From: Rhodohalobacter mucosus
GTDB taxonomy: Bacteria; Bacteroidota; Rhodothermia; Balneolales; Balneolaceae
Length of the DNA stretch: 64,000 nucleotides
Assembly (NCBI RefSeq): GCF_003150675.1
Contig: NZ_QGGB01000005.1
Location: forward strand, 1 to 64,000
Direction of reading: 5' to 3'
The notes beneath the pieces are model-generated. The model saw only the letters and a list, made by a program, of their open reading frames with translations. It had not been told where the DNA came from and did not search any database. Both the position numbers and the translations under genes were made by a program. Below are positions 1 through 64,000 of this stretch, one piece after another (within the stretch, counting starts at the first letter, position 1; every line of letters starts with the position of its first letter).

Positions 1-339
1 AACAAGGAGCAGCTTCAGCGCGGGATGGTACTGTGCAAGCCGGGCTCAATTACCCCGCACAAGGAGTTTGAGTGCGAGGTGTATGTACTGAGCAAGGATG
101 AGGGCGGGCGTCACACGCCGTTTTTCAAGGGATATCGTCCGCAGTTTTATTTCCGGACCACGGATGTAACGGGCTCGTGTGAGCTGCCTGACGGAGTGGA
201 GATGGTTATGCCGGGCGACAACGTGAAGCTGAACGTAAGCCTGATCCAGCCGGTAGCGATGGAGTCGGGACTGAGGTTTGCCATCCGCGAGGGAGGCCGA
301 ACCGTGGGTGCCGGCGTAGTAACCAAAATTAATGACTAA
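1..339 (+). CDS. tuf: Elongation factor Tu, C-terminal part (5' truncated by window edge)
   Basis: The reading frame is open from base 1, so this is the last 112 codons of a gene that begins outside the window. It matches EF-Tu domain 3: the stretches [14 protein letters not shown] and YRPQFYFRT are family landmarks, and the protein ends in [12 protein letters not shown]-Tu is the GTPase that delivers aminoacyl-tRNA to the ribosome. A hairpin and then tRNA-Trp, secE and nusG follow, the usual order for this bacterial group. Nothing about the visible part is unusual. Confidence 0.97.
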
Positions 340-362
340 TTAAGTCTTACGGATTGCATATA

Positions 363-390
363 GGTGAAGCCGCTTGCGGTTTCACCTTTT
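363..390 (+). terminator. Intrinsic terminator or processing hairpin after tuf
   Basis: An 11-bp stem (GGTGAAGCCGC against GCGGTTTCACC, one G-U pair) closes a 2-nt loop and is followed by TTTT. It lies between the tuf stop and tRNA-Trp, so it either ends the tuf transcript or marks a processing point in a longer one. The U tract is short, so readthrough into the tRNA and secE is plausible. Confidence 0.7.
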
Positions 391-399
391 ATGCTATCT

Positions 400-472
400 A
401 CGGGCGTAGCTCAGTTGGTAGAGCACTGGTCTCCAAAACCAGGTGTCGGGAGTTCGAGTCTCTCCGCCCGTG
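400..472 (+). tRNA. trnW: tRNA-Trp (CCA)
   Basis: A full cloverleaf can be drawn by eye. A 7-bp acceptor stem pairs ACGGGCG with CGCCCGT; the D stem is GCTC/GAGC; the anticodon stem CTGGT/ACCAG carries loop CTCCAAA with anticodon CCA; the T arm is GGGAG-TTCGAGT-CTCTC. The discriminator is G73 and CCA is not encoded. It sits between tuf and secE, a conserved position in Bacteroidota-type genomes. Confidence 0.97.
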
Positions 473-495
473 CTACAGTAACTGCCTGAAAGAAT

Positions 496-678
496 ATGGA
501 AAAGATTAAGAATTTTATTGACGGTGTGCGAAAAGAGATGGCCAAAGTAACCTGGCCTACACAGCAGGAGCTCATAGACAATACCATTATTGTTGTCGTG
601 TTCACCATAATTATTTCAGCATTCATCTTTGGTATCGACCAGGTTTACAGTACAATTTTGGAGGCGATTTACAGATGA
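496..678 (+). CDS. secE: Preprotein translocase subunit SecE
   Basis: A 60-residue protein with the SecE pattern: a short amphipathic N-terminal helix, the conserved EMAKVTWPT turn, and one C-terminal membrane segment (roughly residues 31-55). SecE clamps the SecY channel of the Sec translocon in the inner membrane. Sixty residues is the normal size for the single-span form. Its stop overlaps the nusG start (ATGA), indicating translational coupling. No clear ribosome binding site is visible. Confidence 0.95.
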   Translation: MEKIKNFIDGVRKEMAKVTWPTQQELIDNTIIVVVFTIIISAFIFGIDQVYSTILEAIYR

Positions 679-1241
679 GTTCTGATAATAGCTTCGATTG
701 GTATGTGGTTCGGTGCTTTTCAAGCCATGAACGCAAAGTAAAAGAATTTCTGGAGCGTGAAATTGAAGAGCAGGGGCTGGAACACAAAATTGATGAAATA
801 CTGATACCTACTGAAACGGTTATTGAAATCAGATCAGGTAAGAAAAAGACGAAAGAGAAAAATTTCTTTCCCGGGTATATACTCGTACACACACGCTACG
901 ATGAGGAGGTCAATAACCTTATCCAGAGCGCACCTTCATGTCTTGGTTTTTTGAAAGCCGGCCGGAGCGATGTCATTCCCACCCCTCTTAAACAGCGGGA
1001 AGTGGATCGAATCATCGGACGTGTTATGGACAATCAGGAGGCTGCTGAGAAGGGCGGTGTCGTGGATATCCCCTACAAGGAAGGAGATCTGGTTAAGGTT
1101 ATTGATGGACCATTCAAAGAATTTGACGGTACTGTACAAGAGGTGCTGCCCGACAAGCTTAAGCTTCGGGTACTTGTAAGTATCTTCGGAAGAAAAACCC
1201 CGGTTGAGGTTGACCTGAATCAGGTTGAATCAACCACTTGA
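675..1241 (+). CDS. nusG: Transcription termination/antitermination protein NusG
   Basis: 188 residues with the NusG layout: an N-terminal NGN domain beginning DWYVVRCFSSHERKV, with FFPGYILV near residue 65, then a C-terminal KOW domain (about 130-185) containing GDLVKVIDGPFKEFDG. NusG binds the RNA polymerase clamp and links transcription to Rho or to the leading ribosome. It overlaps secE by 4 nt, and rplK follows after 59 nt. Length and domain order are typical. Confidence 0.97.
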   Translation: MSSDNSFDWYVVRCFSSHERKVKEFLEREIEEQGLEHKIDEILIPTETVIEIRSGKKKTKEKNFFPGYILVHTRYDEEVNNLIQSAPSCLGFLKAGRSDVIPTPLKQREVDRIIGRVMDNQEAAEKGGVVDIPYKEGDLVKVIDGPFKEFDGTVQEVLPDKLKLRVLVSIFGRKTPVEVDLNQVESTT

Positions 1242-1300
1242 GAACTTAAACGTGAGCTATTACGCAGCAAACAGAAGCACGAATCGCTAATTGATTCTAT

Positions 1301-1729
1301 ATGGCAAAAAAAGTAGATAAAGTGCTAAAACTTCAAATTGTTGGCGGCCAGGCAAATCCTGCGCCACCGGTAGGTCCTGCTTTAGGCCAGGCCGGAATCA
1401 ACATTATGGAGTTTTGTAAAGCATTTAATGCAAAAACCCAGGATAAAGCGGGCACGATTATCCCCGTTGAGATTACGGTGTTTGCGGACAAGTCTTTTAC
1501 ATTCAAAACAAAGACTCCTCCGGCAGCTGTACTTCTCAAGAAAGCGGCGAAAATCAAGTCCGGTTCGGGTGAGCCCAACCGAAATAAAGTAGGACGGGTA
1601 ACCTGGGCGCAGTGCAAGGAGATTGCTGAGCAGAAGATGGAAGACCTTAATGCATACGAGGTTGAACATGCTGCTGAAATGATCGCCGGCACCGCGCGTA
1701 GTATGGGTTTGCGTGTAATCCGAGATTAA
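1301..1729 (+). CDS. rplK: 50S ribosomal protein L11
   Basis: 142 residues, the standard L11 length. The proline-rich N-terminal segment [24 protein letters not shown] binds the factor-related region of 23S rRNA, and the C-terminal domain ends [12 protein letters not shown]11 forms the base of the L7/L12 stalk. The gene is in the secE-nusG-rplKAJL-rpoBC run, 17 nt before rplA. Confidence 0.97.
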
Positions 1730-1746
1730 TAATTAGGATGTAAGAA

Positions 1747-2445
1747 ATGGCAAAACGAGGCAAGAAATATCAGCAGGTCGCTGAATTGATTGACCGTGAA
1801 GCAGAATACACTATTGAAGAAGCGTGCGACCTGGTTAAAAAAACCAAGACTGCAAGCTTCGATGAGTCCGTAGATCTCGATCTTCGGCTGGGTGTAGATC
1901 CGCGACACGCCGATCAAATGGTTCGTGGTACTGTTTCGCTACCTCACGGAACCGGGAAGTCGGTACGTGTGCTTGCGTTGGTTAACGAAGCAAAACAGGA
2001 AGAAGCGAAAGAGGCCGGAGCCGATCATGTAGGCCTGGATGAGTACATTGAAAAAATTGAAGATGGCTGGGCAGATATCGATGTGATTATCGCCACGCCA
2101 GACGTAATGGGTAAAATCGGAAAACTCGGCCGTCATCTCGGCCCGAGAGGTCTGATGCCTAATCCCAAGAGCGGCACCGTAACGATGGATGTTGCGGATG
2201 CAGTAAAGGAATTTAAATCAGGAAAAATTGATTTCAGGGTAGACAAAGCAGGAATCCTGCATACCTCAATCGGTAAAGCTAGTTTTGAGCCGAATGAAAT
2301 TCGCGAAAACCTGATCTCCTTTCTGCAGACGATTATCAAACTTCGTCCTGCATCCGCAAAGGGAGCCTACATCAAAAGTGCATACATAAGCACAACGATG
2401 GGGCCCGGCATACCGATCAGCCGTTCATCCATTACCTCAATTTAG
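1747..2445 (+). CDS. rplA: 50S ribosomal protein L1
   Basis: 232 residues, the usual length for bacterial L1. It shows the family stretches [30 protein letters not shown] and [14 protein letters not shown]1 forms the mobile L1 stalk at the E site and in many bacteria represses its own operon by binding leader mRNA. The 17 nt between rplK and rplA and the 20 nt between rplA and rplJ leave no room for a separate L10-type leader. Confidence 0.97.
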
Positions 2446-2465
2446 AATTTTAACAGGTTAACAAA

Positions 2466-2990
2466 ATGCCGACACTATCAGACAAAAAGGCAATTGTTGA
2501 AGAAATTACCGAACAGCTGAATAACTCAAACGCTGTCTATATCACAAAATACACCGGCATGTCGGTTGATGATATGGGCGAGCTCAGGGGTAAATTCAGA
2601 GAAGGTAACGTGCGTTTTAAAGTGTATAAAAATACGCTCATCAAACGCGCCATGGATACAATTGGCGGATATGAAGATCTCTACCCTCACCTGGAAGACC
2701 AAAATGGTTTTGCATTTGTGGAAGAAGAGCTGGCAGCACCTGCTAAAGTGCTCAAAAACTACATTAAGGAAAAAAATAAGCCCGAATTTAAAGCGGCTTT
2801 AATTGACGGTGACTACTACAGTCAGGATCAGCTTGATTCACTCGCGGCTATGAAGTCGAAGAACGAAGTAATCGGCGATATCATGGGACTGCTGCTTTCA
2901 CCAATAACCAACGTAGTAAGCGGACTTCAGGCACAAGGCGGAAATATTGCCGGTGCTGTGAAAACTATTGCCGAGAAAGGCGAAGAATAA
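2466..2990 (+). CDS. rplJ: 50S ribosomal protein L10
   Basis: 174 residues with the L10 N-terminal rRNA-binding domain (KKAIVEEITEQLNNSNAVYITKYTGMSVDDM, then RFKVYKNTLIKRAM) and a C-terminal helix that carries L7/L12 dimers. It anchors the stalk that recruits translational GTPases. It sits directly between rplA and rplL, as in nearly all bacteria. Confidence 0.96.
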   Translation: MPTLSDKKAIVEEITEQLNNSNAVYITKYTGMSVDDMGELRGKFREGNVRFKVYKNTLIKRAMDTIGGYEDLYPHLEDQNGFAFVEEELAAPAKVLKNYIKEKNKPEFKAALIDGDYYSQDQLDSLAAMKSKNEVIGDIMGLLLSPITNVVSGLQAQGGNIAGAVKTIAEKGEE

Positions 2991-3044
2991 AATCCAACAC
3001 ACAACAATTTTTTAATTAAAACCGACGAACGGAGAATACGAACA

Positions 3045-3422
3045 ATGGCTGACGTTAAAGAAATAGCAGAACAACTCGTTAACTTAACGATCAAAGAGGC
3101 TAATGAACTTGCAAAAGTTCTTGAAGAGGAATACGACATCAAACCGGCTGCAGCTGCAGTTGCCGTGGCAGGACCTGCCGGCGGCGGTGAAGGTGGCGCT
3201 GCAGAAGAGAAGGACGAATTTGATGTTGTCCTGAACTCAGCAGGTGCCAAGAAAATCGGCGTGATCAAAGAAGTACGTGCAATTACCGGTCTTGGACTGA
3301 AAGAAGCCAAAGAACTGGTTGACGGTGCTCCCAATACGATCAAAGAGGCTGCTCCAAAAGCAGAAGCCGAAGAGATCAAGGCTAAACTCGAAGAGGCAGG
3401 CGCTGAAGTAGAACTTAAGTGA
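3045..3422 (+). CDS. rplL: 50S ribosomal protein L7/L12
   Basis: 125 residues with the three expected parts: an N-terminal dimerisation helix, an Ala/Gly-rich hinge (about residues 35-55, [14 protein letters not shown]), and the globular C-terminal domain with [26 protein letters not shown]. It is the multicopy stalk protein that stimulates EF-Tu and EF-G. A hairpin attenuator follows before rpoB. Confidence 0.97.
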
Positions 3423-3449
3423 TCCCTGCATAGTACCCTTTTGCCATAG

Positions 3450-3479
3450 CCAATACCCTGTAAATGGGTATTGGCTTTT
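3450..3479 (+). terminator. rplL-rpoB intergenic attenuator hairpin
   Basis: A perfect 9-bp stem (CCAATACCC / GGGTATTGG) with loop TGTAAAT is followed by CTTTT. It lies in the 155-nt gap between rplL and rpoB. Partial termination at this position lets E. coli make far more L7/L12 than RNA polymerase. The weak U tract here fits partial rather than full termination, but strength cannot be read from sequence. Confidence 0.7.
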
Positions 3480-3577
3480 GGCGTCTTATTTAGAGAACAG
3501 CTTGAGGTAGCTCGTACCTCTTTCTTCCCAGGGAAGAAATTCCGCACCTTATTTTTAACCTAAAGGAGATCATCCTT

Positions 3578-6500
3578 TTGAGTAATACTATGGAGAAAAT
3601 CCCGTTTACCGACCGCCTTTCATTCGGCAGAATTAAAAATGTAATCGATTACCCGGACTTTTTAGATATTCAGCTCAAGTCTTTTAATGACTTTGCTCAG
3701 CTGGATGTTGCTCCAAACGACCGGGATGACAAAGGACTTCAGAGAATTTTCAATGAGAATTTCCCCATTCAGGATACACGGGAAACTCATATTCTTGAAT
3801 TCCTTTACTATTCTGTCGATACACCGAAATATAATATCAAAGAGTGCCAGGAAAGAGGGCTCACCTACGCGATACCCCTGAAGGCCAAACTCAGACTTTC
3901 GTCAGCCGACGAAACTGATGAAGCCTCTGAAACTATCGAACAAGAAGTTTTTCTTGGTGACCTTCCATGGATGACCAACAGAGGTACATTCATCATCAAC
4001 GGTGCAGAGCGCGTGATTGTTAGCCAGCTTCACCGGTCGCCGGGTGTATTTTTCGGGCAGTCCGTACATCCGAACGGAACGCAGCTCTATTCGGCGCGAG
4101 TCATACCATTCAAAGGATCCTGGATTGAATTTACAAACGATATCCGCGATGTTCTCTGGGCGTATATCGATCGGAAGAAGAAGATTCCAGCAACTACGCT
4201 TTTGAGAGCACTTGGATACTCAACCGATCTGGAGATACTGAGTCTATTCGATCTTTCGGAAGAGATCGACTTCGGTACCAAGAAAACCTACAACAGCAAG
4301 CTTGTTGGCAAACGACTGGCTACCGACATTACCATGGAAGTTACGGAAGAAGTGGTGGATGATGAGACGGGTGAAGTTACGGAAGCCACCAACCGGAAAC
4401 TTGTACTGGAACGTGACCATGAACTCACGGAAGACGATTACGGCCTCCTGAAGGAAGCTGATGCTAAGAAAGTACTGGTGCAGAAGATCGGTGTGGAAGA
4501 GTCAGAGCGATCTGTGATCATGAATACTCTCCGCAAGGATTCCTCTCATGATGAAGTGACCGCCCTTGCTGAAGTATATCAGCAAATACGAACCGGTGAG
4601 ATGCCCGATCCCGAAACAGCGCGTCAGGTACTCGAACGACTGTTCTTCAGTGACAAGAAATATGATCTGGGTGAAGTTGGACGGTACCGCTTGAATAAGC
4701 GTCTGAAACTTGATATCGAAAATGATATACAGTATCTCACCAAAGAAGATGTGGTTGCCATCATCAAAGAGGTTATTCGCCTCAAGGAGATGAAGAGCCA
4801 GGTGGATGATATTGATCACCTGAGCAACCGGCGTGTTCGTACAGTGGGAGAGCAGCTTGGTCAGCAATTCGCCATTGGACTCGCAAGAATGGCGCGTACC
4901 ATCCGCGAACGGATGAATTCACGCGATGCAGAGCAGCTTACACCGCAGGATCTTGTAAATGCAAGAACCATATCAAGCGTAATCAACAGCTTCTTTGGTA
5001 CGAACCAGCTTTCGCAGTTTATGGATCAGACTAACCCTGCTGCTGAACTGACTCACAAACGGCGAATGTCGGCACTGGGTCCGGGTGGTCTGACCCGTGA
5101 GCGGGCAGGTTTTGAGGTTCGTGATGTTCACTATACGCACTACGGCCGGCTCTGCCCGATCGAGACGCCGGAAGGGCCGAATATCGGACTGATTACCTCG
5201 CTGTGTATCCATGCAAAGGTTAACGATTTTGGGTTTATCGAAACTCCCTACCGTAAGGTAAAAGAAGGTATTGTAACCAAAGACGTTGAATACCTGGCTG
5301 CTGAGCAGGAGGATGAGACCGTTATTGCGCAGGCGAACGCGCCAATCGATGAGAAAGGCAACTTCATGAATGAATCGATATTTTCGCGATTCAGAGACAG
5401 TAACGTTGGCCTTGCAAAACCTGATCAGGTTGAGTACATGGACGTCTCCGCCAACCAGATTACCTCGCTGGCGGCCGCACTCATTCCATTTATCGAGCAC
5501 GATGACGCCAACCGTGCATTAATGGGCTCGAACATGCAGCGTCAGGCTGTGCCGCTTCTGCGGCCTGAGTCTCCCGTAGTGGGAACAGGCCTTGAACAGC
5601 GCGCTGCCAAAGACTCCAGGGCGATTATTACAGCCGAGGGAGATGGTGAAGTGGTGTACGTGAGTGGAAATGAGATCCGCATCAAATATGATCGAAGCGA
5701 GCTTGAGCAAAACTGCTTCTTTGATGAAGGGATCAAATCCTACTCGCTGCAAAAGTTTGAGCGAAGCAACCAGGATACCACCATCAATCAGCGGCCTATT
5801 GTAAGCGTCGGTGACAAGGTGAAAGAAGGTGACGCAATTGCTGACGGCTATGCTACCGAAAAAGGAGAGCTTGCCCTCGGCCGGAATATGCTTGTCGCCT
5901 TCATGCCGTGGCGCGGCTATAACTTCGAGGATGCTATTGTAATCAGCGAACGCGTGGTTCAGGATGATATTTATACATCCATACACATCACCGAATTTGA
6001 ACAGCAGGTTCGGGATACCAAGCGTGGAGAAGAGGAACTGACTCGTGAGATTCCAAATGTGAGTGAGGAAGCAACCCGCAACCTTGACGAGCAGGGAATT
6101 ATTCGCGTTGGTGCCAAAGTAAACCACGGGGACATACTGGTGGGTAAAATTACTCCGAAAGGTGAAACCGATCCTACCCCCGAAGAGAAACTGCTTCGTG
6201 CCATATTCGGCGACAAGGCTGGAGATGTGAAAGATGCATCGATGAAAACACCTCCCGGAGTGTCGGGCGTGGTAATCAATACCAAGCTTTTCAGCCGAAA
6301 ACGCGATGAGCAGATCTCACGCAAGGAGGAGAAAAAACTTGTGGAGCAGGAGAATGAGCGTCACGCGCAAAAACTGGCTGATCTCAACTCCAAATGGGCA
6401 GACAAAATGTACAGCCTGCTGCGAGATAAAACGTCTCCGGGTGTGTACAACTACAGCAATGTAGAGCTGATACCGAAAGGCGAGAAATATAAAAAATCAG

Positions 6501-7405
6501 TCTTCGAAGAGCTTGACCCGGTCAATATTAACGAAAACATCGACTGGGCTACTGATGAAGAGCTTGTGAAGCATGTAAAACTGCTTTTCAAAAATTATCG
6601 TGACCTTCGCAGGGACATCGATACGGAAGCCAAGCGTCGAAAATATCAGATTCAGGTAGGAGATGAGCTGCCCCCAGGAATTATTCAGAAGGCAAAAGTA
6701 TATGTTGCCAAGAAGAGAAAGATTCAGGTGGGTGACAAGATGGCCGGCCGCCACGGTAACAAAGGCGTTATCGCTAAAGTAGTGCCGATGGAGGATATGC
6801 CGTTTATGGAAGACGGTACTCCGGTTGATATTGTGCTTAATCCGCTGGGTGTACCATCTCGTATGAACCTTGGCCAGATCTACGAAACGATTCTGGGCTG
6901 GGCAGGCATGAAGCTGGGTGTGAAATATGCATCACCGATCTTCGATGGCGCTTCCTACGACCAGGTTCAGGAAGAGCTCAAGAAAGCCGGCCTTCCCGAA
7001 GACGGCCGCGTACACTTGTACGACGGTCAAACGGGCCAAATGCTCGATCAGAAGACCACCGTTGGCTACATGTACATGCTCAAGCTGAATCACCTTGTTG
7101 AAGACAAGATGCATGCACGGTCTATCGGTCCATATTCACTCATTACACAACAGCCATTGGGCGGTAAAGCGCAATTTGGCGGACAGCGATTGGGTGAGAT
7201 GGAAGTTTGGGCACTTTACGCGTACGGTGCCGCCAATATTCTGAAAGAGATGCTCACGGTTAAAAGTGATGACGTAAAAGGACGCTCCAAGGTATATGAA
7301 GCCATTGTAAAAGGCGAAAATCTGCCGGAAGGCGATATACCTGAGTCGTTCAAAGTATTGCTGCGTGAATTGATGGGTCTCGGTCTCGAAATCCACATTG
7401 ACTAA
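3578..7405 (+). CDS. rpoB: DNA-directed RNA polymerase subunit beta
   Basis: 1275 residues, full length for this phylum. The rifampicin region reads QLSQFMDQTNPAAELTHKRR and then SALGPGGL, so the usual drug-contact residues are intact. Other landmarks are GRLCPIETPEGPNIGLI, MPWRGYNFEDAI and the C-terminal GGQRLGEMEVWALYAYGAA. The start is TTG at 3578, because a strong Shine-Dalgarno (AAGGAGAT, 3562-3569) lies about 10 nt upstream; the next ATG at 3590 is too far from it. RpoB forms one jaw of the polymerase core and is followed 40 nt later by rpoC. Confidence 0.97.
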   Translation: MSNTMEKIPFTDRLSFGRIKNVIDYPDFLDIQLKSFNDFAQLDVAPNDRDDKGLQRIFNENFPIQDTRETHILEFLYYSVDTPKYNIKECQERGLTYAIPLKAKLRLSSADETDEASETIEQEVFLGDLPWMTNRGTFIINGAERVIVSQLHRSPGVFFGQSVHPNGTQLYSARVIPFKGSWIEFTNDIRDVLWAYIDRKKKIPATTLLRALGYSTDLEILSLFDLSEEIDFGTKKTYNSKLVGKRLATDITMEVTEEVVDDETGEVTEATNRKLVLERDHELTEDDYGLLKEADAKKVLVQKIGVEESERSVIMNTLRKDSSHDEVTALAEVYQQIRTGEMPDPETARQVLERLFFSDKKYDLGEVGRYRLNKRLKLDIENDIQYLTKEDVVAIIKEVIRLKEMKSQVDDIDHLSNRRVRTVGEQLGQQFAIGLARMARTIRERMNSRDAEQLTPQDLVNARTISSVINSFFGTNQLSQFMDQTNPAAELTHKRRMSALGPGGLTRERAGFEVRDVHYTHYGRLCPIETPEGPNIGLITSLCIHAKVNDFGFIETPYRKVKEGIVTKDVEYLAAEQEDETVIAQANAPIDEKGNFMNESIFSRFRDSNVGLAKPDQVEYMDVSANQITSLAAALIPFIEHDDANRALMGSNMQRQAVPLLRPESPVVGTGLEQRAAKDSRAIITAEGDGEVVYVSGNEIRIKYDRSELEQNCFFDEGIKSYSLQKFERSNQDTTINQRPIVSVGDKVKEGDAIADGYATEKGELALGRNMLVAFMPWRGYNFEDAIVISERVVQDDIYTSIHITEFEQQVRDTKRGEEELTREIPNVSEEATRNLDEQGIIRVGAKVNHGDILVGKITPKGETDPTPEEKLLRAIFGDKAGDVKDASMKTPPGVSGVVINTKLFSRKRDEQISRKEEKKLVEQENERHAQKLADLNSKWADKMYSLLRDKTSPGVYNYSNVELIPKGEKYKKSVFEELDPVNINENIDWATDEELVKHVKLLFKNYRDLRRDIDTEAKRRKYQIQVGDELPPGIIQKAKVYVAKKRKIQVGDKMAGRHGNKGVIAKVVPMEDMPFMEDGTPVDIVLNPLGVPSRMNLGQIYETILGWAGMKLGVKYASPIFDGASYDQVQEELKKAGLPEDGRVHLYDGQTGQMLDQKTTVGYMYMLKLNHLVEDKMHARSIGPYSLITQQPLGGKAQFGGQRLGEMEVWALYAYGAANILKEMLTVKSDDVKGRSKVYEAIVKGENLPEGDIPESFKVLLRELMGLGLEIHID

Positions 7406-7445
7406 CGATTGTTCTGATTAATAAATCTATAACGGAGGTAACCCC

Positions 7446-10400
7446 TTGCCGTCAACAAAAACATTAACTGTTACCAAAGACTTTTCCACCATCGGGATCT
7501 CTCTAGCTTCGGCTGAGACCATTTTATCCCGTTCTCACGGAGAAGTTCTGACACCGGAAACCATTAATTACAGAACATTCAAACCGGAAATGGATGGTCT
7601 TTTCTGTGAAAAGATCTTCGGTCCGGTTAAAGACTATGAATGCCACTGTGGTAAATACAAGCGTATCCGGTACAAAGGCATTATCTGTGACCGGTGCGGT
7701 GTTGAAGTAACCAGAAAAGCCGTCAGGCGGGAGCGAATGGGCCATATAACCCTGACGGTTCCCATTGTACATATCTGGTACTTCAAATCATTGCCAAGTA
7801 AAATTGCCTACCTGCTTGGATACTCTTCCAAAAACCTGGAGCGAATTGTTTATTACGAAACATTTGTTGTAATCAATCCGGGTCTGGCTCGCGATCTTGG
7901 TTACAAGAGGGGTGACCTGATTTCAGAAGAGGAGAAATATGACATCCTCGACCAGCTTCCTGAAGATCATTACGAGCTTGAGGATGACGATGAGGATAAA
8001 TTTCTTGTCAAAGACGGAGCGGAAGCCATACAGGGACTGCTCCTTACCATGGATCTTGACAGCCTGGCGTACACGCTGCGCGATGAGGTGAAGAATGAAA
8101 CCTCGCAGATGCGCAAGAAGAAAAAGCTGAAGAGGCTGCAGGTAATCGAATCATTCCGTGCTGCCAATCAGCACACGGAGAATCATCCGGAGTGGATGAT
8201 TCAGAGCGTGATACCGGTTATACCACCCGAACTGCGCCCGCTTGTTCCCCTGGAAGGCGGCCGGTTTGCAACGTCTGATCTTAACGATCTTTACCGCCGT
8301 GTGATTATCCGGAATAACAGGCTGAAGCGTCTGATCGACATCAAGGCCCCGGATGTGATTTTGCGTAATGAGAAACGCATGCTTCAGGAAGCTGTGGACT
8401 CTCTGTACGACAATTCAAGAAAATCGAACGCAGTTCGAAACAATAACCGTCCGCTGAAATCACTCAGCGATATGCTGAAAGGCAAGAGCGGCCGTTTTCG
8501 TCAAAACCTGCTTGGAAAGAGGGTTGATTATTCAGGTCGTTCCGTTATTGTTGTTGGTCCTGAGCTTAAAATGCATGAATGCGGGCTCCCCAAAGAGATG
8601 GCTGTTGAGCTCTACAAGCCATTCGTGATTCGACGGCTGATTGAACGCGGATACGTGAAAACGGTGAAAAGCGCTAAAAAGGTTGTTGATCGCCGCGATG
8701 CGGTAGTCTGGGAAGTTCTGGAAAACGTCATTGACGGACATCCTGTTCTTCTGAACCGTGCACCTACACTTCACCGTTTGGGTATTCAGGCTTATCAGCC
8801 TGTATTGATCGAGGAGAAAGCGATCCGTCTGCACCCGCTCTCATGTACAGCGTTTAATGCTGACTTTGACGGTGACCAGATGGCGGTTCACCTTCCTTTA
8901 AGCCACGATGCCGTACTGGAGGCGTCTATACTAATGCTTGGCTCACACAATATTCTGAGCCCTGCAAGTGGCGGTCCCGTAGCCGTTCCGTCCCAGGATA
9001 TGATTCTGGGTATTTATTACCTCACAAAAATGGGCAATGGCAAATTGGGTGAAGGTAAAACATTTGCCGACCCGGATGAGGTCATTGTAGCCTACGATCA
9101 GGGCAAGCTGGATACTCACGCCAAGATTAATGTGCGGATTCCGATAACCAATGATGAGGGTGAAACGGAATATGAGATCATTAAAAGCACAACAGGGCGC
9201 GTAATCTTCAATACAATTCTGCCAGAAGGTGTTGAGTTTGTTAATAAAACTCTCGGCAAGAAAGAACTGCGAACTCTGATCTCTGATATCCACACAGAAG
9301 TGGGAACCAGGGAAACCGCAGAGTTTCTGGACAAGATGAAGAAGGTTGGTTTTGAACGTGCCACTACAGGCGGACTCTCGTTCAGCCTCGAGGATATCAT
9401 CATTCCGGAAGCCAAGCGTGAACTGATCCAGAAAGCTCAGGACGAAGTATCTGAAATTCAGGATCGGTACGAGATGGGTTTCATTACGGATAATGAACGC
9501 TACAATCAGGTTATTGACAAGTGGACGAGTACCACTAACCGTGTATCTGAAACGTTGTTTCAAAGTCTGGCTGATGATAAAGACGGTTTCAACGCTGTAT
9601 TTATGATGGCCGATTCGGGAGCACGGGGTTCGAAAGAACAGATCCGTCAGCTGGGTGGTATGCGTGGTTTGATGGCCAAACCGCAAAAAAGCTCCATGCA
9701 GCAGGGGAACGAGGTAATTGAAAACCCGATTCTCTCCAGTTTCCGTGAGGGCCTGACGGTTCTTGAGTACTTTATTTCGACTCACGGTGCCCGTAAGGGT
9801 CTTGCTGATACGGCCCTGAAAACTGCCGATGCCGGATACCTTACCCGTCGCCTGGTTGATGTTTCACAGGATATTATTATCAATGAGCAGGACTGCGGTA
9901 CGCTTCGGGGTATCAAGATGCAGGCTCTCAAGGATAATGAGGACGTGATACAAAGCCTGGAAGACAGAATTATGGGGCGTGTATCCATGCACGAAGTTCG
10001 TGACCCGATTACTGACGAGATACTCTGTGAAGCGAATCAGCTGATCACGGAAAAAATTGCCAAGAAAGTGGCTGAGACATCCATCGAAGAGGTGGAGATC
10101 CGGTCTGTACTGACTTGTGAAACCGAGCGGGGCGTGTGTGCCAAATGCTACGGTCGCGATATGGCCCGGAACAGCCTGGTACAGGTTGGTGAAGCCGTGG
10201 GCGTTATTGCAGCACAGTCGATTGGTGAACCGGGTACCCAGCTTACGCTTCGTACATTCCACGTTGGAGGTACAGCTTCACGCATGGAGTCGGATTCACA
10301 GCACAAAGCCAAATTTGACGGTAAAGTTGAGTTCGAAAATGTGCGTGTAGTAGAGTATGACGACGGTGAAGAGATTCACAATGTGGTACTGAGCCGCGCC

Positions 10401-11747
10401 GGTGAACTTAAGCTGATCGACGAAGACGGCAAGGTGCTGAATACGTATAACGTACCTTATGGTGCTGAAATGCTCGTTGAGGAAGGTGACAGCGTACCGA
10501 AAGGAATGCCGCTCTGTAAGTGGGATCCCTACAACGCATTGATCTTCAGTGAGCTGGAAGGTACAGTAGAGTACAAAGACATCATCGAAGAGATCACCTA
10601 TACAGCCGATACGGATGCCCAAACGGGTCACCGTGAAAAAGTGATTATTGACTCGAGAGACAGGTCATTGGTGCCTACACTTGTAGTGAAAGGCGTCGAC
10701 GACCGTATCCGGGAAAATACGCTTCCGGTCGACACACATATCGTGGTCGAAGATGGTGAAAAAGTTCAGGCTGGTCAGATTCTTGCCAAGATTCCAAGAG
10801 CTGCATCCAAATCGAAGGACATTACAGCCGGTCTGCCTCGTGTAACCGAACTGTTTGAGGCGCGCTCACCGAGCGATCCCGCAGCCGTTACCGAAATTGA
10901 CGGTATCGTGAAAATGGGCGGTCGGAAGCGAGGCTCTCAGGAAGTGATTGTTGAAAGCAAGGACGGAACAGATGAGAAGAAGTACCTGATTCCTCTTTCA
11001 AAGCATATCCTTGTTCAGGAGAACGACTTCGTGAAGGCGGGTCAGGCTCTGAGTGACGGTACCATACCGGCACAGGAGATTCTGAATATTCTCGGTCCGT
11101 TTGCGGTTCAGTCCTATCTCGTAAATGAGATTCAGGAGGTTTACAGGCTGCAGGGTGTGAAAATTAATGACAAGCACATCGAAGTGATTGTTCGCACCAT
11201 GATGCAGAAAGTGGAAGTAACCGATCCCGGAGATACAATGTATCTTGAGGGCGATAAGGTTGACCGCTTTGAGCTTAATAACAGAAATGATGAACTGATC
11301 GGTAAGTTTGTAGTAACTGATCCGGGCGGCAGTGAGCTGAAGCGGGGTGCAATCCTCGACAGACGCGAGGTCCGGGAAGTGAACAACGAACTGATTAAGG
11401 CCGGCAAGGATGAGCTTCAGACACGTGAGGCTGAGCCTGCCATTTCAAAACCGATACTTCTGGGAATTACCCGGGCATCGCTCTCTACCGAGAGCTGGCT
11501 CTCGGCAGCATCCTTCCAGGAAACGACGAAGGTTCTTACACAAGCTTCCATTGAAGCCAAGAAAGACCTTCTGCGCGGACTGAAGGAGAATGTGATTGTT
11601 GGCCATAAGGTACCTGCCGGTACAGGCCTACTCAAATACGATGAACTCATTGTTGGTTCCAAAGCCGATTATGACGAAACCGATGAGGAGATTGAAAAAG
11701 TGTTTGAGTCACTTGGAGCCGATAATCCGGAAGAAGAGAACGAATAA
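7446..11747 (+). CDS. rpoC: DNA-directed RNA polymerase subunit beta'
   Basis: 1433 residues. It has the N-terminal zinc site ([20 protein letters not shown]), the catalytic Mg-binding loop [12 protein letters not shown], the second zinc site ([13 protein letters not shown]) and the trigger-loop region with [25 protein letters not shown]. The start is TTG at 7446, placed 6 nt after a strong GGAGGT (7434-7439), the same arrangement as rpoB. The C-terminus is acidic. A strong intrinsic terminator follows within 10 nt of the stop, ending the core operon. Confidence 0.97.
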
Positions 11748-11779
11748 AAAAAAGCCTCCCAACCGGGAGGCTTTTTTTG
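11747..11779 (+). terminator. Intrinsic terminator of the rpoBC operon
   Basis: The stem GCCTCCC / GGGAGGC (11754-11771, loop AACC) is flanked by A's and followed by seven T's. It starts directly after the rpoC stop and is a textbook Rho-independent terminator. The A run on its left could let it also work on the minus strand. Confidence 0.92.
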
Positions 11780-11982
11780 TATAGGGAGTATGTTTACCAT
11801 CTCGTTTGCGGGTTCTAACCGATATTGCAATTATTCCGGTTACCCCGCAGCATAAAAACTGGCCTGAATTTTACTAAGCAACAGGATCCCGGCGCGGAGC
11901 AAAAATGGGCAGAATCCGTGTTGGCTTGTTGCCCGGGCAGAGAGTGACCTCATGGACCTGTTACATTATAAAACGGTATGAA

Positions 11983-12285
11983 TCAGCTTTTTTTCTCAAT
12001 GTTTTCAAGAAGTGACTCAGCTTCGCGGATTAGGTCATCTGCACGTTTTTTTGCATCACTTACAACATCGTCGCCTTTCTTTTTGGCGTCAGACACATAT
12101 TTTTCCTTCTCATTCTGTAGTTCGTCAATCAGCTTGTTGAGCTCATCAACATATGTGCTCAGGCGATAGGATATTTTGTCTCTTGTATTGGAACCGGAGT
12201 CGGGAGCATAAAGAATGGCGACTGCCGAACCGATCAGTGCGCCGGCTACCAGCCCAATTGTGAAGTCTTTTCCAGAACTGCTCAT
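11983..12285 (-). CDS. YtxH domain-containing protein
   Basis: 100 residues. The N-terminus FTIGLVAGALIGSAVAILYAPDSG is the YtxH signature: one glycine-rich membrane segment followed by the LYAPxSG turn. The rest is a charged, Lys/Asp/Glu-rich helix likely to form a coiled coil. YtxH proteins are small membrane-anchored proteins linked to general stress in Firmicutes and common in Bacteroidota; the molecular role is unknown. It is a lone gene pointing away from the transaldolase gene, with 135 nt between the two starts. Confidence 0.85.
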   Translation of the reverse strand: MSSSGKDFTIGLVAGALIGSAVAILYAPDSGSNTRDKISYRLSTYVDELNKLIDELQNEKEKYVSDAKKKGDDVVSDAKKRADDLIREAESLLENIEKKS

Positions 12286-12420
12286 GGTGATATAAATTTG
12301 GTAGTTTTACTGTTATTTTATTCCAAAACTTCTTTGGTGAATGCATCTTAAGCAATGTGATGCTTCTATTGTTTCATTATATTCTAAAAAACGAAAATCC
12401 CCAAAAAACATTCTCTTTAT

Positions 12421-13080
12421 ATGAAATTTTTCATCGATACCGCCGACCTTGAAGAAATCCATGAAGCCCATGACATGGGTGTGCTTGACGGAGTTACAAC
12501 CAACCCCAGTCTGTGCGCCAAGGTAGGAGTAAAGGATTTTGAAGGGCATATTGCTAAAATATGCGATATTGTGGACGGTGACGTCTCGGCGGAGGTAATC
12601 TCCACTGAATTCGCGGATATCGTATCCGAAGGCCGGAACATTGCATCCATTGCAGACAATGTGGTGGTCAAGGTGCCTTTGATCAAGGATGGCATCAAAG
12701 CGATAAAGACGCTGAGTGATGAGGGGATTAAAACCAACTGTACACTATGCTTTTCACCATCACAGGCGCTGATAGCTGCAAAAGCCGGAGCCACATACAT
12801 CTCACCGTTCATCGGCCGGCTGGATGACATCTCAAGTGAAGGAATGAACCTGATTGCCGATATCCGGATGATCTACGATAATTACGGACTTGAGACCGAA
12901 ATTCTGGCTGCAAGTATTCGTCATCCGATGCACCTGGTTGAATCCGCACGAATGGGTGCAGACGTAGCCACAATGCCGTTGAAAGTAATCGTAGGCCTGC
13001 TTAAACACCCGCTCACCGATATTGGGCTCGAGAGGTTCCTGGCCGACTGGGACAAGCTGCAGGAAACGCTTAAGAAATAA
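12421..13080 (+). CDS. Transaldolase (small TalC/FSA-type)
   Basis: 219 residues, the size of the TalC/MipB group, with GVTTNPSL at 24-31 and the Schiff-base lysine K84 in VVVKVPL. Two positions separate true transaldolases from E. coli fructose-6-phosphate aldolase (Q59 and Y131). Here they are E58 (SAEVIST) and F130 (ISPFIGR), matching TalB-type E96/F178, so transaldolase activity is the better call. The enzyme moves dihydroxyacetone units between sugar phosphates in the non-oxidative pentose phosphate pathway. It is a single gene, convergent with the S41 peptidase. Confidence 0.88.
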
Positions 13081-13166
13081 GAGTACTTTATTGAACGACT
13101 GATAATAGAGTACCCTTTTTTGAGAAAAATTCTGTATCGAATCCAGAGTAGAGGCAATTCAGATCT

Positions 13167-13213
13167 AAAAAAATGCCACAGAGGCAATGGATCATCTCCG
13201 TGCCTCCGTGGCA
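13167..13213 (-). terminator. Intrinsic terminator for the S41 peptidase gene
   Basis: A 13-bp inverted repeat with one mismatch (TGCCACAGAGGCA at 13174-13186 against TGCCTCCGTGGCA at 13201-13213) is preceded on the plus strand by seven A's. On the minus strand it is therefore a hairpin followed by T7. It lies 35 nt beyond the stop of the minus-strand peptidase gene. Confidence 0.8.
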
Positions 13214-13247
13214 ACCGGCATTCACACTACGCTGATATTCTGCTGAA

Positions 13248-16200
13248 TTAATTCCTGTTTCTTCGCAGTCCCCGGGCCGTACGGTCCTCGTAGGGCGGGG
13301 CGGGGGTCATGCGCGGAGGGTTCGCTTCCAGGTTACGCAACACTTCCTGTACTACGCGCTCCATTTGCGGATCGCGCCCCTGCATCAGCATATTCGGGTC
13401 ATCCCAGACGGGGATGTCGGGCCGGACACCTTCACCCTCCCAGAACCAATGCCCGTCATTGTCATACAGGCGTGCACCGGGCACAGTGATTCCTCCGCCG
13501 TCAATTAGCGAATGACCTGTAGCCGGGCCCACCAGAATACCAAGAGTCCGTTCCCCAACGATCGGACCTGCCTCAAGTTCCTGAAAAGCCCAGGGGAGTC
13601 CGTCTCCTCCCGAACCGGCCCAGCCATTGATCAGCATTCCCATCGGACCTGTATTGGTGTGAACCGGCTGAGTGTGGTCGCGTCCATGGCGCCAGTGAAG
13701 GTTGTAGACCACCGGCCGTGTCAGCAGCTCCAGGAAACGGTCAGCCAGCTGGCCTCCGCCGTTAAAGCGCTCGTCGATAATAAAACCCTGCTTGTGAAGC
13801 TGGCCGTAGTACATGCGAACCAGCTCCTGCTGTCCCTGACCGGATGTGTTCGACATATAGATGTAGCCGAGCCTGCCGTCGGAGAGTTCATCCACCATTT
13901 TGCGGTTGTTCTCGATCCATTCCAGGTACCGCAGGTTGGACTCCTGGCCCAGTGACAGCGTCGTAACGACTACCTCACGCGCATCATCGATGCGTCCGTT
14001 TTCACTGATCATAAGCGAGACGGTCTTGCCGTCGAGTCCTTCAAAGGCCATGTAGGGATCCTGATTCGGGTCAAGCTCAATTCCGTTAACGGAATGAATA
14101 TAGTCTCCCTCATTTACGCTGACTCCGGGTCGGTCGAATGGTGAACGCACCTGCGTATCCCAATCGGCAGGGCGTACGATTCGGCCGATGCGGTACATGT
14201 TGTCATCCAGTTCCCAATCGATACCCAGGTATCCGGTGCTGATAAAATCAATGCTCTCCGTATCACCACCGCGCGTATAGGTGTGGCCTGCGCTCAGCTC
14301 CGACAGCATGTTCGACTGAATGTTTGAGATGTCCCACCGTGTACGTGCATCCGGAAGCAGGGCCCCATAGCGCTCACGCATCTCATCCCAGTCAACCTGC
14401 TGCATCTCCGGATCGTAGAAGAAATCACGGTACCGCCTCCATGTATCATGGAAAATCTGTTCCCACTCCTTGCGAACCTCAAGCTGCATCACCAGTCCGT
14501 CGGTTGAAACGGGCGTATCGATATTCTGTCCCGGCTGAGGCTGAATCACACCAAAACGTCCGTTCGACTGAACCAGGATGGCTTTGCCGTCGGCGGTAGG
14601 TTGTGCACGATTCACACTTTCCATAATGGTTATCTGTTCTCTTTTTTCGAAATCGAATGCCATCAGCGATGGAGAACCGCCGCCAGATCCCGAATTGGGA
14701 TATCGCAGATAGACCAATTTACCGTCAAAGGCCATCAGGTTGCCGATGTTGCCGGCTGGAACCGGAATCTCCGTGATGCGTGACTCAAAACCATCGAAAT
14801 CAATTGAAACGGACATCTCCTCTTCGTCATCACCGTTACCGTTTCCATTCTCACCGGCTTCTTCTTCACCGCCGGTTACTTCTACCACATCGTTTTTAGG
14901 GGGCAGAAGGGAAGGGATGTCGCCGGTAAGGCTCACCGTTACAAGCTGAGTGGAATTGGGATAAACCCAGGTGTTGTCCATATCAGAGTAAACGGATGAA
15001 AATTCACGGTTGGAAGCATAGAACAGGTAGTTTCCGTCCGCGCTGAAAACGGGAGAGGAGTCGCTGTAGAATCCAGTTGTGGCCTGGTGCAGTTCATTCT
15101 CCTCTGTATCATACAGCATAACGGCATACTGTGCATTTTCCAGGCCGCGTGTAAATGCGAGCCATTTTGAGTCGGGCGACCAGCTGAGTACGTAACCGTA
15201 ACGGCCATTATGGCCGATATTCCAGTTGGTGTGACCGGCCTCCCTGACGCGTCCATTTTCCGCATCAATAACATAAATGGTGTTGGTCTCATCAATAAAC
15301 GCCAGTTTTTCACTATCGGGCGACCAATTCAGTGAATACCCGTATCCCTCACCGCGATCGGAAAGTTTTTGCGGCTCACTGCCGTCGGTCATGTTATGCA
15401 GATAAATTTCATATTCTCCGTCCTTGTCACTCCAGTATGCGAGAGTGGTACCATCGGGTGACCATGCGGGATTGTGGTCAAAAGCCCCGCTTGAACGGGT
15501 GAGATTGGAGGTATACCCATCGGAAGCGGGCACGTTAAACAGCTCTCCGCGTGCTTCGAAAACAATGCGCTTGCCGCCTGGGGCTGCCGTCATGCGAGCT
15601 ATACTGCGGCTTACATCCGTGCGCCGCGGAATTTCCAGGGATTTATCCGATACAACGTCCACGTTTACCTGACGGACATTTCGTGATTCCAGATCCATCA
15701 GGTAAAGCCCTCCGCCCATCTCAAACACGAGTTCATCGGGTCCGGCGGACAGGTAGGATATGTCGAACTCATCGTACCGTGTAATTTGCCGCTGCATTCC
15801 CGTTGTGGTATCGTGCATCCAGATGTTCAGCCGAAATTCAGGCCCCTGATCAGATAAAAAGTAGACGATGTTACCTGCCCATGCCGGTTTACCGTCGTTA
15901 TACTCGTTTTCAGTGATATTTTCCACACGGTTTTCATCCATATTGTAGATCAGGATGTCTGAAGCAAGTCCGCCCTTGTATCGTTTGAAAGGATAGTTTT
16001 CCGTGATCTTTGTGATGTAGGCAAGCTGACTGCCATCGGGTGAAAAACTGGCCAGTTCGCCGTATGGAAGGGGAAGGGCTTCGGGCATGCCTCCATCTCT
16101 GTGAACCATAAACAGCTGGTTAGCGGAGCGCTGGCCCATAGTGCGACGGGAGGCAATGAGAAGTCGCTCTCCATCGGGATGCCATGCAACCATACGATCC

Positions 16201-16520
16201 GGGTAGGAAGCATAGGTAACGCGGGTAGGTACACCACCCATTGCAGGGATTACATATACATCCTGATTTCCGTTATAGCTTGCCGTATAGGCAATGTAAT
16301 CGCCGTCCGGCGAGTACTGGGGCCAGGACTCTTCACCCAGTGAGCTTGTTAGCTGTGAGGCTGTCCCTCCGTCCTTGTTAACAATCCAGATGTCGCCTCC
16401 ATAAACAAACGTGATATGGGAGTCCGAGACATCCATATATCGCATCATTTTAGCGTTAATTTGAGCAAATACCTGCTCAGAAATAATGAATAGAACGAGA
16501 ACCAAGAGAAGTCGTTTCAT
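13248..16520 (-). CDS. Secreted tricorn-like S41 family peptidase with beta-propeller
   Basis: 1090 residues starting with a Sec signal peptide (cleaved near VFAQ-I). Residues 30-550 hold many TolB/WD40-like repeats (SPDGDYIAYT, SPDGTTLAYW), arranged as in tricorn protease. An acidic low-complexity linker lies at 550-570. The C-terminal third has a PDZ-like region (about 760-850) and the S41 protease core: H746 in SAGHTY, the FNGGG turn near 919-923, nucleophile S970 in GWAGSGGD, and acidic E1028/E1030. Family members degrade peptides; this one is probably periplasmic or outer-membrane associated. It has its own terminator and is not tightly linked to the S9 peptidase upstream. Confidence 0.92.
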   Translation of the reverse strand: MKRLLLVLVLFIISEQVFAQINAKMMRYMDVSDSHITFVYGGDIWIVNKDGGTASQLTSSLGEESWPQYSPDGDYIAYTASYNGNQDVYVIPAMGGVPTRVTYASYPDRMVAWHPDGERLLIASRRTMGQRSANQLFMVHRDGGMPEALPLPYGELASFSPDGSQLAYITKITENYPFKRYKGGLASDILIYNMDENRVENITENEYNDGKPAWAGNIVYFLSDQGPEFRLNIWMHDTTTGMQRQITRYDEFDISYLSAGPDELVFEMGGGLYLMDLESRNVRQVNVDVVSDKSLEIPRRTDVSRSIARMTAAPGGKRIVFEARGELFNVPASDGYTSNLTRSSGAFDHNPAWSPDGTTLAYWSDKDGEYEIYLHNMTDGSEPQKLSDRGEGYGYSLNWSPDSEKLAFIDETNTIYVIDAENGRVREAGHTNWNIGHNGRYGYVLSWSPDSKWLAFTRGLENAQYAVMLYDTEENELHQATTGFYSDSSPVFSADGNYLFYASNREFSSVYSDMDNTWVYPNSTQLVTVSLTGDIPSLLPPKNDVVEVTGGEEEAGENGNGNGDDEEEMSVSIDFDGFESRITEIPVPAGNIGNLMAFDGKLVYLRYPNSGSGGGSPSLMAFDFEKREQITIMESVNRAQPTADGKAILVQSNGRFGVIQPQPGQNIDTPVSTDGLVMQLEVRKEWEQIFHDTWRRYRDFFYDPEMQQVDWDEMRERYGALLPDARTRWDISNIQSNMLSELSAGHTYTRGGDTESIDFISTGYLGIDWELDDNMYRIGRIVRPADWDTQVRSPFDRPGVSVNEGDYIHSVNGIELDPNQDPYMAFEGLDGKTVSLMISENGRIDDAREVVVTTLSLGQESNLRYLEWIENNRKMVDELSDGRLGYIYMSNTSGQGQQELVRMYYGQLHKQGFIIDERFNGGGQLADRFLELLTRPVVYNLHWRHGRDHTQPVHTNTGPMGMLINGWAGSGGDGLPWAFQELEAGPIVGERTLGILVGPATGHSLIDGGGITVPGARLYDNDGHWFWEGEGVRPDIPVWDDPNMLMQGRDPQMERVVQEVLRNLEANPPRMTPAPPYEDRTARGLRRNRN

Positions 16521-16747
16521 GGCAAATTGATTGAATTGTATATGGCAGATAAAAGTGATTACACGAAGAACAACAAAAGCAGTTTCACTTAGATATAAGC
16601 ATTGAATCTTCTACCCGCAAATAAAGGATTTGCAGCAGGTGGGTGAGGTTGTGAAAACGGTCAGAATCCTGCCGTATGGGGCAAAACAATCTTTACTCAC
16701 TTTCTCAACCTCAACCTCATACCCTAAATGACCAAATTGGAATGCTG
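16521..16747. other. Intergenic region between the S41 and S9 peptidase genes
   Basis: 227 nt without a convincing gene. It carries an inverted repeat TGAGGTTG (16644-16651) with CAACCTCA (16712-16719, a second copy at 16706-16713), separated by about 55-60 nt. The spacing is too wide for a strong terminator. The promoter of the S41 gene should lie here, but no clear motif is seen. Confidence 0.4.
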
Positions 16748-18811
16748 TTAATCCGTACTCTTGTACCGGTCAAACCACCCGGTAATGTAAGCCACTTTCC
16801 GGAACAGGTTACTTGGCTTTGAAGCGATACTGTGGCTGGCCCCCGCTATGCGAACCATCACTGCATCCACACCCTGCAGTTTCAGGGCCGAGTAGTACTG
16901 CTCGGTTTCACTCATTGGCGTGCGATAATCCACTTCACCGGTCAATAGCATTGTAGGAGTAGTAACATTGCCTACCAAAGAGATTGGTGATCGTTCGAGA
17001 TATTGTTCGGGGTCGTCCCATGGCTTTTCGGTAAACCAGTATTTGCTGAAGAATGGGATTCCGTCTGCCGTTAAGACAAAACTGTACCAGTTAATCACCG
17101 GTTTGGCTACAACTGCAGCTGCAAAGCGGTCCGTTTTTCCGATCGCCCAGGCTGTGAGAACCCCGCCGCCGCTGCCGCCTGTAATGAACAAGTTGTCTTC
17201 ATCAATGTATCCCTGGTCTATTACGTAATCCACGGCGTCCATCAGATCGTCGTGATCTTCACTTGGATAGTTGTGGTTGATATATGCTGCGAAATCGGAT
17301 CCGTAGCTGGTACTTCCCCGGGGATTGGTGTACACCACCACATATCCGCGGCTGGCCATGAACTGCAGTTCGGGTGAAAATCTTGGACCGTAATTGGTAT
17401 GCGGACCGCCGTGAATTTCCAGGATCATCGGATATTCTTTATCGGGATCAAAATCCGGAGGAGTGATAATCCAGCCATGCACGCGGAAATCATCGACAGA
17501 GGAGTCTACCCAGAACTTTTCCACAGTTCCCGTTTTTTTGGCTTTGAACAGTTCGCTGTTCAGATCGGTGAGGACCCTGTTGGCCATTCGCGTCGGAAAA
17601 TGTCCCACAGCAAGTTCCGCAGGCCGGTCTGTAGTACCCTCGGGGTATGCAAAACGACCATTATCAGCCATTGAAAAGGATCCGCCTCCGTATGGCCGGC
17701 CCGTGGAAGGGCTGTTCAGATTCTCTGCTATCATTGTAACATTACCATTGAGCCGGATATTTCCAACCTTGCTGTTTCCCTCTTCATCATAGCGGAAGAA
17801 GATAGAGCGGCTGTCGGTTGCCCAGGTGATGGATGATAGATCCACATCAATATCGTCTGAAATGACCCGAAGATTCGATCCGTCACGATTCATTACATAG
17901 AGATCCGTCTCCTGGTAGCCCAGAAACCGGTCGTCATATCCCGTGTAGGCGATCAGGTTGCCGTCGGGAGAGATTCTCGGAGAGTTGTGAGGTCCGCGCT
18001 TGTCAGTGACCTGAATCATCTCGCCTGTTTCAATATTCATCTCATAAATCTGCGCATTATTGGGATCAATATCCGCATTTCCGGATCGATCGGACGTAAA
18101 CATGATATGCTGTCCATCGGGTGCCCATGACGGCGAGCCGTGGTCATAGTCACCCATGGTTAATTGCCGCACGGCACCGCCTTCGGCCGGAATAACAAAC
18201 AGGTGTGTGGATCCGTCTTCAACATAGCCGCCTCCGTCACGGCGATAGGTTACCTTGTCAATTACTCGGGCAGGTTTTTCCCACTCGGCGCCATCAGGGG
18301 GTGAGGGCAGGGATGCAATTCGATCGGAAGCCGAACCCGGAACAAATTTGGAAAACAGAAGCATTGAGCCGTCGGGTGACCAGCTCAAACTGCCGGGGCT
18401 CTCGCTCAGGTTGGTGATGGAGGCCGAAGCTCCGGAATCCATCCAGCGTACAAAAATCTGGTTTGATCCCTCTTCGGTGGAGGTATAGGCAATCCGGCTG
18501 CCATCGGGCGACCAGGTTACATTTCCGTAGTAGGTTTTGCCGGACGTGAGAGGCTGATGATTCTCACCGCTGAACGAAATGCTCCAAAGATTGGTGAAAC
18601 GGCTGTCGGTCATCACGTCGAATTGGTGACGCTCATAAATAATGGTGTTGCCGTCGGGAGAAATTACCGGATTGGCAACCATCTGGAGCTCAAAAAGATC
18701 CATGTAGTCAAAGTAGCTCTGATCCACCTGGGCCTTTGCCGGTGAAACGGAGCTCAATACATAGATAAAAAGGGAAGCTGAAAAAAGGAGTGTACGCAGT
18801 TTGGCAGGCAT
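16748..18811 (-). CDS. Secreted S9 family (prolyl oligopeptidase-type) peptidase
   Basis: 687 residues with a Sec signal peptide (cleaved near AKAQ-V). Residues 45-420 form a TolB-like propeller with repeated SPDGxxIAYT units. The C-terminal alpha/beta hydrolase domain has the HGGP oxyanion element (467-470) and a catalytic triad visible as S547 in GGSGGG, D628 in GEVDYRTP and H660 in GASHSI. This matches the DPP-IV/acylaminoacyl-peptidase branch of S9, which cleaves short peptides. Together with the tricorn-like protease it suggests peptide use as a nutrient. Confidence 0.92.
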   Translation of the reverse strand: MPAKLRTLLFSASLFIYVLSSVSPAKAQVDQSYFDYMDLFELQMVANPVISPDGNTIIYERHQFDVMTDSRFTNLWSISFSGENHQPLTSGKTYYGNVTWSPDGSRIAYTSTEEGSNQIFVRWMDSGASASITNLSESPGSLSWSPDGSMLLFSKFVPGSASDRIASLPSPPDGAEWEKPARVIDKVTYRRDGGGYVEDGSTHLFVIPAEGGAVRQLTMGDYDHGSPSWAPDGQHIMFTSDRSGNADIDPNNAQIYEMNIETGEMIQVTDKRGPHNSPRISPDGNLIAYTGYDDRFLGYQETDLYVMNRDGSNLRVISDDIDVDLSSITWATDSRSIFFRYDEEGNSKVGNIRLNGNVTMIAENLNSPSTGRPYGGGSFSMADNGRFAYPEGTTDRPAELAVGHFPTRMANRVLTDLNSELFKAKKTGTVEKFWVDSSVDDFRVHGWIITPPDFDPDKEYPMILEIHGGPHTNYGPRFSPELQFMASRGYVVVYTNPRGSTSYGSDFAAYINHNYPSEDHDDLMDAVDYVIDQGYIDEDNLFITGGSGGGVLTAWAIGKTDRFAAAVVAKPVINWYSFVLTADGIPFFSKYWFTEKPWDDPEQYLERSPISLVGNVTTPTMLLTGEVDYRTPMSETEQYYSALKLQGVDAVMVRIAGASHSIASKPSNLFRKVAYITGWFDRYKSTD

Positions 18812-18906
18812 GTCTATTCCGATTGGTTGAAATCAAATATTCTAACAACCAGAATATAGTACCCGGGCTTCAGTTCTGAAAGAAATATCGCATATTGGTG
18901 CTTGCG

Positions 18907-20382
18907 CTAACTCCCGATCAGGTTTTCCGCAATTTTTGCCGAAGAGAGCACGCCGGGCAGGCCCGCCCCGGGATGGGTTCCTGCACCTACAAAGTAGAGG
19001 TCATCCACATCCTCGCTGAGATTATGCGGACGGAACCAGGCCGACTGCGTCAGGATCGGTTCCACGGAAAAGGCAGAGCCTTTATAGCTGTTCAGCGTGT
19101 CCTGAAAATGGAGCGGATCGATGTAATGTTCGGCAACCAGGTTCTCCTGTAAGCCGGGCAGATAATTCTCTTCCAGAAATTGCATGATGGCATCCCGGTA
19201 TTTGGGGGCCATCTCATTCCAGTCGGTGCCGCTGTCGAGATGAGGCACGGGCGAAAGCACATAAAAAGCTTCGTGGCCCTCCGGTGCCATCGACGGATCG
19301 GTGATGGTAGGCATGTGCAGGTAGAGTGAGAAATCATCGGACAAACTCTTTTTGTGGAATATGTCGCTCAGCAGGCCCTTGTATCGCTCCCCAAGTATGA
19401 TATTGTGGTGTGCCAGGCCGGAATCCAGATACCGTTTTTTGGTTCCGAAATAGATCACAAACAACGACATGCTATACTTGGTGCGCTCAATTTTTCGATC
19501 GGTGTACTTGCGGCGGTGTTTTTTGTCGATCAAATTCTTGTAGGTAAACGCCACGTCTGCATTCGAGACCACCGCATCAGCCTTCATAACGCTTCCATCC
19601 TTCAGGCGAACCCCGGCGGCTTTGCCCTGTTCCACCAGAATTTCATCAACTTCGGTACTCAGGTGAATCTTTCCGCCCTGATCCTCAATCAGATCCGTCA
19701 TGGCTTTCACAATGGCTCCGGTTCCACCCATAGCATAGTGCACACCCCATTCCCGCTCCAGATAGTGGATCATCGCATAAATGGAGGTTGTGTCGAAAGG
19801 GTTACCGCCCACAAGCAGCGGGTGGAATGAAAAACAGCGTCTGAGGAAATCGTCCTCAATAAACTGTGCAACATACTTGTAAACGGTTTTATAGGACTGA
19901 AGCTTAATCAGGTCCGGAGCCACTTTCAGCATATCGGTGAACTTCAGAAAGGGCTTATCGGCCAGCTCTACAAAACCCTTGTCAAAAATAGCCTTGGTGG
20001 TACCCAGAAACTTCTCGTACCCTTCCACATCGCCCGGGTTCCGTTTACGGATTTCATTCAGCGTAAACTCGTGATCATTGTTGTAGTCAAACTTTTCCCC
20101 GTTGTGATCAAAAATTCTGTAGAACGGATTGCAGGGCACAAACTCAATGTAGTCGCTTCGTTTCCTGCCCGCAGCCTCAAAAATGTCGTCGAACATAAAC
20201 GGGGCGGTGATCACGGTGGGTCCGCCATCAAATTTAAAGCCGTTGATTTCGTAGACGTATGCGCGGCCTCCGGGTTTGTCGCGTTTTTCGAGAACGGTTA
20301 CCTGGTGACCTTTGGATAACAATCGGGAAGCCGTGGCAAGACCGCCAAAGCCGCTTCCGATAACGATAATATGTTTACTCAT
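18907..20382 (-). CDS. crtI: Phytoene desaturase (CrtI family)
   Basis: The start chosen gives 491 residues beginning [16 protein letters not shown], placing the dinucleotide-binding GxGxxG motif at the N-terminus; upstream in-frame ATGs (up to 20412) would add 10 residues. Family marks are the FAD-binding [14 protein letters not shown], the FDGGPTVIT stretch and the C-terminal [17 protein letters not shown]. CrtI enzymes desaturate phytoene toward lycopene at the membrane. No crtB or other carotenoid gene adjoins it, so exact substrate and desaturation step number are inferred. It could supply carotenoids for retinal or pigment. Confidence 0.9.
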
Positions 20383-20508
20383 TGTATCGGTATGATTTAT
20401 GGATGGCATCATAACCTAAATTGCGGTTGAATCAATCCGCCGGAATTCGGTTTTTTTCTTCCCAGAGAGAAATCCGGATAAAAGGAGAGAGCAGCCTTTG
20501 GAGGGAAC

Positions 20509-21207
20509 TCAGTTCTCTTTCTGTTTCACAAATCCTTCGATACCGCGTGCTTCAAGCTTCAGCTGTGCCTCCCTGGCTTCATCGGCCAGGTTGTAGCGCC
20601 CATAATAAACCCTGTACACGGTCGTGCCGGAAATGGGAACCGGCTCGACTCTTGTTCCCTCAACGCGCCGGGAAAAAGCAAGGGCTTCCGCTTCACTGCT
20701 GAAGGAGGCAAGCTGCACCGTGAAGGTCTCCCGGCTGCTCGCATTCTGAGCAGTAACCGGCCTGTCGCCCTCTTTCAGAAGGAATATTCGTACGCCCGCC
20801 GTACCGGCATTTTCCATGTCAATCTCCTGCGCTGCGCGTCTTGAAAGATCAATGACGCGATCGCCCACATAAGGTCCGCGGTCATTGATTCTGACGACAA
20901 CCGAACGCCCGTTCTCCACATTTTCAACCTGAACAACCGTATTGAACGGCAGTGTACGGTGCGCAGCGGTGAGGTCGTTCATGTTGAAGGTTTCGCCGTT
21001 GGCCGTCAGCTTGCCATGAAAATTGGGCCCGTACCAGCTTGCCGTTCCCGATTGTATTTCCCTAGCAGTTTCCAGTTCTGAAGCGCTCAGAGCGGGTGCG
21101 TCAGGAGTTGAGGATGGCGCAGTAGTCCGTATCACACCGCATGAAGAGAGAAGAAATGCGATGGACAACGCAGATAAAATCCGGACAATAACAGATGCGG
21201 AGTTCAT
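20509..21207 (-). CDS. rlpA: RlpA-like lipoprotein (double-psi barrel plus SPOR domain)
   Basis: 232 residues. The signal ends in a lipobox (FLLSSC, C23). The double-psi beta-barrel (about 55-145) contains GTASWYGPNFHGKLTANGE, the AAHRTLP element and INDRGPY, the residues that form the active site of RlpA lytic transglycosylases. The C-terminal SPOR domain (about 160-232, FTVQLASFSS) binds denuded glycan at division sites. It probably acts in the outer-membrane/peptidoglycan layer during septation. No partner gene adjoins. Confidence 0.88.
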   Translation of the reverse strand: MNSASVIVRILSALSIAFLLSSCGVIRTTAPSSTPDAPALSASELETAREIQSGTASWYGPNFHGKLTANGETFNMNDLTAAHRTLPFNTVVQVENVENGRSVVVRINDRGPYVGDRVIDLSRRAAQEIDMENAGTAGVRIFLLKEGDRPVTAQNASSRETFTVQLASFSSEAEALAFSRRVEGTRVEPVPISGTTVYRVYYGRYNLADEAREAQLKLEARGIEGFVKQKEN

Positions 21208-21367
21208 AACCGGGGAATTTTACAGTGTTTTTTGTAGATGATTCAGGGAATGTACAACATCCGCCGTATAAGTGAAATATCTGACGTCGTGTTTTCCAGG
21301 GTTTAATTGATCAAATACCTGATAGTGCATTTCTTATATTTCGCTCTTTATAAACCCCATTACAGGC

Positions 21368-21964
21368 ATGAACCTCACCATTACCCTCATTGCACTGAAC
21401 GTTATCGTTTCACTGAGTGCGCTCTATCTGGATCAACGAATATTTGAGAAGGGCCTGCTGCGCCCCTATCGCACCCTGCGCAGTCAGACCTGGTACGAAA
21501 TGATCACATCGGGATTTCTGCATGCCAATTTCAGTCATCTGCTGGTGAATATGTTTGTACTTTTCTTTTTCGGTATTGTGATAGAGCAGACGCTCGGCCC
21601 GGTTCATTTTCTGGCCCTTTATTTCAGCTCCCTGATCATATCATCCGCCCCCTCGCTGATCCGCCACCGGGACAATCCAAACTATGCAACCGTTGGAGCT
21701 TCGGGAGCCGTACAGAGCGTTCTGTTCAGCTACATATTTATCTTTCCTACTGAGAAGATCATGCTGATTCTGCTTCCGATCCCTATTCCGGCATGGGTGT
21801 TCGGGATTCTATTTGTGCTGTACAGCGTATATGAAGGAAAACGGAAAACAGGCAATGTAAATCACGAAGCACATATTGCGGGTGCATTCTGGGGTGTGGT
21901 GTATATGGTTCTCTTTGTCCCCAACAGCGTAGATCATATTTTGACGGTATTCGGGCTGCTTTAG
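21368..21964 (+). CDS. Rhomboid family intramembrane serine protease
   Basis: 198 residues with about six membrane helices. The HANFSHLLVN pattern (H52, H57, N61) is the rhomboid oxyanion region, the nucleophile is S112 in GASGAV, and the general base is H169 in AHIAGAFWG. Rhomboids cut transmembrane substrates within the lipid bilayer. It is a compact six-helix bacterial type without extra domains. It is convergent with serC; an imperfect hairpin lies between them. Confidence 0.9.
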   Translation: MNLTITLIALNVIVSLSALYLDQRIFEKGLLRPYRTLRSQTWYEMITSGFLHANFSHLLVNMFVLFFFGIVIEQTLGPVHFLALYFSSLIISSAPSLIRHRDNPNYATVGASGAVQSVLFSYIFIFPTEKIMLILLPIPIPAWVFGILFVLYSVYEGKRKTGNVNHEAHIAGAFWGVVYMVLFVPNSVDHILTVFGLL

Positions 21965-21987
21965 CAGCCGGGCACCTGCTTTCCGCC

Positions 21988-22013
21988 GCCTTCAGCCTTT
22001 ACAGGCTGACGGC
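21988..22013. terminator. Possible bidirectional hairpin between rhomboid and serC genes
   Basis: An 11-bp stem with one mismatch (GCCTTCAGCCT / AGGCTGACGGC, loop TTAC) lies between two convergent stops. Neither side has a real T tract, so it may be a weak terminator or 3' end protector. Confidence 0.4.
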
Positions 22014-22025
22014 TTCAGATACTAT

Positions 22026-23105
22026 TTATCCGTTCTTTTTTCTGAACTCACTCATAAATTCCACCAGTGCCTGCACACTTTCGGTTGGACAGGCATTGTA
22101 GATGCTGGCACGAATACCTCCCACGCTGCGGTGGCCTTTCAGTGCAACGAGATCCTCTTTTGCTGCTTCTGTGAGAAACAGTTTTTCCAGGTCTTCATTG
22201 TCCATTCGGAATGTTACATTCATGAGAGAGCGCGATTCTTTTTCAACCGTTCCACGGTAAAAATCATCTTTATCAATTTCTCCGTATAGAGAATCAGCTT
22301 TTTGGCGGTTTATTTTTTCGAAATAACTGATCCCTCCCTTTTCGATAATCCACTCAAGCACGAGATTTACCATATATACGGCAAAAACGGGTGGTGTATT
22401 AAAGAGTTTTGCAGTGTGGGTTTTATAATTCAGAATAGTGGGTATAGCTTCGGGCCGCTGGCGTTCCAGGAAGGATGTACGAATCATAACCACAGTTACT
22501 CCTGCGGGCCCCAGATTTTTTTGAGCTCCGGCGTAAATAAGGCCATACTTGTCGAGGTCGAGTGACCGTGATAAAAAGTCGGATGAGGCATCGCAGACAA
22601 GTGGTGCTCCGCCCGAAGCAGGTTCGGATCTGAACTGGGTGCCGAAAATTGTATTGTTGCTTGTAAAGTGGGTATAAACGGATTCATCTGTGAAAGTAAG
22701 TTCGGAATTGGACGGAATATGAGTGTATCCGCTCTCTTTGCCCGAGAAGGAGGTATGAACGCTTCCATAGTGTTTCGCCTCCTTGATCGCTTTGGCAGAC
22801 CAGGTGCCTGTATCAATATAATTGGCTGTCCTCTCACTGTTTAAAAAGTTATGGGCGGACATCATGAACTGTGAACTAGCACCACCCTGAAGAAACAGCA
22901 CGTGCCATTCGTCGCCGGCACCGAGAATCTTTTTCAATCTGGTTACCGCCTGTTCGTTTACCTCAGTGTACTGTGGGCTCCGGTGGCTCATCTCAATGAT
23001 GGACGCGCCGCTGTCACGGTAGTCCAGTAATTCTTCCTGTGCTTTCATGAGTACAGAAAGAGGAAGAGTTGCCGGGCCTGCACTAAAGTTATGCACTCGT
23101 TTCAT
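22026..23105 (-). CDS. serC: Phosphoserine aminotransferase
   Basis: 359 residues, typical length. It starts VHNFSAGPATLP as SerC proteins do, has QGGASSQF (phosphate pocket, near 73-80) and the PLP lysine K196 in GAQKNLGPAG, and ends with the VGGIRASIYNA element. It converts 3-phosphohydroxypyruvate and glutamate to phosphoserine in serine biosynthesis and can serve pyridoxine synthesis. It is 19 nt downstream of a DUF1015 gene in the same operon; serA is not adjacent. Confidence 0.95.
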   Translation of the reverse strand: MKRVHNFSAGPATLPLSVLMKAQEELLDYRDSGASIIEMSHRSPQYTEVNEQAVTRLKKILGAGDEWHVLFLQGGASSQFMMSAHNFLNSERTANYIDTGTWSAKAIKEAKHYGSVHTSFSGKESGYTHIPSNSELTFTDESVYTHFTSNNTIFGTQFRSEPASGGAPLVCDASSDFLSRSLDLDKYGLIYAGAQKNLGPAGVTVVMIRTSFLERQRPEAIPTILNYKTHTAKLFNTPPVFAVYMVNLVLEWIIEKGGISYFEKINRQKADSLYGEIDKDDFYRGTVEKESRSLMNVTFRMDNEDLEKLFLTEAAKEDLVALKGHRSVGGIRASIYNACPTESVQALVEFMSEFRKKNG

Positions 23106-23124
23106 AGTGATCTCCTATTTTTAT

Positions 23125-24336
23125 TTAAAAAGTATGTACGATGAATCCGGATTTAATTTTGGGTTCGAACCATGTTGACTTGGGCGGCATCAGCTCTCCG
23201 TTATCGGATACGTCCACCAATTCCTGTATGGAAGTGGGGTACATGCTGAAAGCCAGGTCTGCCTTGCCTGAATCGACTCGCTGCCTCAGCTCCGCCGTGC
23301 CGCGAATACCCCCTACAAAACGGATGTTTTCATCTGTCCGCGGGTTTTCGATCCCGAAAATTGGGTTCAGGACGAAATTCTGCAGTCTTGCAGCGTCCAA
23401 TGAATCCACGGTTGCACCGGAAGCAGCTTCTGGAAGCTTTATTTCATACCATGTTCCCTTATAATAGATACAAACGATACCTTTTTCGCCGGGTGCTTCG
23501 GCCTCTGAAGGTTTCAGGATAAATTCATTTTCGAGCGCTGTCCATTGATCGTCAGTTACTTTTACGATAAGCCTGTTGTATGGCAGTATCTGCATTTCCT
23601 TCATCGGAAAGAGCACGACGGGAAAGTATTCCGACTCACCTTCGCCGGGAAAAATGCCCTTTTTATTTCTTAGCTGTTCGGCCACTCTTGATGCACTTTT
23701 GCAACGGTGATGTCCGTCAGCTACATAAAAATGTGCAATGCGGGAAAATTGTTCTACAAAATCGGCTGTGGTATGGGTTTTCCAGATCCTGTGCACTACT
23801 CCGCCTTCACCCTGATGCTCAATTATTGGTGAATTGGTAATCATCACTTTTTCAATCTGAAAGGAAATATCTTCTGTGTCCTGAAACGTAAGCATCACAG
23901 GTTCGGCATGCGCACTTTGTGTAAGGATGTGACGAGTCCGGTCATCCTCCTTGTCAGGTCGAGTTAGTTCATGTTTCAGAATCACATCGTTATCATAATC
24001 CTGAACGGAAGCGCAGGTAAAAACGCCGGTTTGAGTATGAGAACCCGCTTCAAGCTGGTAAATATAAATTGCCGGTTTTTGATCCTGATAAAAAAGGTTT
24101 GAATCCAGTAAGTTTTTCAGATTTTCCGCACCTTTTTCATATACACGGTCATCATTAAAGGCGACATCTTCAGGCAGGTCAATTTCCGGCCTGATTACAT
24201 GAAGAAAGCTGTTTGGTTTACCATGAGCCATTTCACGGGCTTCGTCGGTACTGATCACGTCATAAGGAACACAGGCAACTTCGTCGGTATGCTCAGGACG
24301 CGGAAGCCAGCCCTTGAAGGGATGAATGATTGCCAT
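23125..24336 (-). CDS. DUF1015 family protein
   Basis: 403 residues. The N-terminus IIHPFKGWLPRP, then CVPYDVISTDEAREMA, PNSFLHVIRPE and HELTRPDKEDDRTRHILTQS, is the DUF1015 signature; YVADGHHRCKSA in the middle is a conserved His-rich element that may be catalytic. Function is not established. In many Bacteroidota, DUF1015 genes sit beside serC or serA, as here (19 nt upstream of serC), suggesting a link to serine metabolism; that is inference from context. Confidence 0.9.
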   Translation of the reverse strand: MAIIHPFKGWLPRPEHTDEVACVPYDVISTDEAREMAHGKPNSFLHVIRPEIDLPEDVAFNDDRVYEKGAENLKNLLDSNLFYQDQKPAIYIYQLEAGSHTQTGVFTCASVQDYDNDVILKHELTRPDKEDDRTRHILTQSAHAEPVMLTFQDTEDISFQIEKVMITNSPIIEHQGEGGVVHRIWKTHTTADFVEQFSRIAHFYVADGHHRCKSASRVAEQLRNKKGIFPGEGESEYFPVVLFPMKEMQILPYNRLIVKVTDDQWTALENEFILKPSEAEAPGEKGIVCIYYKGTWYEIKLPEAASGATVDSLDAARLQNFVLNPIFGIENPRTDENIRFVGGIRGTAELRQRVDSGKADLAFSMYPTSIQELVDVSDNGELMPPKSTWFEPKIKSGFIVHTF

Positions 24337-24531
24337 ACAATCGGTTAGTTTTTTGTATTTTTGGTAGGTCTTAAGTATACAAACTCTTTATCACATCATC
24401 GTACTAAATTCGAAGTGATATTCAGTGCAGTTTTAGGCATCAGGCAGAAAACCGGCTTAGCCAAAAAGACTCTGTACGGGTAAAGAGGTTCAATTTTGAG
24501 GAAAACCGTTTAAGAAAAAGAAAGTGACATT

Positions 24532-24894
24532 ATGAGTGAATCGACACCAGAAAACGGAGATAAGCTTAACCCTGATCAACAGCAGCAGCTTCTGTTTGTT
24601 ATGCTTATTCAGCAGCACGAGCAGATCGCGATGATGGGCATGGGGAAAGTCCAGAATCCTGCAACCGGTAAATCGGAGCGGGACCTGAAGGCCGCCAAAT
24701 ATGCCATCGATACATTGATGATGCTGCAAAAGTTTACGGAAGGGAATCTTCCGGGTGAACTGGGATCCTATCTCAATCAAACCCTGACCAATCTGCGGCT
24801 TAACTATGCGGATGAGAAAAAGAAGGGAGACGGTTCTGATCAAAAAGAGAATAAAAAGGCCGATACGGAGGGCTCGAACGATAAAGAGAATTGA
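24532..24894 (+). CDS. DUF1844 family protein
   Basis: 120 residues. The core LFVMLIQQHEQIAMMGMGKVQNPATGKSERDLKAAKYAIDTLMMLQKFTEGNL matches DUF1844, a short all-helical family of unknown function. The tail (about 95-120) is a charged Lys/Asp/Glu/Asn segment and probably disordered. The gene is followed directly by a NUDIX gene whose GTG start lies 2 nt past the TGA stop, so the two are likely translated together. It is divergent from DUF1015 across 195 nt. Confidence 0.85.
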   Translation: MSESTPENGDKLNPDQQQQLLFVMLIQQHEQIAMMGMGKVQNPATGKSERDLKAAKYAIDTLMMLQKFTEGNLPGELGSYLNQTLTNLRLNYADEKKKGDGSDQKENKKADTEGSNDKEN

Positions 24895-24895
24895 T

Positions 24896-25324
24896 GTGAC
24901 ACAACTTACTGCAGCAGGCGGTGTACTGTATCGGCCTGCTGACGATGAACTGCTTGTTCTTCTAATCTTCAGAAATGGGGTTTGGGACCTGCCAAAAGGC
25001 AAAGCCGAAAAAGATGAAAGCGTAGAGGAGTGCGCAGCCAGAGAGGTTGCCGAGGAGGCGGGTATACCTGAGCCGGTTATTGAAACATTTTTGTGCTCAA
25101 CCTATCATGAGTACGATATGAACGGTAAAAGGTACGGCAAGACCACCCATTGGTACAGTATGAGAGAAGCAACCGTATCAGAAATGCAGCCGCAGAGAGA
25201 GGAAGGAATTACAAAAGTGGAGTGGACTTCACTGCATGAAGCGATTAATAAAACCGGCTACGAAAACCTGAAAACCGTTTTGATTGCGTTTGCAGGAGTA
25301 ACCGAAGACAGGGCTGGTGGTTAA
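24896..25324 (+). CDS. NUDIX hydrolase
   Basis: 142 residues from a GTG start at 24896, 2 nt after the DUF1844 stop. The frame is open further upstream, but only as a shadow of the DUF1844 gene. The Nudix box is complete: G, five residues, E, seven residues, then REVAEEAGI, within GKAEKDESVEECAAREVAEEAGI. Substrates are nucleoside diphosphates linked to another group (diadenosine polyphosphates, diphosphoinositols, ADP-sugars); the short form resembles Ap4A/diphosphoinositol hydrolases, but substrate cannot be fixed from sequence. Confidence 0.88.
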   Translation: MTQLTAAGGVLYRPADDELLVLLIFRNGVWDLPKGKAEKDESVEECAAREVAEEAGIPEPVIETFLCSTYHEYDMNGKRYGKTTHWYSMREATVSEMQPQREEGITKVEWTSLHEAINKTGYENLKTVLIAFAGVTEDRAGG

Positions 25325-25367
25325 GAAATCGTTGACAAGGGGGAAAGTGAGCTGGGTGAGGTTTAAT

Positions 25368-25400
25368 AAAAAAAGCGCCTCCCCGTCTCCGGAGGGCGCT
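25368..25400 (-). terminator. Intrinsic terminator for the TonB gene
   Basis: The stem AGCGCCTCC / GGAGGGCGCT (one bulged base) is preceded on the plus strand by seven A's, giving a hairpin plus T7 on the minus strand, 28 nt past the TonB stop. Confidence 0.8.
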
Positions 25401-25427
25401 TAAAACGTTAGGTTGACTTCAGGTTAA

Positions 25428-26084
25428 TTAATTCTGCAGTCTGAAGAAAATGGGCAGGCTGTATTGTACACGAACCGGGCGTCCGCGCTGCATGCCGGGC
25501 TTAAATTGTGCCTGGCTTACTACTCGCAGGGCTTCTTCGTCAGCGCCGCCGCCGATACCGCGGACAACCTGAGGGTTTTCAACCTGGCCTTGTTCATTCA
25601 CAATAAACTGGATGTAAACGCGTCCTTCGATTCCTGCACGTCGTGCCATCTCGGGATAGCGAATCTTCTTCTGTAGTCCCTCAAGACCTCCAATCAGTTC
25701 GGGCATATCTTCAACAACCACAAAGAAATCTTCCTCTTCCTCATCTTCAGCGGGTGGTGGTGGAGGAGGCATGTCCAGGGTGCTTCCAAAATCGAGATCA
25801 GCGGAAATGTCGATGTCAACATCTTCGATAATTTCATCGTTGGGAACTTCTACCGGGACTGGGGGTCGCGGTGGCGGGGGAGGTGTTTCAATCTGTCTCG
25901 TCTGGATAATTTCCTCCATTTCAACGATCTCCTGTTCTTCCAGTACATACTCTTCCGTTTCGGCACCTGTAATGTCGACACGGACGGCTATAATACATAT
26001 AACAAGAGTTACAAGGAGTCCAAGCTCCCAGAAAACAGTATAATAGTTTCTTAAATCAGCATCTGGTTTTTTGCGATCACTCAT
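25428..26084 (-). CDS. tonB: Energy transducer TonB
   Basis: 218 residues. One N-terminal membrane anchor (about 18-35) is followed by an acidic, proline-rich periplasmic spacer (PPPPPRPPVP near 70 and PPPPPP near 106) and the C-terminal TonB domain (about 135-216) with YPEMARRAGIEGRVYIQFIVNEQGQV and an RVQYSLPIFFRL ending. TonB carries proton-motive energy from ExbBD to outer-membrane receptors. No exbB/exbD genes adjoin, so it is an orphan tonB, common in this phylum. Confidence 0.9.
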   Translation of the reverse strand: MSDRKKPDADLRNYYTVFWELGLLVTLVICIIAVRVDITGAETEEYVLEEQEIVEMEEIIQTRQIETPPPPPRPPVPVEVPNDEIIEDVDIDISADLDFGSTLDMPPPPPPAEDEEEEDFFVVVEDMPELIGGLEGLQKKIRYPEMARRAGIEGRVYIQFIVNEQGQVENPQVVRGIGGGADEEALRVVSQAQFKPGMQRGRPVRVQYSLPIFFRLQN

Positions 26085-26193
26085 AATGCGTATAAATATT
26101 GCGGTTTAACTGAAGACAAGGCGAAGTATAAATGATTTCGCGTTAATTGTCCAACGGACAGGCCGGGTTTATATTATAAATCTCGTAAAGACC

Positions 26194-26607
26194 TCAACCG
26201 TTCCCGTTATATCTTTGCAGGCGTAATTTCAGCAGCTTGAGAAGGGCTGTGGCACTAAAGCTGCCAAGAATATCTGCAATCACATCATATAAACCGGCAC
26301 TGCGGCCGTATGGCATCACTCTCTGAAGAAACTCAATTGTAACTCCGAATAGCGATGCAACGATAAAAATGGCAATCAGATTTGTTTTTTTCGACCCTTT
26401 TCGGGCAAATGAAAGAATGCCGTAAATAAGAGTCCAGCAAAAGAACATCATAAAATGCCCAAGTTTGTCGTATTGGAAAAGTGAATGGCTTCCAAGGTTG
26501 TCGGGAGGCATAAGGGTAAGCAGCAGAATGGCCAGTGTGGTAAGGAAAAACAGAGCATAAGAGATCTGTTTATGGCGGATAAATAGTTGAATGATACGAT
26601 CGATCAT
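26194..26607 (-). CDS. VanZ family membrane protein
   Basis: 137 residues, four membrane helices. It has the VanZ-like features LTLMPPDNLGS after the first helix, then QYDKLGHFMMFFCWT and a TIEFLQRVMPYGRSAGLYDVIADILGS element, typical of VanZ-like proteins. The family name comes from a teicoplanin-resistance accessory gene, but most members have unknown roles. It begins 2 nt after the nnrE-nnrD fusion gene, so it is in that operon. Confidence 0.85.
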   Translation of the reverse strand: MIDRIIQLFIRHKQISYALFFLTTLAILLLTLMPPDNLGSHSLFQYDKLGHFMMFFCWTLIYGILSFARKGSKKTNLIAIFIVASLFGVTIEFLQRVMPYGRSAGLYDVIADILGSFSATALLKLLKLRLQRYNGNG

Positions 26608-26609
26608 GT

Positions 26610-28139
26610 TCAGGTAAGATGCTCGGGGCCGAAAACGTCGTCTTCTGCTAGTTGGTTATATTTTTGATGGCCGGATAGTAGCGCCTGTACTACGGAGACC
26701 GGGATATTATGAGTTATTCCTAGGTTTGCTGAAATGGTTCCCGAGAGCACATCGCCAAATCCGGCCCGTGTAAAAGGGGATGTATCGTATCCGGTTATAT
26801 ATTTTTTATTTCCGTAATGTATTAAAAATGTTGGATTACCCTTTAAAACTATAGAGCATTCAAATTTTTCCGAAAATTTTACGGCAGCCGCTAACCGCTC
26901 AGAATCATTCTCCTTGTCAAATACCATACCCAGATAGTTTACGGCTTCGCCAATGTGTGGAGTCAGAATCCAGTTTTTCTTTTGCTCTGAACTGATGTCT
27001 TTAAGTTCATCGAAACCGGCCAAAGCATCGGCATCCAGAATCAATGGCCCCGAATACCGTTCAAGGAGCTCCGTCAAAAATTTACGCGTCTCTGAATCGG
27101 TGCCCATACCGGGACCGGCCAAAACCACTCCCGGCTTTGATAGTACAGATGAAAGTATTTCTTCTGCATGACCCGGCTTGAACTGATCATCCGAGGGGTT
27201 TCCGACAGTTTTTTTGATGATTTGAGGCAGGTTCTTTTCGTATATCTGCAGAAGGTTTTCCGTAGTATATAGTATGACCGCTCCAGCACCCGATTTCCAG
27301 GCACTTTTGGCAGCCATGATTGCTGCACCGGTCAGCCCTTTTGAACCTGCAATAATGTGAACCACCCCGTCATCGTACTTATGTTCCGCTTTCCGGTCTA
27401 TGGCGGGAATTGTGCTTTCCAGACGATTATTAATTAATACGGAATCGTACGTCATACCGTACTCCGGAAAGGGGAGGGGCACCAGATGCACCTGGCCGGT
27501 AACCTTATCGGAACCATTCAGGTAAAATCCGATTTTAACGGTTCCGAACGTAATGGTATGGCTGCCTTGCACACACACTCCCCGGATCAGGCCGCTATCC
27601 GCATCCAGCCCAGAAGGAATGTCCATTGCAAAAACAGGCAACCCGGAATCATTTATTTTTTCGATAATCCCGGCAACCGGTTCCCTGACGTCGTCTGTAA
27701 GCCCGGACCCAAAGATTCCGTCTACGATGTAATCGTAATTATTTTCCTCGGGATCATTGAATGGAGAGGAGTCAAGTATAGTAATGTTTGACTGGTAACC
27801 GATCAGTTTATGTATCAGCTTCAGATTTTTCTCCGCATCTGCCGATAGATTCTCACTGCCCATACACATCCAGACGTGTATGCTATGCCCCGACTGTTCA
27901 GAGAGATAACGTGCTGCTGCAAGTGCATCACCGCCATTGTTTCCTTTTCCGCAAATAAAGAGGCCTTTTTTACTGATACCGGCCTCCTTGCGAATAATTT
28001 CAGCCGCACCGGAGGCTGCCTGCTCCATGAGGGTAAACCCATCGATGCCAAATTCATCAATTGTAAAGCGATCTGCTTCACGGCTTTGTGCAACCGTGAA
28101 GAGCTTGTTTTCCGGTGGTATGTGAATTTGATCGCTCAT
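26610..28139 (-). CDS. nnr: Bifunctional NAD(P)H-hydrate repair enzyme (epimerase + dehydratase)
   Basis: 509 residues from ATG at 28139, chosen because it falls 14 nt after the proS stop; the longer frame would overlap proS. The N-terminal YjeF_N epimerase domain (about 1-210) includes FICGKGNNGGDALAAARYL and AMDIPSGLDADSG. The C-terminal YjeF_C dehydratase domain (about 225-505) has LAGPGMG, DADAL, LTPHIGE and the AGFGDVLSG motif. The fusion repairs hydrated NADH/NADPH. Both halves look intact. Confidence 0.93.
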   Translation of the reverse strand: MSDQIHIPPENKLFTVAQSREADRFTIDEFGIDGFTLMEQAASGAAEIIRKEAGISKKGLFICGKGNNGGDALAAARYLSEQSGHSIHVWMCMGSENLSADAEKNLKLIHKLIGYQSNITILDSSPFNDPEENNYDYIVDGIFGSGLTDDVREPVAGIIEKINDSGLPVFAMDIPSGLDADSGLIRGVCVQGSHTITFGTVKIGFYLNGSDKVTGQVHLVPLPFPEYGMTYDSVLINNRLESTIPAIDRKAEHKYDDGVVHIIAGSKGLTGAAIMAAKSAWKSGAGAVILYTTENLLQIYEKNLPQIIKKTVGNPSDDQFKPGHAEEILSSVLSKPGVVLAGPGMGTDSETRKFLTELLERYSGPLILDADALAGFDELKDISSEQKKNWILTPHIGEAVNYLGMVFDKENDSERLAAAVKFSEKFECSIVLKGNPTFLIHYGNKKYITGYDTSPFTRAGFGDVLSGTISANLGITHNIPVSVVQALLSGHQKYNQLAEDDVFGPEHLT

Positions 28140-28153
28140 TATTACCAAGGTGG

Positions 28154-29620
28154 TTAATAGGATCTGGCAAAAAGAACTTTTTGTTTGGAAGGCTTTCCGG
28201 TTACCATGCATGCTCCTTCAGCGGAATCACTGTTCAAGGGGATCAAGCGAATGGTTGCCTTGGTCTCCTCCTTGATACGCAATTCCGTTTCAGCGGACCC
28301 GTCCCAGTGGGCATATATAAAGCCGCCGTTTTCTATCTCTTTTTTGAATTCCTCATAGCTGTCAACCTCGCGCGTATTTTCGTCCATACGTTTTTTGGCA
28401 GCGCCGTAAAGTTCAGCCTGAATGGTTTCCAGAAGCTCTGACACATGTTCCGAGATGCCTGCGGCCGGGATAATCGATTTTTCCAGAGTATCGCGGCGGG
28501 CAAGCTCCAGGTTGCCGTTCTCTACATCGCGTGGGCCAACGGCAATACGAACGGGTATTCCCTTGGCTTCGTGTTCGGCAAATTTCCATCCCGGCTTGTA
28601 GTTGTCGCGATTATCCAGCTTAACGGTAATCCCTTTCTCTTTGAGTGATTCTTGGATCGGGCGCGCATACTCAAGTACTGTTTCGCGCTGTTCATCATCC
28701 CTGTAGATAGGAACGATCACAACCTGAACCGGCGCCAATTTTGGGGGGAGCACAAGGCCGTTGTCATCGGAATGGGTCATGATGAGTCCCCCGATAAGCC
28801 GCGTGGATACTCCCCAGCTGGTAGCCCAGACATACCGGTGTTCACCGTTACGGTCCTGAAATTTCACATCAAATGCTTTTGCAAAATTCTGCCCGAGAAA
28901 ATGGGACGTTCCTGCCTGCAGTGCTTTGCCATCCTGCATCAGTGCTTCGATGCAGTAGGTATCAACGGCACCTGCAAAACGCTCCGACTCGGTTTTCAGT
29001 CCGGTCACAACCGGCATAGCCATATATTCCTCGGCAAATGTTCTGTACACTTCGAGCATCTGTTCTGCCTCTTCCACCGCTTCTTTTTCGGTTGCGTGAG
29101 CAGTGTGGCCTTCCTGCCAGAGAAATTCCATGGTTCTCAGAAAAAGGCGGGTGCGCATCTCCCAGCGCACTACATTAGCCCATTGGTTGATCAATATGGG
29201 CAGATCGCGATAGGATTGAATCCAGTTTCTGTAGGAGTCCCAGATAATGGTTTCGGACGTTGGCCGTACAATCAGCTCTTCGTCGAGTCTTGATTCCGGA
29301 TCAACCTCAACTCCGCCTTCAGCACTTTGCAGCCTGCTATGCGTGATAACAGCACACTCTTTGGCAAAACCCTCCACGTGCTGTGCCTCTTTGGAAAGAA
29401 AGGATTTCGGTATAAAGAGCGGAAAGTAGGCATTTTCGTGACCGGTTTCCTTGAACATTTGGTCGAGCGCCCCTTTCATGTTTTCCCACAGTGCGTAGCC
29501 GGTTGGCCGAATCACCATGCAGCCTCTTACAGGGGAGTGTTCTGCAAGCTGAGCCTCTTTTATGACATCCAGGTACCATTGTGAATAGTCTTCGCTGCGG
29601 TTGGTAATGCGTTTAGCCAT
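28154..29620 (-). CDS. proS: Prolyl-tRNA synthetase (archaeal/eukaryotic-type)
   Basis: 488 residues, the length of type-3 ProRS enzymes, without the editing insertion found in the E. coli type. Class II motifs are visible: [35 protein letters not shown], motif 2 [21 protein letters not shown] and [22 protein letters not shown] near motif 3. It charges tRNA-Pro. It heads the minus-strand run proS, nnrE-nnrD, vanZ. The type-3 form is common in Bacteroidota, so transfer need not be invoked. Confidence 0.95.
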
Positions 29621-29957
29621 CTGTCCGGTTTAATTATGGGTAAAATTGTATATGGGATAAAATACCCTAAGAATGAGTGAAGATAAAGAGGGAGTTGTGA
29701 GATGTTTGATGGACGATGGACGATGGACGATGGACGATGGACGATGGACGATGGACGATGGACGATGGACGATGGACGATGTGTGACTTGTGACTGGTGA
29801 CTGGCGATTTGGATATCACAATGGAAAACATTCAACTTATCCGTGTCCCATCTCAATTACAGAAAAAAGGTTGGAATTCGGTTTCACCATTGATTGGAAA
29901 AAGTGATATATTTTGTGCTCTCAACAATCTGAAAAAGGTTGATGATTAATCAGCTAT
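29621..29957. other. Non-coding region upstream of proS with heptamer satellite
   Basis: 337 nt with no credible gene. It holds the proS promoter region at the left, then the heptamer tandem repeat, then about 140 nt of AT-rich DNA without visible structure before the first tRNA-derived pseudogene. Open frames through the repeat encode only repetitive peptide. Confidence 0.7.
29708..29812. repeat. Heptamer tandem repeat (GATGGAC)n with decaying tail
   Basis: Ten perfect head-to-tail copies of GATGGAC cover 29708-29777. The seven-base period continues in phase for about five degenerate units (GATGTGT, GACTTGT, GACTGGT, GACTGGC, GATTTGG). This looks like a slippage-prone minisatellite with an older decayed edge. 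It is about 90-190 nt upstream of the proS start, so it lies in or near its leader or promoter. Confidence 0.95.
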
Positions 29958-30050
29958 GGCGTGGTAGCTTCCTCCCGAAAGATCGGGAGGAGTAAGAGCC
30001 TCGGATTCATATCCCGAATGCTTTCGGGGCGAAGGTTCAAGTCCCGTCAT
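29958..30050 (+). pseudogene. tRNA-Met-derived pseudogene A with two palindromic insertions
   Basis: Aligned with the intact tRNA-Met at 30208, it keeps GGCGTGGTAGCT, TAAGAGC, the anticodon arm TCGGATTCATA and the T-arm piece GGTTCAAGTCCC. The D loop is replaced by a 9-bp palindrome (29970-29991, TCCTCCCGA / TCGGGAGGA, loop AAGA). The 3' side of the anticodon arm plus variable region is replaced by a second one (30012-30029, CCCGAA / TTCGGG). The normal acceptor 3' strand is gone. It cannot be a working tRNA-Met. Confidence 0.85.
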
Positions 30051-30089
30051 ATGTGATGTAGTTTCATTTATTGATTTTTTTGAATACAA

Positions 30090-30177
30090 GGCGTGGCAGC
30101 TTCCTCCCGAATGTCGGGAGGAGTAAGAGCGTCGGATTCATATCCGCCGGTTGGCGGACGGGGGTTCAAGCCTTGTA
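30090..30177 (+). pseudogene. tRNA-Met-derived pseudogene B with two palindromic insertions
   Basis: Same plan as copy A. After GGCGTGGCAGCT the D loop is replaced by TCCTCCCGA-ATG-TCGGGAGGA (30102-30122); after the ATTCATA anticodon loop the stem is replaced by TCCGCC-GGTT-GGCGGA (30143-30158); GGGTTCAAG of the T arm remains. The upstream spacer (TTTTTTTGAATACAA) is nearly the same as that before the intact gene, showing tandem duplication of tRNA plus spacer. Confidence 0.85.
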
Positions 30178-30207
30178 AATGTGAATTTTTGATTTTATTG
30201 AATACAA

Positions 30208-30281
30208 GGCGTGGTAGCTCAGGTGGTAAGAGCGTCGGATTCATAACCCGGAGGCCGAGGGTTCAAGTCCCTCCCACGCTA
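30208..30281 (+). tRNA. trnM: tRNA-Met (CAT)
   Basis: Complete cloverleaf: acceptor GGCGTGG / CCACGCT (terminal G-U), D stem GCTC/GAGC, anticodon loop TTCATAA with CAT, T arm GAGGG-TTCAAGT-CCCTC, discriminator A. CCA is not encoded. The base of the anticodon loop has an A31-C39 mismatch, slightly unusual. CAT could also mean initiator Met or lysidine-modified Ile; the first-pair G-U and lack of the GGG/CCC initiator stem favour elongator Met or Ile2. A strong terminator follows directly. Confidence 0.85.
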
Positions 30282-30285
30282 CATT

Positions 30286-30324
30286 AAAAGCCCAATCCAA
30301 TGAAAGTTGGGTTGGGCTTTTTTT
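30286..30324 (+). terminator. Intrinsic terminator after tRNA-Met
   Basis: A 15-bp stem (AAAAGCCCAATCCAA / TTGGGTTGGGCTTTT, one G-U pair, loop TGAAAG) runs into a T tract ending at 30324. An almost identical copy follows the tRNA 3' half at 30706, so the terminator was duplicated with the tRNA. Confidence 0.9.
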
Positions 30325-30363
30325 ATAAAGAGAAAGGGAGAGAAATAAAAAAAAGGGGGAATC

Positions 30364-30621
30364 ATGTATCATGTCTATGTGCTGCATTCACCGGTGTACG
30401 ATAAAATCTATATCGGGTACTCTTCTGATGTAGGAGTCAGGTTCATTTATCATAACCAGGGACCAAAAAAAGGGTGGTCCAGCCGCTATCGCCCGTGGTA
30501 TTTGATCTGGCTGGAAGCTTACCAAGGCAAGAAAGAAGCGATGATCCGAGAGAGACAACTCAAAAGCGCACGTGGCAGAAGGTGGATTCGCGAGGAGTTG
30601 ATCAGGGCTTGCTGGGTGTAA
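30364..30621 (+). CDS. Small GIY-YIG nuclease family protein
   Basis: 85 residues, one GIY-YIG domain of the UvrC-N/UPF0213 type. Y5 (VYVLHS), Y16 (IYIGYS), R26, H30 (IYHNQG) and E58 (KKEAMIRERQLK) match the catalytic set. The start has a purine-rich AGGGGG a few nt upstream. The stop codon TAA at 30619 is formed by the TAAGAGC of a tRNA D arm, so the gene runs into the tRNA-derived remnant. Members may act as DNA-nicking or homing-type enzymes; function is not known. It lies between two copies of tRNA-Met 3' sequence plus terminator. Confidence 0.85.
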   Translation: MYHVYVLHSPVYDKIYIGYSSDVGVRFIYHNQGPKKGWSSRYRPWYLIWLEAYQGKKEAMIRERQLKSARGRRWIREELIRACWV

Positions 30622-30701
30622 GAGCGTCGGATTCATATCCGCCGGCTGGCGGACGAGGGTTCTTCCGAAGGAATGCCTTTGGCAAAGTCCCTCCCACGCT
30701 A
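30615..30701 (+). pseudogene. tRNA-Met 3' half (copy C) with two palindromic insertions
   Basis: Starts at GGTGTAAGAGCG (D loop) and keeps the anticodon loop, T arm and the full acceptor 3' strand CTCCCACGCTA. Two palindromes interrupt it: TCCGCC-GGCT-GGCGGA (30638-30653) at the same site as in copy B, and a 22-nt insertion in the T loop (30663-30684; 7-bp stem CCGAAGG / CCTTTGG). The 5' half is replaced by the GIY-YIG gene. Confidence 0.87.
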
Positions 30702-30705
30702 CATT

Positions 30706-30743
30706 GAAAGCCCACTCCAATGAAAGTTGGGTTGGGCTTTTTT
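30706..30743 (+). terminator. Duplicated copy of the tRNA-Met terminator
   Basis: Stem GAAAGCCCACTCCAA / TTGGGTTGGGCTTTT with loop TGAAAG and a T tract. It differs from the first copy by two bases and now ends transcription after GIY-YIG and copy C. Confidence 0.85.
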
Positions 30744-30817
30744 ATTGGAGAGCACGTACTTCCCAAAGAATTGTGAAACGACTATCCCAAAAACCTGCTT
30801 GGGAATTCATTGAGAAT

Positions 30818-30853
30818 AAAAAAAGCCTGTTCAGAATAAACCGAACAGGCTTT
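30818..30853 (-). terminator. Intrinsic terminator for the LVIVD-like gene
   Basis: Perfect 11-bp stem AAAGCCTGTTC / GAACAGGCTTT preceded on the plus strand by an A run, so on the minus strand a hairpin followed by T7. It lies 28 nt past the stop of the minus-strand lipoprotein gene. Confidence 0.85.
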
Positions 30854-30880
30854 CAGGAATTAAATGAAGTTAACAGATTA

Positions 30881-32905
30881 TCAGGATGTCAGATCCCTGA
30901 GTGTGCCTGCCAGCTTCTGAATTTTTGCTGAATTGGATGACGATGCTGCCTGTCTTTCCAGTTCGGATGCCAGGTTATTGAGTACCCGGGATCGGCTGTT
31001 CCCATTGCTGCTTTCAGCTTCGCTGATCTGGTTGCGAACCATTGCAAGTGTATTGGCATCCAGCTCACGGTTTCGGTCGAGCTGATCCACATAGGCTCTG
31101 GCAAGCGCAAATGAGGAGGGGAAGCTGTACTGTGGCTGTCCCTGTGCGTTCAGATAATCAAAGGTAACCGTATTGGCCGCTTCAATTTCATTCGCAGTGA
31201 TGAAGTCGCTTGGTGTGAGCTCAAAAATGTCGAGCCCGCGGCCGATTTCAGAGTTCACGATAACGCCGTTGTACCAGTAAACCGACCAGCTTCCCGCAGG
31301 CTGCATCACGTCTGCACTGACGGGGCCGCGGTCATGAAAGGCAATTTCAACCGGATTTTCGGGATCTGTAAAATCAAAAACATTAATTCCACCCTGGTAC
31401 CACGACTGAACCATGATATCACGGTCCGGAATCGGAATCAGAGATCCGTTGTGCGCTACACAGTTTTCACGGGTAGTTTGTGCAGCGGGTAGCTTGAAGT
31501 AGCTCTCGAACTCCATGGTGCCGTTATTGATGGAAAAGATGGCATTTGCACCCCACTCCATTGGGTCGGAAGCCCGGCACTTCGGCTGTGTTCCGCCGCC
31601 CCATTCATCGGTGAAAATAACGGTGGATCCGTCATTGTTGAATGTGGCTGAATGCCAGTAGGCAAAGTTTGAGTCGGCAACCGCATCGATCCGTACAGGG
31701 TTAACCGGATCAGAGATGTCAAGCAACAGTCCGTAGCCTTCGCAGGCACCGCCGGCCAGGCCGATTTCAGGATAGAGAGTGATGTCGTGGCACTGATCGG
31801 GCCCGCGGTCTCCTCCGCGATCCCAGTTAGCCATCATCGCATCCACCATGTCCTGCAGGTTGTTTCGAAGTGTCGTGCTGTCGGCAGCCGTTGGCTCACC
31901 TTCACCGCCTCGCTGCTGTACAATTACGTTGAGTAACTGTCTCACCATACCGCCGCGAAGTACGCGTTCCTGACCAAATATTTCGGCAACGTAGGCTCCT
32001 TCCGCCTTGGCGCGTTCAATGGCAGCGATCTCTGCGGGGGCCAAGCCGTGTGTTGGAGGAGCGGCAAGATCTTCAAAAATTCTTGGTGAACTCACAATAG
32101 CGGCATCCTCCGGACTTGCCAGCGGAACCTGGATCACCTCAATGCGGAAAAGCGCACTGTTTGGATCATCTTCCGGAAAAGCAGATGAACAGCCCGGAAG
32201 TTCTTCGTCAGGCCTTACCGGCGCTGAACCTGATACGTAGATAAAAACATTTTCATCATCGTTCGGATCTTTCAACACTGAATGTGTATGAGAGCCGCGG
32301 CATGTTTGTACGTTGGCGATATATTCAGGCTGTGTGATGTCTGAAATATCAAAAATGCGTATTCCCCTGAGCCGATCGGGGCTCGCTGTTTCACGAACTC
32401 CTTCCGTGCCGCAGTCGAGCCGTCCGCCCAAACCCTCACCTGAAACAAAAAGGAGGTTCTCATAAACGGAAACGTCACTCTGAGAGGCGGGACAGAGAAA
32501 GTCAACCACCAGCTCGGGAGATGCAGGGTCAGAAATGTCCCATACCATGAATCCATTGTAGTTGCCCTGAATTGCGTAATTGTCTTTAAACGCAAGGTCG
32601 GAATTAAAGGCGCCGACAAAATCGGATGGAGGAGGAGTAGTTGAAATCATATTCAGATTCCAAATGGCCTCTTCCGCGTCAAATAGTCCTGCCTCAAGAC
32701 CCACACGAGGGTCGGGTGAGGGGTGCGTAGCTGCTGAAAGCGGCGTTACCGAATAGGAGGCTGTCATTGTATTTTGCTGAGTTGCTTCTTGCGGCGCACA
32801 GCTGTAGGCTCCGAAAAAAGCAACAAGTGAGATCACAATCCAGTGTCTGGCAAATCCCCATGTATCCGACACGATTGTGCGATTCGATGGCATGCTTCGT
32901 TTCAT
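30881..32905 (-). CDS. LVIVD repeat-like lipoprotein
   Basis: 674 residues. A long basic N-terminus leads to a hydrophobic stretch ending in a likely lipobox (FFGAYSC, C36). The body has LVIVD-type propeller units of the form VWDISDPASPELV, IFDISDITQPEYI, LLDISDPVNPVRI, VFDFTDPENPVEI. Several His and Cys residues are conserved-looking (RGSHTHS, CHDITLYPE, HNGSLI). A helical region (about 280-350) is inserted in the propeller and another forms the C-terminus. Function is unknown; it is 56 nt downstream of a DUF305 gene in the same operon. Confidence 0.75.
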   Translation of the reverse strand: MKRSMPSNRTIVSDTWGFARHWIVISLVAFFGAYSCAPQEATQQNTMTASYSVTPLSAATHPSPDPRVGLEAGLFDAEEAIWNLNMISTTPPPSDFVGAFNSDLAFKDNYAIQGNYNGFMVWDISDPASPELVVDFLCPASQSDVSVYENLLFVSGEGLGGRLDCGTEGVRETASPDRLRGIRIFDISDITQPEYIANVQTCRGSHTHSVLKDPNDDENVFIYVSGSAPVRPDEELPGCSSAFPEDDPNSALFRIEVIQVPLASPEDAAIVSSPRIFEDLAAPPTHGLAPAEIAAIERAKAEGAYVAEIFGQERVLRGGMVRQLLNVIVQQRGGEGEPTAADSTTLRNNLQDMVDAMMANWDRGGDRGPDQCHDITLYPEIGLAGGACEGYGLLLDISDPVNPVRIDAVADSNFAYWHSATFNNDGSTVIFTDEWGGGTQPKCRASDPMEWGANAIFSINNGTMEFESYFKLPAAQTTRENCVAHNGSLIPIPDRDIMVQSWYQGGINVFDFTDPENPVEIAFHDRGPVSADVMQPAGSWSVYWYNGVIVNSEIGRGLDIFELTPSDFITANEIEAANTVTFDYLNAQGQPQYSFPSSFALARAYVDQLDRNRELDANTLAMVRNQISEAESSNGNSRSRVLNNLASELERQAASSSNSAKIQKLAGTLRDLTS

Positions 32906-32961
32906 TCTGATTTTTATGTTTGGTTGTTGGTTCTGTTTACATATTTGTGGGCAATGCGTTC

Positions 32962-33720
32962 TCAGGGAGCATCACTCATCTGAGAAAGCATCAGTTTCAT
33001 TCTCTCAATCTCAGTGATCTGGTCTACCTGAATGTCGGAAGCAAGCCGGAATGCCTGCTCATCCAGTGCGGCACCATCTGAATCAAAAAGATCCGTTACC
33101 ATAATTACAGCACCTTCATGATGCTGTATCATAAACGAGAGAAATTTCCGGTCGAACTCAGCTCCCCTGGCTGCAGCAAGCTCTTCAAGCTGAGCCTGAG
33201 TGAGCATTCCGGGCATATCATGGTGGTTGTGCGTTCCCATGTCGCTATGATCCATTTCGCCATGATCCATCTTTTGATGGTCATCTTCGCCTGTATCATG
33301 CTGATCATGATGCATATCATCTGAATCCGGTTGCTCCATGGTAATGGTAAGGTTCAGACCGTCGATATTAACAATCGGAACAGGCTGATTTCTTTCCTTC
33401 AGCCATGTCTGCATGGTCGCAATCTCGTCTTTTTGTGCATTGATAATCCGGGCTGCGAGGGTCTGGATGGTAGGACTTGCTCCATTTTCCGGAGCCAGGT
33501 CGGACATAACAAGTGCCTGGGCGTGGTGACCAATCATGCCGGTCATGAAATCCACATCAGCCTGGGTAAAATTCATTTTTGATTCCTGGATTCTGGTCCA
33601 GTAAAGGTCTTCGAGCTCTTCGGCAGAACGTTCCTGAGCCACTGTTAAGTCAGTAAGCATGAACGTTAGAGCAAACAGCATGCAGATGTGGAAAATGTAC
33701 TTCATGTTAAATAAGCTCAT
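32962..33720 (-). CDS. DUF305 protein with two domain halves and a His/Met-rich linker
   Basis: 252 residues, signal peptide cleaved near TVAQ (start could also be the ATG at 33705). Two DUF305-type helical units carry the hallmark paired histidines: FMTGMIGHHAQALVMSD (H65, H66) and FMIQHHEGAVIMVTDL (H200, H201). Between them, residues 132-172 are packed with His, Asp and Met (MHHDQHD, MDHGEMDHSDM, HNHHDM), as in metal-binding linkers. DUF305 proteins are exported and often found near copper genes; metal binding here is inference. Confidence 0.85.
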   Translation of the reverse strand: MSLFNMKYIFHICMLFALTFMLTDLTVAQERSAEELEDLYWTRIQESKMNFTQADVDFMTGMIGHHAQALVMSDLAPENGASPTIQTLAARIINAQKDEIATMQTWLKERNQPVPIVNIDGLNLTITMEQPDSDDMHHDQHDTGEDDHQKMDHGEMDHSDMGTHNHHDMPGMLTQAQLEELAAARGAEFDRKFLSFMIQHHEGAVIMVTDLFDSDGAALDEQAFRLASDIQVDQITEIERMKLMLSQMSDAP

Positions 33721-34124
33721 ACTAGCGTAAATTTAAAGGTTTCGATCTCCCGTCGATAACGAATATATCTGATATTCATTGAGTCAAGATTATAGAGCGA
33801 TAACAATTCTGAAGCAAATTAGCCTTTAATCTAATTTTTTCAGAAAGAAGGTGAGAGTAAAAATTTTTAAAACATGCTGGTTTCTCTAAATAATCCAAGC
33901 AGAAGCACATTCCGGACAGGAGGGGATCAAAAAATACTGCCATGTTAAGAAAAAGATGGGCCTGGCACATAAAAAATTAGCAGCCCTCCTTTCAAAGAGA
34001 GCTGCTAAATATCATCTACAGACGGCTATTACCCCATTTGCACTCTAAACATAGGTTTATCAACCCGGTATGGCAATAGGTAAAAGATCGTAATTTGACT
34101 ACGTAGAACTACGTAGTGCACGTT
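33721..34124. other. Intergenic region between DUF305 and response regulator genes
   Basis: 404 nt without a credible gene. The left part should hold the DUF305 promoter. It contains the minus-strand terminator at 33971-34008 and, just past the response-regulator stop, two copies of the palindrome CTACGTAG (34099-34106 and 34109-34116). Confidence 0.6.
33971..34008 (-). terminator. Intrinsic terminator for the response regulator gene
   Basis: TTAGCAGC (33977-33984) pairs with GCTGCTAA (34001-34008), extended by three more pairs after a mismatch; six A's on the left give T6 after the hairpin on the minus strand. It is about 115 nt past the regulator stop. Confidence 0.7.
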
Positions 34125-34781
34125 TTACGTAATATTAGCCTCTTCCAGTGCAAAGCGAACCAGTGCAGCTGTATTCTTCAATTCCAGCTTATTCATCAGA
34201 TTGGATCGGTGCGTTTCGACGGTTCGTGTACTGATGTAAAGAATTTTTGCAATTTCGGGACTTGTGTATCCTTCAACGATCAGTTTAAGAATTTCACGCT
34301 CCCGCTTTGTGATCTGTCTGACTGGTTTGGACGTGGTTTTTTTGGCCTGATCTGCATATCGGCCAATCATCAGCTGGGATATGGATTTACTGAATGCCTG
34401 CTCGCCGTTTGCAACCGTCAACACAGACTGGATGAGCTCATCGGATGTACAGTTCTTCGTAAGGTATCCTTTTACGCCTGCTTTGAGCGATTGATTGAGA
34501 TGAGAGATGTCGGTGGAATATGTGAGTACAATCACAGGTACATCTTCATTGATCTTTCGCAACTTCAGAAGCAGATCGTGAATATTGGCATCAGCAATAT
34601 TGGACGAAATAAGACAGAGGGAGTCCGGGTTTTTTTTGAATGCAGAAATCAGTTCTTTCCCGTTTTTGGCAGCCTCAAAAAGCGTAAACTTGCCATACCC
34701 GGTAAGAACAGAGTGCAGTCCACGACGATAAATGTCGTAACTGTCTGCAACTAAAACCTTTATTTTGTCCATGTAAGCCAA
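34125..34781 (-). CDS. LuxR/NarL-type response regulator with degenerate receiver
   Basis: 218 residues (start could also be M4). The N-terminal receiver fold is recognisable from VLVADSYDIYRRGL, VIVLTYST and VKGYLTKNCTSDEL. The strand that should end in the phosphoacceptor Asp reads SLCLISSN (residues 54-61), so Ser replaces Asp, and only one acidic residue remains in the VADS pocket. The C-terminal LuxR helix-turn-helix (about 155-215, LTKREREILKLIVEGYTSPEIAKILYISTRTVETHR type) is complete. It probably binds DNA without classical phosphorylation. No kinase gene adjoins. Confidence 0.9.
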   Translation of the reverse strand: MAYMDKIKVLVADSYDIYRRGLHSVLTGYGKFTLFEAAKNGKELISAFKKNPDSLCLISSNIADANIHDLLLKLRKINEDVPVIVLTYSTDISHLNQSLKAGVKGYLTKNCTSDELIQSVLTVANGEQAFSKSISQLMIGRYADQAKKTTSKPVRQITKREREILKLIVEGYTSPEIAKILYISTRTVETHRSNLMNKLELKNTAALVRFALEEANIT

Positions 34782-34928
34782 CTTTCGTTGAGTGGGACAC
34801 AGAATATACTTGTTTATTTCAAAATGTAAAGAGTAAAATATTTTAAGAATGTTACCGCTCTTTATGAAAAAGCTGAATTTATACTCATTGCAATTCGGAG
34901 TTCCGTCATTTTATGTATCATTGCATCC

Positions 34929-35654
34929 ATGTTTTGGAAAAAGAAGAAATCCCGGATCACCCGAATTTCGTGTGGTGATCTGGACGTTGAAGTAAGGCAG
35001 AAACAGATCAGGAATTTTTATCTGAGAGTGTATCCTGACGAAGGCAACGTTGTGCTCAGTGCACCCATTGGGGCAGCACTGGCCGAGATGGAAGCATTTA
35101 TAGAGAATAAAAGGGAGTGGATTTCCAGACACCTGTCTCAGAAGAAACGGAGGCAGACGATTGATACACTGCGTGCCCGTGAAGGTGAGACTGTACCGGT
35201 ATGGGGAGTACAGAACAGAGTACGATATAAAAGAACCAAACCCCGATCGGCAAATGTTTACGCGGATGAAACGCTAATGCTCGGCCTGTTAAAAGGTGAT
35301 GGAGAGGCTGAAGTGCACCGCCTGCTGTGTGAGTTTTACCGCAAAGAGATGAAGCAGAAGATTCCTGAGATCATATCAGTGTATGAACAAAGAATGGGTG
35401 TTCGCGTAAATGAGTTTGGTGTAAAGAAAATGAAAACAAGATGGGGCAGCTGCAACACGAGGGCAAACAGAATATGGCTCAACCTGGAGCTTGCTCTTTA
35501 TTCACCGTCTGTTCTGGAGTTTGTGGTTGTACACGAAATGGTGCATCTCCTTGAGCGTCTGCATAACAGGAGATTTTATCGGTTTATGGACCACTACCTT
35601 CCCGATTGGAGGAAACAGGATGGGCTGCTGAAAAACGGCCACGAAATATGCTAG
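34929..35654 (+). CDS. YgjP/M48-like zinc metallopeptidase
   Basis: 241 residues. It has the YgjP-type zinc motif VVHEMVHLLERLHNRRFY (H202, E203, H206, with H212 as the likely third ligand) and KMKTRWGSCNTRANRIWLNLELAL just before it. These soluble proteins of the SprT/WLM neighbourhood often accompany DNA repair or restriction loci, but none is present here. Substrate is unknown. It is divergent from the response regulator and 150 nt before the rhodopsin gene. Confidence 0.85.
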   Translation: MFWKKKKSRITRISCGDLDVEVRQKQIRNFYLRVYPDEGNVVLSAPIGAALAEMEAFIENKREWISRHLSQKKRRQTIDTLRAREGETVPVWGVQNRVRYKRTKPRSANVYADETLMLGLLKGDGEAEVHRLLCEFYRKEMKQKIPEIISVYEQRMGVRVNEFGVKKMKTRWGSCNTRANRIWLNLELALYSPSVLEFVVVHEMVHLLERLHNRRFYRFMDHYLPDWRKQDGLLKNGHEIC

Positions 35655-35757
35655 ATGTTGAATTTTTTAACTTACTGTGCTCCATAGTTTTAAATAAAAA
35701 AAGCGATTTTCTGCCTTGCGAATGAACTTTGCGCCTCTCTGCACTGTTGGGTCGAAA

Positions 35758-35779
35758 GTGAAACCAAAAGCGGTTTCAC
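35758..35779 (+). promoter_or_regulatory. Hairpin in the rhodopsin 5' leader
   Basis: Perfect 8-bp inverted repeat GTGAAACC / GGTTTCAC with loop AAAAGC, ending 25 nt before the rhodopsin ATG. There is no T tract, so it is not an intrinsic terminator; it may stabilise the leader or be an operator. Confidence 0.5.
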
Positions 35780-35804
35780 AAACCTAAACTAACCAAATAA
35801 CATT

Positions 35805-36668
35805 ATGGATCTAATAAGTCTTTTGGGCAACTCGACCTTCGAAAATTACGTAGGTGCAGGATCCGGCTTCACAGAGATGGCGTACCAGATGTCGTCACAC
35901 GTACTGACGCTCGGTTATGCCGTTATGCTTGCCGGCCTGCTCTATTTCGTTCTAACTATTAAAACTGTCGCACCGAAATACAGAATTTCATCTGTTCTTT
36001 CTGTGGTTGTAATGGTTTCAGCTTTTCTGCTGCTTCTTGTACAGCAACAAAACTGGACCGGCGCAATGATTTACGACGCTGAATCAGCGAGATATATTCT
36101 CGGTGATGGAAATGACCTGTTTAATAACGGGTACAGATATCTGAATTGGCTGATTGATGTACCGATGCTGCTGTTTCAGATTCTTTTTGTTGTTACGCTA
36201 ACGAAAAGCAGTTTCAGTTCAATACGAAACGGCTTCTGGTTTTCCGGTACAGGTATGATTGTGACCGGTTATATCGGACAGTATTATGAAGTAACCAGCC
36301 CTTCCACATTTTTCATCTGGGGCTTTATTTCAACTCTTTTCTTCTTCCACATTCTGTGGCTGATGAAGAAAGTAATTACAGAAGGTAAAGAAGGCGCACC
36401 ACCGGCAGCGCAAAAATACCTGGGTTCTATCTGGACTCTCTTTCTTGTTACCTGGATGCTCTATCCGGGCGCTTACCTGATGCCGTACCTCTTTAGCCTT
36501 GGTTTGGAGCCGGCTCTCACAGAGACAGCTGTAGTAGCGCGTCATATTACCTACACAGTAGCTGATATCGGATCAAAAGTGATTTACGGTATCCTGTTGA
36601 CGCTGACAGCTCAGGAAATGAGTAAAGCGGAAGGATACGATTATGAAAAAATGGAAAATGCTCTCTAA
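35805..36668 (+). CDS. Sodium-pump-type microbial rhodopsin (NDQ motif)
   Basis: 287 residues, seven membrane helices plus the short N-terminal helix seen in the KR2 group. Helix C reads RYLNWLIDVPMLLFQ, giving N114, D118 and Q125, the NDQ triad of light-driven Na+ pumps, with R111 before it. The retinal Schiff-base lysine is K258 in ADIGSKVIYG, counter-residue D254. H32 and D104 align with KR2 H30 and D102 of the oligomer interface. L122 fits green tuning. Two positions differ from KR2: N61 is S63 and G263 is T266. A terminator follows. No retinal-forming blh gene is in the window. Confidence 0.95.
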   Translation: MDLISLLGNSTFENYVGAGSGFTEMAYQMSSHVLTLGYAVMLAGLLYFVLTIKTVAPKYRISSVLSVVVMVSAFLLLLVQQQNWTGAMIYDAESARYILGDGNDLFNNGYRYLNWLIDVPMLLFQILFVVTLTKSSFSSIRNGFWFSGTGMIVTGYIGQYYEVTSPSTFFIWGFISTLFFFHILWLMKKVITEGKEGAPPAAQKYLGSIWTLFLVTWMLYPGAYLMPYLFSLGLEPALTETAVVARHITYTVADIGSKVIYGILLTLTAQEMSKAEGYDYEKMENAL

Positions 36669-36699
36669 GCAGAGATAATTCATTTTTGGTTAATGAGTA

Positions 36700-36734
36700 A
36701 GAGCTCTGGCCGTTACGGTCAGGGCTCTTTTTTT
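36700..36734 (+). terminator. Intrinsic terminator after the rhodopsin gene
   Basis: 12-bp stem AGAGCTCTGGCC / GGTCAGGGCTCT with two G-U pairs, loop GTTAC, then seven T's. It ends the rhodopsin transcript, making that gene monocistronic. Confidence 0.88.
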
Positions 36735-36802
36735 ATACTGTTAATATCACCATGGTTTGAATATCGACACATCTGTTGCGTTACTGTCTTATATTTAGCG
36801 CC

Positions 36803-37978
36803 ATGATGCATTTAGTTCGATACTTGATCACATTACCCGTATTGCTTGCCGTAATCTTTCAGGGGTCAAGCGTTTATGGACAAGTAACCTTAACACCCGG
36901 ATCAGGAGAACAGGGAGCCCCCATCCAGTACTCGGTACTGCCGGTTGCAGGTTATACGTCGGATATTGGCCTGTTTGGAGGCGGACTATTCCAGAGGATC
37001 AATTACGGGAGCAAACCATATAAGCCATTTCTGAGCAGGCTTCAGGTTGATATGATAGGTTCATTCAGGGGCGAATTGCAGGCACAGGCCGCCTATGAGC
37101 ATACGCAGGCGTTCAACGGGAGAGTACGCAGCAGGCTCAGCATGAATCTTTTTCGCTCCTCAATCAGCCATTTCTTTGGTCTTGGAAATAACGCCCCCTA
37201 TTCTGAAGACCTGTACAACCAGGACTACTTTTTTTTCAAGAACCAGAACATCTCCCTCGGCTGGAGAGTCAGAAAAGTGATTACGGAGTACGGGTTTAAC
37301 GGCACTCTTGAACTTTTTTCAGACCTTGAGGCATCTTTTTTCAAGACGACATCTATTGATGAGAATTCGATTTTTGCAACGTTCCAGGAACGACAGCAGC
37401 AAGAGTTCACAGGATGGACCAATATGGCCGGCTTTGGTATCATCGCAGATGATCGCGACAGCGAATTCAACCCCACTGAAGGGTATCGATACGAGGCCGG
37501 CATGTCTTTCAGTCACCCGCTGCTTGCCAGTGAGTATCGTTTTGCCTCATTCTGGGGTGAGCTGAGAAACTATGTTGAGATTCTTCCAGGCGTGGTACTG
37601 GCCCACAAGCTGCGAGGGGAGGCGGTAACGGGCAGTACGCCGTTCTGGGAGCTTTCAACCCTTGGGCATCAAGCCGGCCTGCGAGGTTATCATGAAGATC
37701 GCTTTCGGGGAGATCGTTCGATCCTGAACATTTTTGAAGCGAGGACCTGGCTTTTTTCAATACTTGATGAACAGATCAGATTCGGATCGCAGCTTTTCTG
37801 GGATACCGGCCGGGTTTTTACAGACAGCGACTCCGGTGAATTCTTCAACAACTGGAAACATACATTCGGTGTTGGCGGGGCTATTTCACTATTTAACCCG
37901 GATTTTATTATGACGGGTGATTTGGGTTTTTCTGAGGATACCTTCAGAATATATGCGGGAATCGGATACAATTTTTAG
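36803..37978 (+). CDS. BamA/TamA-like outer membrane barrel protein
   Basis: 391 residues from ATG at 36803 (a TTG further upstream is less likely), starting with a signal peptide cleaved near VYGQ-V. The body alternates aromatic and small residues as a beta-barrel, contains GIIADDRDSEFNPTEGYRYE and GLRGYHEDRFRGD (the RGY element of Omp85 barrels) and ends in IYAGIGYNF with terminal Phe. No POTRA domain is visible, so it is a barrel-only form of the surface-antigen family. Cargo or role is unknown. Confidence 0.82.
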   Translation: MMHLVRYLITLPVLLAVIFQGSSVYGQVTLTPGSGEQGAPIQYSVLPVAGYTSDIGLFGGGLFQRINYGSKPYKPFLSRLQVDMIGSFRGELQAQAAYEHTQAFNGRVRSRLSMNLFRSSISHFFGLGNNAPYSEDLYNQDYFFFKNQNISLGWRVRKVITEYGFNGTLELFSDLEASFFKTTSIDENSIFATFQERQQQEFTGWTNMAGFGIIADDRDSEFNPTEGYRYEAGMSFSHPLLASEYRFASFWGELRNYVEILPGVVLAHKLRGEAVTGSTPFWELSTLGHQAGLRGYHEDRFRGDRSILNIFEARTWLFSILDEQIRFGSQLFWDTGRVFTDSDSGEFFNNWKHTFGVGGAISLFNPDFIMTGDLGFSEDTFRIYAGIGYNF

Positions 37979-38006
37979 ATAAAACAAGCGGCTTACTGCC
38001 ATATTC

Positions 38007-38741
38007 ATGAAAGAGAATATTCTGATTACAGCGAACCGTGATCTTGCTTCGGAACTGTTTGCCGGGTCAGCAGATCACAAAAATTTACTGCATCTGCCCC
38101 TTGAAGCGTATTCGGCAGAAACGGATCACGAAGCTGCGGTACAGTTTACCGAAAAGCCGGATGCGTTCGAATTTGTTTTGCATGGGAACCTGCTTAATAC
38201 GCGATATTTTATGGAGTGGGTGAACCAAGAGGGGATGCTGCAATCGCTTCAAAATCGTATACATCTTGCCTGTGATGCACCAACTGCTTCATACCTGGAA
38301 TCGGAGGGCATTCCGGCCATACTACCCAAGAGAGGAGGTAAGCCGATTGACGTTCTGGAGTTTATGCTTCGCATTACGAAAGAGGGTGCATCACTCTATC
38401 CGGCCCGGGATGGGGAGCAGGAGGAACTGCCGGCCCTTCTGAGAGAGCTGGATCTGCCGGTTCTGGAATTTATTGTTTGCAGAGAGCGAACCCTTTCGAA
38501 GTCAGAGCTTTCAAATTACAGGAAGCGGGCGGCGAAAGAAGATTTTTCGCACATCCTGATACATAACCAAGGATCATTTACACGATTGCGAACTGTATTT
38601 CCGCAGCTAAATCTGAAGAAATTTCGCATTATTTCCGGAAGCCCGGGCGTAACCAACCGGTTGATCGAAGAGGGTCTTGAGCCTGTAAGGGAAGCTGATG
38701 GCACATGGGTATCGATACGTGAAACAATCACGGACCTGTAA
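38007..38741 (+). CDS. Uroporphyrinogen-III synthase-like protein
   Basis: 244 residues. Two similar alpha/beta lobes are seen: each has a sequence like a HemD half, with CDAPTASYLESEGIPAILP in the first and ISGSPGVTNRLIEEGLEPV near the end of the second. HemD family members are highly divergent, so the assignment rests on fold-like features and length. If right, it closes the tetrapyrrole ring in heme synthesis. No other heme gene adjoins; it follows the barrel gene by 28 nt. Confidence 0.5.
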   Translation: MKENILITANRDLASELFAGSADHKNLLHLPLEAYSAETDHEAAVQFTEKPDAFEFVLHGNLLNTRYFMEWVNQEGMLQSLQNRIHLACDAPTASYLESEGIPAILPKRGGKPIDVLEFMLRITKEGASLYPARDGEQEELPALLRELDLPVLEFIVCRERTLSKSELSNYRKRAAKEDFSHILIHNQGSFTRLRTVFPQLNLKKFRIISGSPGVTNRLIEEGLEPVREADGTWVSIRETITDL

Positions 38742-38999
38742 CTTCATCACCGGGTATTTCAAACGCTCCGGGTATGCAGTGTAGGTACTTCATGATCAGA
38801 CCTCCCGGCTTTTACTTTCTGACAGGTTGCAGTCTGAACGATATATAATGTTTAATATCCAATTGTTATGAAATAGATATTGATAATGTTTTAATTATCG
38901 ATGAGTTACCGGTTTATGAAGGGATTTGACGTGGCAACTCTGTTTTGATCCGCAGAGTTTTAGGGTAGCAAGTAAACCCACACGATAATCCCTGATTTT

Positions 39000-40475
39000 A
39001 TGAGAATTTTCGAAGTTGCCCTTCTTCTGACCGGAACCGTTTTGCCGTATGTGAAGCGGCCTCTGTTGATGCGGATACAGTCAGGTTACGTTTTGTTTTT
39101 TCTTGGTATCCTGATATTACTGCATCTTTTGATTGAAGGATGGCGCTGGCAGATGATCCCTGCGTATGTATTGATCCTCACAGTTGGGTGGAGTATTCAG
39201 GTTTTGGATGTCAATAAGCCGGCCCGACTATCTTTCGCCAGGGTTGTGGGTTTTATAAGCCTGACCTTTCTGATCTTTACAGGCTGGTTGTTACCCTCTG
39301 TTTTTCCCGTCTTTTCACTGCCCGAACCTCGCGGAATCTATAGTGTGGGAACTGAAATGATCCATGTTAAAACGGGTGAAGAGGAGGGAATAACCTCAGA
39401 ACCCGCAGATGAGCGCGAGCTGATGCTGAAGATCTGGTACCCGGGTGAATCAGACGTTTCATCCTTAAAAGGGGAGAAATATCTTGATGAAGCCGGCAGG
39501 GAAGGTTTTGCCGTTAAATACGGTTTGCCGCCATCGGCGCTCAATTATCTGGACTACGTGGAGACCTATGCATTTGCTGATATTCCCGTTGCTAAGGATA
39601 CCTTTCCGGTATTGATCTTTTCACACGGTTACGGGTCAAAAGCCACCGGCTACTATGCGCTACTGACTGAAATTGCAAGCCGGGGATATGTGATCGTCAA
39701 TATGAATCACACCTTTGAAAGCCTTGGGGTAACCTTTCCCGACGGAAGAAAGGAGTACTTTGATTATGACTACCAGAGAGAGATTTCGTCCGGATCCATG
39801 GAGCTGGTTCAGCCGATCCGGGATGCATTCAAAAATGGCTTTGATTACCGGGAAAGACACCCAATCGTCAGGGAAGCTGTTAAAGATTATTTCGAAGGCG
39901 AAATCCAGGATCGCTGGGCCGAAGACATGATTCTTACGATGGACCTTCTTGAGGAATGGAACACCGAAGGATTGCTGAAAGGAAGGCTTGATCTCAATAA
40001 AATTGGGGTATTTGGGCACTCTGTGGGGGGAGGAGCGGCAGGTAATGTTGCCATGAGGGATGACAGGGTGAAAGCTGCAGTAAATCTGGACGGTATTCAG
40101 TGGGGCAGTATGATCGACACCACGTATTCGATACCCTACCTTTACGTTTCTGCCGACTGGCCCGAAGACCATGAAGACATTAATTCGCATATCTACATCC
40201 ATAAAAGCAGCGACTACTTCTACGAGGCAAAATTACTGAAATCGGGTCACCCTGACTTTATGGATATTCCATTCATGATTCCATATCCGTCACTCTCCGG
40301 CTCCGGTGATATCGATCCCCGTCTTGGAACGGAAATCGTGACGAATCTGGTCACCTCTTTTTTTGACCGGCATTTAAAAAATATACCGGAGGCTGACCCT
40401 CAAGCCATTAGTGAGCAGTACGACTTGCTGGATTTGACCGTGTTTCGGGGTGACTCCATTAATAAAGCACGCTAA
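39000..40475 (+). CDS. Membrane-anchored alpha/beta hydrolase, PAF-acetylhydrolase-like
   Basis: 491 residues. Three to four N-terminal membrane helices (to about 105) precede a hydrolase domain. It shows FPVLIFSHGYGSKATGYYALLTEIASRGYVIVNMNH, the nucleophile S341 in FGHSVGGGAAG, D364 in VNLDG and H417 in SGHPDFMD, the arrangement in plasma-type PAF acetylhydrolases. Substrate may be short-chain phospholipids or other esters. The tail is convergent with the SDR gene and overlaps it by 4 nt. Confidence 0.85.
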   Translation: MRIFEVALLLTGTVLPYVKRPLLMRIQSGYVLFFLGILILLHLLIEGWRWQMIPAYVLILTVGWSIQVLDVNKPARLSFARVVGFISLTFLIFTGWLLPSVFPVFSLPEPRGIYSVGTEMIHVKTGEEEGITSEPADERELMLKIWYPGESDVSSLKGEKYLDEAGREGFAVKYGLPPSALNYLDYVETYAFADIPVAKDTFPVLIFSHGYGSKATGYYALLTEIASRGYVIVNMNHTFESLGVTFPDGRKEYFDYDYQREISSGSMELVQPIRDAFKNGFDYRERHPIVREAVKDYFEGEIQDRWAEDMILTMDLLEEWNTEGLLKGRLDLNKIGVFGHSVGGGAAGNVAMRDDRVKAAVNLDGIQWGSMIDTTYSIPYLYVSADWPEDHEDINSHIYIHKSSDYFYEAKLLKSGHPDFMDIPFMIPYPSLSGSGDIDPRLGTEIVTNLVTSFFDRHLKNIPEADPQAISEQYDLLDLTVFRGDSINKAR

Positions 40476-41344
40476 ACCTTTGTTTCGAGCATAAATTCAA
40501 GCTGCAACGAGTTTAAAACCTCATCCTGCAGGGGTTGCGTCAGTTCATTCATCTTAAAAGCACCATAGTCCAGCCCCACCACGGTTCGTGTCGGACGGGT
40601 TCCCCGCTCCATCTCCGCTAAGTCCAGATAGGCATCCACCACCAGTTGCGGTTGAGGGGCATCAGGTGTATTCAGGAAATGTTCGAATTGTTGAATCATT
40701 CCTGTCTTTATTTGATTGAGCTCAGAATACTCTGCCACCACTTCTGTGCGTTCCTCCGGTTGAATAGAACCTATCAGTCCCGTACCGAACGGACCGGGTT
40801 CAACCAGCACCACTTCGATGCCTTTAGGTGCTACTTCATATTTCAACGCCTGGCTGTAGCCCTCAACGGCAAACTTGGTGGCATTATACGTTCCAAAAAA
40901 CGGCCATGAGACCCTGCCTGCTACGGAAGTGGTGTTAATTATCAAGCCTTTGCCTGCTTTACGCATTGTGGGCAAGACTGCCTGCGTTACGCGAATGATC
41001 CCATAATAATTTGTATTCATCTGCTGATGGGCCTGTTCCACGCTATAGGCCTCCGTAACACCTACGTACATTATGCCCGCATTGTTGATCAGAATATCCA
41101 CCTTGCCTTCTTCGGCAAGTATATCAGCGAAGGCCGATTGAACGGAAGAATCATCCGTAACATCCATCTCCACAACTTTTATTTGGGCCGAATGTTCTTC
41201 CAATTCCGCTTTAACTGATGCGTTTTTCCCGCCGGGGTTCCGCATTGTAGCGAATACATAATAGCCTTTATCGGCAAAATCCTTAGCAGCCTGTAAGCCG
41301 AAACCACTGCTGCTTCCCGTGATGATTACATTTTTCATTTTCAT
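40472..41344 (-). CDS. Short-chain dehydrogenase/reductase
   Basis: 290 residues of classical SDR type: NAD(P)-binding TGSSSGFG (10-17), NNAG (87-90), catalytic S140, Y153 and K157 (YNATKFA). The extended C-terminus resembles ketoreductase/retinol-dehydrogenase-like SDRs. R35 after the second strand suggests NADPH preference. Substrate unknown. It is 4 nt downstream of an NTF2-like gene and controlled probably by the HxlR regulator encoded divergently. Confidence 0.9.
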   Translation of the reverse strand: MKMKNVIITGSSSGFGLQAAKDFADKGYYVFATMRNPGGKNASVKAELEEHSAQIKVVEMDVTDDSSVQSAFADILAEEGKVDILINNAGIMYVGVTEAYSVEQAHQQMNTNYYGIIRVTQAVLPTMRKAGKGLIINTTSVAGRVSWPFFGTYNATKFAVEGYSQALKYEVAPKGIEVVLVEPGPFGTGLIGSIQPEERTEVVAEYSELNQIKTGMIQQFEHFLNTPDAPQPQLVVDAYLDLAEMERGTRPTRTVVGLDYGAFKMNELTQPLQDEVLNSLQLEFMLETKV

Positions 41345-41348
41345 CTAT

Positions 41349-42128
41349 TTAAAAATTAAACATTGTGTTGTGGTTCGCTAAATTTTCGTTTGGTATCGGT
41401 TGAATCACATCCCAATGTTCAACGGCCTTACCATCTGCTATCCGGAATAAATCGTAAAAGACCTGCTTCTTCCCGCTCCATTCACCTTCACTTACTGTGA
41501 GCACAAAGTTCCCCTCCCCCAGTACCTTATGTATTTTGGTGTATTTGAACAAATTGTTCTGTGAGGTGAGATAATCTACGGCTTCCAGTATCCCCTTAAG
41601 GCCGTCTTTTATACCGGGATTGTGCTGATGATATTGCTCAGCACTGATGTGTTCGGTAATTTTTTCGGGGTTTTGGCCCATGAGCACATCTTCTATCAAT
41701 GCTACAGCCACCGCTTTGTTCAGCTCTGTTTTATCCAGGTTCTCAGCAGCTGCAGGTCCGTCTGTTTGTGTTCTTCCGCTGGCCGTTTCGTGCACCAGTG
41801 GAGTCATGGCATCCCAATGTTCAGCTATTTTACCATTGTCATCCAGGCGGATTATGTCAAATGACACCATCTCATCGGCACCAAAAGGTGTGGCATTTTT
41901 CCAGATATTGTGCATGAAAACGTAATTGCCATCACGGAACATCCGGATATTCTCAGCAGTAGTACCGTGTTCCTGCAGTAAGGGCAGCATCTGTATGAAC
42001 GGCTCCAGCCCTGTTGGAATAAATGGATTATGCTGGATGTAATCGGCATTTGCCAGTTCACGCATGGTTGCAGGATCATTTTGTAATACAGCACTCAGGA
42101 AAGTGCCCACAGTTTCTTTTTTATTCAT
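41349..42128 (-). CDS. Tandem NTF2/SnoaL-like domain protein
   Basis: 259 residues from ATG at 42128; the frame is open further upstream but that part is not protein-like. Two SnoaL-type cone folds in tandem: first YIQHNPFIPTGLEPFIQMLPLL ... DIIRLDDNGKIAEHWDAMTPL, second YHQHNPGIKDGLKGILEAVDYL ... DLFRIADGKAVEHWDVIQPIP. Each has the QHNP and EHWD signatures. Members are small-molecule isomerases or hydrolases; the partner SDR suggests a shared metabolic step. Operon of two with SDR. Confidence 0.85.
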   Translation of the reverse strand: MNKKETVGTFLSAVLQNDPATMRELANADYIQHNPFIPTGLEPFIQMLPLLQEHGTTAENIRMFRDGNYVFMHNIWKNATPFGADEMVSFDIIRLDDNGKIAEHWDAMTPLVHETASGRTQTDGPAAAENLDKTELNKAVAVALIEDVLMGQNPEKITEHISAEQYHQHNPGIKDGLKGILEAVDYLTSQNNLFKYTKIHKVLGEGNFVLTVSEGEWSGKKQVFYDLFRIADGKAVEHWDVIQPIPNENLANHNTMFNF

Positions 42129-42281
42129 TTTTGTAATTGGATTATTGAGGTTGCTCCCGCTGTTTGAATTTGTTGAACTGCAGCATGCGGGAAGGCCTGT
42201 ACCCGGAAATAGAGTACTTTTTTTGGTTGGTGAAAATTGATTACTTTTAATTCGCAAGTAAAGATACGTTTTTGCTTTTAA

Positions 42282-42318
42282 ATTGCAAGCAATAAATAAA
42301 ATTAATTGCATGATGCAA
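42282..42318. promoter_or_regulatory. Candidate HxlR operators in divergent promoter region
   Basis: Two palindromes lie close together upstream of hxlR: ATTGC-AA-GCAAT (42282-42293) and TTGCAT-G-ATGCAA (42306-42318). Related GCAAGTAA motifs occur at 42254-42261 and 42315-42322. Location in a divergent gap next to an HxlR gene makes autoregulation the simplest reading. Confidence 0.5.
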
Positions 42319-42338
42319 GTAAATCTTGATGAAATAAT

Positions 42339-42788
42339 ATGAAACATGAATTCAGATGTGATTGCCCGATTACCTCAGCACTTGACATTCTGGGTGATAA
42401 ATGGATGCTGGTGATAGTAAAACAGATGCTTTTAGAGGGAAAGGAAACCTTTAAGGAATTTACAGAGAGTGAGGAGGCTATCGCTACCAATATTCTTTCC
42501 GCAAAACTGAAGCTCCTTGAAGAAGCAGGAATTGTTACCAAGAATAAGCTGCCCGAAAACAAAAAGTCGAACCTCTATCTCTTAACAGAGAGGGGGCTGG
42601 CAATTGCACCTATCATCGTGGAGCTTGCCATTTGGAGCGATACCCATCTCCGGGATTTTAACCCTTCCATTGTAAATGGAGAGGAGATGGAGCTGTTGAG
42701 AAGTGACAAGGCGGCTTTTACGAATGCACTGGTGAGGGCATATCGTAAAAAACTTGCAGATACAACAGCTGTTCCGAATATAAACTAA
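42339..42788 (+). CDS. HxlR family transcriptional regulator
   Basis: 149 residues. Starts with CDCPITSALDILGDKWMLVIVKQMLLEGKETFKEF and continues FSILSAKLKLLEEAGIV-type winged helix, ending LYLLTERGLAIAPIIVELAIWSD, all typical of HxlR (MarR-like winged helix). The conserved Cys in the N-terminal segment can sense electrophiles or redox in some family members. It is divergent from the NTF2-like/SDR operon, which it probably controls. Confidence 0.92.
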   Translation: MKHEFRCDCPITSALDILGDKWMLVIVKQMLLEGKETFKEFTESEEAIATNILSAKLKLLEEAGIVTKNKLPENKKSNLYLLTERGLAIAPIIVELAIWSDTHLRDFNPSIVNGEEMELLRSDKAAFTNALVRAYRKKLADTTAVPNIN

Positions 42789-42887
42789 GGTGCCGATTTT
42801 ATTCTTCTTCACATGGGTGCAAGCATAAGGGGGGCTGTTTTTCCAGAGTCAGGCTACCTTATAGATTAATGGTGGGGTTTTTGTAAT

Positions 42888-42931
42888 GGCAGCGGAGCTG
42901 CCGGGAGCCATGCGCAGTGGAACTGCGCATG
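42888..42931. repeat. Pair of adjacent perfect palindromes
   Basis: GGCAGC-GGA-GCTGCC (42888-42902) is followed within 7 nt by CATGCGCAGT-GGA-ACTGCGCATG (42909-42931). Both have the same GGA loop. They sit just past the stop of the minus-strand GDPD gene, without T tracts, so they resemble REP-type elements rather than terminators. Confidence 0.75.
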
Positions 42932-42945
42932 AGGAGGTGAATGTT

Positions 42946-43842
42946 TTATCTGAGCACCGCAGCGCTATCCGGATAGTCGGTGATGATACCATCCACACCC
43001 ATCATCAGCAGCCTTCTCATCTCGTCAACCCTGTTGATTGTCCATGGAATCACCAGCATGCCTCTTTCCCTGGCTTCGGCAATCATTTCAGGTGTTACCA
43101 ATCGGTAGTTCGGGCTCCAGATTTCAGGTGTAAAGCCAAGCCGGCTGATATACTCCTGCATGGGTCGCTGGTCGGAGACCAGCATGGCAAGCGGGATTGC
43201 GCTATTCAGTTTTCGGAATTCAATTAGCGTGCGGGGATCGAATGACTGAACGATTATGCGCTCTGCAACTCCCAGCTGTGAATCAAGCTGGGTGAGCTCT
43301 TCATAAAGAAGACGTGCAAACTCCTCCGGCTGCGGAACCATCTCTCCGTAAAATTCAGGATTACTTTTGGTTTCGATATTATAGAATGGCTTAGGGAAGT
43401 TGTTTTCTTCCGCATATTGTTCAATGGTGCGAACAGCTTCTGAAAAAAGAGGTTTGGTTACCTCCATCGTTTCCTGGTTCGGAAAATTGGGATTTACCCT
43501 CTTTCCCACATCGTACTGCTGCGTCTCCTCAAAGGTCATATTAAAAATATTGAGCGAGCGCTCTTCTTCTTCGGTTACCGGTTCGCCGTCGGGCCGGGTT
43601 GTAAATAGATGGCTGAACCAGGGTTCGTGTGACACCAGTATCCGGCCATCGGCTGTGACCACCAGATCCAGCTCAATCGTATCCACGCCGAGGTCCATCG
43701 CCTTCAGAAAAGCGGGGATCGTATTTTCGGGCATCAGTCCGCGTGCTCCGCGATGCCCCTGTAAATCAAAATTGTAGCTGTTATCATTCATGGTGCAGGA
43801 TGTTAAAAGGAACGTGCACAGGAGGATGCAAATAGATTTCAT
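42946..43842 (-). CDS. Glycerophosphodiester phosphodiesterase lipoprotein
   Basis: 298 residues from ATG at 43842, chosen because it starts a lipoprotein signal (MKSICILLCTFLLTSC, C16); earlier frame extension looks non-coding. GDPD core motifs: LQGHRGARGLMPENTI, TIELDLVVTADGRILVSHEP and the barrel end MGVDGIITDYPD. It hydrolyses glycerophosphodiesters to glycerol-3-phosphate and an alcohol, probably in the periplasm. Monocistronic, divergent from a histidine phosphatase gene. Confidence 0.92.
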   Translation of the reverse strand: MKSICILLCTFLLTSCTMNDNSYNFDLQGHRGARGLMPENTIPAFLKAMDLGVDTIELDLVVTADGRILVSHEPWFSHLFTTRPDGEPVTEEEERSLNIFNMTFEETQQYDVGKRVNPNFPNQETMEVTKPLFSEAVRTIEQYAEENNFPKPFYNIETKSNPEFYGEMVPQPEEFARLLYEELTQLDSQLGVAERIIVQSFDPRTLIEFRKLNSAIPLAMLVSDQRPMQEYISRLGFTPEIWSPNYRLVTPEMIAEARERGMLVIPWTINRVDEMRRLLMMGVDGIITDYPDSAAVLR

Positions 43843-44172
43843 ATGTTCTGGTGCGTCAGGTTCAGGATTGCGTTGTTCCGGATTCAATATATTGTGAAAG
43901 TTATCTATTTCAAGAATCAACTGTACAATTGGCACAGGAATTGAATGGTCATCAGTGTTTCTCACGATACAGGCATCCCAATAGAGTAAATCATCAGCCT
44001 GAATCAGTGACTAACCCAGCGAAATACAGCGAGAAAAATGAAATGAATCGTATCTAATTAATGGGTTCTAAAACAGTTTGAAAATTGTATTTTCAAACTG
44101 TAAACCTGCCGGCCTGAATGATAATTTCGTTCACCATTCAATACCATTTTAAACCAAAGATCCAGGACAAAT
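43843..44172. other. Divergent intergenic region between GDPD and histidine phosphatase genes
   Basis: 330 nt without a credible gene. It should contain both promoters. The only strong structure is the 12-bp inverted repeat at 44073-44101; about 70 nt separate it from the phosphatase ATG. Confidence 0.6.
44073..44101. promoter_or_regulatory. Perfect 12-bp inverted repeat, candidate operator
   Basis: ACAGTTTGAAAA and TTTTCAAACTGT flank TTGTA. The arms are perfect and AT-rich. With no gene ending nearby on the plus strand, an operator is more likely than a terminator. Confidence 0.5.
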
Positions 44173-44691
44173 ATGAATCGTACGAGTAAATCAATCGTTG
44201 CCATTTCCCTGTTTTGCCTATTGTTTCCACTTAAGGGTAATGCTCAGGAGGCAGACAATATCAGCACCTTCATATTGGTGCGCCATGCAGAGAAGGAAGA
44301 CAACAGCAGGGATCCGGATCTTTCTCAGGAAGGTTATGAACGTGCAGAGCGGCTGGCCAAAATGCTTGCTGAAATCGATTTTGATGCGGTCTACTCCACA
44401 CCTTATATCCGCACGCGGGAAACGGCTCGTCCGCTGGCTGAAAACAACGGGCTGGAACTTTCAGAGTACGACCCGGGCTCACCGGATGAGACTGTTCCGG
44501 AATGGCGGAGTCTTCACCGTGGAGATATTGTGCTGATCAGCGGCCATTCCAATACCACACCTGCATTTGCAAATGCGCTGCTGGGCCGTGAGCACTTTAA
44601 AGAAACATTTGATGAATCCGATTACGGCAATCTGCTGATCATCACGATCACCCCAGTCGGGGAAGCACGGCTTCTTCACTTGAGGTATTAG
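44173..44691 (+). CDS. Exported histidine phosphatase family protein
   Basis: 172 residues with a signal peptide (cleaved near GNAQ). The phosphohistidine motif is LVRHAEK (R37, H38), followed by SQEGYERAERLAKML and YSTPYIRTRETARPLAE, and the second His in ISGHSNTTPAFAN. This is the SixA/phosphoglycerate-mutase-like branch; substrate unknown. The gene is convergent with an esterase and overlaps it by 4 nt. Confidence 0.88.
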   Translation: MNRTSKSIVAISLFCLLFPLKGNAQEADNISTFILVRHAEKEDNSRDPDLSQEGYERAERLAKMLAEIDFDAVYSTPYIRTRETARPLAENNGLELSEYDPGSPDETVPEWRSLHRGDIVLISGHSNTTPAFANALLGREHFKETFDESDYGNLLIITITPVGEARLLHLRY

Positions 44692-45578
44692 TTTTTGACA
44701 TACGTCATTGTGGTAAAAAGCCGGAGTACGCGGTTCCACTCTTCACTCCACGGAGCAATCATCTCAAAATGCCCTGCGTTTGCCAGTACAACATGTACCG
44801 AACTGTCGCCGGCATCGCTCAGGGCCTGATTGAAGCGGTAGCCGAAAAAGGGTGGTACGGGAGCGTCGAATGCAGCGTTTACTTCGGCATGCGTCACTCC
44901 GAGTGGAAGAAGGTGCAGAGGCGAGGTATCCAGATAGGCACTCTCACCGCGGGAGTCCAGATCAACGAGGCGTTCAACGGTTTTTTCTCCGCAGGGTGAT
45001 GCACCATAGCTTGCATACCTCTCAAGGTCATTGATGCCCGCAAGGGAAATTACTCCCTGAACCTGAATGGGCTCTGCGGTGTAGAGAGGACTTGTCGGGT
45101 CAATATTTTTTCTGCCTGCAAGCCACGTGGCCAGGTGTCCGCCGGCCGAATGCCCCGCCACAAGTACCGTATTGATGGGTAGTTCATACCGTTCAGCAAT
45201 CTGAGTGAGATGGTCAGCACCGGATGCTACATCAAGAAATGTGCCCGGATAGCCGCCCCCGTCGTGTCCCAGCCGCCGGTACTCCACGTTCCATACGGCA
45301 AATCCTTCACTGCGCAGAGCATTTGCCATATGGTTCATGATCTCTACGCCCGGGTAGATATCAAGCCAGCAGCCTCCGTGCACCAGAATCACTGTGGCGC
45401 GGGCTTCTTCTTCCGGAATCCAAAGATCACCGAACTGCAGAGAGTCGGACCCGTACCGGATGCGCTCATCAGGCTGCGGCAATTCCCTCTCAATCAGATC
45501 GCTCCAGGAGATTAGTTGTGCCTGAAGGGTATCGGTGATGAAGAAGAGCACAAGTATAAGTGAAAAGACTCGAATCAT
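44688..45578 (-). CDS. Exported alpha/beta hydrolase (esterase/lipase type)
   Basis: 296 residues, signal peptide cleaved near LQAQ. HGGCW (67-71) supplies the oxyanion hole, nucleophile S144 is in AGHSAGGHLA, with a DAPVPPFFGYRFNQAL region and H in NAGHFEMIAPW near 276 as the likely base. It resembles BD-FAE/kynurenine formamidase-like esterases. It lies 49 nt after the MutS2 stop on the same strand, so it may share a transcript. Confidence 0.85.
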   Translation of the reverse strand: MIRVFSLILVLFFITDTLQAQLISWSDLIERELPQPDERIRYGSDSLQFGDLWIPEEEARATVILVHGGCWLDIYPGVEIMNHMANALRSEGFAVWNVEYRRLGHDGGGYPGTFLDVASGADHLTQIAERYELPINTVLVAGHSAGGHLATWLAGRKNIDPTSPLYTAEPIQVQGVISLAGINDLERYASYGASPCGEKTVERLVDLDSRGESAYLDTSPLHLLPLGVTHAEVNAAFDAPVPPFFGYRFNQALSDAGDSSVHVVLANAGHFEMIAPWSEEWNRVLRLFTTMTYVKN

Positions 45579-45627
45579 CTGTATTTGATAAGGATTATCG
45601 GATGGTACTCGTTTACGCTATAGATAG

Positions 45628-48033
45628 TCAAAGTTTGACAATGGTACAGCCGCTGCCGCCACTTTCCCAGGGAGCAATATCAAATTCCTTTACCTCTTTA
45701 CGCTGCTCCAGGTATTCATGAACCAGCTTGTGCAGAATGCCTTCGCCCTTTCCATGCACAATTTCAACTTCATTCAGGCCCCGGGCAACCGCTTTATCAA
45801 GATAGAGGGTTAGCTCTTTAATGGCTTCATCACCTCGCTTACCGCGAAGGTCGAGCCGCGGTTTCACAGAGAGATCAATTGCTTCAGACCCGCCGTACGA
45901 CCTCTGCTTCGCAGGTGATTTCTTCTTCTTTTTTGGAGGCTCCGTCTTAACAAGTTTATTCAGCTTCGACTTTATCTTCATTCCGTTAACGAGCACGGTA
46001 GCCTGTTTACCGGAAAGGTCAATGAGCTCGCCGGTTGTATCACTGTCACCGATCACAACGGTATCGCCCACCGCAGGAGTTTCGCCGGTTCGTACCGGTT
46101 TTTTCTCCTCCTCCGCAAGGCTGCGTTTCAGGCTGATCTCCTTCTTCGCATCCCTCACATCAGAGCGTGCTTCACGAATGGCGTCTTTGTCTTCTTTGCC
46201 AAGTTCCACAATTTTTTGAACAGCCTCTTCTATTCGGCTGTTGGCCCCTTTCATGATCTCTTCCGCATCCTTGTAGGCTCTTTCAAGGATTTTCTTCCTC
46301 TTATTCTCAAAATTGGATGCTTTATCGATGTACACCTTTTCACGCTTTTCAAGATTGCTCAGCCTCTCTTTGTAATCGGCCATTAACTCTTCCGATTCCT
46401 GCATCTGTTTCTCCAGATTAACCAGAAGATCACCCATTTTATCGCGCTGTTCACCAAGCAGTGATCGTGCGCGTTTCATCATGGAGCCGGGCAGGTTCAT
46501 TCGGTCAGCGATTTCGAAAGCATAACTGGATCCAGGCACTCCTTTTTTGAATCTATAGGTGGGGGAGAGGCTCTCCTGGTTGAACTCCATTGCACCGTTT
46601 ATAACCTGTTGGTGCTCGTGAGCAAACACTTTAAGCGATCCGTGATGTGTGGTTGCGATAACGCGTGAATTTGAGTCAATCATCGCTTCAATAAAGGCCT
46701 GAAAAAGGGCGCCTCCCTCTTCCGGATCGGTTCCGGAACCGGCCTCATCGATGAGTACCAGGGACCTGCGAGGTACGTCTTCGAGCACATGTTTCATCCA
46801 GTCAAGCCGGGAGGAAAAGGTGCTCAGGTCGTTCTCGATCGACTGCTCATCACCGATATCCACAAAAAGGCCTGATATCACCGGAATTTCGGAGTCGGGC
46901 TGAACAGGCACAGGGTATCCGCACTGAAGCATGGCAGAAATCAGTCCTACTGTTTTCATGGCTACCGATTTACCGCCTGCATTGGGCCCGGTAATGATCA
47001 GCGCCCGCTCGGTCCCGCTCATCTCCAGATTCAGCGGAATTACAGGTTCCTTGTTATCTTTTGATCCGATTTGCTTTAGCAGCAGATTCGGATTTCTTGC
47101 CCGGATCAGGTTCAATTTTCCGGAGTCGGAAATCAAAGGGATCACACCGTCCAGATCGAGACCCAGGCTGACCCTGCAATGAATGGCATCGAGCTCTCCG
47201 ATATACCCGCAATTGAGCTCCAGTTCTTCCCTGTAGGTGCGAACCTCAGTTGTAAGTTGCCGTATAATTTTTTCAATTTCGCGCTCCTCCTCCAATTCAA
47301 GCTGCCGGATTTCATTGTTGATCTGGAGCGCCTGAACCGGCTCGATATAAACGGTTTGTCCAGTGGATGACACATCATGCACAAAGCCTTCAACCTTGCG
47401 TTTAAACTCGGCCTGTACAGGAATTACCATGCGTCCGGCACGAATTGTGGCGCCTTCGTCAGAAACGACATCTTTTTTGGCCAGATCTTTCATAACGCGT
47501 TGTATGGTGCTCCGGAGCCTGCTTCGTTCGCGGTTTAATTTACCCCTGATTCTTTTCAGTTCGGAGCTGGCATCATCCTTAAGTTCGCCCCTGTCGGTTA
47601 CCACTCTCTGTATGGCCTCCTCAAGAGGCTTGAGATTTACAAGGCGGTTTGTAATTTCTTGAAGGGCTTTGTATGTGACTTCTGTTCGGACAAAAAATTG
47701 TTTGATAATGCGGGCCTGACGAGCATTTGCAAGGATAATGGGAAAGCTCTCGAGGGGCAGCAGGGATCCGCCTGCGCGGCTCTCTCTCAGGTGGGGGCGT
47801 ACGTCATCAAGGTTAGTAAGCGGATGGTTAAGGCCGCTTTGCAGCAGATGCATCCATTCAGATGACCGCCCCAGTTCGTTCCTGACTTTCTCTGAATCGG
47901 AGAACGGTTTGAAGGATGAGATCTCTTCCTTTCCATAAAGGGTAAAGCACTTTCTCAGCGTAGCTTCCCTTACCGTTTCAAAGCCGGTTTTGCGAAGGGT
48001 ACTATCGGGGTAAACAGATGCATGAATACTCAT
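45628..48033 (-). CDS. mutS2: Endonuclease MutS2
   Basis: 801 residues from ATG at 48033 (a TTG 15 nt earlier is possible). It has the MutS core and ATPase but no mismatch-binding domain I: Walker A ITGPNAGGKSVAMKT, Walker B LVLIDEAGSGTDPEEGGALFQAF, signature ATTHHGSLKVFAHE. A coiled coil (about 510-640) leads to the C-terminal Smr nuclease domain with LDLRGKRGDEAIKEL and IVHGKGEGIL. MutS2 limits homologous recombination and rescues collided ribosomes in some bacteria. Confidence 0.93.
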   Translation of the reverse strand: MSIHASVYPDSTLRKTGFETVREATLRKCFTLYGKEEISSFKPFSDSEKVRNELGRSSEWMHLLQSGLNHPLTNLDDVRPHLRESRAGGSLLPLESFPIILANARQARIIKQFFVRTEVTYKALQEITNRLVNLKPLEEAIQRVVTDRGELKDDASSELKRIRGKLNRERSRLRSTIQRVMKDLAKKDVVSDEGATIRAGRMVIPVQAEFKRKVEGFVHDVSSTGQTVYIEPVQALQINNEIRQLELEEEREIEKIIRQLTTEVRTYREELELNCGYIGELDAIHCRVSLGLDLDGVIPLISDSGKLNLIRARNPNLLLKQIGSKDNKEPVIPLNLEMSGTERALIITGPNAGGKSVAMKTVGLISAMLQCGYPVPVQPDSEIPVISGLFVDIGDEQSIENDLSTFSSRLDWMKHVLEDVPRRSLVLIDEAGSGTDPEEGGALFQAFIEAMIDSNSRVIATTHHGSLKVFAHEHQQVINGAMEFNQESLSPTYRFKKGVPGSSYAFEIADRMNLPGSMMKRARSLLGEQRDKMGDLLVNLEKQMQESEELMADYKERLSNLEKREKVYIDKASNFENKRKKILERAYKDAEEIMKGANSRIEEAVQKIVELGKEDKDAIREARSDVRDAKKEISLKRSLAEEEKKPVRTGETPAVGDTVVIGDSDTTGELIDLSGKQATVLVNGMKIKSKLNKLVKTEPPKKKKKSPAKQRSYGGSEAIDLSVKPRLDLRGKRGDEAIKELTLYLDKAVARGLNEVEIVHGKGEGILHKLVHEYLEQRKEVKEFDIAPWESGGSGCTIVKL

Positions 48034-48441
48034 ACCTAAAGGTCGCAATCTTTTGTTGAATTTTGAATGATGATTTCAGGCAGACTCTGTGGGCAATAGA
48101 GGTGTGAATTGAATGAACCGATTTACTACATTAACGTGAGTTCGAGATAAGAGCTTGTTGAAGAGTGTCCCAACGTCGGCTGACTGTGGGCAATGGGGGA
48201 TGAACAGTAGTGAAATTATCGACTAAATTTAATTATTAGAGTCAAATCAACGCTCAGCCCCGAAGGGATCCTTTACGGGGCGGGTCATCCCCCCTCGTCC
48301 GTCCCGACATTCGGGACGGACTCTTCACCCTTCTCCCATAGGGATCCCTACGGAGAGAGGGGGAATTTTTCGGTTCATTTCCTTATCTCGAACTGACATT
48401 ACATTAAACAGACAGAAAGAATCCAGAACAGATCCCTCTTC
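48034..48441. other. Palindrome-rich intergenic region between mutS2 and phzF
   Basis: 408 nt without a credible gene. The right half has three hairpin-forming units in a row: GCCCCG ... CGGGGC around 48257-48281, GTCCGTCCCGA-CAT-TCGGGACGGAC (48297-48321) and TAGGGATCCCTA (48339-48350). The middle unit shares its TCCCGA/TCGGGA core with the palindromes in the tRNA-Met pseudogenes. No T tracts follow. Confidence 0.7.
48297..48321. repeat. Palindromic element related to the tRNA-pseudogene insertions
   Basis: Perfect 11-bp arms with loop CAT. The core TCCCGA-CAT-TCGGGA is the reverse complement of TCCCGA-ATG-TCGGGA found in tRNA pseudogene B, so the same element family occurs at two distant loci of the window. 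Confidence 0.8.
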
Positions 48442-49227
48442 ATGAAAATTTTCCAGGTAGACGCTTTTACCGATAAAATCTTTTCGGGCAACCCTGCGGC
48501 AGTTGTTCCGCTCGAAAGCTGGCCTGAGGAGAGTGTAATGCAGCAAATTGCCGGGGAAAATAATCTTTCGGAGACAGCTTTTTTTGTTCCTGAAGGGAAT
48601 GATGGGTACCGGATTCGCTGGTTTACACCGGTTACCGAAGTTGATCTTTGCGGGCACGCAACCCTGGCGTCGGCCCATGTTCTGTTTACCCATCTTAACT
48701 ATAAAGATTCCGTGATACGCTTTGCATCAAAAAGCGGTGAACTGACAGTATCAAGAAGAAAAGGGCTTTATTGGCTTAACTTTCCATCACAGCCCCCCGA
48801 TCCGATTCCGGTTCCGAAACTGATTCCCGAGGCACTGGGTACGGTTCCCATCTATACCGGCGTAAATACTGACCTTCTGGTGCTGGTTCAGGATGAAGAG
48901 ACCGTAAAAAAGATGAACCCCGATCTGATCATTCTTAAAAGAATGGAGGTAAGGGGTGTTATTGTAACAGCGCCTGCCGACAGTGATGAAACCGACTTCG
49001 TGAGCCGTTTTTTTGCACCTGCAGTGGGTGTGCCGGAGGATCCGGTTACAGGCTCGGCGCATACGGTACTTACGCCTTTTTGGGGAAAGAGGCTTGGAAA
49101 AAATGAGCTGGAGGCTCGGCAGATCTCTGAAAGAGGCGGACTTCTGAGGTGTGAATGGGCCGGAGACCGCGTTCAGATCGGCGGTTCAGCAATTACATAC
49201 ATGACCGGTAACATTCGCCTGGATTGA
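48442..49227 (+). CDS. PhzF family isomerase
   Basis: 261 residues. KIFQVDAFTDKIFSGNPAAVV at the start, the catalytic Glu E44 in NNLSETAFF, CGHATLASAHVLF and DPVTGSAHTVLTPFWGKRLG are the PhzF signatures. PhzF proteins have two epimerase-like lobes and isomerise small acids; most homologues outside phenazine clusters have unknown substrates. No phenazine genes are present. The TGA stop overlaps the next ATG by one base (TGATG), showing coupling with the TauE gene. Confidence 0.92.
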   Translation: MKIFQVDAFTDKIFSGNPAAVVPLESWPEESVMQQIAGENNLSETAFFVPEGNDGYRIRWFTPVTEVDLCGHATLASAHVLFTHLNYKDSVIRFASKSGELTVSRRKGLYWLNFPSQPPDPIPVPKLIPEALGTVPIYTGVNTDLLVLVQDEETVKKMNPDLIILKRMEVRGVIVTAPADSDETDFVSRFFAPAVGVPEDPVTGSAHTVLTPFWGKRLGKNELEARQISERGGLLRCEWAGDRVQIGGSAITYMTGNIRLD

Positions 49228-50036
49228 TGCTGCTCTTCGTATTACTCCTCATTCTGGGTATTTTTGCCGGCATTGTAGCAGGCTTTTTTGGAGTTGGGGG
49301 AGGTCTTCTTTTTACACCGATTCTCTTTTTTGTATTTACCGGAACGGGCGTGGAGTCGCCTGCAAGCTGGGCAATTGCGTCGTCTCTCTTCTGTACGTTC
49401 ATTGCGTCCATAAGCAGCAGCATACAGCAGAATCGACAGAAAAATACATTTTGGAAAGATGGAATCATTATTGGCCTGTTCGGTGCACTGGGCGTGAATG
49501 CGGGCAAGCGGATCGTAACGTCAGATTTTTTTACGGAGGATGTGTTTGTCTCACTGTTTGTGATTTTGCTGGTTTTTGTATCGGTACTCTTCTACAGAAA
49601 AAGCCGGACCAAAGTAACCCTGCAGCTCAAAGCCGGTGATATGGGCTGGTTAAAAATGTTCACTGCAGGCGGGTTCGGCGGTTTCGTTGCATCCCTGGCC
49701 GGAGTAGGAGGCGGTATTGTTTTGGTTCCTGTCATGAATTTGTGGTACAGGCTTCCGATAGCCAGGGCCGTGAGTACCTCATCCCTCGCCATTGTTATTA
49801 TCTCTTTTTCAGGCTGGACTCAGTATGCATTTCTCGCAGAGAGTGGAGCCGGCGCATCGCCCTATACTTCGGGCTTCGTCGATTTTGGGACCAGCCTGCC
49901 ATTGGTTGCCGGTGCGTTTATCGGAGGGTTATTCGGTGTAAAGATCAATGAGAAGGTGAAAAGTGAGAGCGTGCAGATGGGTTTTTCAATATTGGTACTT
50001 CTCATTGCCCTTTCGCTGATCTGGAGCCAGATTTAA
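49227..50036 (+). CDS. TauE/SafE family membrane protein (first copy)
   Basis: 269 residues from ATG at 49227, sharing a base with the phzF stop. About eight membrane segments; the two repeated halves each carry the family glycine motif (AGFFGVGGGLLFTPIL near 16-31; SLAGVGGGIVLVPVM near 150). The family exports sulfite, sulfoacetate or related anions. Substrate unknown. Operon of two with phzF. Confidence 0.9.
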   Translation: MLLFVLLLILGIFAGIVAGFFGVGGGLLFTPILFFVFTGTGVESPASWAIASSLFCTFIASISSSIQQNRQKNTFWKDGIIIGLFGALGVNAGKRIVTSDFFTEDVFVSLFVILLVFVSVLFYRKSRTKVTLQLKAGDMGWLKMFTAGGFGGFVASLAGVGGGIVLVPVMNLWYRLPIARAVSTSSLAIVIISFSGWTQYAFLAESGAGASPYTSGFVDFGTSLPLVAGAFIGGLFGVKINEKVKSESVQMGFSILVLLIALSLIWSQI

Positions 50037-50331
50037 AGAGATATCTGATGGACGAATAACGAATAGTGATCTATGAAGTTTCCGCTTTTATCAAGCCTGC
50101 AGCGAGTGGCTTGCTGCATGGGGCATTTCTCAAGCACTGCAGGCGCGCAATCGACAGCCGCGCGCGAAGCGCGCGGTAAGAAGAAGCAACCATTCTAACC
50201 CCGAGGCCGTATTTTGATCAACCCCCCGGATTTGTTTCGAGGGGTTCACGGGAAAGACCTGATGATTGATTGCCCAATTGGGAGACATGACAATTGATGG
50301 ACAATACAAAAACTCACTGCCTAAACTCAGG
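50037..50331. other. Palindrome-bearing gap between two convergent TauE/SafE genes
   Basis: 295 nt without a gene. It carries GCCTGCAG (50095-50102) paired with CTGCAGGC (50137-50144) and the GC-rich perfect palindrome CCGCGCGC-GAA-GCGCGCGG (50158-50176). No T tracts; these are more likely REP-type elements than standard terminators. Confidence 0.6.
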
Positions 50332-51324
50332 TTATTTATTATGAATGCCCCTGTTATTCCGGGTGAGCAGGAAGAAAAAGATCACCCCGAAAACAAAGAC
50401 TCCTGCTGAAAAAAGAGAGAGAGTCAGATCCGGCCTGATCACATAAATAGCGGTGAAAAACTGCAGGACAATAATCGATATCAGCACAAAAGCTATCGAC
50501 CTCCGCCCAAATCGATTGATGGTATAGGCGCCTACGGGAGCTCCGAAAATGACAACGGGAATGCAAACCAACAGGTAACCGATAGCTTCGGGCTGCATAT
50601 TTTGTAGCACAGCTCCCTGGATAAAGTAACCCGCAACCGCATTGGAAGCCATCAGGATCACGGATGTTGGGGTGGCTACCTTTTCCGACAGACCATACTT
50701 CAGTACAACATAAGAAAAGGTACATATATCGAGTCCGTTGCCGAAAATTGAGCTGAACACACCCCCTGCAACTCCTACCAGCACCAGCTCCAGTTTCTGA
50801 TTGCGGGTCAAAGCAGGAAGCCGGTCGGTTTTTTTGCGGGTTTTGGAAAAATTTACGGCCCAAAGAGCAAGTCCAAAGCTCAGCCAGAATGAAACAAACA
50901 TCATTTTGGCATAAGATGGCACTACAAAAGGCGCAACCAGCCATGAACCTGAAACGATTCCCGCCAATCCCCCTAATCCGGCCAGTAAGAGGTAGGTTTT
51001 TTCGACCCGTATACCTGACAGGAGGATCCATATGGCAGCAGAGGTCATACCAAAACTCTGAATCGCAAAACTGAAATTGCGCGCAACATCGGGCTCAATG
51101 CTGAAAATAAGCGTCATTACCGGATAGGCGATGGCCCCGCCGCCTTCCGAACTGGCACCGGCGATAAGTGAGCCAAAGATCATAACCAGCGTCATGAACC
51201 AGTTCTCTGCAAACAAGCCCCAGCTATCCATATACGACATGTAGATAGCCCATGAGGCAAGTACGATGAGGCAGCCGGCCAGAAATATTCGCAGTGGTTT
51301 TTTTCTCAGATTCGCAGGTAGCAA
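50332..51324 (-). CDS. TauE/SafE family membrane protein (second copy)
   Basis: 330 residues with eight to nine membrane helices. It has IAGASSEGGGAIAYPVMTLIF and GVFSSIFGNGLDICTFSYVVL, the two half-motifs of TauE/SafE, but they differ from the first copy (EGGGA rather than GVGGG), placing it in another subfamily. Probably a sulfite or organosulfonate exporter. Convergent with the first copy; not a recent duplicate. Confidence 0.88.
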   Translation of the reverse strand: MLPANLRKKPLRIFLAGCLIVLASWAIYMSYMDSWGLFAENWFMTLVMIFGSLIAGASSEGGGAIAYPVMTLIFSIEPDVARNFSFAIQSFGMTSAAIWILLSGIRVEKTYLLLAGLGGLAGIVSGSWLVAPFVVPSYAKMMFVSFWLSFGLALWAVNFSKTRKKTDRLPALTRNQKLELVLVGVAGGVFSSIFGNGLDICTFSYVVLKYGLSEKVATPTSVILMASNAVAGYFIQGAVLQNMQPEAIGYLLVCIPVVIFGAPVGAYTINRFGRRSIAFVLISIIVLQFFTAIYVIRPDLTLSLFSAGVFVFGVIFFFLLTRNNRGIHNK

Positions 51325-51480
51325 TGATTCACATGTTGGATTCTACAGACGAAAGTTCCGGCTGCTTTTTTCGTTCCGGATTCCGGCCAGAAAATTAAAA
51401 TTTTTCCGAACCAGATGAATTATTAAAAATTTCTAATATATTGTTACATAAATCATGAGAGAGTCAAATATTCAGGCAAG

Positions 51481-53157
51481 ATGAAAAGTACAGATACAGA
51501 CAGAAGCTGGAGACCGACAGGTCTGGACGAGCTATTAAACAGGTACGGATTTGCGAACTACAGAACCGTGATGATACTGCTGGGATGGGTTCTAATGATC
51601 GGAGCGTCGATCTACTCGGTGCTGCTGATGCTGCCCGGAAGCTGGGTATCGGAGGGAATTGAGACCAATGCGATCCAGACATTCTTCCTAATCTATCCCC
51701 CGCTGATTATCGGAATTCTATTGGTTTTCTGGATGGGTTTTGAATGGGGATTTATACCGGTTTTCCTCTCTTCATTTGTGATCGCATTCTCGGCCGAAAT
51801 GCAGGTATACTGGGCACTGCTGTTTGCCTTTTCCTTTATTCTGGGCCTCGGTATCTATGCACTGGCCTATTATTGCGTCCGTGTCCGAATTGACCTGAGA
51901 GATATTAAAAGCATCGCATTTTTTACCGTGGTTTCCCTTATTGCTGCCATGGCAAGCTCACTCGGATCGTTTATCTGGAGTTTTGAACAGGGACTCGACC
52001 CGGTTATGACGGTCAAAATATGGAATGGTTGGTGGACCGGCGCATTTTTACAATCGATGCTGATTATCGGTCCGATAATGATGATATTCAGTCCGAAAAT
52101 CAGCCGTATTAAGAATTCCGTTTTTGAGGACAGCCCGCGCAAGGAAGTGACCCTGGGCTGGGTCTACAGCGCCATCGGCAGCGTCGTTGTCGTTGTATCT
52201 CTTTTTGTAATCGGTGGCAGATTTCTGGGGTCTGAAAGTATTTCACAGGCCGTGGCGCAGAGCGATCCGACCCTGGTTCTGAAAGTCATGCAGGCAACGG
52301 AATCGTATCAGCTCATCTTCTGGATCTCATTGGGCATCATTCTGATGGTGGGCTTTACGGGTATCTATATCGTTTCATCATGGAACCGTATGCTGCAGAG
52401 AGAAGTGAATGAAAAAACGACCGACCTGCAGCTACGCGAAAAGGAACTTGAACAGTCATTGAAGGAGAGGGGTGTTCTGCTCAATGAAATCCACGGCCGG
52501 GTCAGGAACAATCTATCCATCATTCTTGCGCTGTTCGAACTGCAGCTTAAACGAACCGGCGACGAAGCCCTGGTTGAGACGCTCAGGGACTCCAAATCAA
52601 GGATACGCTCTATTTCCCTGATTCACGAGGTTATGTCACATTCGGGCATGTACAGGACAATCAATCTGAAATCATATGTGATCCGGCTCACCAACAGGCT
52701 CAATCAGGACTATCGCCACGTCAAAAGTGATTCGGATATTACGGTGCATCCTGAAGACCTGATCCTGGATATCGAACGGGCTGTTCCGGTTTGCATGATC
52801 ATTAATGAAGTGATCAGCCGTGTCTTTGAAAAAACATACGGTAACCCGGAAAGTTCGGCGATAAGTATTGATCTTTATACCGATGACCTGGCTTTTTATG
52901 TCGTGGTTCGTGAAAACGGAAACTTCGGGCCCAGCCATTTTGATTGGTCATCGACTGTAGACCTCGGAAACAAACTGATACGCTCATTAACCAAACAAAT
53001 CAAGGGAGAGCTTTTGGTAGATGATTCCAAAAATTCCATTGCCGTAGTGTTTCCAAACCTGGTGAGCCAGTCTCCCCAAAAATCCTTTGACGCGATCTGG
53101 GCCGGCAAGCATAAGTTTGCATACGAGTCAATGAATGCATCAGAATTGACCGGATAA
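51481..53157 (+). CDS. Membrane HisKA_2-like sensor kinase with eroded catalytic motifs
   Basis: 558 residues. Roughly eight membrane helices (30-300) precede a coiled coil (305-330), a HisKA_2 dimerisation domain (LLNEIHGRVRNNLSIILALFELQL, about 333-356) and a HATPase-like domain (about 425-530). In HisKA_2 proteins the sequence is normally EIHHRVKNNL with the His before Arg phosphorylated; here that position is G339, leaving only H338. In the N box, R447 stands where the second Asn is expected (INEVISRVFEKTY). The G1 box reads RENGNFGP instead of DNGxG. The signal sensed is unknown. Confidence 0.8.
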   Translation: MKSTDTDRSWRPTGLDELLNRYGFANYRTVMILLGWVLMIGASIYSVLLMLPGSWVSEGIETNAIQTFFLIYPPLIIGILLVFWMGFEWGFIPVFLSSFVIAFSAEMQVYWALLFAFSFILGLGIYALAYYCVRVRIDLRDIKSIAFFTVVSLIAAMASSLGSFIWSFEQGLDPVMTVKIWNGWWTGAFLQSMLIIGPIMMIFSPKISRIKNSVFEDSPRKEVTLGWVYSAIGSVVVVVSLFVIGGRFLGSESISQAVAQSDPTLVLKVMQATESYQLIFWISLGIILMVGFTGIYIVSSWNRMLQREVNEKTTDLQLREKELEQSLKERGVLLNEIHGRVRNNLSIILALFELQLKRTGDEALVETLRDSKSRIRSISLIHEVMSHSGMYRTINLKSYVIRLTNRLNQDYRHVKSDSDITVHPEDLILDIERAVPVCMIINEVISRVFEKTYGNPESSAISIDLYTDDLAFYVVVRENGNFGPSHFDWSSTVDLGNKLIRSLTKQIKGELLVDDSKNSIAVVFPNLVSQSPQKSFDAIWAGKHKFAYESMNASELTG

Positions 53158-53187
53158 ATTCAGGTTCTGAAGAGCCAAATTATCCGT

Positions 53188-54981
53188 TCAGTACCCTGCA
53201 ACGTAACCCGGCCCACGGGGATCAGCTGCACCTACGTAATTACCTTCCTGGTCTGATGCGATAGTGTGTACGATAGCAAGATTTCCGGATCGACGCACGT
53301 TATGTCCCATTTTATTGAGTTTTTCAATGGTATCCTCCGAGAACCAAAGATTTTCCACCAGTATCTGATCGGGAAGCCATTGGTGATGAAACCGGGGTGC
53401 TGCTATGGCTTCTTTTGCATTCATGCCGAACAGCGCCATATTCAAAAAGTTCTGAAGAACGGCCGTAATAATTCTTGGTCCTCCTGCAGCGCCACCCGCA
53501 AACCGAAACCTGCCATCCTTCAACGCGATAACCGGGTTCATGCTGCTCAGCATTCGCTTGCCCCCCTGAATGGAGTTGGCTTCGGCACCGATCAGACCAA
53601 ACATATTGGGTTCGCCGGGTTTGGCTGAAAAGTCGTCCATTTCATTGTTGAGCAGGAAGCCGGCACCTGTTACGGTTACAAAACTTCCAAATGAGCCGTT
53701 CAAGGTTGTGTTTACGCTGACAACATTTCCAAACCGATCAGCGACATTGAAGTGCGTGGTTTCACTGCTTTCCTGTACAGTGTGTATTACATCTCCATGA
53801 GAAATCCGTTCACTATCTGATGCCGTATCCGGACTAAACGACTGCATTCTCAGCCGCAGATAGTGCGGGCTGGTTAAACTGTCGGCCGGAACAGGGACAA
53901 AATCGGGATCGCCAAGCCAATAGTTTCTGTCAGCAAATGAGCGTCTCAGAGCTTCGGATATCAGATGGATGTAAGCGGCAGAATTAAATGCGGTTGTATC
54001 CAATTCGGGTCGATTAATCATTCCAAGTACCTGTGTCATTACAATTCCTCCGCTCGACGGGGGAGGCATCATAATGAGTTCGTACCCTCTGAAATTGGTC
54101 CTGACCGGCTCACGCCAGATACTTCTGTAATCACGAAGGTCGCGCATTGTGATGAGTCCACCGCCTCTTTTCATCTCTTCAACAATCAGGCTTGCGGTAA
54201 TTCCCGAATAGAACCCTCTTCGGCCCAGTGTGGCAATACGTTCCAGTGTTTCTGCCAGATCGGGTTGCAGGAAAAGATCTCCCGGTTCCCATGGAGTGCC
54301 GCCAGGCTTCAGAAATGCATCCGCAGAACCGCGGTACTCCGACAAACGCTCTGAGGCGCTGTTCAGGCTTCGTGCAGCAGAATGCGACAGGATGAACCCT
54401 TCCCGTGCCAGGCGTATTGCGGGTTCCATTACAATTTCGAGCGGCAGTGTTCCGTACCGTTCCAGGGCGGTGATCATGCCGTCAACGGTTCCAGGAATGC
54501 CGGCTGCCAGGTGGCCGATTTTACTTTTTCGGGATACATATTCCCCATTTTCGTTCAGGTACATATCGCGGGAAGCGGCGATCGGCGCTTTTTCCCTGAA
54601 ATCGAGTGCTGCAGCTGTACCGTCCTGCAGGTGCAGTACCAGGAAGCCGCCCCCGCCGATATTGCCGGCACGGGGAAGAGTTACCGAAAGGGCAAATTGC
54701 ACTGCAACTGCTGCATCTACGGCGTTTCCGCCTTTCTGCAGAATTTCAAGGCCTGCTTTTGATGCATATTCGTCGGCAGAAGATACCACACCGTTTTTCC
54801 ACGATACCGGATTGCCAACCTGAGCAGCAGACGGTTGTGAAATCATTAAAAACAGCAGAGTGAACAGCAGGAGAGGGGAAGCGGTGATTCTTGCCGTGAA
54901 TGGTAAGCGAATTGTCAATAACGGCCTAAGCCCGGGGGTGAAATTCTTTATGGATCTGATGAAGAAGTGAACGGTCGACAT
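53188..54981 (-). CDS. ggt: Gamma-glutamyltransferase
   Basis: 597 residues as drawn from ATG 54981, which overlaps xerD by 56 nt; a TTG at 54918 gives a better-looking signal peptide (ending PSAAQ) and may be the real start. The catalytic Thr, which becomes the N-terminus of the small subunit after self-cleavage, is T408 in SETTHFNV. GGGGFLVLHL, MPPPSSGGIVMTQVL and MNPVIALKDG match the family. It cleaves gamma-glutamyl bonds, such as in glutathione, outside the inner membrane. Last gene of the rodZ-ligA-pgpH-xerD run. Confidence 0.93.
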   Translation of the reverse strand: MSTVHFFIRSIKNFTPGLRPLLTIRLPFTARITASPLLLFTLLFLMISQPSAAQVGNPVSWKNGVVSSADEYASKAGLEILQKGGNAVDAAVAVQFALSVTLPRAGNIGGGGFLVLHLQDGTAAALDFREKAPIAASRDMYLNENGEYVSRKSKIGHLAAGIPGTVDGMITALERYGTLPLEIVMEPAIRLAREGFILSHSAARSLNSASERLSEYRGSADAFLKPGGTPWEPGDLFLQPDLAETLERIATLGRRGFYSGITASLIVEEMKRGGGLITMRDLRDYRSIWREPVRTNFRGYELIMMPPPSSGGIVMTQVLGMINRPELDTTAFNSAAYIHLISEALRRSFADRNYWLGDPDFVPVPADSLTSPHYLRLRMQSFSPDTASDSERISHGDVIHTVQESSETTHFNVADRFGNVVSVNTTLNGSFGSFVTVTGAGFLLNNEMDDFSAKPGEPNMFGLIGAEANSIQGGKRMLSSMNPVIALKDGRFRFAGGAAGGPRIITAVLQNFLNMALFGMNAKEAIAAPRFHHQWLPDQILVENLWFSEDTIEKLNKMGHNVRRSGNLAIVHTIASDQEGNYVGAADPRGPGYVAGY

Positions 54982-55834
54982 GGGTGTATATTTCGGTTGT
55001 CAAAATGGATGTATGGCCAAGCATCTCCTGAACGGCTCGAAGGTCTGCACCTCCTTCCAGCAGATGTGTTGCAAACGAGTGTCTGAAGATGTGAGGATAC
55101 ACATTTTTACTGATGCCTGCCTTCATTGCATATTTATTAACAATGTTCCAGATGCTCATACGGGATAATGGTCCGCCCCGTTGATTCAGAAAGAGCCGGT
55201 TTTTGGTTTTTCCCGGTTTATCGGAATTGATAAACTCTTTCCGGGATGTTTCAATATAATGCTCAATTGCAAGCTGGGCATGTTCTCCTACCGGCACCAG
55301 TCTCTCTTTGTTCCCCTTTCCAATTACGCGGATAAATCCGATCTCAAAAAAAAGCCGGTCCATTTCAAGCTCGGTCAGTTCACTCACTCTCATGCCGCTT
55401 GCATAGAGTGTTTCCAGAATGGCCGCATCCCGAATACCTGCAAAATCGGTGCGATCGGCCTCATCGATAATTGCAATCACCTCTTCGGCAGTAAGTACCT
55501 CGGGCAGTTTTTTTGCTTTTCTGGGAAGTTCCACAAGCTCTGCCGGGTTGGCTTCTGCTATCTGTTCGGCAACGGCAAATTCATGAAAACTTCTGATACT
55601 GGAGATATTTCGTGCAATGGTGCTCACCTCAAGCCCCATGTCGGTTAATTCCGATAGATATTGTTCAATATGCTGCAGGGTAATTCCTGCAAGATTTTTG
55701 ATTTTCAGCTCTTCAGCCACAAACCCAAGGTATCTTTTCAGATCATTTTCGTAGGAATTTGCCGAGGTGTTTGCGAGTCCCTTTTCAAGTTTGATAAACT
55801 GAAGGTAGTGCTGAAGTTCCTTCGAAAAAGCCAT
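54926..55834 (-). CDS. xerD: Tyrosine recombinase XerD/XerC type
   Basis: 302 residues, standard Xer length. N-terminal SAM-like core-binding domain (1-95), then the catalytic domain with the full set R149, K173, H248, R251, H274 and nucleophile Y283 (TEIYTHV). Such enzymes resolve chromosome dimers at dif. XerD is preferred to XerC by overall sequence (LASGMRVSEL-type, ending HIFRHSFATHLLEGGADLRAVQEMLGH), but distinction is not certain. Its ATG shares a base with the stop of the HD-domain gene. Confidence 0.9.
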   Translation of the reverse strand: MAFSKELQHYLQFIKLEKGLANTSANSYENDLKRYLGFVAEELKIKNLAGITLQHIEQYLSELTDMGLEVSTIARNISSIRSFHEFAVAEQIAEANPAELVELPRKAKKLPEVLTAEEVIAIIDEADRTDFAGIRDAAILETLYASGMRVSELTELEMDRLFFEIGFIRVIGKGNKERLVPVGEHAQLAIEHYIETSRKEFINSDKPGKTKNRLFLNQRGGPLSRMSIWNIVNKYAMKAGISKNVYPHIFRHSFATHLLEGGADLRAVQEMLGHTSILTTEIYTHVDRSLLHQIHKEFHPRA

Positions 55835-58302
55835 TATGACCTGTTGCCTTTTTCAATTGCGGAATCCAGATTATTGGTTTGCCTGTCCGGTTTTTCATCT
55901 TGCTCCTTTTCCTCTTGTCCATCAGGTTCAGCGGTTTTATTTGACTTTTGCTGATCCTTTTCGCGCTGTTTCTCCTTCTCCTTCTCCTTCTCCTTCTCCT
56001 TCTCCTTTTTTTCGTCCGGATAGTCAATCCGGCTGTGATATACACCTACCAGGATATTGAGAAATGCTTTTTTGATGATTTCGATTTGTCGGAAAGTAAG
56101 CGGACAATTGTTCAGCTGGCCGTCGCTGATGTGATCTTCAACCATTCGGTTGATTAAACTTTCCAGCTTGTTATAATTCGGGTCTTTCATAGCCCGGGAA
56201 GCTGCCTCAATACCGTCAGCAAGCAGTAAAATTCCTTGTTCCTTGGTAAACGGTAAGGGTCCGTCATAGCGGAAATCCTTCTCTTCCACTTCTCCGTTAT
56301 CCGACTGATCCTTCGCACGGCTGAAGAAATACTTGATGAGGGAGGTTCCGTGGTGTGTTTGAATGAAATCGATCACCACCTGCGGCAGATTGTGTTCTTT
56401 TGCCATCTTCACTCCGTCACTCACGTGCGCTTTGATCACGAGGGAGCTCATGCGGGGTTTGAGCTTGTCATGCTCATTGCCGGCACTTTGGTTTTCAATA
56501 AAGTAACCGGGTTTCTCCATTTTTCCGATATCGTGATACATTGCACCCACGCGGCAAAGAAGCGGGTTGGCACCAATTTCGGAGGCAGCCGATTCGGCCA
56601 TGTTGGCAATCTGAAGACTGTGATGAAATGTGCCCGGTGCTTTGTTCATCAACTCTTTAAGCAAGGGAAGGTTCGTATCCGCTAGCTCCAAAAGCGTAAA
56701 GTCTGTAGTAACCTTGAACAGCTTTTCAAAAAGAAGTATGAGCGGATACGTGAAGAGTATAAATACAGCGTTGATGGCTACAAAGGACAGATCCGTGAGC
56801 AGGCCTTCAGTACCGCTGTATCGCGCCAGTGCAAAGCCGGACAAAACGATAAAATAGGTGAGGAATACAATGCCAGGGGTGATAAAAAAGAATTGAGACC
56901 GTTTTTTAATGTCGCGAACGGAAAATATACCCAGTGTACACGCGGCCGTTGTTGCCACGAGATACTCAAAGCTGTTGTCATGAACAATGCCGGTAATGAT
57001 TGCCAGTGTTATCGTAGCCATCAGACCCACTCTCGAGTCAAAAATAATGGTGAGGATGATCGGGGCAACGGCTATCGGCACTATGTAGCTGTTAAGCCCG
57101 CTGATGGGGTAAACAACTGCACTCGCGAGCGTAATAAGCGTCAGTGCAAGGAATACCAGTAGAAACATGGAGGGTTTATCAAAAATACTCCTTCTGTAGA
57201 GATATAAGTAGATCAGAAAAAGTAGTGACGCGATCAGGATAATGAGGGCCTCCCCGGCGTAGCGAAGCCAGCGCTCCAGGTTGCCTGCTGTGGCAGAACG
57301 GGCTTCCGCAAGGCTTCGCAGCTTGTTGGCACGCTCTTCCGTTACGATGTCGCCCCGGCGGATAATGATTTCGCCCTGTTCAACGGCCCCCCGGGTGGTG
57401 GAGATTTCGGATAAATTCTCCTGCAGAATCGCTTCCGTATCCTCCTCACTGTAAATCCAGTTAGGCCGTATGTATTGAGTAAATATCTGCAGTGCGGTCA
57501 ATGCTACATCCGATTCAAACTCTCTGTTAAGCATAATTCCGGCATATTCCTGTGCTTCTCCAAGATCACGGGTATTGGCAAGGCTCACACGCCGCTCCGT
57601 ACGCTCCTGCAGATTGCGTATTGTAATATCATTGCGGCTGAGCGTGCTTTTATTGCGATCAATGATACCTGTTCGCAGAAGATCGAGTGTAATGTTTTCC
57701 AGCTCGCTCTTTATCTGACTGGTTAATAACCGGCCCCTTGGCAGATTATTTGTCATGACATTGTAGTAGTTTTCAGCGAGAAGATTCCAGCTCTCATCAG
57801 ACAGCTGTATATCCGAGAAGTTGCGCTCCTGTATGTAGCGCAGGCTGTCTGTTTCAACCGAAGAGAGATTACTTTCCTTAGCCTGCTGCCACTGAAGATA
57901 GCTGTCGAGAACGGGCTGCAGGGATCTGAAGGCGGCGTCGAGCTCGGAGCCGATCAGCAGCTGCGCGTTTTCATTGACGTGAAATACCGGCGGAGTTTGT
58001 TGCCGGATTTCCTCTCGCTCCTGTTCCAGCTCTTCCTGGGTTTTCAGTAGTGAAAATGTAAAGGGAGCCGTGAGATCATCCGATCTCCAGGGTTCCTCTT
58101 CCTGAAAACTGGCTACCGGCTGAAAATCGGGCTGTGGAAGGGTGATTAATACAACGGCTAAAAACGAGAGAAAGATCAGAATTCTCAGATACCTGTTTTT
58201 TTTCAGGCGATCCTCTTTCTGCTTTTTTTTCTTCTTTATCCCAATGGCTGGAGCCGTTTCGGGCTTTTTTTGTCCCAGACCCAATTTTTCTAAGATGCTC
58301 AT
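55834..58302 (-). CDS. 7TM-HD family phosphodiesterase (PgpH/YqfF-like)
   Basis: 822 residues. A cytoplasmic basic start and one helix (40-55) lead to an extracellular 7TMR-HDED domain (about 70-345), then seven membrane helices (about 347-530) and a cytoplasmic HD domain with MYHDIGKMEKPGY (H590, D591) and H560/H561 in APGTFHHSLQ. PgpH in Firmicutes degrades cyclic di-AMP; the same role here is inference. The tail from about 755 is a Lys-Glu repeat plus acidic disordered segment, encoded by a hexamer microsatellite. Confidence 0.9.
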   Translation of the reverse strand: MSILEKLGLGQKKPETAPAIGIKKKKKQKEDRLKKNRYLRILIFLSFLAVVLITLPQPDFQPVASFQEEEPWRSDDLTAPFTFSLLKTQEELEQEREEIRQQTPPVFHVNENAQLLIGSELDAAFRSLQPVLDSYLQWQQAKESNLSSVETDSLRYIQERNFSDIQLSDESWNLLAENYYNVMTNNLPRGRLLTSQIKSELENITLDLLRTGIIDRNKSTLSRNDITIRNLQERTERRVSLANTRDLGEAQEYAGIMLNREFESDVALTALQIFTQYIRPNWIYSEEDTEAILQENLSEISTTRGAVEQGEIIIRRGDIVTEERANKLRSLAEARSATAGNLERWLRYAGEALIILIASLLFLIYLYLYRRSIFDKPSMFLLVFLALTLITLASAVVYPISGLNSYIVPIAVAPIILTIIFDSRVGLMATITLAIITGIVHDNSFEYLVATTAACTLGIFSVRDIKKRSQFFFITPGIVFLTYFIVLSGFALARYSGTEGLLTDLSFVAINAVFILFTYPLILLFEKLFKVTTDFTLLELADTNLPLLKELMNKAPGTFHHSLQIANMAESAASEIGANPLLCRVGAMYHDIGKMEKPGYFIENQSAGNEHDKLKPRMSSLVIKAHVSDGVKMAKEHNLPQVVIDFIQTHHGTSLIKYFFSRAKDQSDNGEVEEKDFRYDGPLPFTKEQGILLLADGIEAASRAMKDPNYNKLESLINRMVEDHISDGQLNNCPLTFRQIEIIKKAFLNILVGVYHSRIDYPDEKKEKEKEKEKEKEKQREKDQQKSNKTAEPDGQEEKEQDEKPDRQTNNLDSAIEKGNRS
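55971..56006. repeat. Hexamer microsatellite TCTCCT x6 inside pgpH-like gene
   Basis: Six perfect copies on the plus strand encode (Lys-Glu) dipeptide repeats on the minus strand. A six-base unit keeps the frame when copies are lost or gained, so length variation would only alter the KE tail. Confidence 0.9.
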
Positions 58303-58399
58303 AATAATCAGATTAAACGCACATCCACATCAGATCGTATGTATGTGGAGAAGAGTGAAAAGTATGGGAGCGAGGTGTAAATAAAAAATAGATCGAATG

Positions 58400-60400
<2,001 letters not shown>

Positions 60401-60417
60401 TCAGGGATTCTGCCGGT

Positions 60418-61638
60418 TTAAAACGTTGGTCTGAAAGCAACAGAATCGGGTGGGGCAACATTCGCAGGGACCTCTATAGGAATTTCTACAGCCCACTCCG
60501 GATCAGAAAACAGGGATCTGGAAAGTTCAACTGCATTTTGCTCTTCATTAAAATACTGCTGTCTGAAATTTTCAATCAGGTGACCGTTCAGAAACAGCAG
60601 CATTCTGGCATACTGTCCGCGAATACGGATGGTATCGCTGAATTCAAAGTTGAGAGCGGTGCCCTGCTCAATCCAGTACGGATCGATCCGGGGCTTCAGA
60701 TCACTCCATACACGAACCGGATCGAGCCGCTCATTTGCGGCATAGACGGTAAGATAAAGCGTATCCTGCAGTACAGGCGTTTCGACCTGCTCGGGAACCT
60801 GCTGTTCTTCCGAAAGATCGAGAACCGGTCCATCGGTACCCGGATCAAGCCGGGCATCATCACCGGTTTGAGCCTGTGACGCTTCGCCGGCCTCCGGAGT
60901 GTCGGTAGTAAACAGGTCTGCACGCGAAAGCAAAAAAATACCTGCCAGTACAGCAATTATTACAACCGCTGCACCGATTACCCAAACGGGCGGTTTGCGT
61001 TCCGTGTCGGAAAACTTTTTACCCATGTCAGCCCAGTTTACCTGCCGCACATCCTTTTTAGGTGGCGTCTTTTCAGCGTTCAGGGAATCCGATGAATCTG
61101 ATTTGACATCGGTTTCACCGTCATCTTTTGCGGCTGCATGTTTATCCGGAACCGGTTCTTTTCCAGGGGATGTGGTCTTTTCAGATTCAACGGGAACCTG
61201 GGGATCTTCAGGAAAATCGGCTATAAACCGGGGCCTCGTGCGGGTTTTTTTCTGTTCAGGTTCAGGAGTTTTTTTTGTGTCAATATCTCCTGGATCAGCA
61301 TCAGAATCCCTGTCTTTTACATCCGATCCTTGTTTTTTCCCGGACTCCACTTCTTTTGAAAGCTCCGGGAAAGCACTCAATAGCAGGTGGTTGTAGTTGC
61401 CGATCTCCTCCTGATCCAGTGCGCGTGTAACAAGTTCGTCATCCAGTTTCAGATTACGCGCATAGGTTCGAATGAAACTACGCACATAGGTGATATTCTC
61501 TTCCTGCTGCTCGAAAATGTCGTCATTTTCGATCGACTTCAGCGTATTCAGAGGTAATTTGGTAGCGTTCTGAACGTCCTGAATCGTCAAGCCAAGATGC
61601 TTCCGGATGGTTTCAAGGTCTTTACCTAATGATGGCAT
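60418..61638 (-). CDS. RodZ-like helix-turn-helix membrane protein
   Basis: 406 residues. N-terminal Cro/CI-like HTH (about 5-75; LETIRKHLGLTIQDVQNATKLPLNTLKSIE), a charged disordered linker (115-200), one membrane helix (about 217-238, WVIGAAVVIIAVLAGIFLL) and an exported C-terminal domain (about 295-406). This is the RodZ layout, which links MreB to the cell wall machinery. The HTH in RodZ binds MreB, not DNA. It heads the minus-strand run with ligA. Confidence 0.85.
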   Translation of the reverse strand: MPSLGKDLETIRKHLGLTIQDVQNATKLPLNTLKSIENDDIFEQQEENITYVRSFIRTYARNLKLDDELVTRALDQEEIGNYNHLLLSAFPELSKEVESGKKQGSDVKDRDSDADPGDIDTKKTPEPEQKKTRTRPRFIADFPEDPQVPVESEKTTSPGKEPVPDKHAAAKDDGETDVKSDSSDSLNAEKTPPKKDVRQVNWADMGKKFSDTERKPPVWVIGAAVVIIAVLAGIFLLSRADLFTTDTPEAGEASQAQTGDDARLDPGTDGPVLDLSEEQQVPEQVETPVLQDTLYLTVYAANERLDPVRVWSDLKPRIDPYWIEQGTALNFEFSDTIRIRGQYARMLLFLNGHLIENFRQQYFNEEQNAVELSRSLFSDPEWAVEIPIEVPANVAPPDSVAFRPTF

Positions 61639-61774
61639 AAAGTCAGTTTTGACAATTAAGAGAATAGAGCAAATCTAATTAATTATAAGGCATTCCAAAA
61701 GATAACAAAGAGATTGGAAAAGCTTTTGTAAGCATTTTACGAAAAATGGTTCCTACATATAGGGAGATCGCTCT

Positions 61775-62464
61775 ATGCTTTTACTGAAACCAATTACAGA
61801 TATTTTGTTTCCGCCGGTTTGCATCTGCTGCGGATGTTCTCTTACAGGCATGAATCGCCATATATGTTATTGGTGCGGTTACGATCGGTTTGAGCATGCC
61901 GCAACAAATGACGTTGAGATTATGCCCGACAGCGTTCTTTTCATCTGGGCAATGTGGCAGTTCGACAAGGGAGGGTTTATCCAGGAGCTGCTTCACAGCC
62001 TGAAATACAATCATTTAAGGGGGGTGGGTAACGAACTGGGTTACATTGCCGGAAGAACCTTTCTGGATCGAATGGACGCAGATACGCTTCAGTTTCTGGA
62101 TGCGCGTAACCCGGTGTTGATACCGGTACCGCTTCATGCCGCAAAGCGAAGAAAGCGCGGCTACAATCAGGCTCGTGCACTTGCCGAGGGTCTTTCAGTA
62201 TCTTTAAAGTGGGATCTTTGCGAGGCGGATGACGTGATCAGGATCCGTAAAACACGCACCCAGACGGGGCTTACCACCCTTCAAAGGGCAGACAACCTGA
62301 AAGGTGCATTTAAAATGACCAACAACCATTTGCTGGATGATGAGAACCGTTTTCCCATACTGGTAGATGATGTGATCACAACGGGGGCTACAACCTATGA
62401 GCTGGCATCGGCCATTTGCAGCAGCGGCGTGCGATGCGGTATTCTTGCCATAGCCCGTGCATGA
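61775..62464 (+). CDS. ComF family phosphoribosyltransferase-like protein
   Basis: 229 residues. N-terminal zinc-binding cysteines C16, C18, C19, C21, C31, C34 (VCICCGCSLTGMNRHICYWC) precede a PRTase-like domain with the PRPP loop ILVDDVITTGATTYE near 195-209 and IPVPLHAAKRRKRGYNQARALAEGL near 115-140. ComF proteins take part in DNA uptake or related processes in naturally competent bacteria. Convergent with metH, 9 nt apart. Confidence 0.9.
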   Translation: MLLLKPITDILFPPVCICCGCSLTGMNRHICYWCGYDRFEHAATNDVEIMPDSVLFIWAMWQFDKGGFIQELLHSLKYNHLRGVGNELGYIAGRTFLDRMDADTLQFLDARNPVLIPVPLHAAKRRKRGYNQARALAEGLSVSLKWDLCEADDVIRIRKTRTQTGLTTLQRADNLKGAFKMTNNHLLDDENRFPILVDDVITTGATTYELASAICSSGVRCGILAIARA

Positions 62465-62473
62465 GGTGTGATC

Positions 62474-64000
62474 TCAGTCGCCATAAGCCAATACAGGACT
62501 GAGCCAGCGCTCGACCTCTTCCACACTCATTCCTTTCCTGGCCGCATAATCCTCAACCTGGTCTTTCTTAATTTTTCCAAGGTTAAAATATTGTGCCTCC
62601 CGGTTGGCAAAATAGAGACCACAAACTGATGCAGAGGGTGCCATTGCGAGATGTTCGGTCAGGGTGATGCCTGTTTTTTCTTCAACAGAGAGCAGGTCGA
62701 AAAGTGTCGTTTTCTCTGTATGATCGGGCTGGGCGGGATAACCCGGAGCAGGGCGTATGCCTCTGTACTCTTCACGGATAAGCTGATCGTTATCCAGATC
62801 CTCAGCCGGGGAGTACCCCCAAAGACTTTTTCTTACTTTCTGATGAAGCATTTCCGCAAATGCTTCGGCAAAGCGATCGGCCAGAGCCTTCGCCAGAATG
62901 GCGTTATAATCATCGTGATCTGCCTCGTACTTCTTCACAAGTTCTGCAACGCCGTGCCCGGCTGTCACCGCAAAAGCTCCAAGATAATCGGGACGCCCCG
63001 AGCTTCTGGGCGCAACATAGTCAGAGAGCGCCTTGTTGGGCTGTCCGCTTCTTTTTTTGGACTGCTGCCGGAGCGTGTGGAATGTTGCCAAAACATCGTT
63101 CCTCTGCTGATTTTTGTAGATTTCAATATCATCTCCAGTCGAATTAGCCGGGAATAACCCCAGTACGCCATGAGCCTGAATCAGCTTTTTGCTGATCATC
63201 TCATCGAGGAGTGTGTTGGCGTCATCAAACAGTTTTCGGGCTTGTTCACCCGCTTTTTCATCCTGCAGAATATCCGGGAATTTGCCCTTCATTTCCCATG
63301 CAATGAAAAACGGTCCCCAGTCGATATAGCGCCGGAGCTTGTCGAGAGACATGTCTTTGAAAACGGTGATGCCCGGTTCGGCAGGCGGACAAATATCGGT
63401 CTGTTTCCAGTCGATCGCTGCACTGTTTTTCCTGGCATCTTCAAGGCTCAGGTAGGATTTTTTTCTTCCCCGGCTGCTGTACTGCTCACGGAGGTCATCG
63501 TATTCGCTGCTGATTTCATCCAGAAAACCGCTCTTAAGCGTCCTGGAAACGAGTCGGTTTACAACGGTAACGCTTCGTGATGCATCCAGCACATGAATTA
63601 CGGGGTTGTCATAATTGGGTGCAATTTTCACGGCAGTATGCATTCGCGAAGTGGTTGCTCCGCCAATCAGAAGCGGTGTTTCAAATCCCTCGCGCTTCAT
63701 TTCAGAAGCCACATGAACCATTTCGTCCAGCGAGGGGGTGATAAGACCGCTCAGGCCGATCACGTCCACATTATGTTCTCTGGCGGCTGCAAGAATTTTA
63801 TCGGCCGGGTTCATCACCCCGATATCAATTACCTCATAGTTGTTGCAGCTCAGAACAACGCCCACAATATTTTTACCGATATCGTGAACATCGCCCTTCA
63901 CCGTTGCAAGAAGCACTTTTGCCTTGGGTTCGGACCGGTTATTCTTATCCTTTTCAGCCTCGATGTAGGGTATTAGAACGGCAACGCCTTTTTTCATCAC
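62474..64000 (-). CDS. metH: Methionine synthase MetH, C-terminal part (5' end outside window)
   Basis: The last 508 codons of a cobalamin-dependent methionine synthase; the frame runs off the window end. Near residue 37 of the visible part lies [12 protein letters not shown], the cobalamin lower-ligand His motif, with [13 protein letters not shown] and [15 protein letters not shown] following. The rest is the AdoMet-binding activation domain ([42 protein letters not shown]). It regenerates methionine from homocysteine using methyltetrahydrofolate. Any B12 riboswitch would be outside. Confidence 0.95.

Follow-up and report, generated by a model that had tools for sequence, protein, structure and literature searches.

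REP palindromes go with a Y1 (HUH) transposase, RAYT, and are accompanied by a short tag of constant sequence, for example GTAG or CGTC. Rickettsia palindromic elements, cyanobacterial small dispersed repeats and mitochondrial double-hairpin elements are small and palindromic, lie within or close to genes for structured RNAs and move by unknown means, and we know of no dedicated nuclease for any of them. Islands that integrate at tRNA genes use a tyrosine recombinase, carry a partial tRNA duplication at their edge and keep one intact tRNA. Slx1 works with a partner, Slx4, and has a further domain; to our knowledge, neither Slx1 nor the UPF0213 proteins have a tRNA-linked mobile role, and a search of open-licence PMC papers for UPF0213 returned nothing.

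The nearest described system is SegB, a GIY-YIG endonuclease of phages T4 and T6 that, according to the available passages of the paper, cuts within tRNA genes and drives tandem amplification of tRNA and nuclease genes (PMC13096335). The same passages describe phage SegB homologues as enriched near tRNAs, report no favoured tRNA isotypes and give the motif RAWTSGAAC (PMC13096335). Among the matches listed from open-licence PMC, this paper alone approached the layout of a GIY-YIG gene linked to tRNAs, and none described palindromes together with a tRNA-linked GIY-YIG gene in bacteria; six exact palindrome strings were found in no open-licence PMC paper. The initial annotation of the DNA analysed here had likewise known of no described system with such a layout, and none was recognisable among those matches.

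Here we analyse a tRNA-Met array in a 64,000-nucleotide stretch of Rhodohalobacter mucosus DNA (the window). Like SegB, its GIY-YIG gene adjoins tRNA genes. Unlike SegB as presented in the available passages, the elements here lie in bacterial genome records and encode 80-90 residues with little beyond the catalytic domain; their tRNA isotype follows the nuclease clade, and most have a palindrome-filled partial tRNA copy, a feature absent from those passages. With SegB-type homing endonucleases they share the catalytic domain and active-site residues, a place beside the inferred target gene and a patchy distribution among close relatives. As in REP/RAYT systems, short palindromes frame the nuclease gene, like palindromes are dispersed between genes, and large numbers of dispersed palindromes are linked to the enzyme in the case of TCCGCC, the link being weak for CCTG. 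By contrast with those systems, the enzyme in the unit is a GIY-YIG nuclease and not a Y1/HUH transposase, its home is a tRNA gene, and no constant tag of the GTAG or CGTC type was seen beside 60 dispersed palindromes inspected by eye, the flanks of which vary. We rejected RAYT-like palindromes because of the GIY-YIG gene in the unit and the missing tag. The Rickettsia, cyanobacterial and mitochondrial elements are set apart, by description only, in that the nuclease lies inside the unit here. As in tRNA-integrating islands, a partial tRNA duplicate stands at the unit edge and one intact tRNA is retained, but the window unit is shorter than 1 kb and lacks an integrase frame, and the interrupted sites here lie in the D, anticodon or T arms.

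A tRNA-Met array with palindromes at a shared site

The intact tRNA-Met of the window, which by its sequence appears to be of the elongator type, is accompanied by three degraded copies (Table 1). The initial annotation had proposed this arrangement, and all of its coordinates for the intact gene, the copies and the palindromes matched our direct reading, with ARAGORN and RF00005 agreeing on the intact gene. Its observation that a differing palindrome occupies one and the same anticodon-arm site in the three copies was also correct: each copy reads TTCATA, palindrome, CG. Two palindrome families, TCCCGA and TCCGCC, are found at this site within the array, which would fit swapping of modules by conversion. 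The site and family of the anticodon-arm palindrome of copy 3 match those of Met-type loci in other phyla. The description of the palindromes as insertions held only in part. The T-loop palindrome is a clean 22-base insertion 3' of GGTTC, but some of the others appear, as we read them, to replace tRNA bases (6 by 22 and 10 by 16).

Table 1. Features of the tRNA-Met array in the window.
Feature	Position	Strand	Basis or remarks
Broken tRNA-Met copy 1	29958..30048	+	Read directly; 5' part, D arm, anticodon arm, piece of T arm
D-loop palindrome of copy 1, TCCCGA family, TCCTCCCGAAAGATCGGGAGGA	29970..29991	+	
Anticodon 3'-arm palindrome of copy 1, TCCCGAATGCTTTCGGGG	30012..30029	+	
Broken tRNA-Met copy 2	30090..30175	+	Read directly
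D-loop palindrome of copy 2, TCCTCCCGAATGTCGGGAGGA	30102..30122	+	
Anticodon 3'-arm palindrome of copy 2, TCCGCCGGTTGGCGGA	30143..30158	+	
Intact tRNA-Met (CAT)	30208..30282	+	ARAGORN; RF00005, 65.6 bits
Terminator-like hairpin and T-run 3' of intact tRNA-Met	30286..30326	+	Repeat analysis, direct reading
GIY-YIG endonuclease ORF, 85 aa	30364..30621	+	Pfam PF01541, AlphaFold2, Foldseek
Broken tRNA-Met copy 3	30619..30702	+	About 18 bases missing from the start; 3' end retained
Anticodon 3'-arm palindrome of copy 3, TCCGCCGGCTGGCGGA	30638..30653	+	
T-loop palindrome of copy 3 (its second), TTCCGAAGGAATGCCTTTGGCA	30663..30684	+	
Second terminator copy, 3' of broken copy 3	30706..30745	+	Inside 68-base repeat

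Two features had been overlooked: the GIY-YIG ORF, and a duplicate of the tRNA end and terminator 3' of copy 3 (68 bases, 91% identical by repeat analysis). The ORF lies between the intact tRNA-Met with its terminator and copy 3 with a terminator of its own, and its TAA stop codon shares bases with the start of copy 3. Among the frames listed between the intact tRNA and copy 3 there was no site-specific recombinase, only the GIY-YIG ORF and unsupported overlapping frames. Scanning the window with Rfam at gathering scores gave two tRNAs and nothing else, on which basis we rejected a self-splicing group I intron around the GIY-YIG ORF; nor does the ORF interrupt the intact tRNA-Met.

A minimal GIY-YIG protein related to Slx1 and UPF0213

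The window protein matches Pfam PF01541 (E=8.9e-14) and is modelled by AlphaFold2 as a confident single domain (pLDDT 94.6). Slx1 and the UPF0213 (YhbQ-like) proteins are nearest to it both by sequence and by fold: its best Foldseek matches are Slx1 6seh (E=0.004) and UPF0213 1zg2, and the nearest solved sequences are UPF0213 1ywl (E=1.3e-10) and 1zg2, followed by Slx1 6seh. Seven residues (Y5, Y16, G18, R26, H30, E63 and K67) are invariant across 25 aligned sequences, among them the active-site Tyr, Tyr, Arg and Glu. Unlike SegB-type homing endonucleases, four proteins of this genome (85, 80, 80 and 88 aa) showed no separate DNA-binding module in Pfam scans; all matched GIY-YIG, and two of the four also matched T5orf172, just above the cut-off and on the same residues. 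Comparison of the window protein with 50,697 phage records by tblastn yielded two partial matches (64% match and 37% identity each), and PHROGs gave none for it and weak ones for two of the four proteins. A close phage origin was rejected on these results.

Related loci in several phyla

A single scan of genome contigs, with an alignment of the four proteins as query, returned 60 GIY-YIG loci from Bacteroidota, Balneolota, KSB1, Cloacimonadota, Ignavibacteriota and CPR, a sample that one peptide pattern in the scan biases towards the clades of the query proteins. A tRNA lies 0-561 bp away in 49 of the 60 loci, on the same strand in all 49, the nearest being Met in 26, Leu in 17, Lys in 3, Asn in 2 and Arg in 1. 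The remaining 11 had no detected tRNA; inspected by eye, several of them are at contig ends or have a piece of a tRNA. A second, partial tRNA copy is often found on the opposite side of the nuclease gene, and the portion of the tRNA that it keeps varies between loci. Named isolates with this layout include Flavobacterium orientale, Algoriphagus aquaeductus and Altibacter lentus. In two relatives, the RNase P RNA gene seemingly takes the place of a tRNA as the home gene.

The palindromes recur at defined places in the tRNA. At Met loci (Balneola, Ferruginibacter, Bacteroidales, KSB1 and others), the sequence is CTCATA-TCCGCC(3-4 bases)GGCGGA-CG...GGTTC, as in the window. Leu loci have a palindrome of about 20 bases, CCTGCC...GGCAGG, at the edges of the D loop or T loop, in several cases as a clean insertion, while Lys loci of CPR genomes have TCCGCC between the D loop and the anticodon loop. 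Mapping placed the left edge at tRNA positions 36-38 and the right edge at 47-49 in 24 palindromes of Met loci, the edges at 23/32 or 24/33 in five of Lys loci, and at 14/15, 23/24, 63/64 and others in Leu loci; the 88 mapped palindromes include false ones (terminators, the tRNA's own stem), which are kept in the site and family tallies. Among the 49 loci with a tRNA (the other 11 being left out of this test), 42 had a palindrome of which a flank matched the tRNA (9 of 10 bases), compared with a mean of 1.3 and a maximum of 5 in 100 shuffles of the tRNAs. Both flanks matched (8 of 10) in 31 of the 49, against a mean of 0.2 and a maximum of 2 in 100 shuffles. The initial annotation had suggested palindromic mobile elements that target tRNA stem-loops; recurrence of the same stem-loop positions across phyla agrees with that, but the linked GIY-YIG nuclease had escaped it. 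The reverse complement of the SegB motif given in the available passages, GTTCSAWTY, reads as T-loop-like and would fall near several of the palindrome sites here. At three loci (L067, L073 and L074), the nuclease frame ends within the palindrome, the loop of which supplies the stop codon.

We next turn to the nuclease phylogeny. On a tree of 54 of the 60 relatives (frames below 60 aa left out) and the four R. mucosus proteins, built from 86 columns, with many forks unresolved and near-copies clustering too, tRNA isotype changes five times, the minimum, compared with a mean of 19.7 for shuffled isotypes and none of 200 shuffles as low. The Leu clade (100/97) has members in Bacteroidota, Ignavibacteriota, a Nomurabacterium and R. 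mucosus. TCCG palindromes occur in 23 Met loci and one Leu locus and CCTG palindromes in 16 Leu loci but in none of the Met loci, where seven loci without a tRNA of their own were assigned to Met or Leu from the best tRNA match or the broken copy. A clade formed by L089, L101 and the R. mucosus Gly nuclease (100/99) carries TCCCGA. Nuclease clade predicts tRNA isotype and, largely, palindrome family: Met and Lys go with TCCG, Leu with CCTG, and the Gly clade with TCCCGA. Counting against this rule, palindromes of another family are also present in eight Met and five Leu loci, although some are terminators or the tRNA's own stems; TCCCGA occurs in three loci assigned to Met, and the window array holds both families.

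Because the GIY-YIG gene is linked to tRNAs and the palindrome family largely tracks the nuclease clade, the window locus looks more like a nuclease element with its palindrome than like stray palindromes invading decayed tRNAs.

The same layout at other R. mucosus loci

TCCGCCN{3,8}GGCGGA occurs 24 times in the R. mucosus genome, compared with once for the reversed control, and TCCCGAN{2,8}TCGGGA 53 times compared with twice. The initial annotation had raised random scatter with respect to tRNA sequences as an objection to its own reading, and we found enrichment. Within 1 kb of a tRNA start lie 4 of the 24 TCCGCC places (0.36 expected) and, among the 50 of 53 TCCCGA places that were listed, 19 (0.76 expected); the 19 are not independent, as they fall in eight loci as tandem copies, and two of them (C3:58670 and C5:387948) are by reading outside any tRNA copy.

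PF01541 matched 12 times in this genome, ten times above the cut-off: two of those ten are in long frames and eight are small stand-alone frames. Seven of these eight adjoin a tRNA and are spread over the elongator Met, initiator Met, Leu, Ser and Gly loci; each of these five loci has a broken tRNA copy with a palindrome, which in Leu is split. At the initiator-Met locus, which has its own GIY-YIG gene, the anticodon-arm site holds a third palindrome sequence, TCCGTC...GACGGA. At the Gly locus, the intact gene is preceded by four units of the 5' part and followed by a terminator, a GIY-YIG gene, a broken copy with a palindrome and a second GIY-YIG gene. At the Asp locus, units of about 101 bp consist of the 3' part and terminator, with a palindrome in the T loop. 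Broken copies are also found at both Arg loci and at Leu-taa, Ala (in the rRNA spacer), Ser, Glu, Val, Leu-gag and initiator Met, and at Thr on visual inspection alone. Two findings count against reading these units as selfish elements: the eighth stand-alone GIY-YIG gene, at C10:281672, has no adjoining tRNA, and the Asp, Arg, Glu and Leu-taa arrays have palindromes with no nuclease in the stretch fetched.

Filled, empty and relic sites among close relatives

Of 58 genomes in the family, 10 have a close Met-type nuclease, counted from a match score of 66 bits upwards, and its distribution within genera is patchy. Stretches around the 30 best family loci contained a tRNA (Met, Val, Asn, Ser or Gly) in 23 cases, on the nuclease strand in 23 of 23; the seven without a tRNA in the fetched stretch again count against the selfish-element reading. 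The initial annotation had suggested a comparison of empty and filled sites. The site orthologous to the window locus was recovered in 18 of 20 congeners, with proS alongside in 17 of the 18. The nuclease was in none of these 18 fetched stretches. Inspection by eye of about 200 bases on each side revealed the intact tRNA alone in 12 and a broken copy in six. One of the 12 empty sites (L223) has TCCCGA-like hairpins without a tRNA piece, and two of the six relic sites (L210 and L225) have a palindrome at the same site as in the window array. As congeners are empty or hold a broken copy, and none has the nuclease, units come and go at this site.

A probable homing-like selfish element on RNA genes

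We consider it probable that the locus is a homing-like selfish GIY-YIG element living in RNA genes, in which one gene stays intact and the other copy is marked by a palindrome at the presumed target. The model is built on the observed position, strand, clade specificity, patchiness, arrays and TCCGCC-nuclease association. The unit would comprise a minimal GIY-YIG gene, a partial duplicate of the target tRNA with the target position filled by the palindrome, and an uninterrupted tRNA on the opposite side. The nuclease, little more than a catalytic domain and in fold nearest to the structure-specific Slx1, would cut the tRNA gene at a stem-loop; we infer such cutting for the window nuclease. 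Repair from the element-bearing copy would insert the nuclease gene and duplicate part of the tRNA, as with free-standing homing endonucleases. The palindrome, which is observed at the target position, would disable the second copy both as a tRNA and as a target, and that copy could thereby persist. Recombination between direct repeats may build the tandem arrays and, by deleting nucleases, leave the relics that we see, such as copies 1 and 2 of the window. Palindromes of the same family elsewhere in the genome, for which the association is observed with TCCGCC, might be by-products or non-autonomous relatives of this activity at other hairpins. The intact tRNA beside the nuclease keeps the presumed target, which counts against the model in that self-cutting would have to be limited somehow. 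For tRNA cutting and tandem amplification the precedent is phage SegB, as described in the available passages (PMC13096335).

These observations point to a little-noticed family of selfish elements on essential RNA genes, with a common layout in distantly related bacteria. If so, nucleases with fewer than 100 residues parasitise essential tRNA genes of several bacterial phyla, with every nuclease clade bound to a type of tRNA, and the short palindromes in and between genes of such genomes gain a candidate source. The parts belong to known kinds, namely a homing-type GIY-YIG nuclease and REP-like palindromes. We know of no unit that joins them with isotype-specific clades, and none was recognisable among the open-licence PMC matches listed. 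Homing nucleases of a selfish kind, REP-like palindromes and arrays of broken tRNAs, usually encountered separately, are linked by it.

Dispersed palindromes and the possible reach of the nuclease

In the family genomes, the TCCGCC count has a median of 14.5 in the 10 carriers of the Met-type nuclease (none zero) compared with 0 in the 48 others (26 zero; p=3.4e-5, within-genus permutation p=1.5e-4), where palindromes inside nuclease loci are included and weaker or partial matches (e.g. G020, G030 and G048) are counted as non-carriers. Within three genera, the count separates carriers from non-carriers. The reversed control gave 0 or 1 in 57 of the 58 genomes and 12 in G014. Against the association, seven genomes are rich in TCCGCC without a detected Met-type nuclease: G009 (23), G030 (17), G048 (17), G028 (15), G039 (15), G049 (12) and G037 (11).

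Across phyla, TCCGCC is found outside the locus in 24 of 26 Met-locus compared with 5 of 17 Leu-locus genomes (p=2.6e-5, with host phylogeny uncorrected), whereas the converse signal for CCTG is weak (8 of 17 Leu-locus and 6 of 26 Met-locus genomes; Fisher p=0.18, rank test p=0.04). This comparison takes 26 Met and 17 Leu genomes of 49 searched; the other six are the Asn, Arg and three Lys genomes and L089, which is Met but belongs to the TCCCGA clade. By eye, the dispersed palindromes of G072 have 3-base loops in 40 of 41 listed (of 63), like its own nuclease locus (TGA), while in G064, G067, G077 and G081 all 33 palindromes listed have 4-base loops.

Some dispersed copies sit at hairpin tips. 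In eight of 60, the flanks form a larger inverted repeat with the palindrome at its tip (pair score of at least 6), compared with 2.3 when flanks are shuffled (maximum 7 in 1000; p=0.01 for the mean score), although repeats of one genome are not independent in this test. This excess over shuffled flanks is in keeping with the stem-loop targeting that the initial annotation had put forward without noticing that palindrome family largely follows nuclease clade. Taken with the Slx1-like folds and the palindrome edges at stem-loop positions, it suggests that the nuclease may recognise structure rather than sequence.

As a tentative proposal, GIY-YIG nucleases might be the mobilisers of REP-like palindromes, each clade recognising hairpins in DNA and putting a palindrome of its own into, or in place of, their loops, with the gene sheltered in a duplicated essential RNA gene. 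This would amount to a palindrome-based mobile system without a transposase or HUH enzyme and would explain intergenic palindrome families of Bacteroidota and relatives whose mobiliser is otherwise unknown. Since a small enzyme, the position of its predicted target and a palindrome are available for every clade, the origin of the palindromes is directly testable.

Other explanations

It is rather unlikely, but deserves weight, that two independent things coincide: a tRNA-linked homing nuclease that leaves partial copies, and unrelated REP-like palindromes that enter any tolerant hairpin loop and gather in broken copies merely because insertions do no harm there. Palindromes scattered outside tRNAs, including in 23S rRNA and a broken 5S copy, fit this account, as do the palindrome arrays without a nuclease and CCTG counts that are not clearly tied to the Leu type. 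Yet the palindrome is common in the nuclease-adjacent copy, takes the same position across phyla and belongs to a family that largely tracks the clade, and the TCCGCC count splits carriers from non-carriers within three genera.

We regard as improbable that the broken copy and hairpin form a functional RNA part (such as a signal for processing or termination, or a regulator of the nuclease that resembles a tRNA) maintained by selection and not a scar. Copies at many loci do keep the 3' end and terminator, the copy can overlap the end of the ORF, as in the three frames that stop inside the palindrome, and the hairpin is conserved over large distances. On the other side, the kept portion of the tRNA varies, loop and stem letters differ between copies, and many copies are decayed. 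Passive decay, in which tandem tRNA duplication is followed by random loss and hairpins arise by chance or as terminators, accounts for the evident direct repeats and decayed copies but is very improbable given a site, palindrome and neighbouring nuclease that stay constant across phyla, and 42 of 49 loci against at most five with shuffled tRNAs. An assembly artefact from a collapsed or chimeric repeat, which the initial annotation had considered and which near-identical tandem units invite in short-read assembly, was rejected as next to impossible because the layout recurs in many independent, unrelated assemblies, named isolates included, and at several loci of this genome.

Palindromes in ribosomal RNA genes

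Two observations concern rRNA in R. mucosus. Behind an intact 5S gene lies a broken copy of the 5S rRNA end, in which TCCGCC palindromes occur twice, and a TCCGCC palindrome is located inside the 23S rRNA of contig C14 (L007 1237-1252, within an LSU match at 572-3494).

Nuclease relatives and palindromes at other structured RNA genes

Relatives of the small GIY-YIG nuclease were also found at RNase P RNA genes, in two cases (L133 and L134; genomes G036 and G037). Because a match to RF00010 adjoins or overlaps the end of each ORF and the flanks of the ORFs are mutually complementary over 11 and 19 bases, both ORFs seem, from sequence, to lie within a helix loop of rnpB.

In R. mucosus itself, palindromes are found at rRNA genes. 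The paired TCCGCC palindromes of the broken 5S copies recur on contigs C11, C12 and C14 according to the genome-wide pattern positions, in the case of C12 by positions alone. The palindrome within the 23S gene presumably occupies a variable helix tip.

In the Leu-taa array, every other unit has a TCCCGA palindrome interrupted by an additional insert, an arrangement resembling the insertion of one element into another. TCCGCC palindromes also occur in a repeated module, roughly twelve bases from a hairpin resembling CCCCGGGC...GCCCGGGG. Short-phrase repeats resembling the GATGGAC run lie close to several palindromes of this genome. In a Bacteroidales genome (G072), TCCGCC palindromes lie in the D loop of tandem pieces that, read by eye, are tRNA-Ser-like.

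Positions of the palindromes, nuclease relatives and repeats (L, fetched loci in their own coordinates; C, contigs)
Feature	Position	Strand	Remarks
Nuclease relative at RNase P RNA gene	L133:23-256	+	
Nuclease relative at RNase P RNA gene	L134:1543-1737	-	
Broken 5S 3' end, two TCCGCC palindromes	L007:39-95		Behind intact 5S (L007:322-430)
Broken 5S 3' end, two TCCGCC palindromes	L018, within 1-460		Behind intact 5S
TCCGCC palindrome in 23S gene	L007:1237-1252		LSU match 572-3494
Leu-taa array, split TCCCGA palindromes	L004:300-900	-	
Hairpin and TCCGCC module	L167-L169, L171, L174		C1:216-219 kb, C2:284.7 kb, C9:305 kb
GATGGAC heptamer run	Window 29700-29785		Directly upstream of tRNA-Met array
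tRNA-Ser-like pieces	L163 (G072:C84:1640-2040)
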